Made by a program: the position numbers and the translations under genes. Shown in pieces: positions 1-64,000 of a stretch of 64,000 bases of DNA (position 1 is its first letter; each line of letters begins with the position of its first letter). Below the pieces are notes generated by a model. It did no database searches. It worked only from the letters and a program-made list of their open reading frames with translations, and was not told the origin of the DNA. Origin of the DNA: Lentinus brumalis (taxonomy: Eukaryota; Basidiomycota; Agaricomycetes; Polyporales; Polyporaceae); contig MARA01000019.1 in assembly GCA_001792895.1 (NCBI GenBank), positions 372,001-436,000 of the forward strand. Reading direction: 5' to 3'.

Positions 1-3000
1 ATGATGGCAGAAGCTGCGGTCTGAACGCGCAGCCATGATGCAGGCTAACGCAGATGGCGTCAGTTCTGAATGAGCGAAGTGTACCATAATATGGACGTAC
101 CCCGTGTCCGCCAGGAAGGTGGCCCAACACCGTGCTCGCCGAGATCATCGCGGGCAGCCATTCTGACGAGTTCCAGACGCCCGTCGCGCTCCCCGTGAGT
201 TGCCCGATTCGAACGATCGTCGTTCGTATAGAGGTGCGCTCCCCCGCGGCCCGAACGAGCTCTTCTGCAATCCACTTCGCTTCGCTGTACCCTTGTCCGA
301 CAGCTTTGGCAGCATCCAAGGGCTGCTCCGGCGGAGGAGGCAGGTCTGCCGAGTAATCTGAAGAGCTGTGAGTTACAGACAGGAAGATTCTGTTGAAAGT
401 GACTCACTCCTGAAGATCCCAGAGCTGCTGCCGTACAGCAACGACACAGGACCGAACTCGAGCGCCTCGCTTGCAAGGTCCAACAAGCCGCGCATAGCGA
501 GAAGCGTACCCCTGAACGAGGAGAGCGGGAGATCGAAGTTGACAAGCCAACCTATGCAAAGAAGTCAACACCTTCAGGACGAGTATGGGAGGTGGACGCC
601 GAGACTCACCGACGTGGATGATGTGAGAGACAGATGTTCGGAGCTGTGCAGAAGTTAGACTCATGTAGCGAAACGAGAAGCACTGTCTCGCACCTCTTCG
701 TACACCACCGGATCCAGACCAAGGTGTTCTCCCTCCAAAGGACAGTCCACGAGCACAAAACGCGACGAATCGAGCAGTGCGGTGTCCAGTCCCCTCTCCG
801 TGAATGCCCCGAGTTGTCGATCCCTCGTGGAGCCCTGTCGCCCAGGTCGCACCAATGCGATCACCTTGTCGTAGCTCGAAGTCGAAAGCAGCTCGGCGAG
901 GATATGAGAGCCGAGACTTCCTGTCGTGCCCGTCACGAGCACGACCTGCGACTGCCTCTTCGGTGGAGCATCAGCAGGCGGGGACCGATGGGAGATGGTC
1001 GCGCTGAGCTCCTCGAGCAGCGACTGCATCTCGCGGACGTGACTGGCGACGTAGTCTTCTCGCTCGGAAGCAGGATCGGTTGGATCTTCCGCAGGTGCGG
1101 TCGATCGTTCCAGGGCCTCCGACTCGGCGCTCTCCATTCGTGCTTGGAGGTCGGCTATCGTGAGATCAGCGAGGAGCTGGAGCTGGGAGACGGAGACAAG
1201 GGAGCGGAGGGCATAGGACAGTGAGGATGCGGAGAGCGAGTCGAGACCGTATGAAGTGAGAGGGACGTCAAGCGTAACGTCGGCCTCCTGGAGATCGAGA
1301 ACCTTGCAGACGATCTGCACGAGAGAGGGCTTGCCGCTCGCGCAATCCTCGGTCGACGCCTCCTCCTCATGCTGAACGAGATGATCGTAGAGCTGCGAAG
1401 GCCCCATGTTGTCGCGGACGATGCGCCAGTCGAAGTCTGGGATGTACTGCCAGACAGGGCCTTCGCGCAACTTGCGAATCCCGTCTCCAATGTAACTGCA
1501 CAGTTCTGAAGACGATCTGTCAACTCTGGGCTCTGAACGTTCCGGAGTGGCACTCACCTCGAGCAGTCATGCCCCAGTCAATCATGTGCCGCACACGAGT
1601 GTTGTACGAGTCGTCTGTCAACGTCAGGATCCGGCTGTCCAGAATGATCGGCGAGACGATGGAGAATGCGTTCGAATAGCCCCGTATCGCACCCGTGAGC
1701 GCGGTGTTCGCACTACAGCTTCGTCAGCAACATCAGTCACCAGAGCATTGAACACTACATACGCTGCATAGCTCGTCTGCCCCGGGTTGCCGAACATGCC
1801 CGAAATCGATGAGAAGGTGACGCAGAAGTCGAGCGACGCGACATCGACGGCACGAGTCAGGGTGGTGAAGGCGTCGACCTTGGGTGGGAACACGCTGTCA
1901 AAGTTCTCTTGAGTCTGCGACGCGAAGGGACGATCGTTGAGCAAGGCCGAAAGGATGATAGCACCGCCGAGGGGCACCGACGAGGCTTTGAGGATGGCTT
2001 CGAGTTGCTCGACGGAAGTTGCTGAGGCAGCGCAGGCCTGCACGACGAGGTCGTCGCGGCTGCTGAGGTAGTCGAGGATTCTCTTCCCGATAAAGTCGCC
2101 TCGGCTTCGAAGGCTCTCAGGTCCCGAGCGAGACGTCAAGATGAGGTGCCTTGCCCCATGCTACGCCTGTCGTCAGTGTAACTCTGCTTCAACGACTGAA
2201 TACACTCACGTCATACATCCACAAAGCGATGTGCAGCCCCAGACTCCCAATGCCACCGACGAGTAGGTACGCCTTGTGCGGGTCGAACAGAGACGGAGGC
2301 CGCGCGGTCACGTCTGCACTGACGTCTCCCAGTGCGGCTAATAGCGGAGTGTACGTGATCGCTGGAAGTGCCAGACTACGGCTGTACTCGAGCGCCGCAC
2401 GCACAGCATCTCCGACGATCCAAGGGTCATCCGCAAGCATCTTCGCAATACCGACGTCCGGGTCGTTCCAGAACAGCGCATGCCCAGAGGATGGTAGGAG
2501 GCTCTGCAGAATAGTCATCTGGTTCCGGTCAGACGCCCATGCAGCGAGGAAGTGTGGCTTTCGACTGTAGTGGGGCTTCAGGGTGCTGCCCTCCAGCGAC
2601 GTCACGATGGCGGTCTCCATGCCGAGTCCTGTCAGAACGGACTGAACGTCCCGAGCCAAGATCTCATCGGAGTGCGAAGGAGCGAATATCAGTGCTCGCT
2701 TTCCGCGGAGACGCATGGGGTTCAGGAAGGTGGCCGGACCGACGAGGAGCGCTGCGATGGTGGGGGCGAGCAGAGACGGGCCAGATAACTCTGGACTTGA
2801 GAGAGTCCCGCCATACTCGGCGATGGAGCCTTCGTGAACCTCTAGATGACTGCAGACTGGCGACGACGTGATGCCGACAACAGTCGACCCTTCGAGCGTT
2901 CCTGCGAACGCCCAGACATGGTTGCCGTGCGGGTGAACTGCAGATACCTGCACAATGCGCTTCTCTCCCTGTGATCGTGGAGTATGGGTCTGCGTGACGT

Positions 3001-6000
3001 CGCCCTCGTGCAGCGTCCACGGTTGTTGAGGATCGAAAGGAACACGCTCTGAAGGCGCAGATGAGAGCGTGATGCGCGGTACATGTACCACGCCGTCCTT
3101 GCCGACGCTCATCTCCAGATCCGTCGGAGGGAGCGAAGAGAGGACGTCAGCGCAACGGATCTGCTGGGCCTTTGTCAATGACCCGTCGAAGACGGCCACT
3201 CTGACCGTCCACGCAGGATACTCCTTCCTCAAAGACCGCGTGAATCCGACCGCGGCGTCACCATTCAAGCCGTCCTGAGCAATGAAGAGAAGCGACACGT
3301 TCTCGCGGGGGTCCAGCGCCTTGAGAGGGGCCTGCAGCTTCATCTCTTCCCCTCTCACGTAGTCCATGATGAGGGAGGGTGCCTTATCTCCGCCGCGGTC
3401 GGACGACGCATCGGTAGAGAAGGTAACGTCTTCCCAGTCTGAGTTTGAGGAGGCCGACGAGGATGCGTGTGTATCCGACGCATCGTCCCCGTCCGCGATG
3501 TGCAAGAGCTCCCGGGCAGTGGGAGGCGATGCCACAGCCGTAGGCATCAAGAACTCTGCACCTGAGACGGGGAGGACGAGGCCTGTCGGTTCGTAAACAA
3601 CGTCATAGCGCTTCTGCACGGCGGCCCGAGAGAAACCATGTCGTGCCACTTCCAGTCGGTCGAACACACACAACGGCGACCCAGTGTCATCGGTTATGAC
3701 GACGTCGAACGTGATGGCCTCTGCACGAAGGACCGGTGAGTCGCGCCATGAAGTACTTAGTTTGTGGGAAGGTACATACCTGGCGCCCAAGCGACTGTTG
3801 TCGCCTTGGCATACAGAACCTCTGGGAAGGCCTCCGTCCTCAGGCGAGAACTGGTGCGGAAGGCCGAGACCTTGTCAGGGAGGTGGTAAAGGTCGCGGTC
3901 GTAATTCCCAGTCATCATCGGATGAGCAACGATGTGAATGGCAGCATCGAGAATAGCAGGATGGAAGACATAGTCTTCAATGCTGACGAACGGCCAGCAC
4001 ATTAACACTGTCCTACCGTGGTGTACAATCCAATGATGCTTACTTGGGTAGATCGTCATCGCGTCCCTTGATCTTGACGAGTGCCTCGACCGTGCCGTCA
4101 GCACGGGTGGTAGTGTGGCACTCTTGAATTCGCCGGTAGAGTGGCCCATACTGCAAGAAGTGCGCGATCCCAGAGTACACCTCTGTATGAGAGTTCAGCA
4201 GAGAGGCCACACGACTATGATGGCTCCCCTTACCACTAGTCTTGACGGGCTTCATGATCGCGCGGGTAGATTCAATGTCCAGCTTGTGCATATCGAGATC
4301 TTGGGTCGGCTCCGTAGACAGGAAGCCGGTCGCATGGCGTCGATTGTACTGTGCGGAAACACATTGGATGTGAGTGAAAGGAAGCACACTACCGAATGAC
4401 GCTTATGCTCACATTGATAGGCCACGTATCCGAATGGTCGGCCGTAGACGTGCTGTTCACACTCCAGGCCGTTCCATGCAGCTCAACATTGACCGGAGTC
4501 GGTCGTTCGGACGACAACGGCAGCAGCCTGTGAAATGCAATGTCGTAAAGCTCCGTCGCCCCAAACTCCAGCGCCTGCAGCAGAAGCAGAGCATGAGCAC
4601 AACCATCGCACCAATCTCAAAACGCAAAGCACGCACCATCTCAATGAACCCAGATGCCGGCATGATAGGCTCCCCTTGATGACATGATCGGCCAGCTCGG
4701 GATGCGTCTTCGCGTTCAGCCTTAGCTGCGCATAGTTCAGGGGCCCGTTGCGCTGCTGCCGCTGCCTCACGATTTCAGGCGTGTGCACGAACCACGGCAC
4801 ATTCTTCGGCGCAAACGGGTACTTCGGCAGCACGACCTTAACCGGCCGGCCCGCACTCCCATACAGCGCATCGAAGTCGACGCAGTTGTGGCCCGCAGCG
4901 ACGACGCTCCCCAGGGCTGTCAAAAACTCGGACACCTCGGTGCCGGGCGTCGGGGTGCGTGCGCGGCGCAGGGGGCAGGTGATGGTGATGTTGTCGATGC
5001 CTTCTGCCATCGTCCGCAGGTAGCCCGTGAGCACGGGGTGGGGCCCGATCTCGACGAAGGTCGCGCCCTTGTACCGCGGAAGCATCGCTTCGATCGCGTC
5101 CTGGAAGAGGACGGGCTTGATCGTACCGTCCCAGTAGTAGTCCGTGTCCATCGTCGCGTCGAAGAGCCCACCGGTGACGGTCGAGTAGGTCGCGATCTTG
5201 GGGATATTAGCATCGGTGACATCAGCAGGGAAGATGTCTGCGAGCAAGCGCATGAACTCTGCGCGGCACATCTCCATCATCGCCGAGTGGACGGGGATGC
5301 GCGTCTTGAGTCTGCGCGCGAAGATGCCAGCAGCAGTCGCCTTCGCGACAGCGAGCTCAACGTGGGTCTCTTCGCCAGAGAGTGTGACGGCTCCCGCGGT
5401 GTTGTAGCATCCGACTTCGAGAACGCCCTTCCCGAGGTCCGCGTTGACCTCGTCGATGATGGTCTGTGCCTGCTTCGGGGAACAGGAGACCGCAGCCATA
5501 GTGCCCTTCGCATCTTCGAGAAGTGACAGCGCACGTCCTCGGGCAATCGCGAGCTTGAGTGCGACGATGTTCGATGCGGCTCCCGAAGCCGAGAGTACCG
5601 CGGTCTCGCCCGCAGAGTGGCCCACAACGACGTCTGGACGTACCCCTGCCGCTGCCAGGGCTTCGACGAGAGCAAGCTGGAGCATCGTGAGAGCAGGCAG
5701 TGTGATAGCGATGGGCCACGGGTCCCCAAGTGTGTCCGTCGGATGCTCTGGAGAGTCATCGAACAGCCCGGTCGACTCGACGAGTGACGTGCCGACGACA
5801 GATGTGTAGACTTGGTCGAGCTCAAGAATGCTCTCACGGAACGGTGCGCAAGTGCGGAACAGCTCCCGCCCCACTGTCAAGAAGATAGTCAGTCATTGTT
5901 GGCGTGCAGGAGAACATGTCAGGGAAGCTCACTATGGAAGTGTTGCGTCCCCTGGCCAGAGAACACGAAGACAATGGGTGGACGGGTCTTCGGGACGATG

Positions 6001-8017
6001 GCTGGTTTGCTGAACGTGGGCGCTTTGGCTGTCCCGGCGACAGCGAACGACCTCCATGTCATAGAACGTGCACGGCGGCCGGCGAGCCTTGCCAGTGCAG
6101 CGGCCTCTGTAGAGCCGCTTGCCGTGGCCAGCAGAGCCTCACCGAGAGCTGTCACGGACCGAGGAGACAGGGCGGCGGCGACGAGAAGCACTGGGGCGTC
6201 TGCACTCATCGTCCAGAACGCGGGAACATTCTTCGCAGGAGGAGGGCCTTGCACGACTACGTGCCCGTTCGCTCCGCCGATGCCGGAGCTTGTCATTGCG
6301 ACCAGCGGCCGTCCGTTCCCCGAACGACATCGCAGCGGTTCTGGTTCGAGGGGCACACGGAGGCGATACTGCGACCACTTGATAGCGGGATTCGGGCTGC
6401 TGAGGTTGACATTCGGTGGGATGGTCCCGGTGTTGAAGATCCCGCAGACCTTGCACAGGGATGCGAGGAACGCCGTAATCTCCAAGTGACTGCGATATCA
6501 TCTCAGCTCGGAAGAACGAGCACGGGTCGTGTGGTAGAAGCTCACCCGATATTCCCTTTGACGCTTCCAATGACAATCTCGTCATCCCGCTTGAACGCAT
6601 CTCCGACCCAATTTGCCTCCGTCGGGTCGCCCTGAGCGGTACCTGTCCCGAGCAGAGCAGAGGACAAACAGATGCAGAACATCAGCCGCCTGTCTGATAG
6701 CACGTCTTTCAAAAATACGAATACCCACCTGTCGCATGCAGTTCGACGAAGTCGACGTCGCTCGGCCTCCGTCGGGCCTGCGAGAACGCGCGGAGCATGG
6801 CATCTCTCTGCGCCGGGGCCGCAGGGGCGTTCGCGGGAACAAGAGAACCAGACGAATTGACACCGGTGCCCAAGATCTGATACGAATCATCAGTTACACG
6901 AGTACACACAGCTAGCAGGGACGGAGCACCCACGGTAGCGTAAACGTGATCATCATCGCGCAGCGCTGCTTCGAGGGGCTTCAAAACAATGACCACAACA
7001 CCTTCTCCGCGGCCGAATCTGTGCAGTGGGCGCCGGGCGGTGGTGGGCGGTGATGAGAAGAGAACCGGCCAAAAGAGGCGCGAAGCACGCACCCGTTCGC
7101 GGTTACATCGAATGGTTTGCACTTTCCGTCCGGTGATAGAACTCCCCCTTGGGTATATGTCAACCATTCCGAGAACCTTGCGTGACACATCAGGGGTGCT
7201 CCGGAATTTGTACAATCTTAGCACTGACCTGTGGTTGATCTGGGAACCGCCGACCAGAGCGGCTTCGCATTCTCCGTTCCGCAAGGCTTGGACTGCGAGA
7301 TGAGTGGCGTATAAGCTCGAGCTGCACGCGGTGTCTACAGGCAGCGAGGGTCCTCGCAAATCAAGGTGGTAGGACACGCGGTTTGCGAGCATCGAAGGGG
7401 CATAGGCGAATGAACCCTTCGCTTCAGCGTCGTCCTGCATTCGGAGGAAACGTGAGCCGGTGCAAGACGGGGATGGGCGGCTGAAGAGGCGAATTTGACT
7501 ACTTACGTGGCCGGAGACGGCGAACATATCATGGGCGACCCCAGACATGTAACAGCCCACGTTCTTCCCCCGATAGTCGATCCCTGAGTCTTGCAGGGCG
7601 ACGAACGAGAGCTCGATGAGCTTGCGGGCGCTGAGCGGCATGAGCTGCGCATCTTTGGCGGTGACGCCGAACTCCAGGTAGTCGAAGTGATCGATGTCTT
7701 TGAGAAACGAACCAGCGCTGGCGTGCACCTTCCCGACGGATGTGCCGCGCAGACTGCAGAAAAACGATGAGTGCACCGAGCGTCACGATTCTTAGCACAG
7801 ACGTACAATTGTGCGTTGAAACGCTCCTTGGGTATATCACCGTACGCTTCTCCCCGTTGAAGCAGGAAATCAAAGAAGGTGGTGTAGTCGAGATCGCCGT
7901 CTGCGAAGCCGCCACCGGGCAGCTGAGCAGCGATGCCCACCTAGATGACGGTGAGACCACGTTCACGCAAAGACAGACTGGACTCACGATTGCAATCTCT
8001 GTGGGTGCGTCAGCCAT
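1..8017 (-). CDS. Reducing polyketide synthase with C-terminal thioester reductase (3' end missing)
   Basis: A multidomain iterative type I polyketide synthase; about 2,300 residues lie in the window after splicing many short introns. Seen in order: ketosynthase (start MADAPTEIAI, active Cys in DTACSSS near 7300, HATG at the 6740 splice); acyltransferase (FVFSGQGTQ near 5940, GHSAGE near 5610); dehydratase (second motif FHPAILDAA near 3970); a 500-residue stretch with possible decayed enoylreductase; ketoreductase (GGIGSLG near 2240, SSISGMFGNPGQTSY near 1790); carrier protein (YGLDSL near 1240); reductase (VTGTTGSLGSH near 910, YSEAK near 280) that runs off the left edge. No methyltransferase domain was seen. 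A reductase terminus usually releases the product as an aldehyde or alcohol. The DH HxxxGxxxxP motif is split by a frame change at 4673-4676; read literally, the protein stops at 4483 after KS-AT. Every other exon join tested keeps frame. The family assignment is firm; the product is unknown. Confidence 0.93.
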
Positions 8018-8084
8018 GGCGGGCTAGGTCGCACTGGACGGACGTGTAGAACTGGACCCTCTTACGGAGCAAAACCGCTGGGGA

Positions 8085-8091
8085 CTTTATA
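8085..8091 (-). promoter_or_regulatory. TATA box of the polyketide synthase
   Basis: On the minus strand this reads TATAAAG and lies about 70 nt upstream of the synthase ATG at 8017. The spacing fits a fungal TATA promoter. No further element was identified. Confidence 0.5.
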
Positions 8092-9325
8092 GGATGGCGG
8101 TTCCAATGGAGCACTGGGCGTGGAACCTAAAGTCGTTTCAACGCATGTTCGGCAGAGACCGCACCATACCGCCATGTGATAGGAGAGATCTCGCCCTGCG
8201 GTTAGTAAAAATCAGATAATAGTGCGCTGACGGAGAAGACTGGAACAGTGGAAGCAGTGCATCAGCGGCAATAGCCAATGGCACGAGCCTGTACAAGCGC
8301 AGCCGAGATACCGGACCACGCTGAGGGGGGGGGCGTAAGCTCTGGGAGAAAGATGGGACGCCGAAGTCGTTGTACTCACTTTGGAAAGAAACGTCTGTGG
8401 TTCTCTAATCTGCCTTGCTGGCGTACGTATCATTGCAGATGCAGGACGGGCGAGTCGTCTATCCCCGCCATCCGACAGCAGTCGAACCGTCAGTGACGGA
8501 TGTGATGCAACAGCAATCCGACGAGGCAATCCATTCATGCAGACCTGCAATCCCCTTCAGGGTGCAGGATAGGTGAAAGAGGTTGCTTTTTGCGAGTTAC
8601 GGTTGTGGGCGGAGTCAAGTCATAGGCGCCCCTGCCTGCGAACTCCGCAGTGGGCGCCAAGTTCAAACAGCCTCCGTTCTCCTCCCTCCCACGTTGACCT
8701 CGGAGGACGACGCAGTCGGGGAAGATGCCCAAAAATGCTCACGTTCAGACAGAGTTGTCCTCTCCTCAGCCCAGAATGCTCAATCACCACGCCGCACACA
8801 GCCCAAGTCAGTCCGGTGCTCCGTCATCCGCGCGAAGGCGTCGCAGTCACTTGACACCCTGACGCGGATGTCGATTGTTGGACGGTCGTTCGTGATCATC
8901 TCTCTTCCAAGCTCGCGACACGGACGACTTCGGACGATTTTCGACTGACAGAGATATCAGGAAGGTAGCCTGGACCAGCATGTCCCTTCCCTCCGCAGGC
9001 TTCCGGCCGCACTTCTTCCTCTATACTTGTCCCTCTCCAGGCACTCACGTGCAAACTGAGTAGAGACACTTCCACGCACGGACGCCCGAAGTTTGCCCAG
9101 CCTATGGGGCCCCGTGCCTCAGAGTTCTGTCACTGACAGGCTTCAGCAGTTGCAGAACTCAATCTTTGGGCCGCTCGGACGTGCCGTTGCGTGCAGAGTT
9201 CCCCCGTGGAGACGTGCGTTTCAAACCCAGGGGATATCGTACTTAATCGCCCCGGGAGCTAGAGCGACCCGCCCATCGAGCACGTAGGCGTCCTCCCCCG
9301 ACCTCGCCTATTTACCACAGCAAGC
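8092..9325. other. Intergenic region between the divergent PKS and DUF6534 gene
   Basis: This 1.2-kb stretch separates two divergently transcribed genes and must contain both promoters. Its open frames are short, in no consistent frame, and show no domain signature. A CTATTTA element at about 9308-9314 precedes the DUF6534 start at 9326. Nothing else was recognised. Confidence 0.5.
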
Positions 9326-11010
9326 ATGGACGGTCCTCCCTCTCTGAACGTTTTGTGAGTCTTCAGTGCTTCGGACTGCATGCGTAGACGGATGACTGAC
9401 CCTTTGATTCTGATAGGGCTGGCCCTCAGGTAGAGTTCACCATCTCGCACGATGGGCAGATCGACTAACATCGCCTCCCACCTAAGCTCATGGGATTTCT
9501 CCTGAACTGGACGCTCCAGGGAGTCCTGACTATCCAGTGCAGTACGTACAGAACGGATCTGTTCGGGCAAGCTACGGCGACATAGTGGCTGATGATGACG
9601 CTTCATAGCCTTCTACCACACCTGGTTCCCGCGCGACAACCTCGGGCTCAAGTGTCTAGGTAGGCAAAGCCTCCAGAGTACTCGCGCGAGCGCCGATTTA
9701 CTGACTCGTGCTCGTCTGATAGTCTACGGGATCCTCATCTACGAATGGGTGCAGACGGGACTCATCACGGCAGTCGCGTTCGACAACTTCGTCTATGGCT
9801 ATGGCAGTATCACCGCGCTCACGGCCTTCCACAACTCCTGGTTCAGCGTCACGGTCATGAGCGCGATCGCGTCCTGCGTCGTCCAGTCCTTCTTCGCTTG
9901 GCGCATCTACATCATCGGGCGGTCGAAGCTCCTTACCGCCGTCATAGTCACCGTGCGTCGTCAATCTCCCCGCTCATCGCCATGCACGCCACGATCTGAC
10001 TTCCCTTCCTCTCCGCAGATATCGTTCTGTCAGATGGCCGTCGGTGTTGCCGGCGGAGTCATGGTGAGTCTGCTCCGGTATCCTGATTCTTTTGGCCTGC
10101 AGTGATGTTGACTTGTCTGGTTTCTCAGTTGAACGTCGTCGACCCGTCTGCTTCTGAGGCATCTGCGGTCACGCCCGTCATCGCTGTACGCCCCTCCCAA
10201 CCGTTTCGCGATCTCTCTTGTGCTGACTTGTTGCTGTTTTTAGTCATGGCTCGCCGGCGCTGCCGCGGTAGACGTAGTGATCGCTGTGTCGATGACAATC
10301 CTGGTAGGCCCATGGATGCCCTGTATGTGGTCTTGTACTGATGATCTGTCGACTCAGCTCCTCCGTGCCAAGAGTGGGCTCAGGAAGTCCAACGACCTGA
10401 TCGACAAGCTCATCCGCCTGGGTATCGAAACTGGCACAGTCACCGGTGCGTCACCGCACACCATCTGAATCGTGCATCTGGACAGACGACCTGATACCAC
10501 CCGCTACAGCTGCGGTCGCGATCCTCGACCTCATTTTCTTCACTGTCCTCTCGGTGAGTACACCATCTTATTCACGCCTACGGACATCACAGCTAAGCGC
10601 GACCCGCAGAACACCCTCCTGCACGAATGCCCGTAAGTCCCTCGGCGTCCGTCTTGGAAGCCCGACGTTCGTTGCTGACCACAGCCCCCTCTGCCAGGGC
10701 GCTCATCCTGCCGAAGCTGTACTCGAACTCGCTCCTGGTCAGCCTGAACAACCGGGTCTTCATGCAGCGCAACAAGGACAGCAACACGATCACCGTCGAC
10801 TCGTACCCCATGACCGGCACGCAGCTCTCCACGCTCGCCACCGCGAGCGTCGACCCGAACAAGAGCGGCGTGTCCCTCCACGGCGACGCGCGGGACCGCA
10901 GCGGGCTGCAGGTGCACGTCCACGAGGTGACGCTCTCGGACCGCGATCGGACCCGTTTGGGCGAGAGCTCCGTTACGGATGCGAAGGCGTCACAGGACGC
11001 TTTTGTCTGA
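9326..11010 (+). CDS. DUF6534 multi-pass membrane protein, copy A
   Basis: A basidiomycete membrane protein of unknown function, roughly 330 residues after removal of about ten short introns. The start exon is MDGPPSLNV (9326-9354), joined across a GTGAGT intron to AGPQ and then to the helix MGFLLNWTLQGVLTIQ. Family hallmarks follow: FYHTWFPRDN near 9610, YEWVQTGLITAVAFDNFVYG near 9750, FHNSWFSVTVMSAIAS near 9830, FFAWRIYIIGRSK near 9890, and LYSNSLLVSLNNRVF near 10720 just before a polar tail with QVHVHEV that ends in the TGA at 11008. It is divergent from the polyketide synthase. It shares exon boundaries and wording with copy B at 17946-19604, to which it is inverted. No catalytic motif is visible; a transport or receptor-like role is possible but unproven. 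Confidence 0.85.
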
Positions 11011-12686
11011 AAGAGTAGGTTTCGGGCTCTCCGAGTCGGGCGTGGAGTCTGGCCTGGGTACGGTAGTACTTGGGTTCGAACTTCGTGCACGCTCCCCGAC
11101 TTCGTCCTCCCACTCTCCTCCCCTCACTCCGCAGAGTGACATCGGCAACCTCCCACCGTGGCTCCAATCTAATCCTGCTTGCTTTGTGCTTCGGATCGTC
11201 TATGTCTTGATGTACGGATGTACGGATGTAAAGTACTCCTAATTATGATGTTGTGCTGCTCCAATTCAACGGTGTCCTTGTGAATCTGCTTCTTGGGGCC
11301 GGTGTCTGTGTATGTTCCTGTACATGAGTACAGTGTATTCCGCCCTGTCGAGCACAACGAGCGCTCTTTTAGATCGATCCATCGAACATCAAGATCTCGA
11401 CGATTGCGCGAGGTGCTTGCTTGTCATCACGATGTGATGCATCCGGAAACAGCGCCCCTTACGGCATCCCGACCAGACGATCAGCTTCGTGGCGCACCAC
11501 AGCTGCGCACAGCAACACGCTCCCGAGCCTCCCGAGTTCCTGTCAGGCAGCACGGCATCCCTTTTTCAAGTACATAAAAAGCCCGGTACATATGTACAGG
11601 CTCCTATGTGTTCGGCTGCTCCGAGTAGGATGAGCCGTCACCCAGGAGCGATAAGCACGAACTCCAGAATCAGCTCTGCATTCCCCGGCGACGTCGGTGC
11701 TGAAGTCAACACCGGCGAACTTGAGAATCCCGCTGTTCACGCGATGGCGGTACTTATGATCTTCACACGGGAGCGGTCATGGTAAATATGTACTGGCAAC
11801 TGCGCCCGGCGCAATCACTGACGGGGCTTCCGATGCGCTCACGCGGAGGGGCTGATACTTATCTTGGCTCTGCATCCCTGAGTTCGCGGGCCTCGAGGGC
11901 GGCGCCGTCTGCTCTCGACAGCGGCCAACAATGGGGACCACACGGCGGGTGGTCAGTCTCAGGGGACGCTCCCACAGCACGCTCTGGAGATCTTCCTGCG
12001 GATGCGTGAGGGCGGGAGAAGGAGGCTGAATTCTTGCTGAGGAAGATCCGACCTCGGACGGAAGTCAGAAGACCAGAAGACCAGAACCGCATGGCGACGA
12101 GAATAGGCGGACGGAGCCTGGGGGAAGGACCCTCAGACACACTGCTGACACTGGGCAGGGACCCGGGCGCATGGCAGGGTGGGTAGAGCGGCGGTCCCCC
12201 GTATCAGCGCTTGATGGGTTCCGTGCAGACCGCAGCATGACCGTCCCTAGTCTGCCTCCTGGTCCCAGAACTGCACATACTACATGCCCCGAACAGAACT
12301 CAGAAGGCAGACCCTAGCCTCCCTGTCACGGCGCAGCGGCATGGGATGTGTGGTGATAGTTGTCGAAGACGTCGAAGTGCCGCAATTGTCACGTACAAGG
12401 TTCGGGAACCAGTAGGGACGTGCTGGCCCCTGGGGCCGCGAGTTCGCCGCGCCGGGCCCCTGCGAGTGGAGGATTCAGAGGTTGCACTGGATTCGATCCT
12501 GAAGTTGTCTCCGCTCCATCATCAGAAGTGGAAGTTCGCCCAGCTTAGCTCAAGACGCAAGCCCGGTCGGAATCGACGCCTGTATAAGACCTTTGCCCCC
12601 ATCCGACGTCTTGTTGTTTCAGCAGCGTCTCGCCACTGTATCCGTGCAGGACGATCTCCGAATTCTCGATACCCGCATAAATCATC
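11011..12686. other. Intergenic region, nothing recognised
   Basis: Between the 3' end of DUF6534 copy A and the GMC oxidoreductase start. Open frames are short and without exon-like continuity on either strand. Short ATGTACGG/GTACATG repeats occur at 11213-11335. No gene or RNA is supported. Confidence 0.5.
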
Positions 12687-15546
12687 ATGTCGTTGGAGCA
12701 GCACCTCGCAAAAGTCGAAGACGTCGCGGACAAGACGTTCGATTTTGTGATCATCGGTGGGTCCTAGTCCGCCATGCGTTGCGCGCGGTGGTACTGACGG
12801 GTGCTTGGCGTGCAGGCGGTGGTGTACGTGTCGCTGGCCTGTGCTGAGTGAACGACGTCCTGACAGTGAGCGTTTCGTGTCCACACAGCTCGCCGGATGT
12901 GTCCTTGCGGCCCGCTTGACTGAGAACCCGGGAGTGTCGGTCGCCGTCCTCGAGGCGGGCAAGGCGCACCTCAACGACCCGCTCGTCAGTGAGTGCAGTT
13001 CGACGATCATGTCTGAGGCGTGCGAATGTGGCTGATTCCGCTGCGTAGCTGTGCCCGATGGCTGGATGCGCCAGGCGTACAACCCCGAGTACGACTGGGT
13101 CTTCCGTACCAAGCCGCAGGCTAGAATCCAGAATGGAATCACCACGCCGGACGGGAAGCCCGACCCGAGTTTCTACTGGTCTCGGTGAGTAGTTGAAACG
13201 TCGACTGGTGGTGATATCTGTCTGACGCCGATGGGGATTTCTCCAGCGGGAAGGGTCTGGGTGGTAGTTCCAGCATCAACTTCCTCTTCTGGACTCGTCC
13301 TAGTCGTGAGGAGGTCGACGGTAAGCACATCGCACCGCATGCGCCGCCATTCCGCTTACATATTGACTTGGTCCTAGCTGTCGAAAAGGTCGGCAACCCT
13401 GGCTGGAACTGGGAGCGCTTCTTCGAGGCGGCCAAGAAGTGCGAAACGTAGGTAACCATGTCTTGCTCTCAAACCCCATGCTGATTTGCCTACAGTCTTG
13501 TGAAAACGCCTATCACCAACCATCCCGACTACAAGGACCTCTACGACAGCAAATACGTAGGTCACGCAGGTGTGCCTACGTCTCTATCCTCATGGGAATG
13601 TCAGGATCTGACGAACGATGCCAGGCCCTGTGACTATTTCCTTCGCACGCACGGTGTCCGGAGCGGAGCACCGCTTCCAGCAGGTACACTATACAAGATA
13701 ATCTCATGTGTGCGGTTCCTCACTGTTCCCTATGACCGTAGGCGCTCCAAGCTTTTGGTGTGCCCGTGATTGACGATGCGGTGAGTACCACCTTGCACGT
13801 TCCTGCGTAAACGCTTAATACTCACGCTTGTTGCTCCAGCTCGGCGGAAACGTGTGTGCACAGCCCAGTCGTGCTTGAAACAAGAGGAACTGACGGTTGA
13901 ACGTCACCAATAGCTCAATGGAACGTTCAAGTGCCCCAACAACGTCGACACGAGGACCGGTACCCGCAGCACCGCGGCGACTGTGAGTGCAGCGAATTCT
14001 GGTTGCTGAGAATTGAGCTCATCTCTTTCCTGTATGATTTAGGGCTACCTCTACCCTGCGCTCACCCGCCCAAACCTGACTGTGCTGCCTGAGGCGTACG
14101 TCACACGCATCATCACCTCCAAGGAGGGCGAGGAGGCGGTTGCGAAAGGGGTCGAGTTCAAGCACGGCGGTAAGACGTACACCGTCAACGTCGGCAAGGA
14201 GGTCATCGTTTCTGCCAGGTATGCTCTCGTGTCCTCGTACAAGGCGGCGGATTGACGATGTCTATCCCCTTCAGCACGGTCAAGTCGCCGCACATCCTCG
14301 AGCTCAGCGGTATCGGTAACCGCAAGATCTTGGAGAAGCTTGATATCCCTGTCCAGGTCGACCTCCCGACTGTCGGCGAGAACCTCCAGGACCATCTGAT
14401 TCTTGCTAACCCGGTTTGGGGTACGTGTTTCAGGACGAAGCCTGTATCGGCAACAATTGACGCAACATGCTTCACCCAGCTCTCAAGTCCGACCAAGATC
14501 TCGTCACCAGTGACACTCTTCTCAGGCCCGAGGTGCAAAGCAAGCTGAAGTCCATATAGTGCGTATTCCAGCAAGGTTGTTTCCCGCGCCACATATAGCT
14601 AACACCCGCATTCAACATGCAGTGGGGAGCAGCAGGGTGGCGGTGGCCCACTCTACTTCGCGCTCTCCGGATGCACCTTCCTACCCGTGCAGACCTTCTC
14701 GGACCGCGCGGACGAGATCATCGCGTCATTCGAGAAGAAACTTGCCGAGCGGGCGGACAAGCTTCCCGTCGGACTCAAGGAGCAGTACGAGGTGCAGCTT
14801 GAGATGCTCAAGGACAAGAATGTTCCGGACATCGAGATCGTCGTCTTCCCCGTCAACATGCAGCCAGGGAGCGGCGCGCCGCCGTTTGCAGGTCTCCTCC
14901 CATCTATCGGGCGGCCCTTCACCCGCGGCACGATTGTAAGTAGCCCCCGCGCCTCTATGCGCCATTACTCTGACATCCCCGTCGCTGCCTATGTGTCTAT
15001 AGCACGCGATCTCGAAGGACCCAGAGGTGCAGCCCGAGATCGACCCGAACTACATCGAGGAGGAGATCGACCTGGAGCTGCTCGTCGACTCGCTGAAGTT
15101 CGTGCGCAAGGTCGCGGCGCAGGAGGCGTGGAAGTCGATCACGGAGGGTGAGATGCTCCCCGGCCCGAACGTTGTCTCGGACGAGCAGATCCGCGAGAAC
15201 ATCAAGCAGAACGTGTCGACGACGTGGCACGCGTGCGGGACGTGCTCGATGATGCCGCGCGAGAAGGGCGGCGTCGTCGATACGCACCTGAAGGTGTACG
15301 GCACGAAGAACATCCGGGTGGCGGATTTGTCGATCTTGCCGCTGTTGACGTCGGTGCATACCCAGGGTATGTTGCTCATTGCCTTTGATATGAGGGCGGA
15401 TACTGATCACTTTCTACGGTTTGCAGCGACGACGTACGGTATTGCGGAGCAGGGTAAGAGGACTTCTGCTTGACTGCTCAAGATCGGCTGAACTGACAAG
15501 TTTCTTCACAGCCGCCGACATCATCAAGGCGGACCATGGTCTCTAA
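12687..15546 (+). CDS. GMC (glucose-methanol-choline) family FAD oxidoreductase
   Basis: A flavin oxidoreductase of about 600 residues in many exons, related to aryl-alcohol and other alcohol oxidases or dehydrogenases. The ATG at 12687 begins [20 protein letters not shown]; the dinucleotide-binding motif [16 protein letters not shown] spans the first intron. The family signature [12 protein letters not shown] lies near 13250. The second signature is split around 14270 ([10 protein letters not shown], then [11 protein letters not shown]). The C-terminal catalytic block [11 protein letters not shown] near 15225 and TSVHTQ...TTYGIAEQ near 15350-15450 supply the active-site histidines. It ends [10 protein letters not shown] with TAA at 15544. 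No secretion signal is obvious, so it may be intracellular. With the nearby synthase, one plausible role is oxidising a primary alcohol released by the reductase domain, but this is inference from position. Confidence 0.92.
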
Positions 15547-15775
15547 ACTCTTCCCTCCAGCAGACTCGTATCGCGACTCGGACTGTTCGAAGATGTAGGA
15601 ACTCGCAGGGCGGGAAGCTGTTGTATAATACCAAGATTGTAACTGGCGAACGTTGTAGGAATGGTCGAATTCTCTTGTTCTCTTCATCGCAATATCAATA
15701 TTCAATGTTTCGCAGTCATCTCCCTTACGCCTGATACCATCTTTGTATTGGCGGTTGAGTGGTAGACACTATAAT
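15547..15775. other. 3' flank of the GMC gene
   Basis: Probable 3' untranslated region and terminator of the oxidoreductase. It is AT-richer than the coding part and has no open frame of note. Confidence 0.4.
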
Positions 15776-16089
15776 CCGGTTTACAAACCCCCGGTTTAAT
15801 AACCCGGGCCGGTTTGCAAACCCCCCGTTTGCCAGTGGAAGGGGATCAATCCATCGGTTCAATTCCAAAACTCATGATATAGTTTCTATTGCACACTAAA
15901 ACGTACCCATACCGTTTTCCGTCCTCTGGGAGGCCGCACAATGCGTCGCTGTCGTCGTCGAGGATAACGCCCTCGACCACACTCAGGCGCCCGCGGAGGC
16001 ATCCAGCGCTCAATAGCACCGCCACAGATGAGCTTATCTTTGGGGCGTTCTGCTCTAATTGATTATCTTATCGGCCATGTCAGATCACG

Positions 16090-16437
16090 CTACTCCTCCT
16101 CCTCCTCCTCCTCCACCTCCTCCTTGCTCGGAACGCGTCGCTCGCGTTGGGGACGTCGTCGGCGACATTGCAGACGAGTAGCGCAGTCTGCGGATGCTCT
16201 CGGCTGACGTCGAAGAGGCGGGTGCTGAGTCAGCGCGACGCCCATGCATTCTCGACAACTCTGCGCTGTCTGTCGGGCTTCCGGCGTCGGTGCGTGTCGC
16301 AGGGTATCGGTGAGGAGGCTAGAAATGCGGGAGACGCGGGAGGGAGTCGGGGCTGGTTGTAGCAGTCGAATAGAGCGTTGGAGACGGCGGTACGCGGGCA
16401 GGGCACGGGTAGTACGCATGTAGCACGTACCATACAT
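16090..16437 (-). CDS. Doubtful hypothetical protein inside the foldback element
   Basis: An open frame starting MYGTCYMRTTRALPAYRRLQ and ending in a run of glutamates followed by a stop. The AYRRLQRSIR segment slightly recalls LYR-type mitochondrial proteins, but the rest is Arg/Pro/Ser-rich, low in complexity and without a clear fold. It lies wholly inside the putative mobile element and may be captured or chance sequence. An in-frame extension reaches upstream to 16665 through the MITE terminus, which argues that this longer form is not ancestral. Confidence 0.2.
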   Translation of the reverse strand: MYGTCYMRTTRALPAYRRLQRSIRLLQPAPTPSRVSRISSLLTDTLRHAPTPEARQTAQSCRECMGVALTQHPPLRRQPRASADCATRLQCRRRRPQRERRVPSKEEVEEEEEEE

Positions 16438-16575
16438 AGCATTCAACTGTGTCTCCCACGGCCCTCTACGCTGTGGTTGCGGACGGCTCTCGGGCGGCGC
16501 AGAGGCGGGAGACGGGCCTTGAAGTGAGAGGACGCGAGATAGCGGAGCGGCGAGGGCCAAAGCGAGTCGCGGCGA

Positions 16576-16583
16576 GTGCAGGA
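16576..16583. repeat. 8-bp target-site duplication, left copy
   Basis: GTGCAGGA lies immediately outside the left terminal repeat of the MITE. The identical octamer lies at 17052-17059, immediately outside the right terminal repeat. Confidence 0.85.
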
Positions 16584-17051
16584 AGGACCCCGGCAAAAGC
16601 GCCCGGAGCTCATATGCCAGGATCACCGAAAATGGGCCCCGAGGGGCCCGAAAGTTGCATGCCAATCACCGAAAATGGCCCCGGAGAAGTGCGATGTCAC
16701 ATCCCCGAAAGTCCCTGGAGAGGTCGTGCTGATATGACGGGATCACCGAAATCCGGCCGGGTAGGGTCCTTCCCGGTATGAGCACCGGGGTCCACCGACT
16801 CCCGAGCAACCAGCTTGAGCTGATGCTCGTAAATCAGACGGCCGGTCGTCTTACACGAGCGTAATAGCATCCGGCCGGCTCGGCAGCGGAAAACCGGCCA
16901 CTAAGCGCCCGAGATGTTATGTGCCGGCGAGCACCGAAAACCCAGGGGCCGGAGAGACCTTACGTGCCAATAACCGAAATTCATCCTCCGCAAGACCACC
17001 GAAACTGGCCCCGGCCGGCATATGACCTCTGGGCGCTTTTGCCGGGGTCCT
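16584..17051. mobile_element. Non-autonomous hAT-like MITE, 468 bp
   Basis: Perfect 21-bp terminal inverted repeats begin AGGACCCCGGCAAAAG at 16584-16604 and are mirrored at 17031-17051. They are bounded by the perfect 8-bp duplication GTGCAGGA at 16576-16583 and 17052-17059. An 8-bp duplication with short inverted ends is the hallmark of hAT-superfamily transposition. The element has no transposase coding capacity, so it would need a helper in trans. Its interior contains about seven dispersed copies of an ACCGAAA-centred motif. Perfect ends and duplication suggest a fairly recent insertion. Confidence 0.85.
16618..17020. repeat. Subterminal ACCGAAA repeat array within the MITE
   Basis: About seven degenerate direct copies of a motif close to ATCACCGAAAATGGCCCCGG occur near 16622, 16664, 16702, 16742, 16933, 16968 and 16996. 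Several are preceded by ATATG or ATGCC. They are denser towards the two ends and sparse in the middle, as expected for subterminal transposase-binding repeats. Confidence 0.6.
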
Positions 17052-17059
17052 GTGCAGGA
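17052..17059. repeat. 8-bp target-site duplication, right copy
   Basis: GTGCAGGA, identical to 16576-16583, directly abuts the right terminal inverted repeat of the MITE. Confidence 0.85.
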
Positions 17060-17174
17060 GGTCTCCCGGGCGCGTCACGTGTAACCTGCGCGCCGGCGCC
17101 TCTCCCCCCTCGGGCACAGCATTTCCGTTTTGTAAACCCCCCGCCTCATTAAACCGGGAGTTTACAAACCCCAT

Positions 17175-17945
17175 TATATACGACTCTTGAGTGAGGCGGT
17201 GAGTCGGCGAATGCCCCGATAGCCCCGCGTGTAAGTGCATCGTCGGCACGGGATACGGGCGCCGTCAAACCACATCGTTCTCCGCACTGTGATCTCGCAG
17301 TGATGCCCGACGTCCACTACGCAGCCTCCAACCCAGAGTTGGGGCTAGCCCTTCGCCGTCCTCCGCCGCCAACTAGCGCCATCTGGAGGAGTTCTCTTCT
17401 CTTCTGGCCGTGTGCCTCAGGAACCTCCCACCATCCGGCTTAATCCGCGACCAGAAGGCACAACGACTGCGGATTGTTAATATCTGGGATTGGAGGCGTA
17501 CTTCTTCGTGACGACATCCCGCATAAGTCAGCGTGTTGGACATCACCTGGATGTCGGGATGTTCATCAAGCTTGAGCGCGATGGAGCAAGCGATGGCGCT
17601 GCCGCCGCAGTTAGTACCAGTACGCACTGGAATCACGATCATCTCAACGGTCTGAACTTTGAGGCTAAGTAGCTGCAGACCGCCTTCGGGTGTGTCAATG
17701 CCCTTGAGGTAAGGGCCGAGGGTCGACTAGCACGAGTGCAGCTCGGAACGCTGCCTGGTACTGGAATAGCATCCGAGCCTGTCAACCCTAGATGGCCGTC
17801 ATTCCACGCATCGGAGTAAGGACGTCAGCAGCATCTCTGCAACATTAACCAAGTACAGGAGGTAATACAACAAACCGAGACATAATAGATATCAGTCCGT
17901 ACCCGACAGTATACGCCGGAATCCCGAAAGCCTCTGCGGCAACGC
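17175..17945. other. Intergenic region, nothing recognised
   Basis: Between the mobile-element region and the 3' end of DUF6534 copy B. Only short open frames without domain signatures are present. Confidence 0.45.
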
Positions 17946-19604
17946 CTATACGTACTCAACGCGTGTCTTGCTAAACGGCTCGGACGTGCGCCGCCCCCAT
18001 GGCGGGCTGTCCTTGTCGTCTTGCAGCGGCTCGTCGGTGTGCGTCAGGACGACCTCCTGTATGTGTATCTGAGCGGCGGAGCGCTCCCCGAGCCGATCTG
18101 CGGAACGCAACTGTGCGGAGAACCTGTCACGGTCGATGGTGGATGAGAATGTGTTGGCACCGTTCATGGGGAAGGAGTCGACGGCGATCGTGCCGTCGGT
18201 GATGCGCCGCATGAAGACGCGATTGTTGAGGCTGGCCATGAGGGAGTTCGTGTAGAGTTTCGGGAGTACGAGTGCGCTGCAGGACCATCAGTGGGGAGCG
18301 CAGGGTGCTTGAGAAAATTGTTACGGCTTACGGGCATTCGTGCAGGAGAGTGTCCTGTAGCGTGTCATGCGTTCAGGTGGTCCGACACACAGAGATGCGC
18401 AGTCAAGACGTACCGAGAAGGCCGTGAAGCAGACCAGGTCAGCTATGGCGACAGCAGCTATGACAACCGTGAGTGGCCTGCGGCGCCGGGGTGTGAAAAT
18501 ACCGCGACGTACCAGTCAATGTCCCAGTCTCCACGACGAGCCGAACAAGCCTATTGATCATATCGTCCGACTGCACAATTCCACTCTTTGCGCGGACCAG
18601 CTGACGGTCCGAGAGCATTAGCTAGTTGTCCCCAGTCCGGTTCTGCAGGACTCACCAATAAGGTCATGGATATTGCGATAACGATGTCTACGAAGGCGGC
18701 GCCTGCGAGCCATGCCTAATTGCGTTCTTCGTCAGCGAGGCGAGTATAGAGACGCGTAATCACTCACAGAGATCACAGGAGTGACTGCGGACGCTTCAGA
18801 GGCAGCAGGGTCGACTACTTTTAGCTAGAGATGGGGCGAGGTGAGGGCTGCAGCAGACCCAAATGGGCAATAGGACCTCTCACCATGACTCCTCCAGCAA
18901 TCCCAACACACATCTGAGCAAAGGACATCTATGCAGGACAGAGTAAGTCACTTCTATCTCCCAGAGGACGGTGGAATGCACTCACGAAGACGATCCCGGT
19001 CGTCAGCAACTTAGACCTGCCAACCATAAGGATGCGCCAGGCGAAGTAGCCTTGGATCACTCCGGATGCGATGGCACTCATGATCGTCACGCTGAACCAG
19101 GTGTTGTGGAAGGCGACCAATGCGGTATGATCGCCGTAGTTGTAGACGAAGTTCTCGAATGCGACGTCCGTGATGAGTCCGGTTTGGACCCATTCCCAGA
19201 TGAGCAGGCCGTATACTGCAGTAAAGCTCAGCAGTCATCGGGCGGGGAGAGATGATCGCGCGGCACCTAGGATCTTGAGCCAGAGGGGGTCTCGCGGGAA
19301 CCAGAGGTGATAGAAGTCTTCGAAGTCGGGATCGTCGACGTCGGTACACGCCGCAGGGTATAGATCATGGATTAGGTTGCTACTCACAACATTGGATTGT
19401 CAAAATGCCTTGAAGGGACCAGTTGAAGAACATTCCGAGCAGCTGTAAGAAGCCCGAGTCAATCTCCCGGCGCACGTCCGGCCGTCACGAAGAACTCTAA
19501 GTACCTGAGGACCTGCCCTGTACATGCCAGTCAGACTCCGATCAGTTAAATTATGATAAGTGTACCACTCACAGCAACGCAACAGAAGGGGAGCTCGACG
19601 CCAT
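17946..19604 (-). CDS. DUF6534 multi-pass membrane protein, copy B
   Basis: Paralogue of copy A, on the opposite strand and facing it across the GMC oxidoreductase. The start exon MASSSPSVAL (ATG at 19604) joins AGPQ and then LLGMFFNWSLQGILTIQ, the same three-exon layout as copy A. Next come FYHLWFPRDPLWLKIL near 19300, WEWVQTGLITDVAFENF near 19180, FHNTWFSVTIMSAIAS near 19100, YFAWRILMVGRSK near 19030, MCVGIAGGVM near 18890 and DPAASEASAVTPVIS near 18800. The last exon, SLNNRVFMRR and a polar tail containing QIHIQEV, ends with TAG at 17946. About seven membrane segments are expected. Function is unknown. The matching exon structure makes a duplication with inversion likely. Confidence 0.84.
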
Positions 19605-22496
19605 GGCTGCTGGTCTCTGGGGTGGGCGTGGCCCGATGGTGGCGGAGACAAAGTACGCTTGGGGACGCCGGTGCGGTGGTCGAAGAGCGTGTTAGACTAC
19701 ATAAGTCATGACTGTCAGTGTGTTCCGGCGGATCGCTTCTGTTGCAAATGCGGTACATACAGACATCCGTCAACCGCACGACACCCGTTATTCTGGTAGT
19801 CGCCCTGATGCAATCGGGCGCGCCGACGCCGCGCATCGCCTTGCCCTTTGGCGTGACCGCACGAGTGCAGCGATTGGGCCAGCCTGAGATGTTGCCGAGA
19901 GCTTCACCTCGGCGCAAAGTTCGCCATGCGACCACTTTAGAAAGGATTACCACATGTTAGCAGGCGCAACGTGAGTCGGCGTGAGAAGGTACTGATCTCC
20001 CTTACGCTTCGTGATTTCTCCTCCCCTGGGCGGCCTGATCACCGGAAGACCTGATGATAGACGTAATCCGCATTGATAATCCTCTCTGACGATCGGCTAG
20101 CGGAGGCAACAATGAGCAGGCGCAACGCTGAGAGGAAAAGTAGGAAGCTGTAGGATCGGACTCGACGTGATACGGTGGCATGATGGCCTATGATGGCGCT
20201 CCGATGCAGAGAGACGCCGAAGGCAGTCGCCAGATCGCCAGACGCCACCCAGTTACTTGCGGTTACTTAAGTTCTTACTCGCGGCAGCATCACATAAACC
20301 TGAGCACAGCCGACATAGCGATGCTCGGCTCAGACTAGCAAGACGGTCGTGACAACTCAAGCACCGAACTCGCCTGTGGAAATACACATAATTCGTCCTG
20401 TTCTCGGATTTGCCATCCTACATCCGCCACGATCTGCAACGAAGATGGGTGTTACAAGAGGACTGATGATCATGCATGTTTGGAAGCAGTTGTTTGTACC
20501 ACCTCCGATCCCCAAGGACTTTCTGTAGATCCCGGGTTTCACGAGGACATCCCGTGCCCAGGTGGAGTGCCATGGCTTCACAGTGGCATTCACACACTGT
20601 ATTGCACTCCCATACCGATTGACATACCTGTTTCCTGCGAGGCCTAGGGCGCGTCCAGAACCCAGGTGCTCCAACGCAAGGTACGACGATTGCGGTCAGA
20701 TGCCAGCGTGACAGGTCAGCGTCCGCTCTCGACATACCAAGCGTCTGATCAGGACACACGCCAACGAGGCAATTGACGATGGGTAGACGTCGAGCCGGCA
20801 CAGCGAGCGCGGCTGGCGAGTAGCACGCGCTCCCTTGTCGGCGAGGATGATTGGCAGTCACCGAACGCGAATGCCATATAACGTTCAATGTCCCGGGGGT
20901 TCGCCAGGACGTGTGGCTGCTGCCTCATAACTCCACGATCGACAGGAGAAGCACAAGACGCAGGCGCTATCACCAATACCAAGAGGAATTGCAGAAAATG
21001 GAAGACGTGAATCCGTAACACTGACGGGAACAGATCAAATGCCTGTACTCACAGAATGACTGCGATCTATCAGGATCTATAGTAGGCAGGCCGCCGACTC
21101 CGATAGAAGCAGCGTTCGATGTTCCTTGAGGGGTGCATCAAGGACGGGGAGGACATTCTTCGTTCCAGGCTTGCCAAGCGCACGTCGCAGTCGCGCCCGT
21201 CAGTTCCTCGCGACATCCGTGTACATGACGGGCCTGCGGAGACACAAGAGACAGACGGTCTCTTCGGCGACGTAGTACGACCTCTTCCCGGGGCCTAAAT
21301 GGACGTGTGGGTGGAACTTCCGATTCGAGGACGGGACACGTCGTCGGGAGAAAACCTGCCAAATCCAGGCGTGAGCGCTGCTACTAGGTACATGTTGTAT
21401 GTCGCGCAAAAAGGCTTCGTGGGCGCCAGTTCTCACCTTTGAGACCGCGTGGACGTGTTGCATGACACCCATGGGATACCGACCTGCCAGCTGACTGCTA
21501 AGCCTTGGAAGGCACAAACAAGAAGTGAGTCAGTACTGACGCTGTGCGCGATCATAGATCACTCACTTCACGATCCGGGAAAGGTTACTCTGACGGCTTG
21601 AGAGGTCGAAGAGTTCATCAGAATGCATCTGCAAAGCTTTCGCGCAGAAAATCGGACTCCCTGAAATCAGGTATGTTCTACAGATCTCGTGCTGGAGTCG
21701 AGGGCGTCATAACGCCTTAGGGACTCAGTGTGCCAGGATTGTAGGGGAGCAGAGGAAGAGTCCCATGTCGAAGGTTCACGACGGCGGATACGGAGGTAGT
21801 GGTTGGCACGACATGTTCGCCGTCTGCAGGAAGTTGTCCGAGCAGGTAGTGGCTGTAGTGGCGCGCGATCTAGACAGTGGGACTCGGGGAATCCCACGAA
21901 ATTGATCACGGTCGAGGGGTTCGTCTGACTCGTCACCATCTTGCCATCGAACGACCACCGTACATAAATAACCACTCATCCTCATCCATCCTCATCAACC
22001 TGACCAGGGGGATAATTGTCCCCCAGACGTACGACAAGTCGTATGTGGGGATGGTAATCAGCCATGTGTCTCTGGCACTTGTGGCACCGCCCGGAGTCGA
22101 ATAAAGCCCTCCCCTACATCATGCATGTGCGCGCGGAGCGACGACACTCACAGGAAGGCCTGGTAAGTACCAGAGGGAAAATGGAACTCGCTCTCACGCA
22201 CTGTAAGGCACAAGACCCTGAATCACAGTCCTTCGCATTCTCGTCGAGGAGCTCGCGCCGGAGTGCTTCGGAGGTTCATATCCGACTGATGAACAGCCTG
22301 TGTATGGCTAATGGAATCTCTAGTACAACATACAAAGAGCCCAGTCGCGTCTGACTGGTACGCCATACAGTAAAAGCACATCGACAACAGTAGGAGTACA
22401 ACATCGCCCATAACCTGTCACACCAAAGAATGTTTTGCCTCCTGCCCCTCGACGCGGCCCTGCTCCTCGGCGATCCCGCTAATTGTGTCCCGCTCA
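19605..22496. other. 2.9-kb gene-poor region
   Basis: The open frames are short and discontinuous. A minus-strand stretch at 20749-21021 reads like a hydrophobic leader (FLLVLVIAPASCASPVD) but has no ATG. Minus-strand pieces at 21200-21500 and 21667-21985 have intron-like ends, but I could not join them into a recognisable protein. Possible decayed or orphan genes; none is supported. Confidence 0.4.
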
Positions 22497-24688
22497 TCAT
22501 GCACCGCCGTCGTCATCTTGATGTCGATCATGACCGAAGGGGACGGGTGCTGCTGGCGTCGCGGTCTTTAGCGTTCCGAGAGGTCTGACTGTCAGGGGCA
22601 TGCAGATGGAGGCACGTACGTGGCGAGAGCCCTCTGGTGCGTGGCTGCGGCCGCCGCGCTTCACGTTGCTCATGCTGAAAGACGGCGTGCGGTCCGAGCG
22701 CAGGACGCTAACGGACTCTGCGAGGCCGGTCCTGAGGTTGAGGCTAATAGACAAGGATCAGCATCGACTCGACTTCACGGCGGGACGAGAGAGGGAGCTT
22801 ACAACATCAGAACGCCGTTAGAGTAGACTGCGGGCAGCGGGCGTGAGCGATGAGCACAAAGCAATGATCCGAAAAAGAAGGAACCCACTCTTCACGGTCG
22901 GGATGGACAGGGCCATATAGATGAAGGTGTCCTTGGACACGATCGACTAATAAATGATGAGACTGACATAGTCTGCGATAACGCGAAAACGAGACACGTA
23001 CCGCGATCAACGCGGGAATCGTGAGCGCACTGCAGAAGTTGCATCTATAGTGAGCGGATGCTCTGCCGTTTTGACAACGTCGTACTCACGTGTTGAGCAA
23101 GGCTATCGTTGCATCCAGTTAGTACGACTGTTTCATAGACGCGAGCATAATTGTCCACGTACTGGCCACGGCGGCATAGACTGCGAGAGTGTCTAGTCCA
23201 CGGCGTGTGCTGTTCACGCGACTCGATCATTAGTTCCGTTGTTAAGGGCACGGGAAAGAGGGATACACACGTTCTGAAGGACGTTTTGCTACCACGGAGG
23301 ATGACCCCGAAGAGAATCATGAGGATCAGGTCCGTGGCGGTAGCGAGGGCAAAAGACACTGAGTTGAGCCACTGCGCGTACCGAGAATCAGCCTTCAATG
23401 ACGGCGCAAGAACTTAGCGAGCACCTACGGTGTATGGGACGAACTCCGCAAAGCCTGACGAGGTGAGTCTGCAGGTAATTGAGCGTCTCAGGCATTGGCC
23501 CAGCGGCAACGAAGCACTAACCCATAGTAACCTGCGGCTTTTCGAGAATGTCAGTCAGGATGCCAGGATTGCGCGACATGCGAGAGAACCGACGATGCTA
23601 ACCGGAGATTGTTCCTAAGGAGTTGTGGAGAGGACGTGAGTGCCAGGGCGGCGCATGCGGGAGATAGACTGATGCCCACCTGCCTCGACTAGAATCAAGA
23701 TCATCTACAGAGAGAGTACAGCACGTGAGATGTGAGTTGTCTGACTGACTATGGTGCGAAGGGACTTACGACGAAGCCAATGATCCACCTGAATCGTCGG
23801 TCGACTAGAAGGAGCGTCGGATGTGAGACCTTGCGCTCGGATCGAGGTGCGGAGACATACCGAGCCAGATCCGTCGCGCATAGAAACTGGGTAGATGGAT
23901 GAGTTCGCAAGTAGGATGGTGCAGGCAATTCCAAAATGACGTACCTTTGGCAGAGTAGCAGCACGATGCCCTGGTATTCAATGAGCGTCGAGGACTCGGG
24001 AAGGAGATATATTATGACCATACTCACCGTAGATAGTGGCATGACCTTTTCGCAAATGTAACAGTGCAGGGGGGGACAGATGAACGTCGCAAGGGCGAAC
24101 GAGAATAGTGCTTAAGTACCTGTATGGACCTAGGGCTCCGTTAGGTTGCGGATGAGGATATATCCCGGAACGACGCACCATTCGGCTTTGAGGAGACCCA
24201 GCGGGTTGTAGTAGTTGTCGATCAGATAATGATAGCTACGGAGCCAGTCGGTCCGCCTGTCGCCCATCGAACGTGAGAGACGCACCACAAATGGATGAGA
24301 GTGATGGAATGGAAGGTGTCGGTGATCCTATAGGGAGGAGACAACGCCTATGAACACAGGAAACTCGTCGAGTGCCGGCTGACGCTCACAATATGGCGGG
24401 AACCTAACGGAGACGAGCGTAAGGAGGGGATCAGGTGGAGGCCGAGCATCAGAAAGACTTACCAGCGCCTTATGAAATGTAAAATCCTTCGGGAACAGAC
24501 GGTAGTAGTGGAAAGTTTGGCTGCATGTCAACCCGTATAACCTAGTGGAGCAGGCGGTCAGAAGTGGACCACACGTCGGCCGGGGTAGGCACTGACCCAA
24601 GGCCGATGAAAGAGCTGATTAGAACGGCGCCATAGGTGTTGGTGAGTGGCGGAAGGGAGGCAGAGGAAGCAGCCAGAGCTTCAGCCAT
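22497..24688 (-). CDS. DUF6534 multi-pass membrane protein, copy C
   Basis: A DUF6534 member of the second subgroup. ATG at 24688 begins MAEALAASSASLPPLTNTYG, leading to the helix GAVLISSFIGL. After an intron the family block LYGLTCSQTFHYYRLFPKD (near 24530) continues into FTFHKALV. Further exons give DTFHSITLIHL near 24280, YHYLIDNYYNPLGLL near 24220, FYARRIWL near 23870, RWIIGFV near 23790, ATATDLILMILFGVILRGSK near 23320, CNFCSALTIPALIA near 23030, FIYMALSIPTVKS near 22910 and VYSNGVLML. The tail after LNLRTGLAESVSVL is polar and ends at 22497. The exons I joined stay in frame, so it looks intact. Function is unknown. Confidence 0.78.
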
Positions 24689-27661
24689 GTTGCAGTTTGT
24701 CGGGTCGGGGGAGCGGCGAGCTCGCTGGTCACCTCAACGGATATATGTATCGAGCGCGAGACGTAAGCACTTGGCATGTTTTCGACCTCCGCAGACGAGA
24801 CTTGCCTGACTAACGGCTCATGCAGCGGACACGCCACATTCCAACGGGACCGCATGATGGGTGGGCAGTGCTCACCGGGCTTGAGAGAGGATTCGGACCT
24901 GATCTCGAAGTGAAAATCGGATCGGATGCATCGGAGTGGGATCGGTCGCCTTGGCTGTGCTCTGTGACTTCCCCTGGATACAAAAGTGGCGGCGGTCCGC
25001 CGGTGGCTCCACGTAAATCTCAAGCGCGGTATAAGCAAGTAGTCTGTTGGAGTAGAACGAGAGCGTCGCCGATTCGTCGCAAGCGGTGCCTAGTCGCTCA
25101 GCCACAAACACAGAGACGAAGCAAGGCCCCATACCATTACATCGTCTAGATGATCAGCTTCCTCGGGGTCGGATCTAAACAGTCCAAAGTGCGCGTCAGT
25201 AAAAATACCCTTGTAATGTGGCACATCACGCATCATACATATGTCAAGGTAGTATGTAGGTGGACCGCATAGGTCAGCCGACTCCCGCGAGTTGAGCCGA
25301 CTCAGGCCTACGTTGAACTACATTGATGACTGGGTTAGACGTCTCTCTGTAATATGCGACTTAGTCTCCGCTCGCGCGATGATGACTGTTGAGTCTCGAT
25401 GATCGACCCGAAGCCTGGGGTACGCTTGAATATGTCAACCGCTGCTTGATCTTCGAGGGGGATGCAGTCTCAGGAAGATAATTGAGGGTTGAATGAAAAG
25501 GACATGATCCGCACCCATGACATTTTGACAGGCCAGGGGCGCAATTGGTGGCAGTGTTCCTCCTCTCATCTGCACTCCAGAGAGCAGCGGCGAATATTCA
25601 ACAAGAGAGCATGTACTCAGGTATTCAGCCATAGAAGATGGCGGCCAGTGGCGACGCGGAGGAAAGACAGGAAAGCAAGGAGGAGTGAGTGTGGTCCTAG
25701 ACGGCCCGACGCAGCCTAGAACCAAAAGAGGTAGCTCAGACGCCGGTACAGCTTGAACCTGGACCACCACCTGCTTGTATCGCCACCGTTCTCAGCGTGC
25801 CTGGGTCCTGGGACCAAGAGAAGCTTCGCGAAATGTCCGATCTCCGACGTGGTGCCACCACTCGGCATTCTTACAACTTGCCTCGGCCCAAGCGAGCAGA
25901 ATCGGACCTCACATCGTTACGGCCAAGGGCACATGTGTGGCCGCCTCAGCGCCGGTGGCATCTCCTTAAGGTATGTTGAGATCATGACAGAACATAGCTT
26001 GGCAATCGAGCTCTGATTGCATTGGGCCATTTTATCCTGCAGGTCTTCGGAATTGAACGAGACCAGGAACGCGGCCGACAGGACAAGTAAGTCTTCCATA
26101 ACCTCGATCATATGCAGCGAGGGTGGTTGCCAGCGGGACGGTAGCCGTGCGGGACAGCTCAGTCACTGAGTTCTTCAGGCGTCGTCATGGAACAGCGCAC
26201 ACGTCTTCAGTAGGGCCAATCTGCAGAAGTCGCGTCGGTACACCACTGTCACCCTCCGTCCGGGTGTCCGGAATGCATCTCCGGGAAAACTTTTGATGAT
26301 CTCTAGAATAGACTCAGAACGACTGAAAATCCCAAATGCCAGTCCCAACGTGCTGCCGCGGCAGACATATATGTAGGTCGCGAGTTTAACGCCGCAATCA
26401 TCTAGTTGCGGCTTTAGTGTTTCTCGAATGCAATATCGTGGATCCTATCATGGCACAGGCGAGAGTGCTGACGGGCTTCACGCGACGTCGTCGAGGAATA
26501 TCACTCCGGTCAGCGCCCCCCTGTCAATCTTCCTTCAGCAGGTCGAATATGGTACTGACATTGTTACAGCAAATACTTCGTCTCGTCCATAGAGCGAGCG
26601 CATTATTCGTATTTGTTGATCAATGGGTCCCCGCTGCTTACGATGCTTTCCAGATGAAAGAAAGGACGGCATAGGAACCGTGACCACGCTGTGCCCGAAG
26701 CAGCGCACAGCGACGTCACCATATGCTCAACTACGTGGCGGGTCTGTCGGTACGTTATTGTGCGCGAACAATGAAATTCTGATGAATCATAATGCTCTTC
26801 GCGATACAGGCGAAATGGGCGGGAGCCCTGATCAGTATCTGCCCTCCTCCGAGTCCAGTGTGCTGACGACCATTGCCCGCGACTCACCATGATGTACGCC
26901 AACTCGTACCTGCGGTCCCTCAATGCGCGCGCACATATACGCAAGACCCTGCTGGACGATGAACTCGCACCGGTTGTTCTCCTCAGGCTCAGGCAGCCGA
27001 GAATTTTGGTAGTTTCCCATTTCCCCGCGCAACGGAGCCCTGGTACTTACGTCGCTCCCCTGCTCAGCTCCGTATTCCCGGATCCTCGTTCTTACTCAAG
27101 CATACTCGCAGATTGAGTTACTAAGAAGTGTATCGTATACAAAGATCATAGTGAGAGGGAAGACGTAGCTCTTTAAGTCTTGCAAGGTGGTCACGATTCT
27201 GAGTCTGCCTGATTGCGGCACTCCTCTTCTCGAGTACGAACGAGCAGCTACCCAGCCATGAAGTGAACAGCGATAGCGGAAGTACTACATACGTTGATAT
27301 CCACGGCTCCAGTAGATCTACTAAGTCTGCTCTGAGCCTCGAGGGGCTCAACCTGCTACTTATAGTGTAGTTTGAATGGTGTAAGTAAGTAGTGACATAA
27401 GTATTCTTACAAGCGCTGATAGTGGCGATAAGCTGAAGTAAGTAGGCCAAATGCAAGTAACACTTCTTTCGTTAACCACACCATCCCCCGACTCTGAGTC
27501 TCCTCGCCTCGATCTCCTCTACTTCTTTGGTCACGGCAAGCTCACGACGATACAACTGGACGACTAGTAATCATCCTGCTGGCATCCTGTGCAATTCACC
27601 CGCAGACTCAGCGATCCTAGTGCAGTTCCGACGAAGAGCGTAGTATCCAGGGAACTTCACC
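24689..27661. other. 3-kb gene-poor region
   Basis: No exon chain or domain was recognised on either strand. Minus-strand frames near 26830-27450 contain hydrophobic patches but no conserved motif. The last part must contain the promoter of the Med25 gene that starts at 27662. Confidence 0.4.
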
Positions 27662-30600
27662 ATGTCTCAGGCCGAGGTCGTTGTGGTTACCTGCGTCATT
27701 GACTCCTCGCTCGCATTGGCAGCGGAATGGCCACAAATCCTCTCCGACTACATCGTGCCACTCCTCCAACGTCTCGGAGAACACCAATTTCGCATGAGCT
27801 TCGTGGGCTATGGCACCGCCGACGCGCGACCGACTCCTGTCGTACACAAGACGTTCTTCATTCAACCAAATTTGCTGCTTGTCAAGATGCGGGAGCATCC
27901 ACAGGAGTTGGGTATCGGACAGACGGGGTCAGGAGGAGGATACGGCATGGCGGCGCTGGAAGGACTTGTTGCAGCTTTGGAGGTAAGCCAGTTGCCCTCT
28001 CTCATCATGGATGAAATGCCATGGGTGTTTTGGAGATGACGTACGCGCATGTGGTGCTCCACACTTTACCTGCTCGCTTCGGACGGAGTTGTAGTCGTGC
28101 GTCGTGCTGTCCAACTCTTGGAGAACCTCTGCGCCACTGGGAGGGTTGTGCAGCGGACAGTCGGCCAGATAAACGCAGCCCTACGAATGATTACACGCAG
28201 TTTCCGGAAACTCAACCTGCGAATCGTCGCGTCATCGTATATGCCTGCGTACGTTGACAGTCGTCATTGTGTCTCATGCTGGGTCAATAGTGGCCACGGG
28301 AGAGCTGTCCGGGTTGAAACGCTGTATGGTTGCGTGTGCCGTTCTCGATTGGACTGACCGTCATCTCTTCCCGTCCGTCGAATAAGATGTTTCTTTCGCG
28401 CGACTGCCTGCCTACTAGGTGGCCTCACTAGACTGACAATCTGCCTTGCAGATGTACGACACACTGAAGGCATCCGTTGAAAGCAAGCCACAGCAGGCTG
28501 AAGTACGTATATAATCGTGTCCTTGAGCGAGAGTATTCACCTACATCAGACAGCCAAATGTCACCTGTCATCTCATCCACATCGCAAGTACGCCGCCGGA
28601 TCCGGCTGAACGACCCCTATGGAATATATCGCCGGCGCTGGACTTCGTAACATGGGACACGCTTTCCGTTGAGATGCGTAAGGTGAGGTCATAACGCGTT
28701 TCGCTGGCTGAGATGTGCTGAGTTGCTGATATGCGGACAGCGCGGTATCCACTACAGCAATATCTTGTTGAAGCAGATCCCTCGCTTCTCTGAGCTGCAC
28801 GCATCGGTATGTTCGCACCTCTCTTGTCCCGGCCGTGACTGGGCTCATATCCGTAGACCGCCGCAGGTAGTGTTCAGCCCCCGTGGTTTACTGTCCGCGC
28901 TCCTCATGTCGTACATCTGACTGGCTTCCCGCAACAACAAAAGGGTACGTGGCGCGACAGTCCGAACGATCAAAGTGCTTATAGAGTTCAATGCAGGCAT
29001 CAAGCGCCCGAGCCTCAGCACGACTGCGTCCGCCGACCGCAGTCCAGAACTCAAGCGAGCAAAGATGCAGAATGCGTCGCCTCGCAAATCCCCCGCTGTG
29101 CCGCCTGCCGCGCCTCCTGCCGTCCCCATATCCTCTTCGCCGCCCATCAAGGCGGCATCTCCGCCTATCCCTCCGCACGTACCACCAGCACCGGCTGTAT
29201 CAGCTGCAAATGCGCCACAACCTCCACATTCCGCACCGGATCGCTCGTCAATCGTTACCCCCAACCAGCTCCTGAATCCAGTTAAACGACAGGAGATCAC
29301 TGAGAAACTTAAGCAAGCCGAACATGCTATACGTATACAGATGACACAGGTACTTCAGCTCGAGAAGGAGGGCAGGATCGACGCTGCAAGGCAACTCCGG
29401 GCTGCCGTGCACCAACGAGCGGAGAAGTTGAGGCTGTTCAAGAATGGGCTTACTTTGCAGTATCAGCAGGCCCAAGCTGCGAGTGCCGGCGCAGGTACTC
29501 AGCCGGGGCTCCCGTCTGCCGCTCCCAGGCAGCCAACCGCCACGCAACTATCGGGAGTGGCTGTCAAGGGAGAGCCAGGTCGACCTGGTGCACCTCCCGC
29601 TCCTCAACACGCGACGCCCGTCATGCCGAACGCTGTGCCGAAAATCCCCATGCCAGGTCAAGTGCCTCCCGAGATGGCCGCGCAGATGCAGAAACTATGG
29701 GACCAGAAGAACAAGATCGCGCCATCACATCCTGTAGCTTCGACGTCTGCGTCTCCCGACAAGGCGCAAGCACAGCCGGCACGTTGGGTCGGCACACTGA
29801 CATGGCGAGGATTCGACTCAGAAACCCATGTCCGCAAGGACGTCCACACGCGGGTCGCCATGGTCACTAGGGCCGAGACAGCCTCTATGATGTAAGTATC
29901 ATCAGGACTGTGACACATATGCGTTCATTGATCACTCGATGCGCAGACGTCTCGAGACATGGCCCAACCAGTTGTCACTCGCCCCTTCTCAACACCCGGC
30001 CGTTCCTGAGAAGGCGCTCCACCTCTGGCTATCGCAGCACAAGTGGATCCCTCTGAGCATACAGCAGGTTCCTCCGTCCCCAGAGCTGCCCATCCACGAA
30101 GCAAAGGCGAATGAGGAGCACTTCCGCGGTCTCATCCGACTCCTGATGGAGAAGAATCTCGTGCGTACCCCGTCTCTACCCGCGTCCATGACCTCGGTCG
30201 CTGATCATCCAACATCGCAGTATGCTCTCGCTGCATGGCCCAACGCAGCTGGTATCATGGAGAACAGACTGCTGCTGTTCATCGCAGCCGGGAACCGTCT
30301 CGTCGCGGGATTTTTCCCACAACCCGGAGGCGTCCCCGAGCTGCCGAAAGGCGACCCGCCCGCTCCCGCTCCCGCTCCTGCGCCCGTACCCGGTCCGTCG
30401 CAAGCGGCTGCCAACCCGTTCGCGGGCATGCCCCCGCAGATCATCGCCATGCTTCAGCAGCAGATGGACGCGAAGCAGCAGGCGCAGTTCGCGAAGCTGT
30501 CCCAGGAGCAGAAGGCTGCGGTGCTCAAGAACATATTTGCGCGTTTCACCGCCGCGAAACAGCAGCAGCAGCTCCGGCAGCAGCAGGCGCAACAGCAGCA

Positions 30601-31069
30601 GCAGCAGGCGCAGCAACAGCAGCAGCATCAGCAGCAGCAGCAACAGCAGCAGGCGCAGATGCAGGCACAGATGACGAACCTCCAGCAACAACAGCAGCAG
30701 CAGCAGCAAGGCTGGATGGGCGGGAATTCGAACTCGACCCTTTCGGCACTCTTCGGGCAGATGAATCAGCAGCAGGGGCAGGCGGGGCCTTCGAACGCGA
30801 TGTTGGCGGCCATGGGCATGAACATGGGCATGGGGAACATGGGGAATCCGAACATGGGCATGAACTACGGCATGGGTGCGATGGGCCAGCAGCAGCAGCA
30901 GCAGCAGCAGCAGGGGGGGCCGCAGCAGGCGATGATGCCCGGGATGCATCGGCGGACGCCGAGTGCGGGGAACAACACGATGCTGAGCCCGGAGATGCTG
31001 CAGTCGTTCATGCAGCGGAGCCAGGACGGGTCGGGCGGGTCAAACGGTGCGCTTGGGGGGATGGCGTAG
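27662..31069 (+). CDS. MED25: Mediator subunit 25-like protein (VWA domain)
   Basis: A Med25-type Mediator subunit, acting in the nucleus as a bridge between transcription activators and RNA polymerase II. The N-terminal von Willebrand A domain is clear: VTCVIDSSLALAAEW (27690), the FRMSFVGYGTADARP block, LGIGQTGSGGGYGMAALEGL (27912), and TCHLIHIASTPPDP near 28570 after several introns. A proline/serine-rich linker, a segment NPVKRQEITEKLKQAEHAI, and a central block with WVGTLTWRGFDSET (29785) and LPIHEAKANEEHFRGLIRLL (30090) follow. The C-terminus is very rich in glutamine (30540-30720) and in Met-Gly-Asn repeats (30810-30880). It ends with TAG at 31067. Length is about 900 residues, compatible with animal and plant Med25. 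The VWA call is strong; the symbol rests on this domain and the architecture. Confidence 0.85.
30546..30713 (+). repeat. CAG/CAA polyglutamine tract within MED25
   Basis: Runs of CAG and CAA codons mixed with GCG and ATG give a glutamine-rich segment of about 55 residues. A second short CAG run lies at 30888-30912. Such tracts are prone to length change. Confidence 0.85.
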
Positions 31070-31354
31070 ATGTAGTCGTGTATACAGAGTGTAGTTGTAC
31101 CGTGTACGTATTGTTTCGTTCGACTGTTTTTCGGATGCATCGTGTCATCGCACATGTGTGGTACCACCGCCCTGGACGATTTCGTCAGCGCGCGCGGGAG
31201 GACTGAACGTCGATCTCGCTAAGACGGTATCGACACGGGTTGCTTTCAATTTCTCGGGAAGGTTACAGCTACAACATCAGCCAGACAGTACGATACAGAC
31301 GACAGACTTCCCCCGCTCGCTTCCTCACTGACGATCCACGACCTGCAGACGGGC
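31070..31354. other. Tail-to-tail spacer between MED25 and the PITH gene
   Basis: Converging 3' ends; it should hold both terminators. No coding signal. Confidence 0.5.
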
Positions 31355-32816
31355 TCACGTTCCCGGCGCGCTCCAGTTCTCGTTCAGCCCTTGGATCTTC
31401 TCGTGGTCGGCGAGGTTCGGCTTCGACTCGTACACGGTCATGACAGGTTCGAACTTGCGCTGCGGATGGGGTCCAGGATTTATTAGCAAGTCGAGAAGCA
31501 GCGCTACCTGTACGAAGACCTCACCTCGCTCCATTGTCCGAGGAAGCCGACGTAGTAGATGCGGGTGGTGTCCGCGCCCTGGGATGCAGGGAAGAAGAGG
31601 GTGACCGAGGTGACGTTCGGGAACTTTGCAGGCCTGTGTGCGAAACGTCGTCATCGCTCGAGTGCAATGCGGGAGCGAATATAAAGACAACGTACATGAC
31701 GTGGTACTCGCCGATGTCGCGGCCCTGCGGGATGTTGAATTCTTGTGCTGGCTTGCGGTCTGCGATGTCGGAGAAGTCGAGGTGTTCGAGGTTCGGGAAC
31801 TGTGAAGAGAGTGAATCAGCAAGGAGGATCGCTGCTCGGGGGATGGAGGCACATCAAGCAAAAGGCCATCTTCAGAGCATCCGCGCCCGCGATTAGCATC
31901 GTACGGCGCAGTCTGTCACGCGATGGACGGCGGCCTCAGAGACGCCATCGTCTCTCTCCCGGCCTCGATGTGCCTGTGGCTCTTAGAGACGTCGCTCGAA
32001 CATGCTGAGCTGCAGGCCTATGACGTCTAACGTCGTTCAACCAGCAGACCGTTCGTTACCACCGTCCTTGGACAGAAGACGTTCACTGAGCGTTTCTGAA
32101 AGGCAGAACGGTGGTTAGAAAGTCTCCATCTCAGCATCGTCTCTCTACGCATGAGGAGGCGCTGCTGTGACTCGCGCGGGATCGTGGTTTGCTCAGCCAC
32201 GGTTCTGCCCTCAATTCTGCGCGCGGGATGCCCTGCTTACAGGTAGATATGACATGCGGGACACCCCCAACATCATGCGTTCGTCCCGGCCTGTAGAGCA
32301 GCTGGGCCTCGGCGCTTCGTCGAGCGACATAGACAAACACCACAGGCTTATCCGTAGACTGGTTGAGAAAAGTATACGCACCAGCGCCACCTTGGTTGGG
32401 GTTTGATCGGCGGGCCCAGCTTTCAACAGCAGGGCACGCAGCTTGACAGCGCCAGTAAATGGAATACGGATTATCCTGCGCAACGCTGCAAGTCAGTTCG
32501 GTCCATGATTCGGACTGACCAGTGGTTGTCGCACATCTGATCGTCCGCATCAGACTCGAGATACTACGAGGAACGTCAGCACATTGTACCAATGCTGAGA
32601 CCGGCATATATTTACCGTTGTCTCGTCTGACCTCTTGTCCCATGGCTTGATCACTTCGGGTCCCTTTCCAGGCTCTTCGGCGTTGAGTGCCACGACGTTG
32701 TCGCGGTCGATCCGGGAGAAGAGGTTGTCTCGGTGTCCGACGTCTTCTGGGGGTCCGTGGTCGTGGTCGTGACTCTCACCGTGGCATCCATCACCATGAT
32801 TGTGGTTATGTGACAT
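31355..32816 (-). CDS. PITH domain-containing protein
   Basis: A small protein with a PITH domain, the fold found C-terminal to thioredoxin-like proteasome-interacting proteins and also alone, as here. ATG at 32816 starts a histidine/aspartate-rich leader (MSHNHNHGDGCHGESHDHDH), then NLFSRIDRDNVVALNAEEPG and, after an intron, ESDADDQMIVRIPFTGAVKL and ALLLKAGPADQTPTKVAL. The domain continues with FPNLEHLDFSDIADRKPAQE (31790), FNIPQGRDIGEY, KFPNVTSVTLFFPAS and TRIYYVGFLGQW, ending SAPGT with TGA at 31355. Joining KVAL to FPNL requires a 582-nt intron (31800-32381), far longer than its neighbours. The His-rich leader might bind metal; this is only a guess from composition. Confidence 0.85.
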
Positions 32817-32915
32817 AGTTCCTGAGATGAGTAGATGGCGGTCCGGCAGGTAAGAATGAGCTCCACAAACTCGAAGTTGCCCACCCGCTGTTTAGCGCTC
32901 GAAATCAGCCACAAC

Positions 32916-32957
32916 CCAAGCAAAGCCAAACATGGTCATCGTAAGCGCCTATAAAAG
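32916..32957 (+). promoter_or_regulatory. Promoter module P1 of snoRNA-host unit 1
   Basis: CCAAGCAA at 32916-32923 lies 33 bp upstream of TATAAAAG (32950-32957), which is followed by TTTGCTCGCG. The same layout recurs at 35480-35527 and 38190-38241, upstream of the other two snoRNA-bearing units. It is divergent from the PITH gene, whose ATG is at 32816. Confidence 0.55.
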
Positions 32958-32979
32958 TTTGCTCGCGAGTCGCGACACG

Positions 32980-33380
32980 ATCTTTTGTGTTCGCTCTCAT
33001 CTTTCCCCTCACGCATCAGCGACTCGGTTTCCGTACTGTGAGTACTCGTACTTTGTGTTCAACGTATGATGGTACTTTAGTAATTTGCGTTCGATCGCCT
33101 TCGTCCTCATACCAAAGGGGTGCGCTTGCCGGTGCGCCCTGGGGATGAGGGTATGAGACAACTTTACACTTTCTGATTCTCTTCCATCCTTACTTTTGTG
33201 TACAACGCTGACAGCAACGTCTTCAGGCTCGCACACCGCGGTGATCTGCTACCCTCAATCTTTCCGATATCTACCTTGTTGTCACTCCTCATGTACGCTT
33301 CGTTCTGTACGGATGGACATCATAACAATGTGAAGCATCTCTATAATCGTGTCAGAGAGGGTTCGGATCTTGTTACCTAG
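32980..33380 (+). ncRNA. Putative snoRNA host transcript 1 (non-coding, spliced)
   Basis: Start estimated about 30 nt below the TATA box at 32950; 3' end uncertain. Exon 1 ends at 33037. The 188-nt intron 33038-33225 runs from GTGAGT to TTCAG, has a CTGAC branch-like element shortly before its end, and carries a box C/D core. Neither exon has a convincing reading frame. It lies between the divergent PITH gene and the converging GNAT gene. Confidence 0.5.
33061..33181 (+). ncRNA. Box C/D snoRNA candidate 1 (intronic)
   Basis: C-like box ATGATGG at 33066-33072 and D box CTGA at 33173-33176, 49 nt before the 3' splice site. Between them are the shared CGATCGCCTTCGTCCTCA block, a GC-rich hairpin, and a C'-like ATGAGAC near 33153. 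No terminal stem is obvious. Target unknown. Confidence 0.5.
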
Positions 33381-33394
33381 TCAGTAAGTCTGTC

Positions 33395-34458
33395 TCACAC
33401 CGTCCACTGTCCACCCGCGAAGTCGTAAGTGTAGCTTTTCATCGCGACGGACATGAGCACCACTGGCACTTACCTTGGTCATGACCCACTCCGGATACCC
33501 CGTAGCAGCCTGACCCTTTGCCTTGACTCCGTGCTCGTCAACAGCGCCGACACCGAATTGGTGCTCCTCGTCGATCTGCACAATTCGGGTTCGTACGGTT
33601 TCCATGATGCTATCCGGTGAGTACGCACCGCGAACCCGTAATGAAGATAGATATCTCGGCTGAACGCTCTCGTCGCTTCCAGGTGCACGGGCTTTGGAGA
33701 CGCACGACGGTATCCCTCCTCCATCAGCATTGTGGCATATCCTGTGTATGTGTAAACCGATCCCTGAGCAATGTATGAGCTCATGATGACGGACAGATCA
33801 GGTACCTTTGCCCTGGTGTCCCGGATCGATCGCCATCTCGAGCAAATGCCACGAGTCACGCCAGTCAAGCCCGCGAGCACCGAATGCCTTCTCGAGGGTC
33901 CGATTTAGGATGGGCTCGAAGTCTATCATCAGTCGCTGCGTTCGGTACAGTGAGTGAATTGCATAAGTAGCAGCCAGAGCGGGCGACGTACCTTGACACC
34001 ACGCGGTCCCCATCCGAACAGCACCTTCAAGATCCCGCGCGTAGCAGCGTGAGCGGATTCATGTCAAGCGTTTGCCCTGGAGGCAGCCAAAGCGCAACCC
34101 CAACGACCTCCTCCTTCTGCGGCGCTTCCTCGGACTTCCTCTTCTCCTTGCCCTCGGCCAATGGAGTGTTCGCTCTAGCCTCGTCGACGCGGGGAACGAC
34201 CACGACCTCCACCACGCCCTTGACGAGCATGATCGCTCGGACTAGGGAATCCTGGAACCGAGACAAGTTGCGCATGCTGCGTTTCGCTTTCGGAGAAGGG
34301 TTCACGATGTCGTCCACCAGCTCCGGGACGCAGCCGAACCAGTTCATAGCTGGGTCTTTCGCGAAGGCGCGAGTGAGGACGCGCGCGATGTCTTTGCGCT
34401 CTGAGCGGTATGCGGCTCGGACGTACGCCTTAGGGTGCTGAGTGGATTCCGCCGACAT
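33395..34458 (-). CDS. GNAT-family N-acetyltransferase
   Basis: An acetyl-CoA-dependent acyltransferase of about 260 residues, probably cytosolic; substrate unknown. ATG at 34458 starts MSAESTQHPKAYVRAAYRSE, followed by DIARVLTRAFAKDPAMNWFG, a fungal GNAT N-terminal pattern. A charged insertion (EGKEKRKSEEAPQKEE) precedes VVGVALWLPPGQTLDMNP. The core has LLEMAIDPGHQGKG joined by an intron to YATMLMEEGYRR (near 33730), which is the acetyl-CoA binding motif A, then VHLEATRAFSRDIYLHYGF, motif B. The final exon reads EWVMTK and, after a 3'-terminal intron, WTV with TGA at 33395; without that splice the frame would stop at 33381. A general-function gene, with no visible link to the polyketide locus. 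Confidence 0.88.
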
Positions 34459-35479
34459 CGCTGTCGAGGGTGGGTGTCGAGTTGGGTTGTTAAGACAAGT
34501 GAGTTTGCAGTTCGAAGACTGTGACAGCGCAGGGACGACAAACTCACCCACATCGCAGATGGTCACCGAGCATCGGTTGTGCGTGTTTGCGTCTGTGGGA
34601 GTCCTGCGTTGTCCAGTGTCAGCACGACTTCGCGGGACGTATGTGGGCGGTCGCGCCGTTACGTGGTGACGGTGCGCCCATCTGCAGGCTGAACGCGCGC
34701 TGCTCGTCTGGCATTCCCCTAAAGGAGGGACCCACCACGTCAGGTCTCAAGAGACTGTGGGAGAGCGGTCACTGGGGCTGGTGCCGTGGCCCGTGGTGGG
34801 TGCTAGCCGGCCATGGGTGTACCATCGCAGAGTAACGACGTTGGGATACCGTATCGCTGCATCCGTATAGTCCTGCAGGCAAGGAGGCGAAGACGCTCGC
34901 AGCACCGGTCAAGGTAGGGCGGCGACAGCGCGGATGCTTACACCTGAGATCTGAGACTCTCGGATCCATGAATGCATGTGCTCGGGCGCACCTTCTGTCT
35001 TGCGGGGTGAATGACCGCCTGGTCGGAGGGGAGGGAATGGTCCATTTACGGAGACGAACTTCTTGGCGTTCGAGAGACCTCAGGCTCTCCAGAAATCAAC
35101 CTACGCGGGAGCGGACTGGGTGAGTCAGAGTACGACGACTCCTGCGCGAAGCACATGCGTTGTTCGACAGCGCCGGCTGACATCGAGTCGCGCAGTTCCA
35201 GGATGCCCGGCGAGCCGTCCGCCAATGGAGTGAGTCCATGACTCGCGCAGGCACGGTCGATAGGACTTCACGAGTTTTGAAGGTGGAACTACGTCGCGCT
35301 GAGCTCAGGGTCGGCTTGTACACGAGTATAAGTTGATGTGTGGAAACAAGAGCCAGCTTTGTTGGATGGGCATGTCGGCTCCTAGAACCAGTGATACGTA
35401 CTTAGCAGTTTAAGCTTCATTCTCAAGCTCGTCCCGCCGCCAGTGGACGCCACTCGACGTCAATGTATGTAAACAACGG
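34459..35479. other. Intergenic region, nothing recognised
   Basis: About 1 kb between the GNAT start and the second snoRNA-host promoter. Short frames only, on either strand. A TATAAG at 35326-35331 is not followed by the TGCTCGC element seen at the three host promoters. Confidence 0.4.
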
Positions 35480-35527
35480 CAAGCAAGCGAGCTCGGGCGT
35501 TCATGCCCTCCGTATATAAGTGTGCTC
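35480..35527 (+). promoter_or_regulatory. Promoter module P2 of snoRNA-host unit 2
   Basis: CAAGCAAG at 35480-35487, TATATAAG at 35513-35520 (33 bp downstream), then TGTGCTCGC. Order, spacing and wording match P1 (32916) and P3 (38190), which suggests common regulation or descent by duplication. Confidence 0.6.
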
Positions 35528-35640
35528 GCACTACGTGTTCTGCTGGCAAGGCTCGCTCCCGTATCCCCCTCCGTCGTCGGCTACTCCTCATGGTCAAAGT
35601 GATCGTGCGACATGTGAGTATTTAACTTCTTGTCGTCGTA

Positions 35641-35748
35641 TGTATATGATGTCATAGTACTAGTCTTCGTCTATCTGACCACCTTCGTTGGTGAGGTTAT
35701 AACTTATGTGACGACTCGCTGCATGGGTTCATCGACCTTCTGAACGTT
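35641..35748 (+). ncRNA. Box C/D snoRNA candidate 2 (intronic)
   Basis: C box ATGATGT at 35646-35652, D' CTGA at 35675-35678, C' GTGACGA at 35708-35714, D CTGA at 35740-35743, which is 68 nt before the 3' splice site at 35811. This is the most complete C-D'-C'-D order in the set. It shares CCTTCGTTGG and GTGACGACT with candidate 6. Confidence 0.65.
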
Positions 35749-35934
35749 CCATGTCTTGTGGCTGTTGCTTAGTTCTGGCGAATATTATTGCTGACACCTC
35801 TTCGTCTGTAGGGATGCCTCGGTGTGAGGTTTGGATTCCTCGGGCGCCCACACAGCGGAGTGCTCCCGTCGTGACGACCAGTGGCCGAGGGCAAACAAAC
35901 ACAGTGAGTCGTGCTTCGGGCTTGATCTCATACG

Positions 35935-36024
35935 TTCGTATGATGGCGTGGAGCATTATTCGATCCCCTTCGTCCTCACGCAAGGACGATGGGTCGGTAT
36001 GATTTGTTATTTTGACTGAACTCC
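35935..36024 (+). ncRNA. Box C/D snoRNA candidate 3 (intronic)
   Basis: C box ATGATGG at 35940-35946, C' ATGATTT at 35999-36005, D CTGA at 36016-36019, 58 nt before the 3' splice site at 36077. The middle contains CCTTCGTCCTCA and a short TCGTCCT/AGGACGA hairpin. Confidence 0.58.
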
Positions 36025-36213
36025 CTTAGTTCCCTTGTCCATACATATGACGACTGACATGCTATTCCCTCTTCAAGACTCCATGGCATGGAGATCAGCA
36101 TCCCCTAATCGGTAGTCTACCTCCGCAGTATACATTCCGGTGCCTCGTCATTGTATCAACGCAGCTGTAACTCGACTAGTGCCATGGTGAGCATCGTTTC
36201 TGTGTGGTCAATG

Positions 36214-36335
36214 GAGATATGATGTCAAAATCATAGTGTCCTTAGTTTTGATCGCTCTCGTCCTCAATAGACGGAGTGCATTGCTTCTGCCTCGTGAGGA
36301 CGAGAGCATGACAACTCATCCTTTGCTGAACCCTT
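36214..36335 (+). ncRNA. Box C/D snoRNA candidate 4 (intronic)
   Basis: C box ATGATGT at 36219-36225, C' ATGACAA at 36308-36314, D CTGA at 36326-36329, 58 nt before the 3' splice site at 36387. A perfect 12-bp stem pairs CTCTCGTCCTCA (36255-36266) with TGAGGACGAGAG (36295-36306), enclosing 28 nt. Confidence 0.62.
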
Positions 36336-36630
36336 TCTTTTCCTCGGCTACCTGGGAACGTACGTGCTGACATAAATTTGTTTTCAGAAGCCCTTACGCA
36401 CGGACTGATGGTATCGGACTCCCCCCGCGTTCATCTTCAGCACGATCGGGTTGAGCGGTGAACGAACATAGTGAGTACACTCTCAGTGCTTGATATGTAA
36501 CGTCAACTCGCTGAATTCTGTTCTGTCATCCCTCAGGACCCCATGGAATACGAGCAGATCCCCCTCGCAGAAATCCCCGCCCTTCGTTGAGAACAACCCG
36601 ATGCAGTGAGTGTTCGTTAAGTGGACCGGG

Positions 36631-36745
36631 GGTATATGATGACATGAGGATGCTCTGTTTGATGGCTTTCGGCCTTACACCAAAGGGCTGCCAGTTCCTG
36701 CGCCCTGAGGACGAGAGTATGACAATACATGCTTGCTGAAATGTT
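36631..36745 (+). ncRNA. Box C/D snoRNA candidate 5 (intronic)
   Basis: Perfect C box ATGATGA at 36636-36642, C' ATGACAA at 36719-36725, D CTGA at 36736-36739, 52 nt before the 3' splice site at 36791. The middle shares ACCAAAGGG and GAGGACGAGAGT with candidates 1 and 4, with base changes in the stem. Confidence 0.65.
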
Positions 36746-36905
36746 TACAACTCACTGCGAACCTGCTTGCTGACTTCTCTCCGTCTTCAAGGTCCAACGA
36801 CCCAGGACATTTAGGACCCGTCGTTCAGGGGCTGGATCGAGATGAGTCGGGACTCAGCGTTTCGGCAGCACTGTAACAGTAGACTATCTTTGTATCAAAC
36901 ATACT

Positions 36906-38189
36906 CTGGAGTAGAATGGATCTAAAATTCCCGTCCAAAATTCACGAAGCGTCGGATTGACGCGTCATGCGATGCTTAGCAGTCGGCAGGTTCGTCTGGG
37001 CCTGAGCCTGGTCGATGACATCCCATCCCATAGCGATTTGAGGTACAGCCTAAATTGGGTGAGCACAAGATACACTAGCTACTTGCTCCGCTGACTACAC
37101 ACCGGCACCGCCTGCCGCAAGCTCATCTACGCCTTCGCACACTCCTGCCGCTCCCTCACTCTCGCCCCTAATCCCAACGCACCCAGCACGTCATAGCGTC
37201 ACATCAGGCCCCGGATCCATCGCCATGCTCATCGCGACCTCCCACCCATCCTTGATCGCTGCCCCTCCGCCCTCGCGCCCACATCATACAGCAAGACCAC
37301 CTCAGCTCCGAGTACCCGCCACACGCCCGGCGCCCTCAGCCCCCACTCCGCCGCGACAAAGCTGTTCTCCGGCTTGCCGGAGCCCTCGTGCTGCGCATCA
37401 ACTGTGAGTGCTTTTGCGAAGGGCGACCCCAGGTTCCCTCGCGCCCGTGGTCTGAGGTCCTGCTTCCTGATGACTTCTTGTGCTCGCCTTGCACTTCTAG
37501 GAGCGCCTTGCCGAGAGACATGATGCGGCCCTAGATGGTGGGCCATCGCGTGGTTCGTCCCTTTGACCGGCCGGCGGCGTGCTGGGGTGGTTGCGCGGGA
37601 ACTCGTGTCCTGGCATGCACGATTAGGATGGAGATTCCGACGACGTGACGCGGTCTTCGTAAAGCTCCGATAATGTTTGTCCGGATATCTGGTACCCCGC
37701 AGACAAGGAGCCCGACAGCGTGAGGGCTGCGAAAGCACGGGTTTCAACACATTATGCTCCGTCAGTCTCAGTGCAGCCAACGGATGGTTCCTGTCGCACC
37801 TTCACAGTGACTGTGGACTCCATTCTGAGCTCGAACTTAATGAGGCAGGAAAGGCAATCCACGAGCGCAATTCTCGAGTCACCTGGTAAATACTCGTCAG
37901 AGGCAAGTCAATGGATGAAAGTATACCGACACATCTAGATGCACCACCTGGCGAGGTCTGTTAGACCTTGAGGGACCAACGACATCGAGGCGCACCGTTC
38001 GTCGGGACGCTCGTGAATTGTTTGCTGATCAGCTCGTCTCGACTCGGACTTGAGGTTTTTCATGTTCGGTGAGGAGAGCCCCATCGCACAAGAGTCAGCC
38101 GGCGACCAGCTCGCCGTTCGGATAGGTCCTGAGGGCATGAGCAGAAGGCCGCACTTGGCTGGTTTGCACACGCCACGGTGTCAACACGG
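36906..38189. other. Intergenic region between host units 2 and 3
   Basis: About 1.3 kb without a supported gene. On the minus strand, 37180-37780 has protein-like pieces in different frames (SFVAAEWGLRAPGVWRVLG near 37340; AAIKDGWEVAMSMAMDPGPD near 37240). They may be the remains of a gene, but I could not join them into one frame or recognise a family. Confidence 0.35.
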
Positions 38190-38241
38190 CCAAGCAAGTG
38201 ACCCAGAGCGTCTATGCGAGTTCATCAGTATAAGTATGCTC
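38190..38241 (+). promoter_or_regulatory. Promoter module P3 of snoRNA-host unit 3
   Basis: CCAAGCAAG at 38190-38198, TATAAG at 38229-38234 (38 bp downstream), then TATGCTCGC. Third instance of the module seen at 32916 and 35480. Confidence 0.55.
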
Positions 38242-38359
38242 GCATCAGGCTCGCATCAAGCTCGTGTGCTCGCCCCAGATCCCTGCCCGCCCTCAGCCAT
38301 CCCACTGCTATCGGGAAAACCTGTTGCGTGTCCGGTGAGTATCTACTGTTATGTCTTCG

Positions 38360-38450
38360 TGTTCATGATGTCATACTAGTACTATAATCCATTGTGCTCG
38401 CGATTGCCTTCGTTGGTTTGTGACGACTTACTACGCTTTTTCTGAATATT
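38360..38450 (+). ncRNA. Box C/D snoRNA candidate 6 (intronic)
   Basis: C box ATGATGT at 38365-38371, C' GTGACGA at 38420-38426, D CTGA at 38442-38445, 74 nt before the 3' splice site at 38519. It shares ATGATGTCATA, CCTTCGTTGG and GTGACGACT with candidate 2 and looks like its paralogue in a first intron. Confidence 0.6.
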
Positions 38451-38719
38451 CACGCTGTGGTTTTGACAAGTCTCGCTGTCCCCATGCGATTATCATTGCT
38501 GACACGACTCTGTTTGTAGATGACTGCAGCCTCGGCGCGGAGACCCCATCACTCCGCTGGAATATGCGAAACGTCGACACTGCCACGTAGTCGGAGTGTC
38601 AGCTCGAACATGGATGTGGAGAATTGAAATGACTTCACCGGAGTCTGGTGTCGGCTTTCGTGAATCGTAAAGTGAGTGTCTAATCCATGTTTGAAGTCTG
38701 CATGGGATGGTATTTGATG

Positions 38720-38822
38720 ATTGTATGATGGTCTCCGTTCTCGCCAAGGATTGTACCCGCGTGGGTGCGCCTTGGAAACGAGCTCGAGAGCCCTTGATAA
38801 ACTCCTTTTGTCTGAGTCTTCC
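38720..38822 (+). ncRNA. Box C/D snoRNA candidate 7 (intronic)
   Basis: C box ATGATGG at 38725-38731, C'-like TTGATAA near 38795, D CTGA at 38812-38815, 54 nt before the 3' splice site at 38869. An internal CTCG-CCAAGG / CCTTGG-CGAG hairpin replaces the GTCCTC stem of its relatives. Confidence 0.52.
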
Positions 38823-38949
38823 TCCTTCCCGAGTCGCGATCGCCTTCGCTGACCTTCGTTCGCCTCTAGAGTTTGTCGTGCGAAGTTATGATGGTCTTCC
38901 TACCAACAACCGTCCAGAAAGTGCTCTGTAAGTCTCCTGCCTGATGTTG

Positions 38950-39045
38950 TACGCATGATGTTATCTTCAATTTGTTACTATGCGCTCGTCCGCACGCGGA
39001 CGAGGGTAGATGGCCCGTACATGATTTCTGTTCATCTGATCTTGT
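38950..39045 (+). ncRNA. Box C/D snoRNA candidate 8 (intronic)
   Basis: C box ATGATGT at 38955-38961, C' ATGATTT at 39021-39027, D CTGA at 39036-39039, 63 nt before the 3' splice site at 39102. A perfect 8-bp hairpin CTCGTCCG/CGGACGAG lies at 38985-39004. Confidence 0.6.
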
Positions 39046-39280
39046 TACCTCTCTTTATCGTCGACTCGCTTTTGCTGACATATATCTGTCCCTATACTGC
39101 AGACGGTGCCGTGAAGACTGATCGACTTGAGTACTGCCGGCGCTGCGCTCTGCCATAGCCTCGGGAACGGCAAAGTTGCTTGAGTAATCCCGGTATTGCA
39201 TCCTCGCTTCTTCCACCGTCCATGTCAATGCAGATGCAACACAGAAGATGCTCGGTAAGTGTCTACTCTGCGCTTGCAAT

Positions 39281-39371
39281 GAACACATGATGTTATCAAA
39301 AGATTATTATATGCCCCGTCCACACACGGACGAGGGCGGATGATGAATTACTCAGAATCGCCCTGAACCCT
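39281..39371 (+). ncRNA. Box C/D snoRNA candidate 9 (intronic)
   Basis: C box ATGATGT at 39287-39293, perfect C' ATGATGA at 39340-39346, D CTGA at 39363-39366, 59 nt before the 3' splice site at 39425. It has the same ATGATGTTATC start and a CCGTCC/GGACGAGGG hairpin like candidate 8. Confidence 0.62.
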
Positions 39372-39769
39372 CCCTTCTTCACTGCTTCTCTACGAATTCG
39401 TTCGCTCATACTCGTTCGTCTCCAGCAGTGAAGGAACTGTCATGCGTAAACATTGTGCATTCCCTTCCGCCGTCAGGACGCCGCCCAGGACTAGCCAGCA
39501 TTGAAGATACATATGTATATCAGAGCGAGTCGTGGCCCCGCGCTGGTTGACTGGCCCAGCAACATGTGAGGACGAAGTTGCTTGTAGTCATACGTCTGGA
39601 TCGTCGTTCGTAACCTCGGGACGGGCTCTGGTCACCCGCTTCAACCTTCAGAACGCTATCCGATCTTCGAGAGACGGAGGGTCATCGTAGGACGCACCGC
39701 TCGCCGACTCTGCGCGGGAACGTATGATGAGAGCGCTAGCAAACATGGTGAGTACATGTTCCGTAGTGA

Positions 39770-39873
39770 TCTCCTTGTGATGATATATGATTCTGGTTCG
39801 ATTGTACGATCGCCTTCGTCCTTGCGAGGACGCAAGGTCGAAGTGAGATCTAACGTCAATTAACTGAACTTTT
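39770..39873 (+). ncRNA. Box C/D snoRNA candidate 10 (intronic)
   Basis: Perfect C box GTGATGA at 39777-39783, C'-like GTGAGAT near 39843, D CTGA at 39864-39867, 59 nt before the 3' splice site at 39926. CGATCGCCTTCGTCC and a CGTCCT/AGGACG hairpin (39817-39832) link it to candidates 1, 3 and 4. Confidence 0.6.
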
Positions 39874-40579
39874 TTCTTCGTGTTCCTGGTGTATGATCAT
39901 ACTGGCTGACATGCGCCCGTCTTCAGACCCAGCGTCGCAATACACTCAACCGCGCTCTGTAGACTACGACCCGGCTTCTCGTCTGCGACATGGTCGGGCT
40001 GCGCTGGAAGAGCCGGACGCCCTCCAACGTTGAACGAAGTGGACTTCAAGGCGGGCAGGAACGACGACCCCCGACCGCTGGGACGTTTACAGCGCACTGG
40101 GGCGTCGTTCGATCTCCTCGACATTCAGGTTCTTCAGTATGTCTCGCAGCCACGTTAAAGGCGAGCGAGCTCGTCGTAGCGCTTCTGGGGTCTGCAATGT
40201 CGACGGACTTCGCACGCACGAGCCGGCGGCCTTGGACCTCGAACCCGCACAATTCCTACTTGGCGGTTGGGCCGGCTGGCCGAAGTTATATCTAAGAAAC
40301 ACTCGCAGGGTGCCATTGTATCTAGATCGAATCCGAAGTACGTACTACGATTACACCTTCGCCGACCTGACCCTTCGGAATTGGATTCGAGTCTGAGCCG
40401 TTGGGCCGTGACAGAGAACGCGTCGTGAGTACTTGGTCAGTGGGTCGCGCGTGGGGTCCGGGCACTCATAATCAGCAAGTAGAAGAGTTGCAGCCAGTGG
40501 CAGAAGCTGGACCGCCGGTCGGTCCACGCGATGCACCGTATTTAGGGCCGGCTTCTTCGCGATTGTCACGTGCTTGAAA

Positions 40580-40924
40580 ATGTGGCCGAGCAGCCCGAGC
40601 TCGGGCTCGAGCTCGCTGTCGCTGACAACGACTCCTGTCGCTGACAACGACTCGGACGACAACACCATCGACATCGACGACGAAGACATCGACGACGAAG
40701 ACATCGACGACGAAGACATCGACGACGAAGACAGCGACGATCACGAAGCTCCTCACCCATCATCGCACCACCCTTCTTTGCTCCGCCATCTCATTGCGGA
40801 AGAGTGTCAAGATCACGCTGGAAGTTCTCGGTATCCACCTACAAACGATCTACGACATAAACCCACCAGACAGCATGACGGTCAAGGACGAAATAGCAGC
40901 ACACACAGGAGAAGAAGGCCCTGA
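40580..40924 (+). CDS. Doubtful acidic-repeat hypothetical protein
   Basis: An open frame from ATG at 40580 with a Ser-rich start and four to five Asp/Ile/Glu repeats (unit DIDDE) encoded by a 15-bp tandem repeat, then His/Ser-rich sequence. From about 40794 a different frame reads far more like protein (RKSVKITLEVLGIHLQTIYD, then VKDEIAAHTGEEGPEIVLVD) up to 41000. A real gene could therefore start elsewhere and be spliced into that frame. No family recognised. The 41000-41650 region may contain further exons. Confidence 0.25.
   Translation: MWPSSPSSGSSSLSLTTTPVADNDSDDNTIDIDDEDIDDEDIDDEDIDDEDSDDHEAPHPSSHHPSLLRHLIAEECQDHAGSSRYPPTNDLRHKPTRQHDGQGRNSSTHRRRRP
40668..40740 (+). repeat. 15-bp tandem repeat, about 4.8 copies
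   Basis: Near-perfect copies of GACATCGACGACGAA; the last copy has AGC in place of ATC. Of the three forward frames, one encodes an acidic DIDDE repeat and another a Thr/Ser/Lys repeat. Confidence 0.9.
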
Positions 40925-41072
40925 GATTGTACTCGTTGACCGGGTGGAAGTTACAGAGCGGGTTATGGAGGATGGGATGCATGGTACGTCGTATGTGTTC
41001 TGCCATATACGCAGTTGCTCAGTGTCGAATGCCCGATATAGGTTGTTTCCATATATTGTCTCGCACTTTTAA

Positions 41073-42155
41073 TGTCAGGGTAATGGGTGGTACGAAAACC
41101 TGGGGACAGCGAGGCTACTACTGCTCGAGCTATGCCCTACACGAAGCCAATATTCGTTGCTCCGGTTGGTTATCTCCAATATGTACAACTGGAAGAAAGG
41201 ATGTTCCTGGACGCTTCGCAAACCTGCTTTGGCCTGCATATTCTCGGCTGTTCTCGTCAACGCCGCGCATTCGCCCACTCACTTATGCTCCGTGCAGGAC
41301 AAGTTAGGCCGACGACAAACCGCGTTGCACGCTTAGCAGTGTCTCTGCCGGTTGCATCGTCTGTAGAGAGCCGGGTGGACATTCAAAGACGACCTTGCTG
41401 GATCAATTTGACGTGCAACGCCAATGCTTCCGGCACGTCACGCGCATGGGGGAGACCCAATTCTCCGACGTCTGGTCTACCCATTTATCCGACCTATCCA
41501 TCTCTATTCCTTGATGTCTCATGGTCGCAGACAAGCCGACGAGTCCAACAGTCTCCCGGATGGCCTTCTGGCTGTTCTATCCACATCGTTCGAAATAAGG
41601 CGGCAAGATTATCATCTCGGGGACCGATCACCCTGCAGTGAGTAGCCTTCTCATTAAGATTCGAAGCACATCACCGCCGGGATATTGCGATTCCTCATGA
41701 CGTCGCTGGGTACTGTGCGCAGGCGATCTCAACGGAACTAACGAGTTGCTACATAGTGATCTCGCAGCTTCGGAACAACCCAGGCAGCATACTTCTCAAC
41801 GAACCGCGGCCAGTCTCTTCCGTGCCCGATGTGCCGCAGAACACAGCACTCTACAATGTTCATCCGCGTCTTCCGAGCCGAGCAGCTCCATCAGATGGGT
41901 CTGCGCCTTCTCCCTTCTTCTTGGGTTGGTCGGGTGTGCGTTCTTGTGACCGGTTGTCGCCCCGACTACGCAGCGGGACTATCCTCGGGTGAACGGCGGA
42001 GGCCCCGACGAACACTTGGCTACGGCGCGTCTCGACCTGCTCCCTCTCGAGTCTTCCCCGGTTACAACATCCCGTCGGGGTACTTAAAGCACGGAGTTTT
42101 GCTGTTTGATGGGTAACCGTACCTGCTGCCTCGACTCTTCGGTGTCTCTAAAACA
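41073..42155. other. Region before the endoglucanase, no supported gene
   Basis: Several short plus-strand frames read partly like protein (for example HVTRMGETQFSDVWSTHLSD near 41440), but they do not join into a recognisable gene. TACTTAAAGC near 42080 is a possible TATA-like element for the endoglucanase at 42156. Confidence 0.35.
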
Positions 42156-43749
42156 ATGAAGGGCGCCATCCTCTCTTTCGCTGTCGCGCTTGCAAGCGCG
42201 GCCCCCGCGATGTCCGTCGCCGTTTGGGGTCAGTGCGGAGTACGTGTTCCCTATATCCATCGCATACGATACAGAGAAGCTGATTGAGTACTACCAGGGC
42301 TCTGGCTACGGAGGTTCCACCGTCTGCGACTCTGGCGCAACCTGTGTCGTAGTTAACACCTGTACGTCCCCACCCTCTTGGGTCCCTTCTCTCTTGATCC
42401 AGCATGTCCTGACCCGCCGCCCATAGTCTACTCGCAATGCCAGCCCAGCAGCGCGACGACGACGGCGACTGCGCCCACCTCCTCGTCCTCCATCTGCTCC
42501 GGCACGCGCACGAAGTTCAAGTTCTTCGGCGTGAACCAGTCCGGGGCCGAGTTCGGGAACACGGTGTTCCCTGGGGCGCTGGGCACGGAGTACACTTGGC
42601 CTGCACCGAGCTCGATCGACTTCTTCATCGGAAAGGGCTTTAACACGTTCCGCGTGCCGTTCCTCATGGAGCGCGTGAGTCCGCCGACGACGGGTGGGCT
42701 GACGGGGCCGTTCAACCAGACGTACCTGGGCGGGCTGAAGGACACCGTCAACTATATCACGAGCAAGGGCGGGTTCGCTGCTATCGATCGTGAGTGCGCT
42801 GGATGTTGGACAGGGTGGAGGGTAGCTGATGGGTTTGGGTGCAGCGCACAACTTCATGATTTTCAACGGTGCGACCATTACGAACACCAACACGTATGTC
42901 CTCTCGTGATGTTCCACTTTGCTTCGCTGCTGACCAAGCGATTCTGCCAACAGCTTCCAGTCTTGTACGTCTATGTGGCCCCTTCGTGCCTGCCAATTTA
43001 GCTGATCTCCCGTTCGATCAGGGTGGCAGAAGCTTGCCGCTGAGTTCGTGCGTACCCCTCTAGCCTGCGCTGATAGCTTTTACAGTACTGAGGACCTGCC
43101 TAATGCCTACAGAAATCGAACGACCACGTCATCTTCGACCTCCAGAACGAGCCGCACGACATCCCCGCGCAGACGGTCTTCAATCTCATGCAAGCCGGTG
43201 TGAACGGTGTCCGCGCCTCGGGTGCGACCAGCCAGCTCATCCTCGTTGAGGGCACGAGCTGGACCGGAGCGTGGACCTGGACGACTTCTGGAAACAGCCA
43301 GGTCTTCGGCGCCATCAGGGACCCGAACAACAACATCGCCATCGGTGCGTCCCTCTGTTCTCTCCTCCCGCACTTGAACTCGGACGACGGACGCTAACCT
43401 CCATGACTCGCACGCAGAGATGCACCAGTACCTCGACTCTGACGGCTCCGGCACGAACGCGACTTGCGTGTCCTCCACGATCGGCGCGGAGCGCCTGCAG
43501 GCCGCGACGGCGTGGCTCAAGCAGAACAATCTGAAGGGCCTCCTGGGTGAGATCGGCGCGGGCTCGAACGCAGCGTGCATCTCCGCCGTGCAGGGCGCGC
43601 TGTGCGAGATGCAGCAGTCGGGCGTGTGGCTCGGTGCGCTCTGGTGGGCAGCCGGGCCGTGGTGGGGAGACTACTACCAGAGCATCGAGCCTCCGAGTGG
43701 GCCTGCGGTTGCACAGATTCTACCCCAGGCGCTCGAGCCGTTCTTGTAA
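42156..43749 (+). CDS. Secreted GH5 endoglucanase with N-terminal CBM1
   Basis: An endo-beta-1,4-glucanase that cleaves internal bonds of cellulose, secreted. ATG at 42156 begins a signal peptide (MKGAILSFAVALASAAPAMS) followed at once by a fungal cellulose-binding module: VWGQCG, GGSTVCDSGATCVVVN, YSQCQ, with the expected cysteines, split by two introns. A Ser/Thr linker leads to the GH5 barrel: KFKFFGVNQSGAEFG, GFNTFRVPFLMERV, IDPHNF across the 42790 splice, FDLQNEPHD with the acid/base Glu (43135), and GLLGEIGAGSN with the nucleophile Glu (43545). LWWAAGPWWGDYY near the end is typical of subfamily 5 enzymes. It ends with TAA at 43747. Length is about 390 residues, complete. Usually induced on plant biomass, though no regulatory site was identified. 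Confidence 0.94.
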
Positions 43750-44199
43750 CAGGCAGTCGGCTTTGGACTAGAGGCAGAGGCAGAGGCAGGGTAAAATTCC
43801 AAGATACCATCGAATGCAGTGTATCGTCGCTTGCGAATGCGTACATACGACTAACAAGTCCGTCTAACTGTGTGCGTTACCTATTCGAAGTGCGTGAAGT
43901 CTTCTGTCACTGATGCTCACAATGACCGATAAGCGCCATTTTCTGCTCCTGACCGCTACCATCTCGATGTCTTCCAATCCTCATACGCTTCAGCTTTGCT
44001 TTTCACGCTTGCCGCGGGTTCTTGACAACACAGCGGAGAATTTGGTACTTGTTGGCGTAGCGCGCTCTGAAGTCTGCCTCACATCCGAGCGAGGCTGACA
44101 CATATGCTCTGTCCAGTATACGTCTCGATGACCCTTGATCCATGTTATTAAGCATGCCTGATCCCAGCAAGCTGATGGTGTATGTGGGATGGGTACACG
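43750..44199. other. Tail-to-tail spacer, nothing recognised
   Basis: Between the converging 3' ends of the endoglucanase and DUF6534 copy D. Contains GAGGCA-type short repeats at 43770-43790; no gene. Confidence 0.45.
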
Positions 44200-46434
44200 T
44201 CAGTAGGATTCGCTACAGGAAGCGCCATTATCTCCGCGGTCAAGTCGAGTACTCGTGTGGCCTTGGGGGACGTCCAGAAAGGTCTCTGTAGTGATCTTGA
44301 TGTCAATGACGGCGTTCGGTGGAGGCTACGCGGCAGAGAGGGTTCGTCAGCGCAGGAAGAGGAGCGACACAAGTGATGTCCATACTGACCTGAAACTGAA
44401 TGGGGGAGATCTGTCCAAGCGAGTGCCGCTGTGCGCTGATGATTTTGAGACCGAACGAGCCGGTTTCAAATCCTTCCAGGCCACGATCAAGGATGGACCT
44501 GCGGGAGTTCACGCTGTATTGTGGCCAGCGAGCGGATGTCAGAGGTTGTGGAGAGGACGAGAGGGCGAAGCGTGCTCACACAGCCAACAGCGAGTTTGCG
44601 TACACTGGACGTTGGTCAGAATCTGCGACGGCTTGAGCACAAGGAGAAGGACTCACTCTTGGTGGCAACAATCGTTATTGCGGCCCAGATGAGCGTGTCA
44701 CGGCTCAGGATGGACTAGACGAATGTGAGGTTTGCCCTGAGTATTACAAGGGAACACGTACCGAGATGAAGGCGGCAATCGTGAGGACGCTATAAAAATC
44801 CGGCGTCGAGTGAAGCACTGGCCCAATATCTATGTGACGTACCTCGTGGACAATCCTTTAAGATGCAGCCAATCAGCGTCGGAGGTCTGGAAGTGTAGAA
44901 CGTGCATACCAGTGTTGACCGCATAAACCATCAAGATGTCGACCATCGAGTCAGTCCTAGTCGGGAGAATGTTCCTACTGAGTTGACTTCCCACGACGCA
45001 AGACGAGACGGACATACTTCTTGAACCCTGTCCGGCTCTTGCGCAAATAGTGAGTCAGGACTGACGTAGCGACCACATCCACGCATACGGCGGCCAGAAG
45101 AACACCCCAGATTTGCCACTGTGGGTTCCTGAGTAAGCAGGTGCTATGCATGCGCAGGGTAAAGCGGAACACGAACCATGTAGGGGATGAACTTGGAGAA
45201 CACGACTTGGATGAACCTGTAAAGACACGGTCAGCTGTATCCCGTGTGACAAAGAGGGAGGTTAACTCACGTCTCGGCGGTCGCAGCTGAATTACCGGTC
45301 ATTAAGACTCAGGTTAAAGAACGTCGGGACGAGCCTCGGAAGGTGCTCACTAATAGAGAAGCCTGTCAGCACAGAGGAAGAGACTGTGAGCTTTCATGAG
45401 CCTGACGATTCTTCGGCAAATAATGTCACCTATTTCCGCCAAGAGCAAGAATCCCTGAGAAGATCTGACGGTCAGAGGTACTCAGTATCCGTCACTCAGA
45501 AAATTACTCACAATGACCACAACTGGGATCAGGCTACGGCCGCCAACTAAGTATGTCGCGTCAAAGCAACCCTTCAGCGCCAAGGCGGCTGTGACAACTC
45601 ACGTAGGTACAATCGCCGAGCGTAAAAGCTGGTTGTCGAAATGAGTGGTTATTTCGTTCAAATGTTGGTCTCGTATTTAATGATCTCCGCACCAGTGCGC
45701 AACAAGAATCATGACGCCCTGGTCGCCAACATTCAGCTTGTGCAAAAGACATAGTTTGTGAAGGCATGCTTACCCCTTCCACGATCCCTAGCTGACAACA
45801 AGCTACTCATCAGTCGAGCTGCACGGTGCATCCGGAGATAGTCACGCACGCGAATGGACCTGTCAACACAGTACTTATTAGCCTGAGCTCGGGAGATATG
45901 GCAGGCCACTAACCAGACACCCTCGTTAAGAGCACACGGGTTGAAGTAGTTAGTGATCAGATAGTGATAGCTATTACGACTTCATTCAACGAGGAACTGA
46001 CCACAGCCGATCAATTTAGCTCAAGGACGTACCAGGCGTGCACATTGGTGATAGTGTGGAGCATGTCCAAGCACCTGTATCAGCTGTCAGCCTCTGCGGG
46101 CCCATTCGCGATGTAGACTCACAGTATGAGCCCTATCTGAGTGGTGTCCGCGAGCTTAGCGATGACGGCGGTGGAGAGCAGAGATATATACTCACGAGCA
46201 ACTTCATGCCACGCTTATCGGTTGGATACAAGCGAAAGTAGCGGTACGTCTGGTGAGAGGTCAAACCAAATAACCTGGAGGGCAAAGCTGTGGAACATCG
46301 CGTGAGCAGAGCCGAGGGACGTACGTGCATCCCAAGCAGGTACAGATGAGGAAGGCCCCGAATGTGTTCTGCAAGGAGGGTACGGGTGGAAAGGGAAGAG
46401 GAGCTCCTTCCGTGAGGAGCTGGGGACATTCCAT
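44200..46434 (-). CDS. DUF6534 multi-pass membrane protein, copy D
   Basis: Second-subgroup DUF6534 gene with many introns. ATG at 46434 starts MECPQLLTEGAPLPFPPVPS, followed by LQNTFGAFLICTCLG. The next exon gives LFGLTSHQTYRYFRLYPTD. The later part has WQIWGVLLAAVCVDVVATS near 45110, YLRKSRTGFKK, and DSMVDILMVYAVNTG near 44940, a segment conserved in the family. DTLIWAAITIVATK, VYANSLLA and VNSRRSILDRGLEGFETGS follow. After a last intron, PPNAVIDIKITTETFLDVPQ leads to TGA at 44200. Exons from about 45850 to 45150 were not all resolved. Function is unknown; probable membrane location. Confidence 0.76.
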
Positions 46435-47663
46435 TCCTGCCTGGGGTTCCGAAGATCTCTGTGAGGCCGTGGTGAGGAGGGGCGGTCGGAGTGACCGCAC
46501 ATGGCCCTGAGAGTTATATGGTGGCCCATGGCTATGGCGCGCACATACCTATGCTGTGCCAACGCCGGAGTGCGCCCATGCTTTACACAGAATGCCTATC
46601 GTAAGAAATCATGTTTGGAGACTGTATGATGTTGTCATTTCGCATGTAGGCGTCAGTGTGGTCGTCGAAGAAAGATCGAAAAGGCGGGCGCGGAGACCAT
46701 GCCGATTCAGAGATACTCCTACATAGAGCACCGTCTCCTGCAAAAAAAAACTATTGAGTCTCAGTAGCTACTCAATCATGGAGGAACCTCACCGTTCGCA
46801 TCACCGAGACAACATGAGCACCCCACAAAGCTGCCGGCGCGCCTTGAATGTGTACCAACAGTGAGGGCTGAGGCCCGAGACCGGGATGAGCGGGTCCGCC
46901 GTTCACTTCTCCTTCAATACCGCGTAAATGAGCACACTTGTTATCGGGGAACGGTTCGCGGTACTTACTGTCTGAGGATAAGGCGGTCTGAAGTCACGGC
47001 TGGAAGTTCAAGTTGTATAGACGCCTACTCCGGGATTAGCCGATTTTCATCGACGGCGCATGAATGGCGCCTGCCTTCCTTCAGTACTGATAACACCCTG
47101 GAGGAGCAGATTTCACCAAATGCTATCCAGGTAATGCAGAGGCACGAATATAATATGCTGCTGATGCTCCCATTCTCTATATCCAAGGTGGGGCCACAAC
47201 GAGCCCGAGACTCGAGGAGTCAGGCGACACCCGGGTCCTAAAACTATGCCCCGCGTACGACGAGCCTGGTATGCCTCGCCATAATGAACCATATCAGCCG
47301 GTTGCTAAGTGCTTATACCCAGGGCCGTAACCGGGATCTGTGCATTGCGCATGATACATCAGTCTTGGAAGGCGCGCTCACCCTCAAGTGGTTGCTCAAA
47401 GGGGTTCTGTGACTCCTCAGTGAGTTTGATCAGAATGATACCGGAAGTGAAGCACTTTCCCGGGTGAACGGCACCATGCAGAAGCTTCGACGCGCCAGCG
47501 CTGAGTGAATTAGACACGTTTCCCAGAGAGTGGTAGGTCTCCTCGTGGACTCTGCATTCGTGCGCTAAAACTCATTCCCACATGCCTACAAACTTTCAGG
47601 GTCTCGCAGCATGTCTGAGGCCTCCCTGTATCTCCTCCATTACCACTCGACTTGAGAAGAACC
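46435..47663. other. 1.2-kb intergenic region, nothing recognised
   Basis: Divergent spacer between DUF6534 copy D and the MFS transporter. The longest frame (46861-47241) lacks an ATG start and any domain. A nine-A run occurs at 46742-46750. Confidence 0.45.
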
Positions 47664-49878
47664 ATGTCTACCTCCAAACTCGAGACCTCCATAGACATGA
47701 CGGCACAGGAAGCAGCAGACGAGTCACCCCCTCCGAAAAAAGGATTCACCTTTTTTATGATCTTCCTATCCATCTGCCTGGCAATGTTTCTGTCAGCACT
47801 CGAGCTCTCCGGGATTGCAACGGCACTCCCAACGATCATCGACGAGCTACACGGCGACGAGTTCGTTTGGGTTGGTGCGGCTTATGCCCTGGCCTCGACT
47901 GCGTTCTTGCCGTTAAGTGGAGGTCTGGCAGAGGTTCGTCAGCTCCACGGTTCCTAATGATACGTACAACTCATGTCGTCCGATACGCAGATTTTTGGCC
48001 GACGCCTTGCAATGCTGTTTGCGCTTGGATGCTTCATTATCGGAAGTGCGCTTTGTGGCGCCGCTCAAAGCATGAGCTGGTTGGTTGCTGCCCGTAGTGA
48101 GTTGAGCCTATCGGTACAAGGAGTCTGAAGCTGACTGTTCGCCAGCTATCCAGGGACTAGGCGGCGGCGCCATCCAATCCATTTCTTCGATCATCGTCTC
48201 CGACCTGGTGTCGCTGCGCGAGCGTGGTGTCTACAACGGACTAATAGGACTGTGAGAAGTACCGTACCCTGTCCAGTTGAACCCGTCTTCTGAGTGCCCG
48301 TAATACTCACCAGGACATGGGCGGTTGCGTCAGCGATAGGACCTGCAGTCGGTGGAGGGCTGGCAGCCCACGGGCAATGGCGATGGTTCTTCTGTGAGTG
48401 GTTCTGTACACCAAACTGACCTGCTACTACTTAACCTCGAGCTCGAGTAGACCTCAACCTTCCGATGTGCGGCGTCACGGTTATCATGGTGACTGTCTTC
48501 CTCAAGCTCCCTGTTCCGCCTGGTACTCTCCGCAGCAAGATAGGGAGGATGGATTGGATGTCAGTACCCATATCTGTCCTAACCATGTTCGTCTCTAACT
48601 ATTTCCTCAGTGGGAATATTCTCGTCATATCCTCCACGACGGCAGTTGTCATTGCCCTGACGTGGGGAGGAGTGCAGTATCCGTGGAAATCTGCGCATGT
48701 CTTAATTCCCCTCCTTGCTGGCCTCTGCGGATTAGCCGGATTCTTCGCGTACGAAGCCTCTTACGCACGCCATCCCATTGTGAGTGATATCACATATCTA
48801 TCTCAAGCTTTTGAAACCCATTCGCGTTACTAGGTTCCTGTCTCCCTCCTGCAGAACCGTACTAGCGTCAGCGGGTGAGCGGTTGTCGTTTCACGACGGA
48901 GGACAGTGCCCTGACCCGCGTGCAGATACATTCAGACTTTCATTTGCCAAGTTGTCAGCCTCGCGGTGACATGTGGGTATTACGCAGTTTGCTGGCCTAC
49001 GAGCTTCACTCATACCTTCGCAGACTACATTCCGACCTACTTCCAGTCATGCAAGGACGCCTCTCCTATCCGTTCAGCCGTAGACATGCTCGGGCTATCG
49101 GCCAGTATAGGCCCCATCGTCGTAGCGGCAGGCGTGTCAGTAAGTGTGCTGAAGGTCTACCGTCCCCAGCTCTGGATCGCTTGGTCCATCTGGATGATTG
49201 GGATGGGATTCTTCAGCCGAGTGGGGGCAGATTCATCTATGGCGCAAGCCATCGGATTGCCGATACTCATGGGGGCGGGAGCCGGCATTCTCTTCGGTGA
49301 GTCCACGCAGAACCAGCCACAGTGGCTTTTAACGCTGACGCTCAAACTGCCCGTTCCAGCGGTGACTTACTTTCCGGTCCTCTCTCCTCTGCCGGTCTCC
49401 CAGAACGCACCCGCTCTCGCGTTCTTCGCGTTCTGCCGCTCATTTGCCGGGGTACGTGCTTTCGCCGCTCGTGATGAGATTCCGACCGATAACCGCGTTC
49501 TGATTTCCGACGCGCTCCTGTGTCTCGTCCCTGCAGGTGTGGGGCATCTCGATAGGTGCATCTGTGCTCCAGAACGAACTTTCCCACCGCCTCCCCTCGG
49601 AGTTTCTCTCTCAGTTGGGCTCTGCGGCTGACTTGTCCTACGCGGCTATCCCAGCTACCAGGTCTTTACCACCGGGGCTCAAGGAGGACGTCCGCCGAGC
49701 GTTCGGAGAGAGCATCGGGGTGATATGGAAGGTGATGGTCGGCGTCCTCGGGATAGGGTTCTTGTCTTCCCTGCTGATGCAAGACGTCCCGCTCCATGAG
49801 CAAGTTGATAAGAAGTGGGGCATCGAGCAGCGACAGAGCGATATCACTGGTGAGGAGATGGATGTGTTGAAACGTTGA
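47664..49878 (+). CDS. MFS drug/metabolite exporter (DHA2-like)
   Basis: A proton-coupled major facilitator, about 560 residues with roughly 14 membrane segments, expected at the plasma membrane. ATG at 47664 starts a hydrophilic leader, then FFMIFLSICLAMFLSALELS and TALPTIIDELHGDEFVWVGA, the first-helix and loop pattern of the multidrug families. LASTAFLPLSGGLAE with IFGRRLAMLFA forms motif A across an intron; GLGGGAIQSISSIIVSDLVS and ERGVYNGLIGL follow, then GPAVGGGLAAHGQWRWFFYL, the motif C region. Later exons include YIQTFICQVVSLAVT, DYIPTYFQSCKDASPIRSAV and VWGISIGASVLQNELSHRLP. It ends with TGA at 49876. Its 3' end faces the hydrolase gene 152 bp away. Exporters of this family often accompany secondary-metabolite genes, which fits export of the polyketide product, but the substrate is unproven. 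Confidence 0.92.
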
Positions 49879-50029
49879 GACGATATCATGTTTTCAGTAC
49901 TCATATTTGACCTGTAATTTGATACAATTCAACCACTCAGAGCGCGTGTATACTAGTACATTATTACCCGATCTCATAGCGCAGATTGTTCCAGCTGGCT
50001 AACAGAGACTGTGTAACTCCCGGAGGATG

Positions 50030-51377
50030 TCAAAGCTTAGCCTGAGGAGAGACCGTGTCCGACAGAATCCGAGCGATCGCAGCACTCAATCCATTCGGAT
50101 TCTCGTGGAGGGTCTGCAGGCGGCGCGTGAGCATCCGCTACGGAATCGCAGAAATGATGTGGGACTCACAAAATGACCCGCATTCTGTACCCGCTGGACA
50201 GATGCATAGTCCCTCATGCCCAATATTGAGTCGTACACATACTTGGGCCTGGTAAGATTGCTTAGCGTTGAATGGTCAACGATAGAAGAGACAGGACCGA
50301 CATAACGTCCTCTCGCTGGCCGAGAATGAGGTGAACTGGGACGGCGGGATCCAGCGACTGGAGCCGGTCAACGACGTCGAAGTAGACCTCGTCCTGGCGA
50401 TAGGCCCGGCGCTCATTGTCCCTGTCGCAACAGAGCTTCACGGCGGAGGCGGTCCCGCTATCTTGCAACTCCACGTTCCTCAACCCATGGCGCTGCCATG
50501 AAGGGGCATCAGCTTGAGAGTTCTCAGTAGCTAGGACATACCGACCACGAAGAGATCCAGGACTCGTACATCCCATGTCTTCCACGGGTAACGCTGAAGG
50601 AAGAAGCTGCGGGCTTCTTCACGAGTGTCCCATGTATCTTTGCGCTTCGATATCGCGGTGTTCATCGCCTTGAGCGCACGTTCCCTGTCAGTTCTGTTGG
50701 CTTCGTAGTCGGCGCGAGTGATGATTGCAGGTTCGACCAAGATCATGGAGTCGTACACGACGCCGGTAGTAATGGTAGAGAGGAGCCTGAACTATCTCAG
50801 TACAACAGCGCAATAATTCATGGTGATATGGGCAACGCACAGCGCTGAGGCACCAAGGGAGTGTCCGATGCCAACCAACTTGTGTCCACTCAGCATGTTA
50901 TCTGATACGAACTGCTTGAAACCGTCAGAGCATTCTTCGACCGCTAGAACGCTCCGTAAGTAAGGTTTCGACCAAGATTCCGAAAGTCGGCGCGACGGAC
51001 TGGGACTCACTTAGCCCGGCCTTTCCCTTCTCGAGCGTTGGTCCGTTCAACGATGCCGCTTCACCGTGGTTAGGCATGTCGAACGACCATGCCTCTCGTA
51101 TGGAGACAAGCCGGTCCGAAGCAAGCTCTTGTAAATGGCATTGCAGGAGGTCAATCATCGGCTCCCATGCCTCCTTGTCTAGTTGAGATGTTAGAACATA
51201 GGACGACAGGCATAGAGGAGAGGACGTACGGGATCCCGCGCAGTGGAAGAAGACGAGCGTGACCCCGTTAAGATCCTGTATATGGGGACTCGGAGTGTAG
51301 CGCTTTCCAACGAAGGTCAGCGCCTTCGCTGTCCGTGAATGAAATGTGGCCGTAAAGGTCCGAGCTGTCCAGGACAT
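50030..51377 (-). CDS. Alpha/beta hydrolase
   Basis: A serine hydrolase of the alpha/beta fold, about 350 residues. The start is taken at 51377 (MSWTARTFTATFHSRTAKAL), since relatives begin with a similar -TFT- strand followed by AKRY-like sequence, here VGKRYTPSP. The exons encode LNGVTLVFFHCAGS (oxyanion region), EAWEPMIDLLQCHLQELASD, SFDMPNHGEAA, the nucleophile elbow VGIGHSLGASALC near 50860, YDSMILVEPAIITRADYEA, the acid residue in LILGQRED near 50320, and after two C-terminal introns NAGHF-TLHENPNG, which supplies the catalytic histidine near 50170. The true stop is TGA at 50030; reading through the first of these introns would end falsely at 50262. Its substrate is unknown. Lying between the transporter and the P450, it could be a tailoring enzyme. 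Confidence 0.87.
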
Positions 51378-52593
51378 GTTGGGCAGAGGCGCATCCACGT
51401 ACGCAGACTGAAATGGCTGTTGCTACCTCATATTCACGGGTAAGCCCGTTCGCCGTCTCAGGCTCCGCATGGACAATCGTCCCACATGACATTCAGAGAA
51501 GGCCGCAACGTCGTGAAGACTAGTTTCTCAACATGTCAACAATATTTAAGGATAGCGAACCCCAACCTTCAAGTTGTAATTCATCCCTTGAGAATGAAGA
51601 GGCACGAAGATCACGTTCGTCGGCGGAGGACAGGGGATAACCCGGTCTGGAGAGAGGGGAGTGGATGTCGTACTATCCCTGAGCGGGACGCTCAAAGATG
51701 TCTGAAGAGTAGATGGTTCAGCGTGGAGTATGAGAGCTGTCGCAACTCACGCCCAAGCCTCATGAGCCGCTATCGCTGGGCGGTGAGTTCTCACGAATGG
51801 CCCACATAGCACTCGGCATGTTGTAATGGCCGGAAGACTATGTCGTTACGCAGCGGCACAATGCTGATGGCCTAGTACTACAGACCGAGGGTGAGTGGTC
51901 TGATTACTCCCACGACGTACACACAAAGGCAATGAAGAAGCAGGGGTTGTTGGGCGGTAGGGTAGATAGAAGAGCGGGCGCAACAACAAGAAGCCGTTCA
52001 TGCGACTTTTGTGCCTCTGAGTGACAGTTTTGCAAACAGACCACTTCACCACCGAGCTGCAGGAGTCTGTGTGAGTCCCCGGGGGCTGCCTTCACTCCCT
52101 ACCGCCACGTCTCAACGTGAGTCCTCGGTGAAGCTGATCATATTGCGCTGACACTTGTGCTCTGAGATGTCACTAGGCGCAGTAACGGGCTCACGGGCGT
52201 AACTGGGCACATCGATAATGCCGCCATTCCCCTGTCCTGAGCTTTCTAGGCTGAGGCGCATGTCCTGTAACATCAGCCGCTTTTGCGCCCTCTCCTATGG
52301 TCCTCAGGAGCACGCATCAACCAAACTAGCCCGATGCAATGTCAATATGACGCTTCGTGAAGACATGCCGTGGTAGAGAACTCCGGATACTATGCTCCGA
52401 CACCAGTGGCTCATGTGTCTTTGCCGGGTTCTTTTCTAACGACCTGGATCGCTTTCCCATGTGTATCGCTCCGGAGATCGCCAACCATCATATATATCCT
52501 GCACAAGGCGGACACACTCACCTTACTGAATGCGACCATTAAACCGGCCCCTTGGGACGACTCGCGCCTTCGCTGTTGCATCATCCGGAGGCT
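51378..52593. other. 1.2-kb divergent promoter region
   Basis: Between the divergent hydrolase and P450 genes. No coding signal. TATATAT at 52491-52497 lies about 100 bp upstream of the P450 start and is its likely TATA element. Confidence 0.45.
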
Positions 52594-54678
52594 ATGCTGC
52601 CTTTCGACCGTTTCTTGGGGAGTGCGACCTCTGGCCACGCTGTCGAGGTGCTCATTTTCCTGAGTATACTCCTCGGAGTGTATTCCGCGTACCAGGTGTT
52701 CTTCTCCAAGCTCTCTATCGTGCCCGGACCATGGTACGCCGCAGTATCGGACCTCTGGCTCTTGTCCTGGTCAGCGCGCCTGCAACAGAACAGCGCTATC
52801 CATGCTCTGTTCCAACGGTACGGGCCTGTCGTCCGAATTGGCCCTCGGAGGGTCGTGTTCTGCGACCGTGACGCCATGAAGACCGTATATTCTGTTCACC
52901 GGTTGGACAAGAGCAACTTTTACAAAGCATTGTTAGCGTGCGTGCATCTCTTGTACTCCGAAGCAAGAGTGATTGACTTGCTCGTACTCCTGCAGAGATG
53001 GTCATGACCATGCGTGAGCGTTGGGCGCTGACGTTCCTCCATTCAGAGCTGAAGCTTAAGCCTGTTTCGCAGTATTACCTCGATAACCGAGGCAGAACAT
53101 AATCGAAGACGAAGACACTTTGCGTCTCACTACGCTCCCTCGCACATCGCGCGCTTCCAGCCCGAAATCAATCTTTGCGTGTTGCAACTCGTCGAGGTAC
53201 CTCGTTCACCTGTGGCTGAAACGCTGACGTCTTCATGCCGCCGGTACAGGGTCTGCGAGACGCGCCACGGGGCTCCACGGATTCAATTCACCTCCTCCGT
53301 CATCTCCTAGCCGACATTGTGCGGATCACCGTGTTCGGTACCAAGCCGCAGTCCGTGAACAACTGGAAGAGCGGGGCTCCTGACCCAATCTGTCAAGCAA
53401 TCCAGGACTTCCCTACATGGGCAATATTGGTATGGACTCGGCGTCGTGGACCACAGCCGAAGCTGACGCCCGCATGTAGCACAGTGTCACCCCGACTGTG
53501 CTCTTCGGGGCCCTTGCACACATCCCGAGCGCGAGATGGCGTCGAGTGTACTACTCTCACGACACATTGATATCAGTGAGCGAGGCGCCTTGCTGCGTCC
53601 GAGCAGGTTGCTCATGAAGTGCTCGCTTAGTTTGTCAAGACATGCCTCGAGGAGAACAAAGCACATTATCCACAGAAGAGCGACATGGAAAGTGCAACTC
53701 CTCTTATGCTGAGGCTGATGAAACAGAGCCAGTACAACAGCGTGTCAGACCAGGACATCATCTCGGAGTGCATGGCACATCTGTACGTCCTCTGAGCTCT
53801 CTCGCTCGACGAGGGTGTTCCGGTGTTTATATATCCAACAGTGTTGGCGGAACGGAGACCTCTGCGACCACGTTCGGGTACATGCTCTGGGAGCTCAGTC
53901 GCAGAGAGGACATCGTCCATAAGCTCCGGGAGGAGCTAGATGAGGTTATCCCTGACCGTCGGACCATCCCGGACCACAGAGAGCTCACGACGCAACCGTA
54001 CTTGAATGCGTTCATCAACGAAGGTGATTCCGAGACGATCGTACGGCATCAATACAGCTGACCGTCTGCACTGACAGGCTTCCGTCTGTACGGCGGCGTA
54101 TCGGCCGTCCTTGAACGCGTGGTTCCCCCGAGGCAGGAGCTACGCGCACATGGATCCCCGGTCGACTCGTTCCAAATCATGGGCTATCTAATGCCCCCGG
54201 GAACTATCGTCGGGACCCAGGCATGGAGCATGCACCGTGATCTCGACTTTTTCCCCAACCCCGATGTGTTTGCCCCGGAGCGATGGCTCCACCGCGACGG
54301 TGACAAAGATGATGCAGAAAGACTGAACAAGTACGTACCTTGTTATAGATGGACACCATAGCCTTCAAGAACTGATGATGCTCCAGAATGTCACAATACT
54401 TCATACCGTTCGGTGTCGGGACGCGAGCTTGCCCGGGCCGGTACCAAGCCTATATGGTCTTTCGCATTACTATCGCAGCTCTTGTTCGCAGCTTCGACTT
54501 CATTGCGGACCCGAAGGAAACCAATGAGAGAACGATGGCTACAAGAGATGCGTTCGTGAGTATTTGACGTCCCTCACGCGTCTACGAACTAGATGGTCTT
54601 ACCGTGCACCGTGCATGCCAGGCTACGCACCCTGCTACAGGAGAATGCAAGCTGACTTTCATCGCGCGTGCATCATAG
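52594..54678 (+). CDS. Cytochrome P450 monooxygenase
   Basis: A membrane-anchored microsomal P450 of about 500 residues. ATG at 52594 (MLPFDRFLG) is followed by the anchor VEVLIFLSILLGVYSAYQVF and the proline-rich IVPGPWY. Next come YGPVVRIGPRRVVFCD, and DGHDHA joined to AITSITEAEHNRRRRHFASH (substrate-recognition region). The I-helix oxygen motif is VGGTETSATT (53845). The ExxR motif is in FINE-GFRLY across the 54020-54078 intron. The PERW-type FAPERW is near 54270, and the heme loop IPFGVGTRACPG near 54405 carries the cysteine ligand. The terminal exon after the 54557 donor gives ATHPATGECKLTFIARAS and TAG at 54676. All joins keep frame, so it looks intact. It is a plausible hydroxylase for the polyketide, by neighbourhood only. 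Confidence 0.93.
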
Positions 54679-55341
54679 ATCCAATCGCTTCATATCGATG
54701 ACTTCTGGAGCTTGTTTTGCTCGTTCAGTTACGAGAATTGCATCGTCTCTTGCTGTATATTACTTAGCGCTATCAAGCCATTTGTACGCGAACATGTACA
54801 TACCATGCGCGCGACAGCATCGGGATCATAAGTGGGTCGGAGAGACGAACTTCAGCCTGAGCGATGAAACCCTCCGATTGTCTTCCTCGGTGCGCCCGAA
54901 CTTGATCGCGCAGGACGGCTCCAGGACCTTCACTGGCCAGATAGAACTGTGGGTCCATGGGTAGATTGTGGTCGGCGACGCCGAGTCGCCCTTGCCAGCA
55001 GTTGGACCCTCCAGGTCTTGACTCTTCGCATCTACTGGCGGGCGGTTCGCACACATTCGAAATCAGCAGATGGTCCTTGAGCACAGTATCTGCCACACAA
55101 TGCTCACGGAGTTCAGCAGACAGAACTTGTAGGTTCCGCGAATGAGGGGAGGAGGGCAAGCGGTGAACGCTGTCAGTGCGAGTCGGTTCAAGTCAAGAAT
55201 CGAACCGATTCGGGCGCTTCAGACTGAACTTCAGATGGGCCGACCTCTGAACGTACGTATAATTAGCGAGGACGTCTAGGTGACAGAGCTCGGAGTACCA
55301 TATGTACATGTACAGGATATATTAAACAGGAAACAGAGATC
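54679..55341. other. Tail-to-tail spacer, nothing recognised
   Basis: Between the P450 and DUF6534 copy E, both ending here. No coding signal was recognised. Confidence 0.45.
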
Positions 55342-57525
55342 TCATGAGAGAGGCTGTCCCGAGTCGTCGACAACGAAGGTACTTGTCGTCACTTTGAGCT
55401 CGAGTAACCCCTGGGCGCCGAGGTTCTTCAAGGAGGCCAGAGTCTAATGCGATTACGTATCAGTAAGTGAAAGCCGCTAGGCATTACTGGACGTACCCGA
55501 GGACGAGTTACACGCTCCATGTTACCGCCAAATACAATGCTAGTTCCGTAGATTCCTATGTCGGAGGCTTCGATGATCCCGCCACTTCCAGACAATGCGC
55601 TGCGGGTGTTCAGCCTATCATAGACAGGGGTATCTGTCAGAAATCGTCTCAGGTATATGTGGTCCTGCAACTTACGCCACGAGAAGGGTATTCGCATATA
55701 CTACAGAGAGTCGAGTCAGCATTTTCCCAGTCTGCGACAGGCCGCAACGTACGCTTGGTTACAATTAAAGCAAAGGCGACGTATATCAAGTTGTCGGTAT
55801 ACAGCACGGTCTATTGTGAGGAGTCAGCAGAGGAAGTTAATGAGCAGATGGGGGAAAACGCACGAAGAGGAAGGAGAGAATGTTGAAGATACTGTAAGTG
55901 GTCGAATCAGCGACCATCATACTTATCAGGTCGCGTAGGCAATCGCACCTCGTCAGGAGCCCTGGACCAGAGTCAGCACTAGGTTCTCACTAACGGACGG
56001 ATGCTCAGGAGCTCACCTGTGCTGATGGCATACAATATCAAGACATCGATGATGGAATCTGTCCTGAGAACCAGCAGGTAAGGACGTGACGAGGAGGCGG
56101 CGTACTGTAACGTAGTGAACGAACCTCTTGATGCCCGTGCGACTCCTATGCAGCGTTGTGATGAGAACAGTGGTCAAGAGAAGGTCTGCCGTGATCGCCA
56201 TAGCCGAGCCCGTGGATATGAGCCACTGGTATGAGCAGGGTAGCGTCAGTATAGGAGGCCCGATCGATACAGAAGCGCCTCTCACAGTGAGATGCTCAAA
56301 CCCGCGGAAGGTCGGTATAATGAAGCTACCCGCATGTCAGGCGCGTCAGTGGGGAGGATGGAGATAGACGAACGTCTCGATGGTCGCGGCTAGGTGAGGA
56401 AATATTCAGTTTGACTCGTGCCCGGCGACGATGACCACATACCTGCGAAGAACGCTATCACCACAGCGGTCGTCAGACGCACTCTTGACACATGCAGGTA
56501 TATACGCACCTAGCTCTCCAACCAGGAGAGACATCTGAGAAACATACTAGTAAGAGGCGAATTTGACAGGCCGGAGATTGTACATACTGCGACAAGGACC
56601 AGTAACCTATATTTTGGCCCGACTGAACAGGAAGTCAGCGACAGGCATCTTGAATATCAGCAGACGAGTGGATCTATACCTAGGAAGACACGCCATGCAA
56701 AGAAGCTATTGGTAAGGCTCTCAGCTTAGCGTGCATCATCGTCGAAATTCGGACAAGACAAGATACCTTTGAGCGACGATGATGATACCGCCCTGTTGTG
56801 GCGATTTAGCTTCTCGGAATCAATCTGCGCTCACGTAGAAACTCACAGAGCATATTAACAGGAGCTGTGAACTCTGGAATGAGCATGATGCCCTTGCTGG
56901 AAAACGAGAAGCCATACCTTGATCGACCTATTGGGGAGCTCAACACGATTCCGTGTTCCCCGGAGAGTAATGACGAGCTCACCAGCTTCCAAATAATAGT
57001 GCAGCGGGATTGAAGTATTTGGTGACGAGGTAGTAGTAGCTGCCACAGGTGTGTCAGGACATGACAAAGGCGTCGGCAACAACACGACGCACCAGACATG
57101 GCAAGCTAGAGCCATGTGAAATGTTTCCAGTACACTGCAGAGAAGCAAGTCTAGCCCTTTGGATGCTTTGTCGTGGAGCGGGGACGCGAATGACGTACAT
57201 AGTCAAGCCAACCTAGAAATGTCCTCGTCAATTCCGCCGCTCATCCCCAATGACTGAACGAACGCACAACTCCTTTCAGCCAAACCCTGTCTTTCGGATA
57301 AAGACGGTAGTATCGATATGACTGGTGCAGTGTCATCCCATATAGTCTGCAGATCGCTCATATCAGCTTAGGCATAGAACTCCGAATGGCTCTTACTCAC
57401 ATGAGACTGAAGAAGGTCCCGAGAAGCACTGCGCCAAACGTGTTATCCAATGCAGGGAGCTGAAGTAGAAGAGGCATAGCATCGCCGAGCGTAACGGAAG
57501 GTTGTCGGGAAGGAGGGAGTGACAT
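55342..57525 (-). CDS. DUF6534 multi-pass membrane protein, copy E
   Basis: Second-subgroup DUF6534 gene. The start is either ATG 57525 (MSLPPSRQPSV) or the internal ATG at 57477 (MPLLLQ), both upstream of LPALDNTFGAVLLGTFFSLM. The second exon has LYGMTLHQSYRYYRLYPKDR near 57330 and VWLKGVV. LETFHMALACH near 57120 matches the DTFHS position of copies C and F. The last exons contain LNTRSALSGSGG near 55610, GIYGTSIVFGGN, and, after an intron, TLASLKNLGAQGLLELKVTT leading to TGA at 55342, aligned with VIDIKITTETF of copy D. Central exons between 56900 and 55750 were only partly resolved, and damage there cannot be excluded. Confidence 0.68.
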
Positions 57526-58645
57526 GGTGGCCCGCTGCGCCTGCAGGAAATGAGTGAAGACTATCAAGGGAGTGTGGTCCGATGGAGGAGGCGTGTCGTC
57601 GCCCCTAAAATCGTTTTCTCGCACCGCTCAGTGAGCAGATGAACAATTCCGCTTCAAGTAGTCTTGCATGACAGGGCCTTCTGCACTTCTTCATGATGCG
57701 CTGAAGTGGCTGAGGGCGCAAGCCTGAGAAGACGCTTGCCTGAGCGGTTCCTGCGTGGTCTTGGAGGAGAACAAGCGAACCCTCTCACCATGCCGCCCCC
57801 ACGACCTCTCACTGTAAATAGACACAGATTGCAAGCAGCACGCGGTCAGTAGACAACGCCATGTGTCTATGAGACGACACGGACCTTAGTGAATGTCTTA
57901 GGTGCAAACAGAGTCCGACCAGCTATCCGCATGAGCGCTGCGCCGGAGGAGCGGACCCCAACGTTTCCCCCTGAGATGCCGGCAGTTCCCATCGCGTTTG
58001 CTGTACAAGCGCGTTGGAGTTATGCGGGCTATGAGCAAACCAAACGACGAGCAGGGTCGTGCCAGTATGGCCATCGTCGCCCGCTGAGATGCATCGATGG
58101 CAGATTCAAGTTCTGTTGACTCGGCGAGACCGGACGATGTTGATTTTGGAGGCCATCCGTAGTGCAATATATGAGTCCATACCTGAGCTACCTCCCTACT
58201 ACCGGCACATGTGCCAATGGAGGTGGATTGCCTGAAGACAGGGAGGCGCGTCGACGACGTGGCAAGAGGCAAGTTGAAAGGCGCCCATATCGCGGATGGG
58301 GCCGCCACCCAACTGGCTAAGTAGTAGGCTCTCCTTATCTTCAAGCGTATTCCTCAAGCGCAGTCTGCCATCCAATAAAACATTGGCTCTACAATAATTC
58401 ATGCGATGGAGTGTAGAAGAGTCGGCTCTATAACACCTCACACTCGCGGGAAAAGGCGGATTCACCGGTCACGAACTTATTGATCGCTACATATCAAAGG
58501 TTGGGACCCTCCGAATTGCACCATGGAGAAACATGTCCGTCATAACATTGTAAGCCAGCGCAACCCTACGAGCGAGCATTCTGGCAGCTTTCGAAAGGAA
58601 ACTCGTCCCATCTTCCCTACCGGTCTTTCGCAGAACCAGTCTGTA
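57526..58645. other. 1.1-kb spacer between DUF6534 copies E and F
   Basis: Upstream of copy E and downstream of copy F, both on the minus strand. The longest frames (57889-58344, both strands) show no motif. Confidence 0.4.
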
Positions 58646-60774
58646 CTAAACCTTGATGTCAATCACAGACGTGTTACTGGAGCTGTGAATATACAACCGA
58701 GGGGCAACCTAAGCACCGGAGAGTCAGTATCCTCGTAAGCTGGCAAGAATGAAGGCACGCTAACCGGAGCAGCCGGACGGCTGGTAGCCTTCGGTAGGGA
58801 GGCGAGCTCGATAGCAACATCGACCACATTGCTCGTGTTCCCCACCGAGTGCTCTGTATTCGGGTCACCCAAGCGACGGGGGCTTCGGAGGTTCAAACTT
58901 CGTCGGGAGAAGACGAGACGCAAGTGCTGTCAGCAGACAGGTTGAGAAGCAACGGCACGGTTTGCTCACGCAGCTAGGACTGAGTTCGCGTATACTAGGC
59001 TTTTGGATCAGTATCGGCCTCGCGCTTTATCATGAGTTCCGATCTCACCTTTCACCACCACCAGTACGAGAGCGGAGTAACGCATATCGGTCGGTGAAGA
59101 TTTCGACTTCGTGCGACAGTGAGTGACAGAGTGTCTGAGCGCTGGCATGAGGAGCAGACTCACAAAGGCGAAGGCGAGGATGTTGAAGACGCTGATATAG
59201 CGTTGTCAGTTGCACACTCCATGGATCACAGAGTCCCAACTGGGAGCTCACTCCGTCATCAAGCCTGTCCGCGCGTCCACATCAGCGAGCACCATCAGGC
59301 TAGAAACAATCCTCCCGCGCACCAGTACAAATAGCGTATGCAATCAGAGCGTCCAGCTTCGAGTTGGTGCTAGCGGAAGGAAGAGATTAGTGCGCGAGCG
59401 TCGTCCACTCTGATGCGCGAGAGTGCTGGCTTACCTATGGAACGCTGTCCGCCGTCGCCGGAGGGCGACAATCAGAATGATAGTGAGGACGGTGTCGAGA
59501 CCTAGTGCAACACAGAGCGCGGCCGATATCAACCACTGTGAATTATTGAATTGTCAGCAGGAACCCCACTTGGCATGCTCGGGATGCTCACCGTGTCCCT
59601 GACGAACTCTATCCAGTTAGAGGTCTGGAATCTAGTCGAGACACATAGGAAGTTCAGTTAGAGTCCGTGAATTGGCCGTGGCAGTCCTGCTTACGCTTTA
59701 ACAGCCGCTGCAACGGAAAATCCTGCATCATCATAATTTGAGCGTGTGCATCTGGGATGGGCGGACCACAGGACCGACCTAGCATGGCCAGCATAATCGG
59801 GATGATCTTCTAGCGTGATCAGTATGGTGCCGCGGTCGTCTCGTAAAGCTTCTCGACTCACAGTTGCAGCAATCATATATCGGTATTGATGGTGAACTGA
59901 GCCACCGTTCTCGCAATCAGCCCCAACATCGCAGTGTCACTATATAGAGACGTACTCTTGTACACACGGTATGCGAAAAATCTGGAGGTGAGTCAGTATT
60001 GTTAGGCGAGGCTGTACAATAGAAAGCGCGTACCCTTGACACAGCACAATTTCCAGCCCCTACAGTGCGTACAGTCGGTGAACTGACTCTGAGTCTTGGG
60101 GAAGCACTGCCAGTGACGTACCGTTAAGCCTGGTAAGAGCTTCCCAGCCCGACTCAGCCTTCTCGACCATGTTCGTTGAAGGTGACACTCACGCTGTACG
60201 CCCTGTGCATGGCGGGAGTTGAGACAAGCGTGCGATGAACGTGCGAGCAAATACAGGGACGTACCAGGTCGCGTCGAAAAGCTTCTCCGGTTTGAAGAAG
60301 TCCGATACGAGTCCGCCATAGCTGAGTGGGGAAGATGTAAGCATACATAGATCCTGAGAAGGACGTCATGGAATACCAGATGACCATGAGATCAACGGAG
60401 TGGAAGGTGTCGATAAGCCTAGATGCCGTGAGGATCAGTCTGCCACGCAGTGGGTGGAACAGGTTGATCGAGGAACGTACAAAATGAGGATCACCTGGCG
60501 ATATGATCAGACAGCTTCACAGAGAGCTCAGATAGCACACTCACGTAGCATTTCAAATAGACGTGGTCGCGGACGTAGGTCCGCAAGTAGTGATAACCCT
60601 GATGCAATGAGAACCCATGAAGCCTGTCGAGCGACGGGAATCAGCATGAGATACCGAGTCGACCGTTGGTGCCTACATTAGGGCAAAGAAGATCCCAATT
60701 AGCAATGCGCCATACGTGCTCGGGACCGCAGGAAGGATGAGGAGTGGGACCAAGGGGTTCACGGACGTGCTCAT
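58646..60774 (-). CDS. DUF6534 multi-pass membrane protein, copy F
   Basis: Second-subgroup DUF6534 gene, in tandem with copy E. ATG at 60774 starts MSTSVNPLVPLLILPAVPST, followed by YGALLIGIFFALM. Exon 2 reads LHGFSLHQGYHYLRTYVRDH, a divergent form of the LYG-xx-HQTYRYFRLYP block, then VYLKCY. DTFHSVDLMVIWYSM near 60390 is the next family hallmark. The C-terminal exon LNLRSPRRLGDPNTEHSVGN (near 58890) is joined across an intron to VAPRLYIHSSSNTSVIDIKV with TAG at 58646; VIDIK matches copy D. Several middle exons (60200-58950) were not fully resolved. Function is unknown. Confidence 0.68.
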
Positions 60775-63303
60775 CCTGTGCTCTTCGGTCTGTCGGGGGT
60801 ATCCGTTTGAGAGATGCTATATATCTGATTGTAGCTCAGTCTTCGCGTTGCTACCTGGCGGCGCCTGAATCAGGGTCCACATGGCGCGCTATGAGTAGAG
60901 CGCGGCATCAGGGAAGATGATACGTAGCGACACACCGTGGCCGGCCCTCGGCCGAATTCCCTCCTCCAGGTCCACAGTGGGCCCAAGCAAAGACCGTACC
61001 GGCTTGTCATATAGCAAGGCATAACGCTACAGCAACAACAGGTCAGCTATTAAGTAATGCCACCATAAAAGGCTGCCTCAAAATCTCCGGTCCAGTGAAT
61101 TTACGCGCTTGACTGAAGCATCCAGAGGAAGTTATGTGCTGCGCAACTGCTTCAGCTATTCGAATCAAGTGGCGTCCCAAATCAGCCGCCCTGCTAGCAG
61201 TTACGGCGTCGCGCCGACAGAAAAAATTCCGAACAGATGGGATGAAAAGGAACCGGGAGGGACTGGTCGTCCCGCCCAGAAGCTGTGTAGAGACTTCTAG
61301 ACGTTCGTACGTCAGTGGACCGGAGACGACTCCCGGGGTAAGTACTCGCCGTATGCTGTCGGTGATTTCGCAAGCAATTATAGTCATGTCGACGGTAGTC
61401 TGAGACGCGACTTGCGACCACGGTAATTTGAAGAAAATAACGAATAAGTCGCAAGAAGCCAGTTCCAAGACTGATTATGAGACTCTGGCCAGGGTATTGG
61501 CGATGAGACGCGTTGGCAAGAGTTATAGCATTGGGCAAGGAAGAGACAGGCTAGGGCCGACCGAGTCCTCGAGGATACAGTCGCGGGGTCTAGCGGTGAC
61601 CGGCCCGGGCAGCCAGCGCTACGCGCGACTCGCAACAGTTCAAGTTGGTGGGACCTGACAACTTTTCCTTTGCCTCGTCCTCTTCACGACGTACCACGTA
61701 AGTTCATAATGCTTGACTTGTGTGGGATTTTTTTGCTCAAACTATCTGACAGACAGAGAATGGACGCGCTGTGGACCGCTTACACACTGTTGCTGAACAG
61801 ATACCGGATCGATATCATCCTAGATTCGCGCCTCTGGACGGCCTGAGCCATCATCCCGCTATGGTACGCAGCTGGACCCTCGCAACCGCTGAGGACAATG
61901 GTCGGCCCGCTTGTCCTCCAGGACTTTCGCCCTATCACGGTATGTACATAGCCGTGGTGCATCGCGCTATATGCTGGGCTCATGAATGCAATCACCATTA
62001 TCGCAGGAAGTATCATTCCAAAGGTGACGCCGCACCCGGATTCTCCTGGTCCACATGACACCAGGAGTTGGAGATTTTGTGTGTTCGTACTTCGGTACTC
62101 CCATGCTTCCATCCCTACTTCTTCGCTTCCTAGAGATCCCCCCTTTGAAGAATTCGCGACCCTGTTGAACTCTGACCCATATCGCAGGATACCAGGCTGG
62201 CAGGAGTTAGGACGCCGGGTTCATCTCGCGAACACTCAGGACGTCTGTTCCTCTCGCCACGCAGCGGCTGTCTGACTTCGACTCGGATCACGGATCCCGA
62301 AATCTCTGACAGTAACGGCTTATCCGCAGGCAAGACGGTCCGTAGCAAGTTGCGGGCTCTCGACGGCTCTCTCGGTCTATTTTTCTCCTCCGGAAGTAGG
62401 GTGCTCGATGCCTACGCGTTCACATTCGGTAGCAGCAACAAGCGGCACCTCGGGACGACAACCTCGGCGACCTCGTCGCAACCAGTCAAGTTTGGGACCT
62501 GCATCCAAGATAAGCAACGTCATCGCTGCTCGGGCAGGACTTTCCGCTCTTCGAAGTTCGACTCCAGATACTTGATTCGACCTTCGAGGCTGTCTCACTT
62601 CCTTCTTGCATACCAGCGCAAAGTTCGGAGCGATCGAAGTTGCTCTATCTCGGAAGTCAGGCGTTTCACAGTCCCTCGTCTCTGCAGTTCGGTTGCGACA
62701 TATCCATTCAACAGGTCGATCTGGTGATTCCTCCTCCGAGCGTATCAAGTAAAACCTCGTCCGGCCTCATCCATCCCCCCGCAAGTCAGCAAAGGCAAGA
62801 GGACTCGGCAGATAAATAATCAAGACCTGGTACCGTCGACGCAGACATCGCAGGCCAGTGACGACGTCCTCTCACCGTTCGATTGTTGCTGACGTCCCTT
62901 CCACAGCAACCCCGGGGAGAATTGTCGCGGGTCCAAGTTCGCTCGCACTCAAGATTGCCCCAAGATGAGAATTGCTAAGATACGGATCCGACTTCTGCCT
63001 TTCCTACTAGTTCCGTCGAACTCCGTCTCGTACGCCTGGGCTGTCCGTGTATTAGCAACGTCTTTACTTCGGACCGCTAGCCGCTCCACGGTGGACCCCA
63101 CGGAACGCTGAGCCGCACTGGACCTGGTGTTCATTGGGAGGGACGTCGTGCAGTGCGAGAAAGTAATATGGTCAGAGACAGCCCTCTGTATGGCAGTAGG
63201 TCTACAACTGTACAAGCGCGTGTCATTACCGTCTCGGATAACGTCAGATTTTAAGTCATGAATGCGTACAGGACGGGCTAGCCAAATTGACAAGTAAAAG
63301 AAG
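60775..63303. other. 2.5-kb gene-poor region
   Basis: No gene is supported. The minus strand holds short hydrophobic stretches (for example FGMILPAIMVIAFMSPAYSA near 61980) and, at 61043-61468, a frame with TVDMTIIACEITDSIRRVLT; the plus strand has a 97-residue frame from ATG 61982. None has a recognised motif or a clear exon chain. It may be degraded gene or transposon sequence. Confidence 0.35.
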
Positions 63304-63753
63304 TCAATCACCGGCACGCATGACTGGACCGTTTCCTGCCCGGGGATCTGTCCCGCGCAGGCTGGCATCCTTCCCTTCGGAGGGCCAGATCTGCGTGGTG
63401 CCGCCGAGCGGAAGAGTGCTCCGCCAGCCGAACGCGGTGCCGACTGCAGTGGTTTTCGCGGTGGAGGGCCCGCTCGAGCGGAAAGAAGAGAGCATGAACG
63501 ACATGAAGGGAGTACCAGCAGACTGCGAGGAGACTGCGGTACCGAGAGCCATGCGCCAGATGATGAGTTTCGGGGCGATCGACGTGAGTTTGCCCGTTGA
63601 AGGAATGCACCGTCCAGGACCCAATGGGCGCGGTAATGGGGAAATGCAGCGAGAGTATGCGGACGACGAGGGGGATGTAGATGATTGCGCAGAGAGATAG
63701 AGCGCGGAGGACTCAATAATAACAGCGCTGATCGCGTTGTAGTGTATGTTCAC
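63304..63753 (-). pseudogene. Decayed C-terminal fragment of a fungal multi-pass membrane protein
   Basis: The minus strand encodes YNAISAVIIESSALY, then in another frame CAIIYIPLVVRILSLHFPIT (63680-63630), then again in the first frame LTSIAPKLIIWRMALGTAVS and a polar Ser/Thr-rich tail ending in TGA at 63304. Helix, helix, then a xxAPKLIIWRMALG-like last segment and a polar tail is the pattern seen at the end of basidiomycete seven-helix proteins of the DUF6533/DUF6534 type. The two opposite frame changes suggest compensating indels, or an unrecognised splice. Sequence upstream to 64000 does not give the expected N-terminal helices, so the fragment is probably dead. Confidence 0.45.
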
Positions 63754-64000
63754 GCCTCGGCGGACCCGAGGACGCTCATGGCGCGCTGCTGGTGTCAGAT
63801 GCGGCCGGCATAAAGAGCGTGCGGACGAGGTTGCGAGAGAGGAGACGCGGTCTGGTAGTTGATGACGGACGCCTGATTGAGATATACGATGCGCTTTACG
63901 GTCTTGGCGAGGTGCCGTTCCCGGTCGCTGACAGCGTCATAGACGTCTTGAAAGTTATGTAGGGACTGTGTAGCCTCCCCAGACAATCAAGAGCCGGTAT
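63754..64000. other. Right edge, no supported gene
   Basis: A minus-strand frame from about 63986 (MSGEATQSLHNFQDVYDAVS) has no recognised family. It may be unrelated to the fragment downstream of it, or part of a gene cut by the window edge. Confidence 0.3.

What the first reader, a model, noticed from the sequence alone, without database searches (positions are those of the whole stretch)
32950..40425. Cluster of ten intronic box C/D snoRNA candidates in three non-coding host units
Seen: ten introns of 165-201 nt, against 50-70 nt in nearby protein genes. Each has a C-like box (ATGATGA, GTGATGA, ATGATGT or ATGATGG) 17-53 nt after the donor and a CTGA D box 49-74 nt before the acceptor; C to D spans 80-111 nt. 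The exons between are non-coding. Known: box C/D snoRNAs use RUGAUGA and CUGA, and intronic ones often sit at a fixed distance from the 3' splice site. Inference: a multi-unit snoRNA host locus, a kind of gene protein-centred annotation usually misses.
Basis: partly seen in the sequence, partly recalled or inferred. Interest (0 to 1): 0.87.

Follow-up and report, generated by a model that had tools for sequence, protein, structure and literature searches.

The report
Fungal array of ten sibling snoRNAs
Three neighbouring non-coding genes of a fungus appear to carry, one per intron, ten related small RNAs of the kind that guides chemical marks onto other RNAs, yet for most of the ten no ribosomal target could be recognised.

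Summary
In detail: ten introns (171-201 nt), each with a C-like box, CTGA and a C-D span of 80-111 nt, in three units without long reading frames. Shuffled introns show the pattern in 0.15-1.15% of trials. New here: (1) the ten are paralogues, with a hairpin between weak D' and C' boxes supported by compensatory changes in eight of them; (2) each unit starts with the same TATA-type motif, not seen elsewhere in the window; (3) between the array and a partial copy about 100 kb away, C-D spans changed less (13 of 347) than internal exons (51 of 558), P = 0.002; (4) this genome's own U24 has the same layout: ATGATGT, D'-hairpin-C', CTGA 70 nt before the acceptor, no terminal stem. Best reading: box C/D snoRNAs in gas5/UHG-like hosts, a kind known in fungi, here filled by one amplified family. 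U24's guides score 12-13 at their sites on recalled yeast rRNA; of 19 array guides two reach 9.5 (18S A436, 25S G1450), the rest look orphan. The fungus's own rDNA was not found, no RNA data exist, and no other fungus could be searched.

The parts
32951..32966 (+). unit 1 core promoter motif (TATA type)
   Evidence: TATAAGTNTGCTCGC with 1 mismatch at 32952-32966; 3 matches in the window at <=2 mismatches, 0.27 expected
33038..33226 (+). intron 1 with snoRNA candidate i1 (C 33066-33072, D 33173-33176)
   Evidence: D' guide complementary to recalled 18S in D'+5 register at A436
35513..35529 (+). unit 2 core promoter motif
   Evidence: exact match 35515-35529
35614..35811 (+). intron with i2 (C 35646-35652, D 35740-35743)
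   Evidence: paralogue of i6 (z 8.8)
35904..36077 (+). intron with i3 (C 35940-35946, D 36016-36019)
   Evidence: paralogue of i10 (z 12.6)
36187..36387 (+). intron with i4 (C 36219-36225, D 36326-36329)
   Evidence: paralogue of i1 and i5 (z 15.0, 12.1)
36606..36791 (+). intron with i5 (C 36636-36642, D 36736-36739)
   Evidence: paralogue of i1 and i4 (z 16.7, 12.1)
38227..38243 (+). unit 3 core promoter motif
   Evidence: exact match 38229-38243
38335..38519 (+). intron with i6 (C 38365-38371, D 38442-38445)
   Evidence: first intron of unit 3, paralogue of i2, first intron of unit 2
38672..38869 (+). intron with i7 (C uncertain: ATGATGG 38725-38731 is D'-like by homology; D 38812-38815)
   Evidence: C-D fold z -3.64; missed by model R1; the acceptor AG reads TG in the segmental copy
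38928..39102 (+). intron with i8 (C 38955-38961, D 39036-39039)
   Evidence: C-D span 1 substitution in 85 against the segmental copy; D' element like that of U24
39255..39425 (+). intron with i9 (C 39287-39293, D 39363-39366)
   Evidence: paralogue of i8 (z 12.2)
39748..39926 (+). intron with i10 (C 39777-39783, D 39864-39867)
   Evidence: C-D span 2 substitutions in 91 against the segmental copy
32967..33430 (+). unit 1 host transcript (ends inferred): exon, i1, exon
   Evidence: longest frame 29 aa after splicing; transcript ends not determined
35530..36920 (+). unit 2 host transcript (ends inferred): i2-i5 plus one 66-nt intron without snoRNA candidate
   Evidence: longest frame 60 aa
38244..40424 (+). 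unit 3 host transcript (ends inferred): i6-i10
   Evidence: longest frame 101 aa; the part from 38643 on is duplicated, C48:511652-513453

Best explanation
Three neighbouring RNA polymerase II host genes with the same core promoter motif make spliced non-coding transcripts. Splicing and debranching free ten introns, and each intron is trimmed to a box C/D snoRNA of about 90-120 nt: C box, first guide, weak D', a hairpin of variable length, weak C', second guide, D box. The hairpin closes the D'/C' side as it does in this fungus's U24. The family grew by duplication of units and of introns. Boxes and hairpin were kept while the guides drifted apart, so that one or two members may still guide known rRNA methylations (i1: 18S A436; i8: 25S G1450) and the rest are orphans or have lineage-specific targets. 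Shown from sequence: boxes, hairpin, paralogy, shared promoter motif, lower divergence of C-D spans. Inferred: transcription, splicing, trimming, snoRNP assembly, methylation, targets.
For: Boxes and spacing in 0.15-1.15% of shuffled introns; specificity in intron scans. In the alignment of ten, CTGA, a CG in the hairpin and a G near C' are invariant and TGATG nearly so. Hairpin: 92% of cells paired, 6 of 11 pairs with changes on both sides, 0 of 500 shuffles reach the covariation score (8 of 10 hairpins, hand-fitted). Model R1 refinds its 7 members at 49.6-60.9 bits and gives 0 hits in 114.6 kb. Introns are paralogous while 0 of 66 pairs among 12 of the 14 exons exceed z 4. Segmental copy: C-D 13/347 substitutions against internal exons 51/558 (P 0.002) and intron flanks 33/376 (P 0.006). 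Shared promoter motif in 3 of 3 units. Own U24: intron of 203 nt, ATGATGT, D'-hairpin-C', D 70 nt before the acceptor. Guide test: 2 of 19 guides at score >= 9.5 on recalled yeast sites, 0.20 expected, P 0.018 (one of five thresholds shown).
Against: Only 2 of 10 C boxes are full RUGAUGA. As a group the ten show no terminal stem (29 of 60 positions paired, 30.3 in shuffles), though the two U24 copies lack one too. No Rfam family reaches its cut-off. 17 of 19 guides reach no recalled methylation site at 9.5 or more, while U24 scores 12-13 at its own sites. In the sliding control other registers also give single scores up to 10.0. The number of further pair types in the hairpin is no higher than in shuffles (205 of 500). 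i2 and i6 fit the family model weakly (12.2, 12.9 bits, below five opposite-strand matches) and i7 not at all. 5' intron flanks (5 of 141) are as conserved as C-D spans, and the last exon changed at 35 of 486, less than the internal exons, so the test does not mark the snoRNA ends sharply. No RNA data.
Confidence: 0.87

Rival explanations
1. Introner-like elements: repeated, structured spliceosomal introns that multiply as introns and have no snoRNA role.
For: Ten related introns, longer than the one short intron in unit 2, with hairpins; such elements exist in fungi and have predicted stable structure (PMC8469720, passages).
Against: Two searches of the 53.4 Mb genome, by the whole locus and by a C-box-plus-hairpin pattern, showed intronic copies only in the array and its segmental duplicate (both would miss diverged copies, and one search does not list every row). 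Hosts have no long frames; conservation is centred on C, hairpin, C' and D; the layout equals that of U24.
Confidence: 0.05
2. Decayed or silent snoRNA array: once functional C/D snoRNAs, now mostly pseudogenes riding in non-coding transcripts.
For: C boxes short of the full consensus in 8 of 10, few rRNA targets, i7 degenerate, and in the segmental copy the i7 acceptor AG reads TG and the C'-like letters of i9 are changed.
Against: C-D spans changed less than internal exons after duplication, those of i8 and i10 above all (3 of 176; P 0.0004); compensatory changes in the hairpin; promoter motif in 3 of 3 units; U24, a clear guide, has the same ATGATGT.
Confidence: 0.07
3. The conserved snoRNA clusters I-III of fungi (snR72-78, snR55/57/61, snR41/51/70) in diverged form.
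For: In those clusters each snoRNA sits in an intron of a non-coding host, in Basidiomycota too (PMC3596301, section 5 read).
Against: No array guide reaches 8 at any recalled site of those snoRNAs; the three that reach 8 do so at A436, A974 and G1450 (snoRNA-to-site assignments recalled). U24 scores 12-13 at its sites. No Rfam match. The ten are paralogues of one family, whereas cluster members are different snoRNAs.
Confidence: 0.03
4. Hairpin small-RNA precursors (mirtron or milRNA type).
For: A hairpin in most introns; C-D fold z below -2 in 5 of 10.
Against: The shared stem is about 11-13 bp, z is above -1 in 4 of 10, and the boxes outside the hairpin are among the best conserved letters.
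Confidence: 0.02

Closest known systems
gas5/UHG-type snoRNA host genes of fungi (Neurospora clusters I-V, PMC2780460, passages; fungal clusters I-III, PMC3596301, passages and section 5)
   Same: One box C/D snoRNA per intron, poorly conserved non-coding exons, polycistronic hosts.
   Different: Known clusters hold different, widely conserved rRNA guides; here all ten are paralogues of one family and most lack a recognised rRNA site.
U24/SNORD24 (RF00069) and the fungal 'atypical snoRNA motif' of PMC5640933 (passages and the motif's section)
   Same: AUGAUGY C box, weak D', AUGAGAC-like C', CUGA, intronic; this genome's copy has a D'-C' hairpin and no terminal stem.
   Different: Array guides differ; only i8 keeps a similar D' element. 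R1 scores U24 at 9.1 bits, E 0.3, so descent from U24 is not shown.
Mammalian SNORD115/116 and SNORD113/114 arrays (recalled; PMC4063771 and PMC12724518 seen as listings with the start of the abstract)
   Same: Many paralogous, largely orphan C/D snoRNAs, one per intron of non-coding hosts.
   Different: Mammalian arrays are imprinted and large; here ten diverged members in three short genes of a fungus.

Membership tests
box C/D snoRNA | C box RUGAUGA | tested here: met
   RUGAUG in 10 of 10 (i7 uncertain by homology); full RUGAUGA in 2 of 10. The genome's own U24 has ATGATGT and PMC5640933 gives AUGAUGY.
box C/D snoRNA | D box CUGA | tested here: met
   10 of 10, invariant in the alignment.
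box C/D snoRNA | terminal stem next to C and D (common, not universal; recalled) | tested here: not met
   29 of 60 positions paired against 30.3 in shuffles; both U24 copies of this genome lack it as well, so it does not exclude membership here.
box C/D snoRNA | internal D' and C' boxes | tested here: inconclusive
   C'-like and D'-like letters on either side of the hairpin, placed by eye; weak, as in U24 here; in i8 and i9 the D' letters are not CTGA-like.
box C/D snoRNA | guide of about 10 nt or more to a target in D/D'+5 register | tested here: inconclusive
   2 of 19 guides at >= 9.5 on recalled yeast sites, P 0.018; 17 of 19 none.
box C/D snoRNA | stable RNA bound by fibrillarin, Nop56/58, Snu13 | not testable with these tools
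   no RNA or protein data
gas5/UHG-type snoRNA host gene | non-coding exons, one snoRNA per intron | tested here: met
   longest frames 29, 60 and 101 aa in the three units; ten introns, ten candidates; one further intron without one.
gas5/UHG-type snoRNA host gene | exons poorly conserved, intronic RNAs conserved | tested here: met
   0 of 66 exon pairs above z 4 (12 of 14 exons compared), introns up to z 16.7; C-D 3.7% against internal exons 9.1% and last exon 7.2% changed.
U24 / SNORD24 | match to RF00069 and guides to 25S C1437 and A1449/G1450 | tested here: not met
   no Rfam match to it in the array; only i8 D' reaches G1450, at 9.5. Not filed as U24.
introner-like element | many near-identical copies in genes across the genome | tested here: not met
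   whole-locus search: the only intronic copy is the segmental duplicate; diverged copies would be missed.

The most novel reading that the evidence does not exclude
A fungal counterpart of the mammalian orphan snoRNA arrays: an amplified family of C/D snoRNAs with its own non-coding host genes, whose boxes and hairpin are kept while guides diversify, acting mostly on targets other than the conserved rRNA sites (lineage-specific rRNA positions, tRNA, snRNA or mRNA).
Probability: 0.4. Interest if true: 0.7.

Novelty: new variant of a known kind. Interest (0 to 1): 0.5.

Why it matters
Intronic snoRNA hosts are known in fungi, but in the rows listed by seven literature searches (open-licence papers, lists capped at 8-20 rows) I saw no fungal array of paralogous, mostly target-less C/D snoRNAs. 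If expressed, it would offer a fungal system for a question open since the Prader-Willi snoRNAs: what orphan C/D arrays do, and how new guides arise by duplication. It also shows how Rfam-based annotation can miss such loci: none of the ten reaches a family's cut-off, and this genome's U24 falls just below its own (39.1 against 41 bits).

Tried and rejected
Rfam on the window at gathering threshold gave 0 matches; at E <= 5 on 32900-40500 it gave three low matches, one of which (ceN54, 18.2 bits, cut-off 60) overlaps i6 and was taken as noise. C60 stretches (L041, L042) that share DNA with the locus hold no R1 match; the shared parts are antisense pieces of a BRCT-domain gene. The pattern ATGATG-N-CGTCC-N-GGACG had 101 matches in the genome against 42 for the reversed control; judged by eye, the listed rows of the family are i3, i4, i8, i9 and the copy of i9 at C48:512319. 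A second genome hit for C box plus the A436 guide element (C44, L043) sits upstream of a promoter-like stretch with no clear D box and was judged chance by eye. U24 as ancestor of the array: suggestive layout, score not significant. A contig with fungal 5.8S in a bacterial MAG (L039) gave no 18S or 25S by Rfam. RNAalifold on an automatic alignment of all ten gave no structure, so the hairpin was aligned by hand. Papers looked into without use for the argument: PMC5040776, PMC8216456, PMC8476143 (passages) and PMC4848094 (no passage found).
Full report
WHAT WAS CHECKED. The window is bases 372001-436000 of contig C48 of a 53.4 Mb genome without a name. It looks like a fungus, probably a basidiomycete: CCCTAA repeats at two contig ends, an acyltransferase domain of a polyketide-synthase-like gene in the window, short introns; the placement is my inference. 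The ten introns of the finding are present, with the spacing claimed except for one bound. With inferred exon ends the spliced units have longest frames of 29, 60 and 101 aa and at least two stops in every frame. The pattern arises in 0.15-1.15% of shuffled introns. It is rare among other possible introns: 10 hits among 64 + strand donors of the window, 9 of them in the array; 0 of 48 on the - strand; 2 of 126 in 114.6 kb of other stretches, about 24 kb of which had been fetched for holding a C...D pattern.

ONE FAMILY. Local alignment scores against shuffles put the introns in groups: i1-i4-i5, i3-i10, i8-i9, i2-i6, with i7 linked to i10, i1 and i8. i2-i6 is tied to the rest only weakly (z up to 3.9). 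None of 66 exon pairs exceeds z 4; 12 of 14 exons were compared, without the second exon of unit 1 and the last of unit 3. The first introns of units 2 and 3 (i2, i6) are paralogues. In the alignment of ten the invariant letters are CTGA, a CG inside the hairpin and a G near C', and TGATG is nearly invariant. Between a weak D' and a weak C' lies a hairpin of variable length. For the eight members in which its stem can be aligned (i2 and i6 have other, shorter hairpins and were left out), 92% of cells pair, 6 of 11 pairs carry changes on both sides and no shuffle of 500 reaches the covariation score; the number of further pair types is no higher than in shuffles (205 of 500). That alignment was fitted by hand and bulges in i7, i9 and i10 were removed, which favours the structure. 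A covariance model of seven members refinds those seven at 49.6-60.9 bits by construction, finds i6 and i2, which were not in it, at 12.9 and 12.2 bits starting exactly at their C boxes but below five opposite-strand matches, and misses i7. It finds nothing at E <= 10 in 114.6 kb elsewhere.

THREE UNITS. TATAAGTNTGCTCGC occurs three times in the window at up to two mismatches, once before each unit, against 0.27 expected. This supports three transcription units, not one.

SELECTION. A genome search with the whole locus found one further copy of part of the array: C48:511652-513453, 90% identical to query bases 5694-7475, about 100 kb downstream. It lies within an 86% identical block that begins at window 38643 and therefore lacks the promoter motif and i6. 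R1 finds i8, i9 and i10 in it, not i7. Between the copies, C-D spans changed at 13 of 347 aligned bases, internal exons at 51 of 558 with 25 gap columns, the last exon at 35 of 486, downstream sequence at 61 of 581, and intron flanks at 33 of 376 (P 0.002 against internal exons, 0.006 against flanks). i8 and i10 changed at 3 of 176, i7 and i9 at 10 of 171. The 5' flanks alone changed at 5 of 141, so conservation is not confined to C-D; the 3' flanks changed at 28 of 235. In the copy the i7 acceptor AG reads TG and the C'-like letters of i9 are altered. i8 and i10 thus look constrained, i7 and i9 less so.

A CONTROL FROM THE SAME GENOME. Rfam family SNORD24 has one match, at 39.1 bits just under its cut-off of 41, in a 203-nt intron of a gene that reads like RACK1/Asc1 (recalled, not searched). 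Its C box is ATGATGT, a GGG...CCC hairpin sits between D' and C' (TATGAGAC), CTGA lies 70 nt before the acceptor, and neither it nor a second U24 copy on the opposite strand of the same locus, noticed through, has a terminal stem. The array's departures from the textbook form (seventh letter of C not A, weak D' and C', no terminal stem) are therefore shared by a guide of this fungus. PMC5640933 describes a fungal 'atypical snoRNA motif' with C box AUGAUGY and C' AUGAGAC in the cpc2 intron (section read), which fits U24. Model R1 scores U24 at only 9.1 bits, E 0.3, so common descent with U24 is possible but not shown.

TARGETS. Two 18S patterns found no rDNA in the held genome, so I used S. cerevisiae rRNA and methylation sites from memory; all 56 sites agree with the recalled letters. 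As a positive control both U24 copies score 12-13 at 25S C1437 and A1449/G1450. Of 19 array guides (i7 has no D' guide; D' places chosen by eye), 2 reach 9.5 at a listed site in the D/D'+5 register, with 0.20 expected and P 0.018: i1 D' at 18S A436 (10.5) and i8 D' at 25S G1450 (9.5). The threshold was one of five: at 8 it is 3 of 19, P 0.058; at 9, 2 of 19, P 0.040; at 10, 1 of 19, P 0.098; at 10.5, 1 of 19, P 0.061. Sliding the sites by up to six bases also gives single scores up to 10.0, but in none of those twelve registers two of 9.5 or more. Ignoring known sites, i8 D has 11 uninterrupted Watson-Crick pairs with 25S around 2674. The rest look like orphans on this evidence; tRNA, snRNA and mRNA targets were not tested. 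Genome-wide, a C box followed within 30 nt by GTAATTTGCG occurs twice: i1 and a place without a clear D box, so i1 may be this fungus's A436 guide (the role of yeast snR87 and vertebrate U16, recalled).

COMPARISON. Intronic C/D snoRNAs in non-coding hosts are known in Neurospora (PMC2780460, passages) and, for clusters I-III, in Basidiomycota (PMC3596301, passages and section 5). Those clusters hold different conserved guides. The present locus is the same kind of host with a different content: one amplified family. I saw no such fungal array in the rows listed, which cover open-licence papers only and show capped lists.

VERDICT. Box C/D snoRNAs in three dedicated host genes, probability about 0.87. 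The array of mostly orphan paralogues is the interesting part and remains to be tested by RNA work.

Noticed in passing
L040 1506-1582 (+) and 278-351 (-): The genome holds two U24 copies within about 1.2 kb on opposite strands: one in an intron of a RACK1-like gene, the other, read by eye, inside a donor-to-acceptor stretch of the opposite strand. Their D'-C' hairpin loops differ.
   Followed up: partly
PMC5640933, section 'Atypical snoRNA motif': The motif described there as atypical, in the cpc2 intron with C' AUGAGAC and D' CAGA, fits U24 of the RACK1-like intron as found here.
   Followed up: partly
window 37211-37423 and 39985-40137: These parts around unit 3 match, in antisense, a BRCT-domain gene on C60 (76-91% identity; its intactness was not checked). 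Unit 3 may sit within the remains of a gene copy, and its last exon would include antisense of it.
   Followed up: partly
window 33471-33744: 69% identical to C48:529226-529503 (- strand); perhaps a paralogous protein-gene piece downstream of unit 1.
   Followed up: no
G000:C48:511652-513453 (L038): The segmental copy of unit 3 lacks the promoter motif and i6; a TATA-like stretch of other sequence lies roughly 150-200 nt upstream (by eye).
   Followed up: partly
window 2189-5880 (-): Polyketide-synthase-like gene: acyltransferase domain PF00698 in the ORF 4483-5880; the adjacent ORF 2189-3790 has 3 unnamed relatives in ENA records, two with PF08659.
   Followed up: no
held genome G000: No 18S rDNA by two patterns: unassembled, withheld, or different at those places.
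   Followed up: partly
window 36471-36536: Unit 2 has one short 66-nt intron without snoRNA candidate between i4 and i5 (ends read by eye).
   Followed up: no
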